Source: Desulfuromonadales bacterium (GTDB taxonomy: Bacteria > Desulfobacterota > Desulfuromonadia > Desulfuromonadales > BM103). From it: 15,442 nt of DNA. Under the pieces are notes generated by a model. The model made no database searches. It worked only from the letters and a program-made list of their open reading frames with translations, and was not told the DNA's origin. This document shows positions 1 to 15,442 of this stretch, one piece after another (position 1 is the stretch's first letter; each line of letters begins with the position of its first letter). The translations under genes and the position numbers were made by a program. Location of the stretch: NCBI GenBank assembly GCA_029859485.1, contig JAOUDB010000021.1, positions 1 through 15,442 of the forward strand, written 5' to 3'.

Positions 1-4
1 CTTT

Positions 5-81
<77 letters not shown>

Positions 82-90
82 TTTAAGATT

Positions 91-125
91 AGGGAGTTAG
101 ACAATTTGTCTAACTCCCTTTTTGT
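91..125 (+). terminator. Rho-independent terminator of the tRNA-Arg
   Basis: A perfect inverted repeat of up to 14 bp (91-104 with 106-119, realistically 12 bp with a 5-base loop) is followed by a T-rich run. It sits 9 bases after the tRNA CCA, so it ends the tRNA transcript. Confidence 0.9.
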
Positions 126-159
126 TTTTCAAGTTTCGGTTGAGCAATAGAATTGGCAA

Positions 160-1053
160 TCAGTAATAGAATTTCGTCAGCACCTCTTTGAAAGCCTTGG
201 ATGCTGGCGACTGGGAGCGAGATTTTAAGTTCGCCAGCCAAATCTGCCTGTCCACAGTCAAACCATCGACTTTGACCTTACAAAGCTCTCCCGCACCAAG
301 ATTATGGTTTACGGAGAGTTCAGAAACAAAAGCACACCCGAATCCTTCAGCAACAGCCTGTAACACCGCCTCATTACTGCCGAGTCGTGCGCCGATCGTG
401 AGCTCTTCCGGATTCAGGCCTCGATGGCTTAATGCAACACGCAAAGCCTGCCCACTACCCGATCCCTCTTCACGGACTACGCAGGGTTCAGAGATAAGTT
501 CGGCTAGGGAGAGTGAGGCCCTTTTTGCCCAACGATGGTTCGGGCCAACTATGAGTGTCAACGAATCAGCAACAAGCGGAGTGAATTCGATCTTCTTTGT
601 ACTCAAGTAACTTCCGACTACGGCGAGTTCGATTTCTGATTTTTCGAGACAAGCGATCATCTCGCGGGAGTCACCTGTCAACATGGTAAGGGTGATCCCG
701 GGATGTTTCTGTTTCAGTGCAGGCAATACCGGCGGGATCAGATAATTTGCCGGAACATTGCTGGCACCAATCTTCAGCAGAGTATTCTCCAGCCCCTGAA
801 AGCTGGCCATCGATTGGCGCAAGACATCACGCTCCGCGAGAATCCGCCTGGCGTGGACAAGAAACTTCTTTCCTCCTGCAGTCAGAACGACGCCGCGGCC
901 AAGGCGGTCAAACAGTTCTGTGCCCAGTTCATTTTCAAGAGCTGCCATATGCTGACTAACGGTTGACTGGGTTAAGAGGACAGCTTCCGCGCCTCGCGAA
1001 AAACTGCCTTTTTCGGTAATGGCAATAAAGAGCTCAAGCTGACGAAAATTCAC
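160..1053 (-). CDS. LysR-family transcriptional regulator (CysB/CysL-like)
   Basis: A 297-residue LysR-type regulator of normal family length. The N-terminal winged helix-turn-helix (about residues 1-60) has the typical NFRQLELF opening and TQSTVSQHMAALE recognition region. The rest is the periplasmic-binding-protein-like effector domain. The reading frame is open to a TTG at 1077, but the GTG at 1053 is chosen because AGGAG (1059-1063 on the complement) lies 5 bases upstream and the family normally starts at this point. From memory it closely resembles the LysR regulators found beside selenium-metabolism genes in deltaproteobacteria; this is recollection, not a search. It is divergent from the rhodanese at 1205 and probably controls it and itself from the shared 151-bp intergenic region. 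The effector is unknown; sulfur or selenium compounds are plausible given the rhodanese neighbour. Confidence 0.93.
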   Translation of the reverse strand: MNFRQLELFIAITEKGSFSRGAEAVLLTQSTVSQHMAALENELGTELFDRLGRGVVLTAGGKKFLVHARRILAERDVLRQSMASFQGLENTLLKIGASNVPANYLIPPVLPALKQKHPGITLTMLTGDSREMIACLEKSEIELAVVGSYLSTKKIEFTPLVADSLTLIVGPNHRWAKRASLSLAELISEPCVVREEGSGSGQALRVALSHRGLNPEELTIGARLGSNEAVLQAVAEGFGCAFVSELSVNHNLGAGELCKVKVDGLTVDRQIWLANLKSRSQSPASKAFKEVLTKFYY

Positions 1054-1089
1054 ACACACTCCTATTGAGACAGTCAATACCTGACATTT

Positions 1090-1122
1090 ATAATATCGAA
1101 ATTATCGGTTTGCTTATCCGAT
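1090..1122. promoter_or_regulatory. Candidate LysR operator in the divergent intergenic region
   Basis: Two overlapping inverted repeats lie between the divergent LysR and rhodanese genes: ATAAT-N6-ATTAT (1090-1105) and ATCGG-N9-CCGAT (1104-1122). LysR regulators usually bind interrupted dyads of this size next to their own promoter. The position fits; the binding itself is inferred. Confidence 0.45.
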
Positions 1123-1204
1123 GTCAATATCAGATACTTTTTGCACCTTGGGAAGCAACTGAACACACACAATCATTGCAAATTATCTTGAAAGGAAAAA
1201 CCCT

Positions 1205-1600
1205 GTGAAAAAAATTATCTTCTTTTTGGTGGGGATTCTCGTCATTTCAACTTCTGTTATGGCGAGAGATTATCAATATATCAGTGCTGCAGAACTTCAG
1301 AAAAGGATTGAGACAAACAAGCAGGGCCTTTTGCTTGACATCCAGGTCGAAGACGAATTTTCTGAGCACCATATCGAAAATGCCGTTGCGACCTACGCTT
1401 ACCCGGTTAAATCCGACCAGGACAAGCAGAAGCTACAGGCGGTTGTCAAGCAGGCGAAAGCAAGCAAGGAGCCTGTCACGATTATCTGCCCCCGTGGCGG
1501 TGGCGGTGCCAAACGGACTTATGACTATCTTAAAGAGCAGGGAGTTTCCGAATCCCGCCTGCTTATCCTTGAGGGAGGCCAGGCAGAGTGGCGCTATTGA
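1205..1600 (+). CDS. Exported single-domain rhodanese-like protein
   Basis: A 131-residue protein starting at GTG 1205 after an AAAGGA ribosome-binding site. Residues 1-20 form a signal peptide (lysines, hydrophobic core, cut likely after SVMA), so it should act in the periplasm. The remainder is one rhodanese domain: LLLDIQVEDEFSEHHIENA near 42-60 matches the usual 'DVR..EE....HI.GA' region, and the active-site loop CPRGGGGAKR starts with Cys95, the residue that carries persulfide (or perselenide) sulfur. It ends in the usual EGG...W segment (123-129). Rhodaneses move sulfane sulfur between a donor and an acceptor; the substrate here cannot be told. It is divergent from the LysR gene and probably regulated by it. 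No second rhodanese domain is present. Confidence 0.9.
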   Translation: MKKIIFFLVGILVISTSVMARDYQYISAAELQKRIETNKQGLLLDIQVEDEFSEHHIENAVATYAYPVKSDQDKQKLQAVVKQAKASKEPVTIICPRGGGGAKRTYDYLKEQGVSESRLLILEGGQAEWRY

Positions 1601-1689
1601 AGACCTTCGAATCGGGGGCACAACGACTCAATACTGAACAAATAGAACCTACATGTTAGATGCTCGGCGCAAAAGAAGAACTCGATACT

Positions 1690-1741
1690 GATTTCGGATC
1701 AGAAATTCGGGCGTTCGAATCTCCCGCGGCGCGCCATTTAA
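1690..1741 (+). pseudogene. tRNA-Arg 3'-half remnant (direct repeat of 35-86)
   Basis: This stretch matches tRNA-Arg positions 35-86 at 46 of 52 bases with no gaps, from the anticodon loop through the T arm, acceptor 3' strand, CCA and 5 flanking bases. The anticodon position reads TCG instead of ACG. The T stem has a C-T mismatch (1712 with 1722). The 5' half (1660-1689) shows no D arm and no acceptor strand able to pair with GCGGCGC, so it cannot fold as a tRNA. It is either a decayed second tRNA gene or an attachment-site-type repeat left by an integration event. Confidence 0.8.
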
Positions 1742-1746
1742 AGAAG

Positions 1747-1781
1747 GGCCTCAGCACTAATCATAGTGTTGAGGCCTTTTT
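1747..1781 (+). terminator. Rho-independent terminator after the tRNA remnant
   Basis: A 13-bp stem (1747-1759 with 1764-1776, one G-T pair) around loop ATCA is followed by five T. It is spaced from the tRNA remnant almost as the first terminator is from the intact tRNA, though the sequences differ. It may now end the rhodanese transcript. Confidence 0.85.
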
Positions 1782-1818
1782 GTGTTTTCTGTGCCAAGTG
1801 GCCTTTGGGGGGCATGTA

Positions 1819-1846
1819 TTGTACCTTTGCTCTTATCGGTTAAGAT
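1819..1846 (+). promoter_or_regulatory. Possible promoter for the PPOX-family gene
   Basis: TTGTAC (1819-1824) and TAAGAT (1841-1846) are separated by 16 bases and lie about 35 bases before the ATG at 1881. It is a fair sigma-70 match just downstream of a terminator, where a new promoter is needed. Confidence 0.4.
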
Positions 1847-1880
1847 TAAAGAAACTTTGAAACCTACCAGGAGAGCAATC

Positions 1881-2282
1881 ATGCAATTGCAAGATTATTT
1901 TGAAAATGCAAGTGGCGTTGGTGTTATGTCCACCGCTGACAGTGGCGGCAAAGTTGATTCCGCGATCTATGCAAGACCACATGTCATGGCTGACGGGACT
2001 ATTGCATTTATCATGCGCGACCGGCTTACCCATCACAATCTTCAGGAAAACCCCTATGCCACATATCTTTTTATCGAAGCAGAGCGTGGCTACAAAGGTC
2101 TTCGTCTATTTCTCAAGAAGGACAGAGAGGATCAGGATCTTGAGTTGATTAATCAGATGACCAGACGTTGCCTGACCCCCGAAGAAGACGAAGCCAAGGG
2201 GCCAAAATTTCTGGTCTATTTTAAAATCGAAAAAGCTCTAAAACTGATTGGCAGCGACGCCCCGCAGATAACTCTGCCCTGA
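1881..2282 (+). CDS. Pyridoxamine 5'-phosphate oxidase (PPOX) family flavin-binding protein
   Basis: A 133-residue protein. ATG 1881 is chosen over the further upstream ATG at 1782 because AGGAG (1869-1873) precedes it and the upstream frame runs back into the terminator. The sequence fits the FMN-binding split barrel: an N-terminal strand GVGVMSTAD, a second strand with DSAIYARPHVMADGTIAFIM, then a THHNLQENPYATYLFIE segment where these proteins contact flavin and pack as a dimer. Members bind FMN, F420 or heme-related cofactors and often act as small reductases; the substrate cannot be predicted. A second, different PPOX-family gene lies at 10336-10785. The DUF2177 gene follows about 100 bases downstream. 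Confidence 0.85.
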   Translation: MQLQDYFENASGVGVMSTADSGGKVDSAIYARPHVMADGTIAFIMRDRLTHHNLQENPYATYLFIEAERGYKGLRLFLKKDREDQDLELINQMTRRCLTPEEDEAKGPKFLVYFKIEKALKLIGSDAPQITLP

Positions 2283-2380
2283 TTTTCACTCTTCTGAAGT
2301 TTCTGTGAAGGTCGCGTTTCTATCTAAACCCGCGTCTGCTTGTACTTTAGCGGTGCAATCCTTTGTAGTGGGAGTTCTTT

Positions 2381-2788
2381 ATGAATACCTGGTTCTACCT
2401 GAAACTCTACCTCCTGACGATCCCGGTCTTTTTTGCTGTTGACCTGCTCTGGCTGGGTGTGATTGCCAAGGGTCTTTACCAGAAGAACCTTGGCCATCTG
2501 CTCAGCCCCGATGTGAACTGGCCGGCAGCCTTTGCTTTCTATTTCATCTACATTGCGGGCATCATTCTTTTTGCGGTCAAGCCGGCCTTGGCCGAGCAGT
2601 CTTTGTTCAAAGCTCTTATCTGGGGTGCCCTGTTCGGTTTCTTTACCTACGCGACCTATGATCTGACGAATCTTGCGACGCTCAAAGATTGGCCGATCAA
2701 GATTGTTTTTATCGACATCGCCTGGGGAGTTGTTCTCTGCAGTCTGGTCGCTTCGATCAGCTACCAGATCGGTCGCTGGCTCAACTGA
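2381..2788 (+). CDS. DUF2177 family integral membrane protein
   Basis: A 135-residue, very hydrophobic protein with four predicted membrane helices (about 8-30, 47-65, 76-95 and 107-128). The N-terminal 'FFAVDLLWLGVIAKGLYQKNLGHLL' type region and the 'FGFFTYATYDLTNLATLKDWP' loop are hallmarks of DUF2177. The start ATG 2381 has GGGAG upstream. The function is unknown. DUF2177 genes commonly accompany the DUF1365/FAD-oxidoreductase/cyclopropane-synthase-like lipid cluster in proteobacteria. Here it converges on that cluster with only 3 bases between the stop codons, which supports a functional tie even though it is on the other strand. Confidence 0.88.
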   Translation: MNTWFYLKLYLLTIPVFFAVDLLWLGVIAKGLYQKNLGHLLSPDVNWPAAFAFYFIYIAGIILFAVKPALAEQSLFKALIWGALFGFFTYATYDLTNLATLKDWPIKIVFIDIAWGVVLCSLVASISYQIGRWLN

Positions 2789-2791
2789 GTG

Positions 2792-3352
2792 TTATGGCTT
2801 TCTGCCCAGGCGGTAGCGACCCTCTTCTTTATCGATTAAATCACTCAGCCGACAGAGCAACGGCGTGACCAGGGCCCAAACTATGGCCAGGGTCACGACG
2901 GTGAGAGTCGGGTTGTCACCGAAAGAGGCGGCACCCATTCTAATGCCGGCCCAATAAGCGAGTGGTCCGCCAAACAGCCCGAAGATTGCCGCGAGTAAGT
3001 AGCGTCCCGATAGCCAGTGCAAACCGTAGTGGAAGAGTGTAGCGAACTGCGCCCAGATCACAAACACCCAGAGAGGCAGCCACAATGGCCAGTCGGCATC
3101 GCGTGTGAAGGTAAACAAGCCGAAGCCTTGCTGAAGGGAGTCAACCAGGATTCCGAGCAGGCAGGCCGCGAACATCAACAACGCCTCGTTTTTACGGGAT
3201 ACGGCCAACAGCAGATGCAAACCGGCAAGCAACAAGCCAACCAGTGCACCGGAGGTCGGAAAGCCCCAGCCTGCGCCGAGCACGCAGCAGAACCAGCCGG
3301 CCTGGTAGATAGAGACATTGAGGAGTTTGGTTGCAAGGGGTTGCAGGGACAT
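2792..3352 (-). CDS. DUF2878 family integral membrane protein
   Basis: A 186-residue protein with about six hydrophobic segments covering most of its length, for example GALVGLLLAGLHLLLAV and LWLPLWVFVIWAQFATL. ATG 3352 is chosen because it overlaps the stop of the upstream gene by one base (TGATG), typical of translational coupling, while the open frame further upstream reads through the neighbouring gene. The family is known only as a conserved membrane protein of unknown role that travels with cyclopropane-synthase-like and DUF1365 genes. It is the last gene of the four-gene minus-strand operon. Its natural place would be the inner membrane, beside the lipid substrate of the fused methyltransferase. 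Confidence 0.85.
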   Translation of the reverse strand: MSLQPLATKLLNVSIYQAGWFCCVLGAGWGFPTSGALVGLLLAGLHLLLAVSRKNEALLMFAACLLGILVDSLQQGFGLFTFTRDADWPLWLPLWVFVIWAQFATLFHYGLHWLSGRYLLAAIFGLFGGPLAYWAGIRMGAASFGDNPTLTVVTLAIVWALVTPLLCRLSDLIDKEEGRYRLGRKP

Positions 3353-5337
3353 CAGTCGGTCCTTGAGGAGTGCTCCGGTTTGCTCAAAACCATTTGTGCC
3401 AGGTCGATGATGTTGGCGGCGAAGCCAGCCTGGCAGTAGGCGAAATAGTAGTCCCACTTACGCAGAAAGGCCTCGTCATAGCCAATCTCAAGGATTTCCT
3501 GCCGCCGGGCAAGCATGGTCTGGCGCCAGCGATCAAGGGTCTCCGCGTAATCCTGTCCATGTTGTTCGAGGTTGTCCAGATGCAGAGTCGATCCACTCGC
3601 CATGGCTTTAGTGAGTGCCCCGACAGAGGGGACATGCCCACCGGGGAAGATATGTTTGCGGATCCAGTCGGAACTGTAGCGATACGCGTTATATTTGCGA
3701 TCCGGTATGGTAATGACCTGGATCATGGCACGACCGCCGGTTTGCAGGGCTTTATCACAGGCCGCAAAAAAAGGTTTTAACCCGGCATGGCCGACAGCTT
3801 CGAGCATCTCGATCGAGACGATTTTTGAATACTGCCCTTCTATATGCCGGTAGTCGCAGAATTTGAGTTCAATCCGCTCCTCAAGGCCCGCGTCCAAAAC
3901 GCGCTGGCGGGCAAACTCGAGCTGCTCCCTGGATACGGTGATCCCCGTGACACGGCAGCCGGTCTGTTGCACGGCTTCGATGGCAAAACTGCCCCAGCCG
4001 CAGCCGATTTCGAGGACATGGTCGTCTGCTCCGATCCCGGTCTTGGCAATGATTGACTGAAGTTTGTTCCGCTGTGCCTGTTCCAAAGTTTCGTCCCCGT
4101 TTATAAACCGCGCGCACGAATAGGTCATGGTCTGGTCGAGGAAGGTGGCGAAGAACGCATTGCTCAGGTCGTAATGTTCCTTGATGTTGCGGGCGCTGCC
4201 CCTGATGGTGTTGGGTCGTTGCAGGTGCCGGAAGTAGTTGACCAGTCGACCCATGAGGGACGACATGATACTGCGGTCATCCATGACATCTTCGTTTTCG
4301 GCGAGCAGCGTCAACAGGCCCGGCAGGTCAGACGTGGTCCAGTCGCCATCGGTGTAGGCTTCACCGAAACCGATGTCGCCGGAGAGCATGACGCGGCGGA
4401 AGAACTGGAACTCCTTGACGGCCAGCTTTATCGACGGAGAGGCCCCTGCCTCACCGAAGGAATAATGCAAATCGTCGGGAGTCTTCAATTTAATTTCGCC
4501 CTGCGGTAGGCGTGACAAAAAGCCCGTGACCATTTTAAACCCGATCCGATCAATCAAGGTCGCTGGTACGGGTCGTATGGTCATGACGCTATCGGGAACC
4601 GGTTTCTGATACACGGGGAGCCTCCTCTGCCAATGAAGTTTGGCCGCCTGCCAGAGAATCCTGGGCATGGTCAGGCTGGCGCCGATGGGGTGGGCGATAA
4701 TGGTTCTTGCCAGGCTGTCTCTGGTCAAGGGCTTGGCCTGGCCATGAATCCGGGCAACCAGGGCCAGCTGGTCATTGACGTGATAGTTGAGCGTATTATC
4801 GATGGCTTGATCTGGCTCGGTCAGCCGAAATTCATAATGCCCCCGGACTGGGAAAAAGGGTGAGACGTGGAACTGCTTGTCAGCACGGAAGCGCAATCGG
4901 CCATCAACTTTTTCTGTTCCTTTCGCATCGAGCAGATACAGGTGCATCTCACCGAAGGTGTTACGCACCTGGGCAATTATGCAGACCAGAAGGCCATCCT
5001 TGTCGTGGCAGTAGAAAAAGCTGATCGGATTGAAGATGTAATTGAAAAATCGTGCCGCTGTTACCAGGATGACTTTACCCAGGGGAAAGGTCATGCCGGC
5101 ATGGGTGAGAACATCTTCAACTTTTTCGCGAATCGGAGCTTCACCAGGGGTCAGGTAGTCCTTGTCATGAACAGCAACCGGACGTCGCTGGTTATAACCA
5201 AACAACATGGTTTGCTTCGCAAGCTCGGGAAGGTCTTCCAGCTGGAAGGCGTAAAAATAAACCGGATAGCGGAAGCTGTGCTTGACCGGCGAAAGCCGAG
5301 CGTGCGTGACTTCGCCGAGATAAATTTTCGAATTCAT
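3352..5337 (-). CDS. DUF1365 :: cyclopropane-fatty-acid-synthase-like methyltransferase fusion
   Basis: A 661-residue protein joining two families usually encoded separately. Residues 1 to about 245 are DUF1365, with the opening IYLGEVTHARLSPVKHSFRY and the RFFNYIFNPISFFYC motif (96-110). From about 255 the sequence is a class of SAM-dependent cyclopropane-fatty-acyl-phospholipid synthase: HYDLSN (388-393), MTYSCARF (404-411), the SAM site VLEIGCGWGSFA (441-452), IEMLEAVGH (509-517) and FPGGHVPS (564-571). Compared with E. coli Cfa, Cys139, Glu239, Ile268 and Tyr317 align with C408, E513, I542 and Y597, but His266, one of the bicarbonate-site residues, aligns with Q540. The enzyme should methylate or methylenate the double bond of unsaturated phospholipid acyl chains at the inner membrane. 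A 4-base ATGA overlap joins it to the FAD oxidoreductase gene upstream. The changed histidine suggests a product other than a plain cyclopropane. Confidence 0.93.
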   Translation of the reverse strand: MNSKIYLGEVTHARLSPVKHSFRYPVYFYAFQLEDLPELAKQTMLFGYNQRRPVAVHDKDYLTPGEAPIREKVEDVLTHAGMTFPLGKVILVTAARFFNYIFNPISFFYCHDKDGLLVCIIAQVRNTFGEMHLYLLDAKGTEKVDGRLRFRADKQFHVSPFFPVRGHYEFRLTEPDQAIDNTLNYHVNDQLALVARIHGQAKPLTRDSLARTIIAHPIGASLTMPRILWQAAKLHWQRRLPVYQKPVPDSVMTIRPVPATLIDRIGFKMVTGFLSRLPQGEIKLKTPDDLHYSFGEAGASPSIKLAVKEFQFFRRVMLSGDIGFGEAYTDGDWTTSDLPGLLTLLAENEDVMDDRSIMSSLMGRLVNYFRHLQRPNTIRGSARNIKEHYDLSNAFFATFLDQTMTYSCARFINGDETLEQAQRNKLQSIIAKTGIGADDHVLEIGCGWGSFAIEAVQQTGCRVTGITVSREQLEFARQRVLDAGLEERIELKFCDYRHIEGQYSKIVSIEMLEAVGHAGLKPFFAACDKALQTGGRAMIQVITIPDRKYNAYRYSSDWIRKHIFPGGHVPSVGALTKAMASGSTLHLDNLEQHGQDYAETLDRWRQTMLARRQEILEIGYDEAFLRKWDYYFAYCQAGFAANIIDLAQMVLSKPEHSSRTD

Positions 5338-6623
5338 AACTCAAGTCCGAATGCTTTGGCCACGTCGACACCCGACCTGACGGCATCTTCATGAAAACCG
5401 TAGCCGAAATAACTGCCGCAGAAATAGGTGTTCTTACAACCATTGAGCTGCGGCAACTTCGCTTGTGTCGCCATCGAAGCGAAGCTGTAAAGCGGGTGAT
5501 GGTAAGCCATCTCGGCAATCACGGTGTCCGGTTTGAAAGCTTCGCCGCGATTGAGGGTGACGCAATAATCTTTCTGCGCCCTTAATCCCTGCAGGCGGTT
5601 CATGTAGTAGGTCACATAAACGGGGCGGTCCTCTTCTTCTCTCGCCTCGCGGGTAAAATTCCAGGCAGCCCAGGCGTGTTTGCGGATAGGCAAGATCGAT
5701 GAGTCCGTGTGCAAAACAGTTTGGTTGAGCTGGTATTGCCAGGGTGAAAGCAACTCTTGCTCGAGTTCAGTCGTATCTTGCAATAGGCGAAAGGCCTGAT
5801 CGGCGTGGGTGGCGATCACAACTTGATCAAAGGTTTGTGCCTCGTCATCTGAGAAAGTGAGCCGAACGTGCCCTTCTTCACGATGGACACCCCGCACCGC
5901 TGAATCGAGATGCAACCTCCCCTTGAAACCCTTGGCAAAAGCTTTAACGTAGGCATGGCTTCCGCCAACCACTGTTCGCCACAGGGGGCGATTGCGAAAA
6001 GAGAGCAAGCCATGGTTGCGGAAAAAGTGTAGAAACGGGCCCGCCGGGAATGCATGGATCTGCATCGTTGGTGTGGACCAGATTGCTGCGGCCATTGGCA
6101 TCAGGTAGTTATCGATCATAAAGGGTGAGTAACACCCTTTCTCCAGATAATCGCCGAGAGTGACCTGGGAAATGTCACCCTTGTCGAGATCTTCCTGAGC
6201 CTGTTTGTTGAATCGCACAATCTCCAGCAGGAAGCGGTAAAATTCTGGACTGACCAGGTTGCGCCGCTGGGCGAACAGGCCGTTGAAGTCCGTGCCGGCA
6301 TAAACCAGGCCGGTTTGTTGACATTGGAAACCAAAGGACATCTCCGAAACCCGTGCTTCGACTCCCATTTGGGCGAGGAATTTGCGAAACAGGGGGTAGG
6401 TGGCATCGTTGAGGACGATGAAACCGGTATCAACTGCCAGTCCGGCATCGGGGCCTTCTTTGATTTCGATGGTGTGCGTGTGCCCGCCAAGATAATCATT
6501 CTGTTCGAAGAGCGTCACGTCATGGCGCTTTTGCAACAGATGAGCCGCGACGATGCCGGCAACCCCACCACCGATCACGGCAATCTTTTGGCCTTGGGTC
6601 GGCTTATCGCGCGCTTCAGTCAT
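5334..6623 (-). CDS. FAD-dependent oxidoreductase (COG2907-type, amine-oxidase fold)
   Basis: A 429-residue flavoprotein. The N-terminal Rossmann motif is GGGVAG at 18-23, with Glu40 at the end of the second strand for the ribose, followed by the GGH motif (46-48) common in the amine oxidase/desaturase superfamily. The C-terminus has the second FAD segment with YFCGSYFGYGFHEDAVRSG. There is no signal peptide, so it is cytoplasmic or membrane-associated. Relatives sit beside cyclopropane-synthase-like methyltransferases in many proteobacteria; in Rhodobacter sphaeroides homologous genes belong to the singlet-oxygen regulon and are connected with furan fatty acid formation. An oxidation or desaturation of methylated acyl chains is therefore a reasonable inference, not shown by sequence. 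It overlaps the DUF1295 gene by 8 bases and the fusion gene by 4. Confidence 0.9.
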   Translation of the reverse strand: MTEARDKPTQGQKIAVIGGGVAGIVAAHLLQKRHDVTLFEQNDYLGGHTHTIEIKEGPDAGLAVDTGFIVLNDATYPLFRKFLAQMGVEARVSEMSFGFQCQQTGLVYAGTDFNGLFAQRRNLVSPEFYRFLLEIVRFNKQAQEDLDKGDISQVTLGDYLEKGCYSPFMIDNYLMPMAAAIWSTPTMQIHAFPAGPFLHFFRNHGLLSFRNRPLWRTVVGGSHAYVKAFAKGFKGRLHLDSAVRGVHREEGHVRLTFSDDEAQTFDQVVIATHADQAFRLLQDTTELEQELLSPWQYQLNQTVLHTDSSILPIRKHAWAAWNFTREAREEEDRPVYVTYYMNRLQGLRAQKDYCVTLNRGEAFKPDTVIAEMAYHHPLYSFASMATQAKLPQLNGCKNTYFCGSYFGYGFHEDAVRSGVDVAKAFGLEL

Positions 6624-7398
6624 TCAAACCTCCGGGCTTTGGAAACCAGGGAAAGAAAGCATTGGTTCGCTCTTTGTAAGCAGAAAATTCCGGATTGTTC
6701 TGATACTTGGCTTCAAGCATGGGGATTCCGGAAACTTTCAACAATAAAAAGTCGATGAGTAGCGGGCTGAGCACCGCCACCGCCCCATATGGAACCTTGA
6801 GGGCGATCAGGAGCAAACCCCACCAGAGCACGGCTTCACCAAAATAGTTCGGATGTCGCGTGTAGCGCCAGAGTCCGCTCTGGATGATTTTGCCGCGGTT
6901 CTCAGGCTTGCGCTTGAAACCCAAAAGCTGCCAATCGCCGATTGCCTCGAAGCCGAAGCCGAACAACCAGACCAGCAGTCCTGCACCATCGAAGGCCCCG
7001 AGCTTTTCCCCCGGGCTGTTGATGACCAGCAAGGCCGGCAGGGCGACCAGAAAGATCACCGTCCCCTGCAGCATGAAAATTTGCAGAAAGCTGCGCCAGA
7101 TGAAGGTGTCGCCCCACTCTTCGCGCCATTGGCGATAACGGAAATCCTCGCCCTCGCCCTGTTTGCGCAGAAAGATGTGACACGCGAGACGCAGCCCCCA
7201 GATTGTGATGAGGGAGACCACCAGCCACTGTCGGGCGTGACCATCGCCATAAACCAGAAAAGCCGAGCTGCAGATCAGAACGAAGGCAAGGCCGTAGGCC
7301 ACATCGACAATGCTGTTGTCCTTGAGCCAGAGGGCGAGCCCAAAAATCGTGGTCATATAGATCAGCAGCACAATAAGGCTGAAGAAGAAAACGTTCAT
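6616..7398 (-). CDS. DUF1295 / steroid 5-alpha-reductase-like membrane protein
   Basis: A 260-residue polytopic membrane protein with about six hydrophobic segments. The C-terminal half has the family signature GLWRYTRHPNYFGEAVLWWG (175-194), shared with steroid 5-alpha reductases and isoprenylcysteine methyltransferases, where it forms the cofactor pocket (NADPH in reductases). DUF1295 members are expected to reduce a double bond of a lipid-like substrate. It is the first gene of the minus-strand operon; its stop overlaps the FAD oxidoreductase start by 8 bases. The ribosome-binding site before ATG 7398 is weak. A candidate promoter is seen at 7459-7486. The substrate is unknown, but in this company a fatty acyl chain or its methylated product is likely. 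Confidence 0.9.
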   Translation of the reverse strand: MNVFFFSLIVLLIYMTTIFGLALWLKDNSIVDVAYGLAFVLICSSAFLVYGDGHARQWLVVSLITIWGLRLACHIFLRKQGEGEDFRYRQWREEWGDTFIWRSFLQIFMLQGTVIFLVALPALLVINSPGEKLGAFDGAGLLVWLFGFGFEAIGDWQLLGFKRKPENRGKIIQSGLWRYTRHPNYFGEAVLWWGLLLIALKVPYGAVAVLSPLLIDFLLLKVSGIPMLEAKYQNNPEFSAYKERTNAFFPWFPKPGGLND

Positions 7399-7432
7399 CC
7401 GCGATCCCGCTTTGCTGTTTGAAGGCTTTGTC

Positions 7433-7442
7433 TTGACGTCAA
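7433..7442. promoter_or_regulatory. Perfect 10-bp palindrome, possible operator
   Basis: TTGACGTCAA reads the same on both strands. It lies between the candidate -10 of the minus-strand lipid operon and its first start codon, a position where a repressor could block transcription. No known regulator family is assigned. Confidence 0.3.
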
Positions 7443-7458
7443 ATAGGAAACCTTAAAA

Positions 7459-7486
7459 AGTCTAGCCGATTTTTGATAAAGTGCAA
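7459..7486 (-). promoter_or_regulatory. Candidate promoter of the lipid-modification operon
   Basis: On the minus strand, TTGCAC (7486-7481) and TAGACT (7464-7459) are spaced by 16 bases and lie about 60 bases before the DUF1295 start. It is a reasonable sigma-70 match in the only intergenic space of the operon. Confidence 0.45.
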
Positions 7487-7591
7487 TGTTTCCAAACGTT
7501 TAACAGGAGAAATTAGCCGTCTGCGTGCAGTGGTGGGCAAGCATCTGTTATGATGGGTAGAACTGTAACAACAGGAGTGAAGGAGCGAGTC

Positions 7592-8167
7592 GTGCGGAAA
7601 ATTGCCTTATTTAAGAAACTTTGTCTGGTCGTGGTCATGCTTGTCGCGATGACCGATCTTGCTCAAGCGCTTGAGATCAAGGGTGTTCGTTTCAGTGACA
7701 CTCTGCTCGTCGATCAGACTGAGTTTAAGCTTAATGGAGCCGCGGTTTTGAAATGGGCGATGTTGTTCGATGTCTACGCCGGGGCCCTCTACCTTCCCAA
7801 GGGTGTTCCCGGGCAGAGTTGGTCGAACGACATCCCGAAAAGACTCGAGCTCTCCTATTTTCGTGAGATTGAGGGCAAAGGTTTTGCGGAGGCTTCAGAC
7901 AAGCTCCTGCAAGACAATCTCTTGCCAGCAGAGTATCAAGCACTGGAAAAACGGTTACAGACGTTTTATGGGTTCTTTCGGGATGTAAAACCTGGCGATC
8001 GCTACAGCATCAATTACCTTCCTGAAAAGGGCACAGAACTAAGGTTCAACGAAAACCCTTTGGGACATGTTCCGGGTGCCGATTTTGCGGCGGCATATTT
8101 CGGAATCTGGCTGGGTGACGAGCCGATCAGCAAAGAGTTCAGAGACCGTTTGCTGGATACGGATTAA
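7592..8167 (+). CDS. Exported chalcone-isomerase-like protein
   Basis: A 191-residue protein. GTG 7592 is preferred because AAGGAG (7580-7585) lies 6 bases upstream and the protein then begins directly with a signal peptide (RKIALFKK, hydrophobic core, cut likely after LAQA). An upstream ATG at 7550 would add 14 residues and place basic and polar sequence before it. The mature part matches the bacterial chalcone-isomerase-like family: LEIKGVRFSDTLLVD, LKWAMLFDVYAGALYLP, and a C-terminal PGADFAAAYFGIWLGDEPIS. Bacteria of this kind make no flavonoids; the fold also binds fatty acids, and such genes recur beside DUF1295/FAD/cyclopropane-synthase-like genes. A periplasmic lipid-binding role in the same system is inferred. 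It is divergent from the lipid operon and converges on the dikinase gene with 12 bases between. Confidence 0.87.
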   Translation: MRKIALFKKLCLVVVMLVAMTDLAQALEIKGVRFSDTLLVDQTEFKLNGAAVLKWAMLFDVYAGALYLPKGVPGQSWSNDIPKRLELSYFREIEGKGFAEASDKLLQDNLLPAEYQALEKRLQTFYGFFRDVKPGDRYSINYLPEKGTELRFNENPLGHVPGADFAAAYFGIWLGDEPISKEFRDRLLDTD

Positions 8168-8179
8168 GCGAAAAAAGAT

Positions 8180-10339
8180 TTAGCCTTTACCTCGGTCAAT
8201 CGTGACAATGCCGAGATAACCGTCGACGGTAAGTTGGTCTCCTGACTTGATGACTTTGGTTGCCTCCGGAATGCCTGTGACACAGGGGATTCCGTATTCA
8301 CGGGCAATGATCGCACCGTGGACCAGCATGCCGCCGCGGCGTTCGATGATCGCTGCGGCCAGCGGCGCCAGGAAGGTCATGTTTGGCTCGATGGCGTCGC
8401 AGACCAACACCTCCCCCGCTTTAAAATCAGTCAGGACGCTTGCATTATCCAGAACCCTTGCCGGACCTGAGTTGACCCCGGGCCCTGCGGGTTGACCAAC
8501 TAGTTGACGGGCGAGTTGCCAGGTGTCAGGGCTTTCGACGGGCTCTCGCTGCGATTCATACCTTGAAAAGACTTTTTTTTCTGTTGTCTCGGGCAAAATT
8601 TTATCAAGGCCTTCTGATACCCCGGAACCAATCCGTTCGCGAATTTCCTGCTCGGCAGCTGAAACACCGGCCCTGACCTTACCCAGATAGAGATTGTCAT
8701 TGTCTCGCAGGAGATAGCTGGCTTTGGCAACTGCCAGAATTCGGACTGCCATGCCGCGCTCTGTTTCAGGCACCTGGTCGAAAAAGGCTTGTTCCCTGTC
8801 AGCCTGCTTTAAACCCTCGCTTTTGTCGTCGCTATCCTGTTCGGCCAACTTCACCAGCCAGGAGCTCAGGTCCAGCTCTTTGGGCAAAACCCAGTTAATA
8901 CCGCTGTATTCGCGGTTAAACGCTTCGAGCATCAATTTCAGACGGCTCCCGTCCGGAAGACCACGGCCGTCTTTAAGCTCCTGCAACAGGCGATGGTCGT
9001 TTCGCAGCAGTTCTGCCATCTCGCGCAGCTGCTGGTTGCGTTTTACAGCGAGCAAATCATCTGAATGCAGCAGGTTGATGAACTCATGCGGGTCTTCAGG
9101 CTTAAGCAAATCATTGTAAAACTCACCAAACAGTCGTAAGCCGTGAGCCATCGGAATGCACTTCTCTTTATAGACACTCAGCCATTTGTCCAGAATTCGC
9201 CTGCGGTGGAGATACTCCCCGGCAAGTGTCCGGTTGCTAAGGTGAGACAGTTCGACAGCACTCATCTTCTCTGCGTCATGGTCCATTCCCGGCAAGACCT
9301 GCTGCTCAAGTTCCATGCGCAATGCTTCAAGGTTGTTGAGGCTGCGATGGAGGCTCAGGTACCAGGGCCGTTCATCACCCTCTTCAGTCTGCAAAGACGT
9401 TGTGATCGGGCGAGCCTGGAGAATATGCAGGTTTTTGTCAGAATAGGTCCATTCGATATCGAGGGCCAGGCCGAGGCTGGCTTCCAATTGACACCCTGCC
9501 TGGAACAGCTCCCGACAAAGGACGGGATCAAAGGGTGATTGCCCTCTTTGTTCCTCCCCGAGGGAAGACAACTCGGTGCCGTGTGTCGTAGGTCGCAGTG
9601 CGACGGTGTGAACAACTTCATGCTTTTCGGTCACGGCACCAGTGGCACGATTGAATTGCCAGCGGTCAGGCTCAATGGAGCCATCAACGAGAGCCTGGTT
9701 CAAACCCCAGACCGCCTCGGCCATCATGACGCTGCCGTCCTGGGGTGCTCGGGTGAAGAGGATCCCAGACACCTCTCCGACGACCATCTCCTGGAGGATT
9801 ACGGCCATACCACTCTTGCCAGAATCCAATCCAAGTTCGTGCCTATAGAGCAATGCGCCATCCGACCAGAGTGATGCCCAGACAATACGAATCGCTTCCA
9901 GAATGGCCTCTGCGCCCTGCAGCATAACGCGGCTTTCGTGCAGCCCCGCAAAAGACTGGCTTGCAGAATCTTCTCCGGGAGCCGTGGAGCGAACGGCCAC
10001 CGCGGACCAGTTGGCCGGACCTTCGCTCAAGTCCTTGAGCAGTTTCTCTTTCATCGCCTTAGGCCACGCGCGCGAGAGGAAGTGGTTGCGAATCCGCAGG
10101 GAGACATCCCAAAGCTCCTCCCAGCGCATCGCGCGAAAATCCTTGCGCTGCAACTCCATGGCAATGAACGTGTCGAGACCGGTTTCAACTAGGAAATCAT
10201 GATAGACACTCACCGGCAGGCAATATCCGGCCGGAACCATAAAGCCCTCTTGCTGCAAACGAGCCAGCATCATGGCTTTGCCACCAAAGGATTTGACGGC
10301 CTCCCGGCTGAGGTCTGTAAAGGGAATCAGCAAGTTCAT
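8180..10339 (-). CDS. PEP-synthase/rifampin-phosphotransferase-like dikinase
   Basis: A 719-residue protein. ATG 10339 overlaps the upstream stop as ATGA and gives a protein starting at the usual PPDK N-terminus (FTDL...SFGGKAMMLARL); a longer open frame adds 18 unlikely residues. Residues 1 to about 320 are the ATP-grasp nucleotide-binding domain, with VRSTAPGEDSASQSFAG (116-132) and a closing DIEWTY...QARPIT. A helical middle region of about 300 residues is little conserved. The C-terminus is the swivelling phosphohistidine domain with MLVHGAIIAREYGIP, catalytic His674. The PEP/pyruvate TIM barrel of true PEP synthase is absent. The order ATP domain, middle domain, His domain is that of rifampin phosphotransferases and of several uncharacterised dikinases, which pass phosphate from ATP to a small molecule. 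The acceptor is unknown, and antibiotic resistance should not be assumed. Confidence 0.88.
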   Translation of the reverse strand: MNLLIPFTDLSREAVKSFGGKAMMLARLQQEGFMVPAGYCLPVSVYHDFLVETGLDTFIAMELQRKDFRAMRWEELWDVSLRIRNHFLSRAWPKAMKEKLLKDLSEGPANWSAVAVRSTAPGEDSASQSFAGLHESRVMLQGAEAILEAIRIVWASLWSDGALLYRHELGLDSGKSGMAVILQEMVVGEVSGILFTRAPQDGSVMMAEAVWGLNQALVDGSIEPDRWQFNRATGAVTEKHEVVHTVALRPTTHGTELSSLGEEQRGQSPFDPVLCRELFQAGCQLEASLGLALDIEWTYSDKNLHILQARPITTSLQTEEGDERPWYLSLHRSLNNLEALRMELEQQVLPGMDHDAEKMSAVELSHLSNRTLAGEYLHRRRILDKWLSVYKEKCIPMAHGLRLFGEFYNDLLKPEDPHEFINLLHSDDLLAVKRNQQLREMAELLRNDHRLLQELKDGRGLPDGSRLKLMLEAFNREYSGINWVLPKELDLSSWLVKLAEQDSDDKSEGLKQADREQAFFDQVPETERGMAVRILAVAKASYLLRDNDNLYLGKVRAGVSAAEQEIRERIGSGVSEGLDKILPETTEKKVFSRYESQREPVESPDTWQLARQLVGQPAGPGVNSGPARVLDNASVLTDFKAGEVLVCDAIEPNMTFLAPLAAAIIERRGGMLVHGAIIAREYGIPCVTGIPEATKVIKSGDQLTVDGYLGIVTIDRGKG

Positions 10340-10785
10340 CGATTCATCCGGAATTCTGTGACGTTCTGGAAGCGCTGAACCAGGTGATAGCACTCGACTT
10401 CGATGCGGAATATGGCAGTGGTTGGTGACGAAACAAAGGTTTTCAGTTGGGGGTGTCTTGCCAGGTAGCTCTGCAAAACTTCAGCGTGCTCCGCAGCCGC
10501 GACTTCTTTCGCTGTGCCATAGGCTGTGACTGCCGCCGCCTCATAAAGGGCCGGAGCTTGATCGGCACGATTATCGACCAATAAGGCAACCTGGTCGTCG
10601 GCGGCAAGGTTGAGGTATTTGCGGGTTGCGCGCGTTGTGGCGAAGTAGATGAAGCATACGTCAGCCGTGGCCGCGAAAGCAACCAGGCTGGCATACGCGT
10701 GCCCCTTGTGGTTGGTGCCCAAAACGCCAAAGGCCTGTTCTTTGAGCAGCTTGATAACCAGACGCCATTCCTCTGTATCCGTCAT
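10336..10785 (-). CDS. Pyridoxamine 5'-phosphate oxidase (PPOX) family protein
   Basis: A 149-residue member of the FMN-binding split-barrel family. The sequence shows QAFGVLGTNHKGHAYASLVAFAATADVCFIYFATTRATRKYLNL, the typical run from the first strands through the flavin-contacting 'T..T.KY.NL' segment, then DDQVALLVDNR and a C-terminal FRIEVECYHLV strand. The ribosome-binding site is only a G-rich tract. Its stop overlaps the dikinase start by 4 bases (ATGA), so the two are translated together and probably serve one process. It lies 76 bases after the peroxiredoxin gene and may be in its operon. The ligand could be FMN, F420 or heme; the sequence does not decide. Confidence 0.85.
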   Translation of the reverse strand: MTDTEEWRLVIKLLKEQAFGVLGTNHKGHAYASLVAFAATADVCFIYFATTRATRKYLNLAADDQVALLVDNRADQAPALYEAAAVTAYGTAKEVAAAEHAEVLQSYLARHPQLKTFVSSPTTAIFRIEVECYHLVQRFQNVTEFRMNR

Positions 10786-10861
10786 TATGAGGGTCCCCCG
10801 GGTTTGTGGTTGCTGAACATTTCATTCCCTGGTTACAAAGGCAGGGAGTTTTGGTGCGGTT

Positions 10862-11341
10862 CTAATAACTCTGTAAATTGATGACTTCCTGCAACAACTT
10901 TTCGTTGTCCGGCATGCCTTTGTGGACATAACGCACAATACCCTGCTGGTCAATCAGCGTGGTCACCCGACCGCTGCCGTAGATCTTGCTTATGCTGCCG
11001 TCATCAGGGATGAGGGGAAAGCTGAGACCGAGTTGATCAGAAAAGGCCTGGTGGGATTTCAGTGAGTCGGAACTGACGCCCAGAACCTGGACGTTCAACT
11101 CTTCAAAACGCGCAATGTCGTTTTGAAAAGCGTTCATTTCACTCGTTCAGCCCGAGCTGAAATCGGCATAGTAATATGCCAAAATCACCGGTCCTTTGAC
11201 CAATAGGTCACTCAGGGTAACTTCTCCCTGGGTGGACGATGCCGTAAAATCTGGTGCCGGAGAGTTGACCTCGAGGGCCGTCGCTTTTGATGCCAGCAAG
11301 GTTACTGCGATGACGATTACTGCACAAAGCATACGCTTCAT
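10862..11341 (-). CDS. Exported selenocysteine-containing peroxiredoxin (AhpC/TSA family)
   Basis: Read with the UGA at 11149-11147 as selenocysteine, this is one 159-residue protein. Residues 1-23 are a signal peptide (MKRMLCAV..., cut likely after ATA). Next come the thioredoxin-fold start SPAPDFTASSTQGEVTLSDL and strand VILAYYYADF. Then SSG-U65-TSEMNAF follows, where U65 sits exactly at the peroxidatic cysteine of BCP/PrxQ-type enzymes (..D.TPGCT.E..). The frame continues without shift into a typical peroxiredoxin C-terminal half: VLGVSSDSLKSHQAFSDQLGLSFPLIPDD...IYG....TTLIDQQGIVRYV. No cysteine follows U65, so it would be a 1-Sec enzyme. ATG 11341 has AAAGGAG 6 bases upstream. It should reduce peroxides in the periplasm with an outside thiol donor. 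A hairpin just after the UGA fits a bacterial SECIS. It would be split into two pieces by a standard gene caller. Confidence 0.9.
11099..11130 (-). promoter_or_regulatory. Putative bacterial SECIS element
   Basis: Starting 16 bases after the UGA codon, 12 bases (11130-11119) pair completely with 11110-11099, with one G-U pair, around the 8-base loop ACAUUGCG. The apical loop therefore begins 28 bases after the UGA, within the distance at which bacterial SelB-binding hairpins act. Fold and position are seen; SelB binding is inferred. Confidence 0.7.
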
Positions 11342-11361
11342 GGTTATCTCCTTTCCCAGCA

Positions 11362-11388
11362 ACTATAGCGTAAAAACATACGATGCAA
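11362..11388 (-). promoter_or_regulatory. Possible promoter of the peroxiredoxin gene
   Basis: On the minus strand TTGCAT (11388-11383) and TATAGT (11367-11362) are 15 bases apart, just upstream of the peroxiredoxin ribosome-binding site. The spacing is short and the resulting 5' leader would be only about 14 bases. Confidence 0.3.
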
Positions 11389-11500
11389 AGGGCGCCCTCC
11401 AATAAGGTGTGACTGAAATTCCTGACGGCTCTGGAAACTCGACGCAAACAGGGTAGTATTAAGGAGGGTCATCATCATAATCAAAACATCAGGAGGAATT

Positions 11501-12004
11501 ATGGGAAGCAAGGGTCGAGAAATAGTCGGGTTGGATGTTGACGAACTGATCTCTGTGCTGCGTAAGGCCTACGCCGATGAATGGTTGGCTTATTATCAGT
11601 ATTGGGCCGGTGCAAAAGTGGCTAAAGGGCCGATGAAGGAAGCGGTGATTGCCGAACTTGAACTACACGCGACGGAGGAGCTGAATCATGCTCTGCTGGT
11701 GACCAACCGCATCATCCAGTTGGGCGGTGATCCTGTGACCGATCCGCGCGACTGGTTCAAGCTCACAAACTGTGCTTACGAACCGCCAGATGATCCCTTC
11801 GTGAAAACACTTCTGGTGCAGAATATCGCTGGTGAGCAGTGTGCCATCAGCGTTTACAAAGAACTGATGGACATGACCAAAGACAAGGATCCTGTCACTT
11901 ACAACATTGCCCTGCAGATTATAGAACAGGAGATAGAGCATGAAGAGGATTTGCAGGCGCTCCTTGAAGATTTTGAGTTGATGCTTTCGGCTTTCAAAGC
12001 TTAG
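11501..12004 (+). CDS. Ferritin-like protein of DPSL/thioferritin type
   Basis: A 167-residue four-helix protein with a strong AGGAGG site 4 bases before ATG 11501. A complete bacterioferritin-style di-iron site is visible: E27, E60xxH63, E112 and E144xxH147; the spacings E27-E60 (33) and E112-E144 (32) match bacterioferritin closely. The B-C connection is longer and carries two cysteines, C91 and C114 (GEQC), near the iron ligands. A cysteine pair in this position is the mark of Dps-like (DPSL, 'thioferritin') proteins of archaea and anaerobic bacteria, which form 12-subunit shells, oxidise ferrous iron with hydrogen peroxide and protect DNA. No heme-binding methionine of true bacterioferritin is obvious. 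It is divergent from the selenocysteine peroxiredoxin with 159 bases between, suggesting shared oxidative-stress control. Bacterioferritin is the alternative name. Confidence 0.87.
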   Translation: MGSKGREIVGLDVDELISVLRKAYADEWLAYYQYWAGAKVAKGPMKEAVIAELELHATEELNHALLVTNRIIQLGGDPVTDPRDWFKLTNCAYEPPDDPFVKTLLVQNIAGEQCAISVYKELMDMTKDKDPVTYNIALQIIEQEIEHEEDLQALLEDFELMLSAFKA

Positions 12005-12316
12005 TCGATCACTATCATTCCCCCACCTGGCTTCTGGGGTCGGGCTGTCGGAATTGTGGGTTCTTAAATGTTTACTCGCTGGGCCGGCAGAGTGGTCATC
12101 GTGTTTTCAAAGGTTCCCTGGCGGTTCCGGAGACTATTCTGGTTTTTTGTCTTAGTGAGACCGAGAGGCCAAAAATCGCTTGAAGCATTTAACGCTCCCG
12201 CAAATAGGCGTGTTAGACATCCTTAGGAAGTTCAAGAATGAGTTGCAGAGAATTTTAAATAATGTAGAAGGAAAGATGCAATAAGTTTACTGGATATCGT
12301 GACTTATGAGAAATGA
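12005..12316. other. Intergenic stretch without recognisable genes
   Basis: No coding frame with a credible start is seen. A short hairpin (CCCCA at 12021-12025 with TGGGG at 12035-12039) follows the ferritin stop but has no T run, so it is at most a weak terminator. The base composition becomes AT-richer towards the right end. Confidence 0.5.
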
Positions 12317-12499
12317 TTACCGCTCCAGTGATTCACCAAATGTGACAATATAATCTCTGTTGCACTTTTGGCACGTAGCTAGAACGGACTTATTGAAGCG
12401 ACCATCGATTTCCAAGAAATATTTTAAGGAAACATCATTGAGCTGTTGGCAATTATTACACAATGAAGTGATTGATCCGATCTCTGTCGTACTCCCCAC
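12317..12499 (-). CDS. Small zinc-ribbon-like hypothetical protein
   Basis: A 60-residue frame starting at GTG 12499, 26 bases after the PilZ gene stop and on the same strand. It has two CxxC knuckles, C14-C17 (CNNC) and C43-C46 (CQKC), 25 residues apart, the layout of a zinc ribbon. The ribosome-binding site is poor, so the exact start is uncertain. No family is recognised. The closeness to the PilZ gene and the paired cysteines are the reasons to think it is real. Confidence 0.5.
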   Translation of the reverse strand: MGSTTEIGSITSLCNNCQQLNDVSLKYFLEIDGRFNKSVLATCQKCNRDYIVTFGESLER

Positions 12500-12525
12500 T
12501 CCACGCTAACCCTACAGGTATGCTA

Positions 12526-12906
12526 CTAAGCAGCTTTGACCTTTATGAACCCCACTATTGAGCAGATATCTTCCGGTGTTATGTCGACAAATTGCAAACC
12601 GACACCGGCTGGATACTCTGGCTTAGGGGGGTTGTTCTCATGATTAATCCATGCAACGCGTGCAACGCAAGAGACTATTATCTCCTCTTGTAGAGGTATA
12701 AATAGTTTCAGTTTCACATTATCATCAACATCAAATGGACAGGTTGTAACGAGGAAAACCCCGTTGGTGTTCAAGTCTATGCTATAGCCTGTAAGTAGCT
12801 TACTGGTGCAAGCACCATAGTAAACTCTTATTTCCGCATTAATCGGAACGCTGGAACGCCTTTCAGGTTTATATCCATCATTAGATTGCATTGTAGCCTT
12901 CATCAT
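12526..12906 (-). CDS. PilZ domain protein (probable c-di-GMP receptor)
   Basis: A 126-residue single-domain protein. The N-terminal ERRSSV segment supplies the RxxxR-type arginines (R16, R17). The second motif, normally D/NxSxxG, reads DLNTNG (44-49), with Asn in place of Ser. The end GVGLQFVDIT (101-110) is typical of the PilZ subgroup abundant in myxobacteria and Geobacter relatives. Such proteins bind cyclic di-GMP and pass the signal to motility, pili or exopolysaccharide machinery by contact. The start may be Met1 or Met6; AAGG lies before the latter. It is flanked on the same strand by a small cysteine-rich protein 32 bases upstream and a zinc-ribbon-like protein downstream. The codon use is more AT-rich than the lipid genes. 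Binding despite the Asn is likely but not certain. Confidence 0.85.
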   Translation of the reverse strand: MMKATMQSNDGYKPERRSSVPINAEIRVYYGACTSKLLTGYSIDLNTNGVFLVTTCPFDVDDNVKLKLFIPLQEEIIVSCVARVAWINHENNPPKPEYPAGVGLQFVDITPEDICSIVGFIKVKAA

Positions 12907-12938
12907 ATTTATTACGCCTTAGGAATGTCCTTGGGTTC

Positions 12939-13148
12939 TCAGGACAGAGCCAAAAAAACTTTTGAGGCATGAGACCCAGAAGGCAGGAGCGTTGCCGGAA
13001 GGTCTTTTGTCCCCTCAACTTCATAGGTCCTATGTCGCACACACTCACACCCATCGTCACAATAGTTCTTGACCATTGCTTTCCAGACGAAACTTTCTCT
13101 GCTTGCGAACTCTTGATAAAAGCTACAACTATTTACATATTTACACAT
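12939..13148 (-). CDS. Small cysteine-rich hypothetical protein
   Basis: A 69-residue protein. ATG 13148 is chosen because a GGAGGGGG tract lies immediately upstream; the frame is open for 26 more residues but these are basic, low-complexity and lack a start signal. Five cysteines, C2, C8, C30, C34 and C36, give the spacing C-x5-C-x21-C-x3-C-x-C, with aromatic residues between (CSFYQEF, FVWK, NYCDDGCEC). There is no signal peptide or membrane segment. Similar short proteins with CKYxxxCxFY openings are, as far as I recall, common in deltaproteobacteria near signalling genes, with no known function. Metal or iron-sulfur binding, or a redox switch, is plausible. It lies 32 bases before PilZ and probably shares its transcript. 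Confidence 0.65.
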   Translation of the reverse strand: MCKYVNSCSFYQEFASRESFVWKAMVKNYCDDGCECVRHRTYEVEGTKDLPATLLPSGSHASKVFLALS

Positions 13149-13695
13149 AACCCCCTCCAAGAGATTTAGTGATGACATCGGTCGTCGAAGTCGATTTGAA
13201 GAACGTTTTCTTATCTTTTCTTTCAATCTTTGGACAGCTCAATCCACGCCAACATGTGCTTAGTGTGCTGGCTGTTTTTACCTTTTGTGAGAAAAAGGCC
13301 CTTGTCTAAGTGTTTGCTGGCTTGTTCCTTGATGAGGGATGGATTTTTTTAAATATCATTCCTGTACAGCCTGTCAATTGGATGAGAAGGCCCAGACAAA
13401 GAAGAGCTTTAATTTTCATTTCCTCAAGACTTCCAATTGAATGGCAACACCTTGGACAAAAAGCTAGCAAGGCATCAAATGATGTGACATGAGGTTGATC
13501 TATAGCACAAGCCTCTCAAATATCTCTCACAAGGAGAAGCCCATCAATGATTGATGGGCGCTTCTACGTGTCTTATTTGTCCTCCGGCATGGTTTTGTGG
13601 TGCTCCGTCGATCTGAAATAGACAATTTTTCTAACCCTGCAATGTAAGAAAGACCTCGACCCAAGATTGAAGGGGTTTTTTGTGTCGTTTTTTTG
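13149..13695. other. Long AT-rich non-coding stretch
   Basis: No convincing protein gene is seen over about 550 bases. It holds a good minus-strand promoter (13350-13377), an interrupted 8-bp inverted repeat (CAATTGGA 13375-13382 and TCCAATTG 13432-13439), a bulged hairpin (13535-13565) overlapping a possible 24-codon reading frame, and a weak terminator-like CCC/GGG hairpin with six T (13659-13681). Confidence 0.5.
13350..13377 (-). promoter_or_regulatory. Candidate promoter of the Cys-rich/PilZ/zinc-ribbon genes
   Basis: On the minus strand a perfect TTGACA (13377-13372) and TATTTA (13355-13350) are 16 bases apart. Transcription would start near 13343 and give a leader of roughly 195 bases before the cysteine-rich gene. 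Confidence 0.5.
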
Positions 13696-13723
13696 TTGAC
13701 ATATCTGACCAAAATGGTAATTT
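13696..13723 (+). promoter_or_regulatory. Candidate promoter of a small RNA
   Basis: A perfect TTGACA (13696-13701) is followed after 16 bases by TAATTT (13718-13723), or after 19 by TTTATT. The start point would be near 13730, directly before a hairpin-and-terminator unit with no protein gene. Confidence 0.5.
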
Positions 13724-13729
13724 ATTGAC

Positions 13730-13817
13730 CAGAACATAGTTCTTCATGTTCTACCTCCTAAGCAAAACCCATAGAACCCGTTGCCCCACAGTCCCTCCTG
13801 GCTGTGGGGCTTTTTTT
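13730..13817 (+). ncRNA. Candidate small RNA with two CCUCCU motifs
   Basis: About 88 bases lie between the candidate start point and a strong terminator. The 5' end folds into a hairpin (AGAACAT 13731-13737 with ATGTTCT 13747-13753). A single-stranded linker containing CCTCCT (13755-13760) follows, and then the terminator hairpin, whose loop contains a second CCTCCT (13795-13800). CCUCCU is complementary to Shine-Dalgarno sequences, and small RNAs that expose such motifs in loops block translation of target mRNAs. There is no open frame of use inside. No known RNA family is recognised. Promoter and terminator are seen; the RNA itself is inferred. Confidence 0.5.
13784..13817 (+). terminator. 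Strong Rho-independent terminator
   Basis: A perfect 9-bp GC-rich stem (GCCCCACAG 13784-13792 with CTGTGGGGC 13802-13810) and 9-base loop is followed by seven T. No protein gene on the plus strand lies upstream for more than 1.7 kb, so it must end a non-coding transcript. Confidence 0.92.
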
Positions 13818-14024
13818 CTAGGCAAGTTATTTAATGGCTTATTTTGTTGGAACTGGCGCCATAGCGGTAAAATCAATATCCGGCAAGTCCTTTGTTGCTT
13901 GAAAGTGTTTCAGACTTGTGACGTGCGGGACATTTTTGATCTTCGATATAAGAGCTATTGCAAACTCCCCGCTTTCCATTATCCTTAATGGGTCTGTCTA
14001 TTTACCTTCATAACGAGAGTTAAA

Positions 14025-15434
14025 ATGACTATGGAAGTACAGGAAAATCATTTCGATGCGATCGTGATCGGTAGTGGTCCCGGTGGCGAGGGGGCGGCGA
14101 TCAAGCTGGCCAAGTCGGGCAAGTCTGTTGCCATTGTCGAGAATCATTTGCTGGTCGGTGGCGGTTGCACACACCTGGGGACCATCCCGAGTAAGAGTTT
14201 TATTCATGTGGTGCAGAAATACGCCGATGAAAAGAAAAATCGTCTTTTTGATCGCGGTCGCCATCCCGGCCGTGTGACCTGTGATGATCTGATGATTGCA
14301 ATGCAGAATGTGGTTGATAACCAGGTGCGCGATCGTGAGGATTTTTACGAGCGCAACGACATTACAATCATCGCAGGGCAGGCACGTTTTATCGATCCGC
14401 ATAATATTGAAATCTCTGATCTGGCCGGGAACATGCGCAACTGTTCAGCCGATTATTTTGTCATCGCGAGCGGTTCCCACCCTTATCATCCCGAAGATGT
14501 GCCTTTCGATGGCAACCGCGTGATGGACAGCGACACGATTCTGCAGATGAAGGAACTTCCTGCCACACTGACAGTTTATGGTGCCGGAGTGATCGGTTGC
14601 GAGTATGCTTCGGCGTTTAAGAATATCGGGGTCAAGGTCAATCTGGTCAACACCCGTGAACGTCTGCTCGAGTACCTTGATGACGAGATCAGCAGCGCTT
14701 TGAGTTACCACATGCGCGATGAGCAGGGGGTGATGATTCGTCAGAACGAGGAATACGAGCGGGTTGAAGTTCATGATCATGGTGTTGTCCTGCATTTGAA
14801 AACCGGCAAGGTGATCAAGTCGGACATGTTGTTGTGGGCCAACGGTCGCACCGGAAATTCTGAAGGGCTGGGTCTCGAAACGCTGGGGATTGAGCCTGAT
14901 CATCGTGGCAATATCAAGGTCAATGAGGCCTACCAGAGCGCTCAGCCGCATATCTACGCGGTGGGTGATATCGTTGGCTTCCCCAATCTGGCCAGCGCAG
15001 CCTACGACCAGGGGCGGTTCGCAGGGACGCATATCGCAGAAGGCTCTTGCGATGAGCGTCTGGTCAGGGATATCCCGACCGGTATTTACACGCTGCCGGA
15101 GATCAGCTGCCTCGGTGGTACGGAGCGCGAGTTGACCGAACAGAGAGTTCCCTACGAGGTGGGCCGTTCCTTCTTTCGCAACCTGGCCCGTGGTCAGATC
15201 ACTTCGCATAAAGCCGGCATGCTCAAAATACTTTTCCATCGCGAGACCTTGGAGATTCTTGGTATCCACTGTTTCGGTCACAATGCGACGGAGATTCTGC
15301 ATATTGGCCAGGCGATCATGGCCCAGCCGGCACCCAATAACAGCATCAAGTATTTCATCAATACGACCTTTAATTATCCAACCATGGCTGAAGCTTATCG
15401 GGTTGCCGCGCTGAACGGATACAATAGATTGTAA
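14025..15434 (+). CDS. sthA: Soluble pyridine nucleotide transhydrogenase
   Basis: A 469-residue flavoprotein that matches E. coli SthA along its full length. FAD is bound by the N-terminal [11 protein letters not shown] motif (15-25); [16 protein letters not shown] carries a single cysteine, as in other SthA proteins, instead of the CxxxxC redox pair of lipoamide dehydrogenase and mercuric reductase. The second nucleotide motif is [12 protein letters not shown], the second FAD segment is [21 protein letters not shown], and the C-terminal interface ends in [17 protein letters not shown]. The enzyme moves hydride between NADPH and NAD+ in the cytoplasm, usually to discharge excess NADPH. The start ATG 14025 has GAGAG upstream; another ATG two codons later is possible. 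It stands alone after the candidate small RNA. Confidence 0.96.
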
Positions 15435-15442
15435 AGCTATAA

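Follow-up and report, generated by a model that had tools for sequence, protein, structure and literature searches.

A peroxiredoxin-like gene on a 15,442-nucleotide contig of a Desulfuromonadales bacterium (JAOUDB010000021.1, assembly GCA_029859485.1; hereafter the window) is divided under translation table 11 into two short open reading frames, raising the question of whether a stop mutation has broken the gene or whether its in-frame UGA encodes selenocysteine (Sec). The first-pass annotation, which gave no strand, had placed this UGA exactly on the peroxidatic cysteine of an AhpC/TSA peroxiredoxin and had seen coherent family sequence on either side. Both observations hold for the gene, which lies on the minus strand (Table 1): the read-through protein matched the whole Pfam AhpC-TSA profile (positions 1-124 of 124) at 95 bits, the cut-off being 26, and codon 65 aligned with the peroxidatic cysteine of solved peroxiredoxins (C in the query column in the two alignments shown, with Ser at this column in one of the two solved chains). 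The split gene is thus confirmed as a real single frame of 159 aa, and its sequence makes it close to certain, in our judgement, that the product is a selenoprotein of the peroxiredoxin superfamily.

Table 1. Features of the Sec-peroxiredoxin gene and its neighbours (window coordinates).
Feature	Position	Strand	Remarks
Sec-peroxiredoxin CDS	10862..11341	minus	159 aa, U65, stop TAG
ATG start of Sec-peroxiredoxin	11341	minus	
Stop TAG of Sec-peroxiredoxin	10864-10862	minus	
In-frame UGA, codon 65	11147..11149	minus	peroxidatic position; putatively read as selenocysteine
Table 11 ORFs splitting the gene	11362..11147 and 11137..10862	minus	
SECIS-like hairpin	11098..11131	minus	13-bp stem, 8-nt loop; 15 bases between UGA and stem
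Signal-peptide-like N-terminus (predicted)	11276..11341	minus	residues 1-22, A-T-A before L23; from hydropathy and sequence
AAAGGAG, ribosome-binding-like	11348..11354	minus	before the ATG
PNPOx-like protein	10336..10785	minus	downstream same-strand neighbour, 76 bp past TAG
Ferritin/Dps-like protein	11501..12004	plus	divergent neighbour; Pfam Ferritin 92.6 bits; below NCBIfam Dps cut-offs
DUF2177 membrane protein	2381..2788	plus	lipid-type cluster
DUF2878 membrane protein	2792..3457	minus	lipid-type cluster
DUF1365 fused to cyclopropane synthetase domain (CMAS)	3352..5337	minus	
Flavin oxidoreductase (Amino_oxidase)	5334..6623	minus	gene of the linkage count
DUF1295 membrane protein	6616..7398	minus	lipid-type cluster
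Chalcone-isomerase-like protein	7550..8167	plus	lipid-type cluster

A 42-row profile (A1), built from 43 loci minus the truncated L062, was run against one genome for each of 277 species of the class. The 58 best matches (at least 155.9 bits, in 44 genomes) all carried an in-frame TGA, and the next match below them scored 111.2 bits. At the exact peroxidatic site, read in 57 members and in the 58th, the codon was TGA in 58 of 58 and Cys in none. The family reaches beyond the class: a sample of 395 genomes from the phylum contained six from outside the class that matched at 190-216 bits, each with one in-frame TGA, the next match being at 114.5 bits. The genome of the window has four copies, on contigs C533 (the window), C539, C400 and C632. 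One copy in this genome, L077 (3708-4136), is without a signal-like N-terminus and has a single Cys 75 residues after the Sec, and another, L078 (1787-2269), is of the AIYTPAU type. No family match was found in G007, which is near G000 at selA-selB (92.7% identity), so the gene can be missing from a near relative. A cultivated relative, strain IMCC39146, carries a copy with 89% identity.

The selenocysteine machinery, which the first-pass annotation had proposed to look for as selA, selB, selD and tRNA-Sec, was found except for selD. Contig C333 carries selA (543 bits), tRNA-Sec (73.9 bits) and a selB truncated at the contig end (363.9 bits), and selD gave no match above the cut-off in the window assembly, which is 91.6% complete. 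Among 26 genomes searched, including this one, selD was present in 23, the others being the window genome itself, G004 (59% complete) and G006. Since selB directly precedes selD in 9 of 12 selD loci of relatives and is truncated here, selD is expected beyond the contig end. SelA was detected in 43 of the 44 family genomes (the exception being G004) as against 194 of 233 others (one-sided Fisher test, 0.0055, kinship ignored), and the congener G006, 99% complete, has neither SelA, nor selD over the cut-off, nor the family. SelD looks like a selenoprotein itself in this group, with one in-frame TGA in each of the 24 selD matches above the cut-off (L064-L075). In a check for contamination (6.2% for the assembly), the selA-selB contig C333 was 94.6% identical to G001 over 3.1 kb, and the window was 96.4% identical to the same relative over 14.1 kb.

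The window protein had 540 matches in the protein collection. Among the 120 best of these, 117 were 88-94 aa long and comprised just the half after the UGA, and annotation therefore hides the protein. Of the 120 proteins listed in a profile search, 15 were full length, and all 15 had Trp at the Sec site, which we take to be UGA translated with table 4. No Cys form of the clade was encountered in the 277 genomes of the class or among the protein matches listed. These 15 Trp-containing relatives would suit a reading of the UGA as tryptophan, through another genetic code or a suppressor, which we reject as exceedingly improbable given that TGA is the stop of 8 of the 15 window genes checked, that the UGA falls on the catalytic residue and that Sec machinery is present.

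That an ordinary peroxiredoxin was killed by a stop mutation at its active-site codon would fit the two short frames and the assembly's missing selD match. The first-pass annotation had named decay after the UGA in close relatives as the sign of such a loss, and we find the opposite: in comparisons of the window gene with ten relatives, dN/dS after the UGA was 0.08-0.21 in eight, 0.80 for the nearest pair at 1-2% divergence, and not estimable in one saturated comparison. Before the UGA, the values were 0.06-0.68 in nine comparisons, the tenth not being estimable. The region after the UGA is under purifying selection.

We also assessed the SECIS-like hairpin downstream of the UGA. Across 41 distinct sequences, 88.2% of cells at the hairpin were paired, compared with 83.0 in shuffles, and 32 cells were changed on both sides, compared with 10.5; sliding the partner along lowered the pairing to 25-59%. 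The number of pairs with change on both sides was not exceptional (58 of 500 shuffles), RNAalifold alone recovered 8 of the hairpin's pairs with little energy, and against dinucleotide shuffles the window hairpin reached only z -1.31. A sharper control is synonymous recoding, which keeps the protein: in 31 of 41 sequences the hairpin exceeded its recodings in stability (0.05 level; mean z -2.66), and none of 300 recodings of the window hairpin was as stable. At five other positions of these genes, mean z values ranged from -0.80 to +0.48. The hairpin was not significant in the remaining 10 of 41, including all four AIYTPAU sequences. The TGA that 58 of 58 relatives share at this codon, the strong constraint past it and a hairpin stability beyond that owed to coding lead us to reject loss by a stop mutation, to which we give hardly any credence.

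The predicted protein differs in several respects from known relatives. By profile, its best solved relative is the BCP homolog 3drn (114 bits), and its size is similar to that of PrxQ/BCP peroxiredoxins. T or S is retained three positions before the Sec in 57 of 57 members (T in 55, S in 2; S62 in the window protein). This T/SxxU motif, the PF00578 fold and a peroxidatic Sec are shared with the Sec-peroxiredoxins whose type is PrxU of Eubacterium acidaminophilum (PMC1794560, PMC2398784, PMC13188914), and a peroxiredoxin selenoprotein is listed for Geobacter metallireducens (PMC1794560). In contrast to the PxxxTxxU motif described for Sec-peroxiredoxins (PMC13188914), the position seven before the Sec holds Pro in only 8 of the 57 members, against Tyr in 34 (Tyr58 in the window protein) and Phe in 15. 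A signal-like N-terminus is a further difference. The window protein scored 48.4 bits against the PrxU model NF040737 (cut-off 270) and stayed below the NCBIfam cut-offs for PrxQ/BCP; indeed, no NCBIfam cut-off was reached by any of five members tested (the window protein, L076, L077, L078 and L161). Whereas the 2-Cys PrxQ/BCP type commonly has its resolving Cys at +5, this Cys is absent from 57 of 57 members. Peroxiredoxin-like UxxC selenoproteins likewise combine this kind of fold with Sec (PMC1088965) but carry UxxC, and 52 of the 57 members have no Cys anywhere after the Sec. Four of the five that do belong to a subfamily without a hydrophobic N-terminus. In the window protein the only Cys is C6, within the signal-peptide-like N-terminus, bearing out the initial observation of no other cysteine past U65.

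Among other Sec-containing frames, loci L170-L175 form a second group of Sec-peroxiredoxins with the motif FFPAA(F/Y)TP(V/I)UTGEMEGHQRNL. They score 88-102 bits against the family profile and have U at the site in 6 of 6 read; L170-L172 show a lipobox-like Cys close to the N-terminus, and L172 reached no NCBIfam cut-off. Just upstream of the Sec-peroxiredoxin in G020 (L057, L144, about 10377-10700) lies another frame that resembles a peroxiredoxin and has an in-frame UGA in its UxxC-type motif (HLGULPCRG); this too may be a selenoprotein.

Hydropathy points to a hydrophobic core (3.15), followed by A-T-A, at the N-terminus of the window protein; by this measure five of 43 members seem to be cytoplasmic, and in a few more the signal is weak. 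The full-length product would be about 17 kDa, and about 15 kDa once a signal peptide had been cleaved off. We infer export from this hydropathy and the A-T-A site, and Sec insertion in the cell, the substrate and the electron donor are likewise deduced. We consider it probable that the protein is a one-Sec peroxidase that is exported and depends on an outside thiol for its reduction. SelB and Sec-tRNA would read the UGA at codon 65 as selenocysteine, directed by the downstream hairpin, and the protein would be exported and fold as a PrxQ/BCP-like peroxiredoxin. Its selenolate would reduce a hydroperoxide and become selenenic acid. Lacking a resolving Cys of its own, the protein would need an outside thiol to restore the selenolate, supplied by a thioredoxin-like protein of the periplasm or by a small thiol compound. 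The likely task would be peroxide clearance outside the cytoplasm.

With Tyr in place of the usual active-site Pro, peroxidase activity is not certain, and the Tyr or Phe at this position in 49 of 57 members would also fit a selenoprotein that has the peroxiredoxin fold and is a thiol-disulfide or other redox protein instead. A sub-threshold match to the ResA model (49.8 bits, cut-off 170) points the same way. The window protein has no CxxC or UxxC motif, T/SxxU is kept throughout the family and R125 is invariant in its alignment, all of which speak against such a protein, and we regard it as unlikely. Regarding the donor for an exported one-Sec peroxidase, the window genome has four DsbD/CcdA-type proteins. 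One CcdA/DsbD-type membrane protein (L182, 3332-4420) is encoded between selA and tRNA-Sec, next to a gene whose product is small, thioredoxin-like and hydrophobic at its N-terminus. The bearing of this pair on the electron donor is only suggestive because G001 matches just the first 3.1 kb of the contig, C333.

What such a peroxidase might protect against can be approached through its gene neighbours. The window also carries what would be a gene cluster of the furan/cyclopropane-lipid type. DUF1365 is the domain of the Rhodobacter enzyme UfaO, which takes part in making furan fatty acids (PMC7380195). Singlet-oxygen responses in Rhodobacter include the genes of the UfaO operon and rpoE-chrR, and R. 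capsulatus has a gene for a glutathione peroxidase adjoining rpoE-chrR (PMC7074977). In Vibrio, a cyclopropane synthase and photolyases are induced by blue light (PMC5241685). The window also encodes a PEP-synthase-like protein of 737 aa (8180-10393; PPDK_N and mobile domains) that falls short of the NCBIfam cut-off for each of 25 models shown, and the divergent ferritin/Dps-like gene is kept in L021, L023 and L035.

The flavin oxidoreductase gene of the window cluster occurs once each in 19 of the 44 family genomes. Its distance to a Sec-peroxiredoxin is at most 11 kb in 11 of these 19 and at most 5 kb in 10 of the 11, both limits having been chosen after the data were seen. With G000, G001, G004, G005 and G014 counted as one, 7 of 15 were linked, compared with 0.16 under random placement. 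The linked members are spread over several branches, in differing arrangements, of a family tree that has open forks and a long-branch warning. The linkage may also reflect one ancient neighbourhood that was inherited.

A second setting involves an NmrA/DUF2867 gene that 40 of the 44 family genomes possess: in five it lies 83-305 bp upstream of a Sec-peroxiredoxin, and in a sixth it is 2.6 kb away. At L132 it is accompanied by genes for UvdE, a TudS-DUF1722 fusion and a lipocalin, and relatives of the UvdE gene were found near five loci of the NmrA/DUF2867 type. Fusions of the TudS-DUF1722 type (RudS) are reported in light-responsive operons (PMC11417400). The neighbours also include a photolyase-like protein below the Pfam cut-off (L136) and a B12-binding MerR regulator (L140).

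We searched up to 260 bases upstream of 57 members for a promoter of the RpoE2/ChrR type (TGATC-N16-20-CGTA) and found none; a looser pattern gave one match (L148), and the single match in the window lies inside another gene. This result speaks against regulation of the RpoE2 type for these 57 Sec-peroxiredoxins.

A role for the protein in photo-oxidative or lipid-peroxide stress is, on balance, a little short of an even bet. Slightly less credible, though a serious contender, is an exported Sec-peroxidase serving general peroxide defence, with the light- and lipid-related neighbours being incidental. General defence would agree with the divergent ferritin/Dps-like neighbour, with the lack of an RpoE2-type promoter, with the eight of 19 genomes in which the flavin gene is on another contig than the Sec-peroxiredoxin, and with its absence, at the threshold used, from 25 of the 44 family genomes, including all 17 of families f22 and f23. 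Linkage in 11 genomes across several branches and in differing arrangements, together with the second setting with UvdE and RudS genes, argues against it.

More tentatively still, the members may constitute an overlooked clade of exported one-Sec peroxiredoxins, extending beyond the class, with Sec in every member read and Tyr or Phe for Pro, that would act as a periplasmic or membrane-side lipid-hydroperoxide peroxidase of a light/singlet-oxygen module and draw electrons from a periplasmic thioredoxin relay. This proposed role likens the clade to an exported glutathione peroxidase of Shewanella, the periplasmic PgpD, whose regulon includes a photolyase, ybgA and cfa (PMC4336711). PgpD would be a functional analogue only, being of another enzyme family than the peroxiredoxins, and no RpoE2-type promoter was found upstream of the 57 Sec-peroxiredoxins. 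Among the titles and abstracts searched, which left most subscription journals outside, none described an exported one-Sec peroxiredoxin.

Sec-peroxiredoxins as such are already known; the present clade yielded no Cys form in the genomes searched, has a changed active-site motif and is mostly devoid of a resolving residue. The missing Cys forms, the replaced Pro and the gene linkage go beyond what the first-pass annotation had seen. To judge from its sequences, the clade probably works outside the cytoplasm, and it poses two testable questions: what maintains Sec in a clade with no observed Cys form, and how an exported peroxidase is reduced when its chain offers no second Cys. The Desulfuromonadia-type bacteria considered here are mostly known as anaerobes. 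If the gene linkage reflects function, it would show how such mostly anaerobic bacteria may meet light and oxygen.
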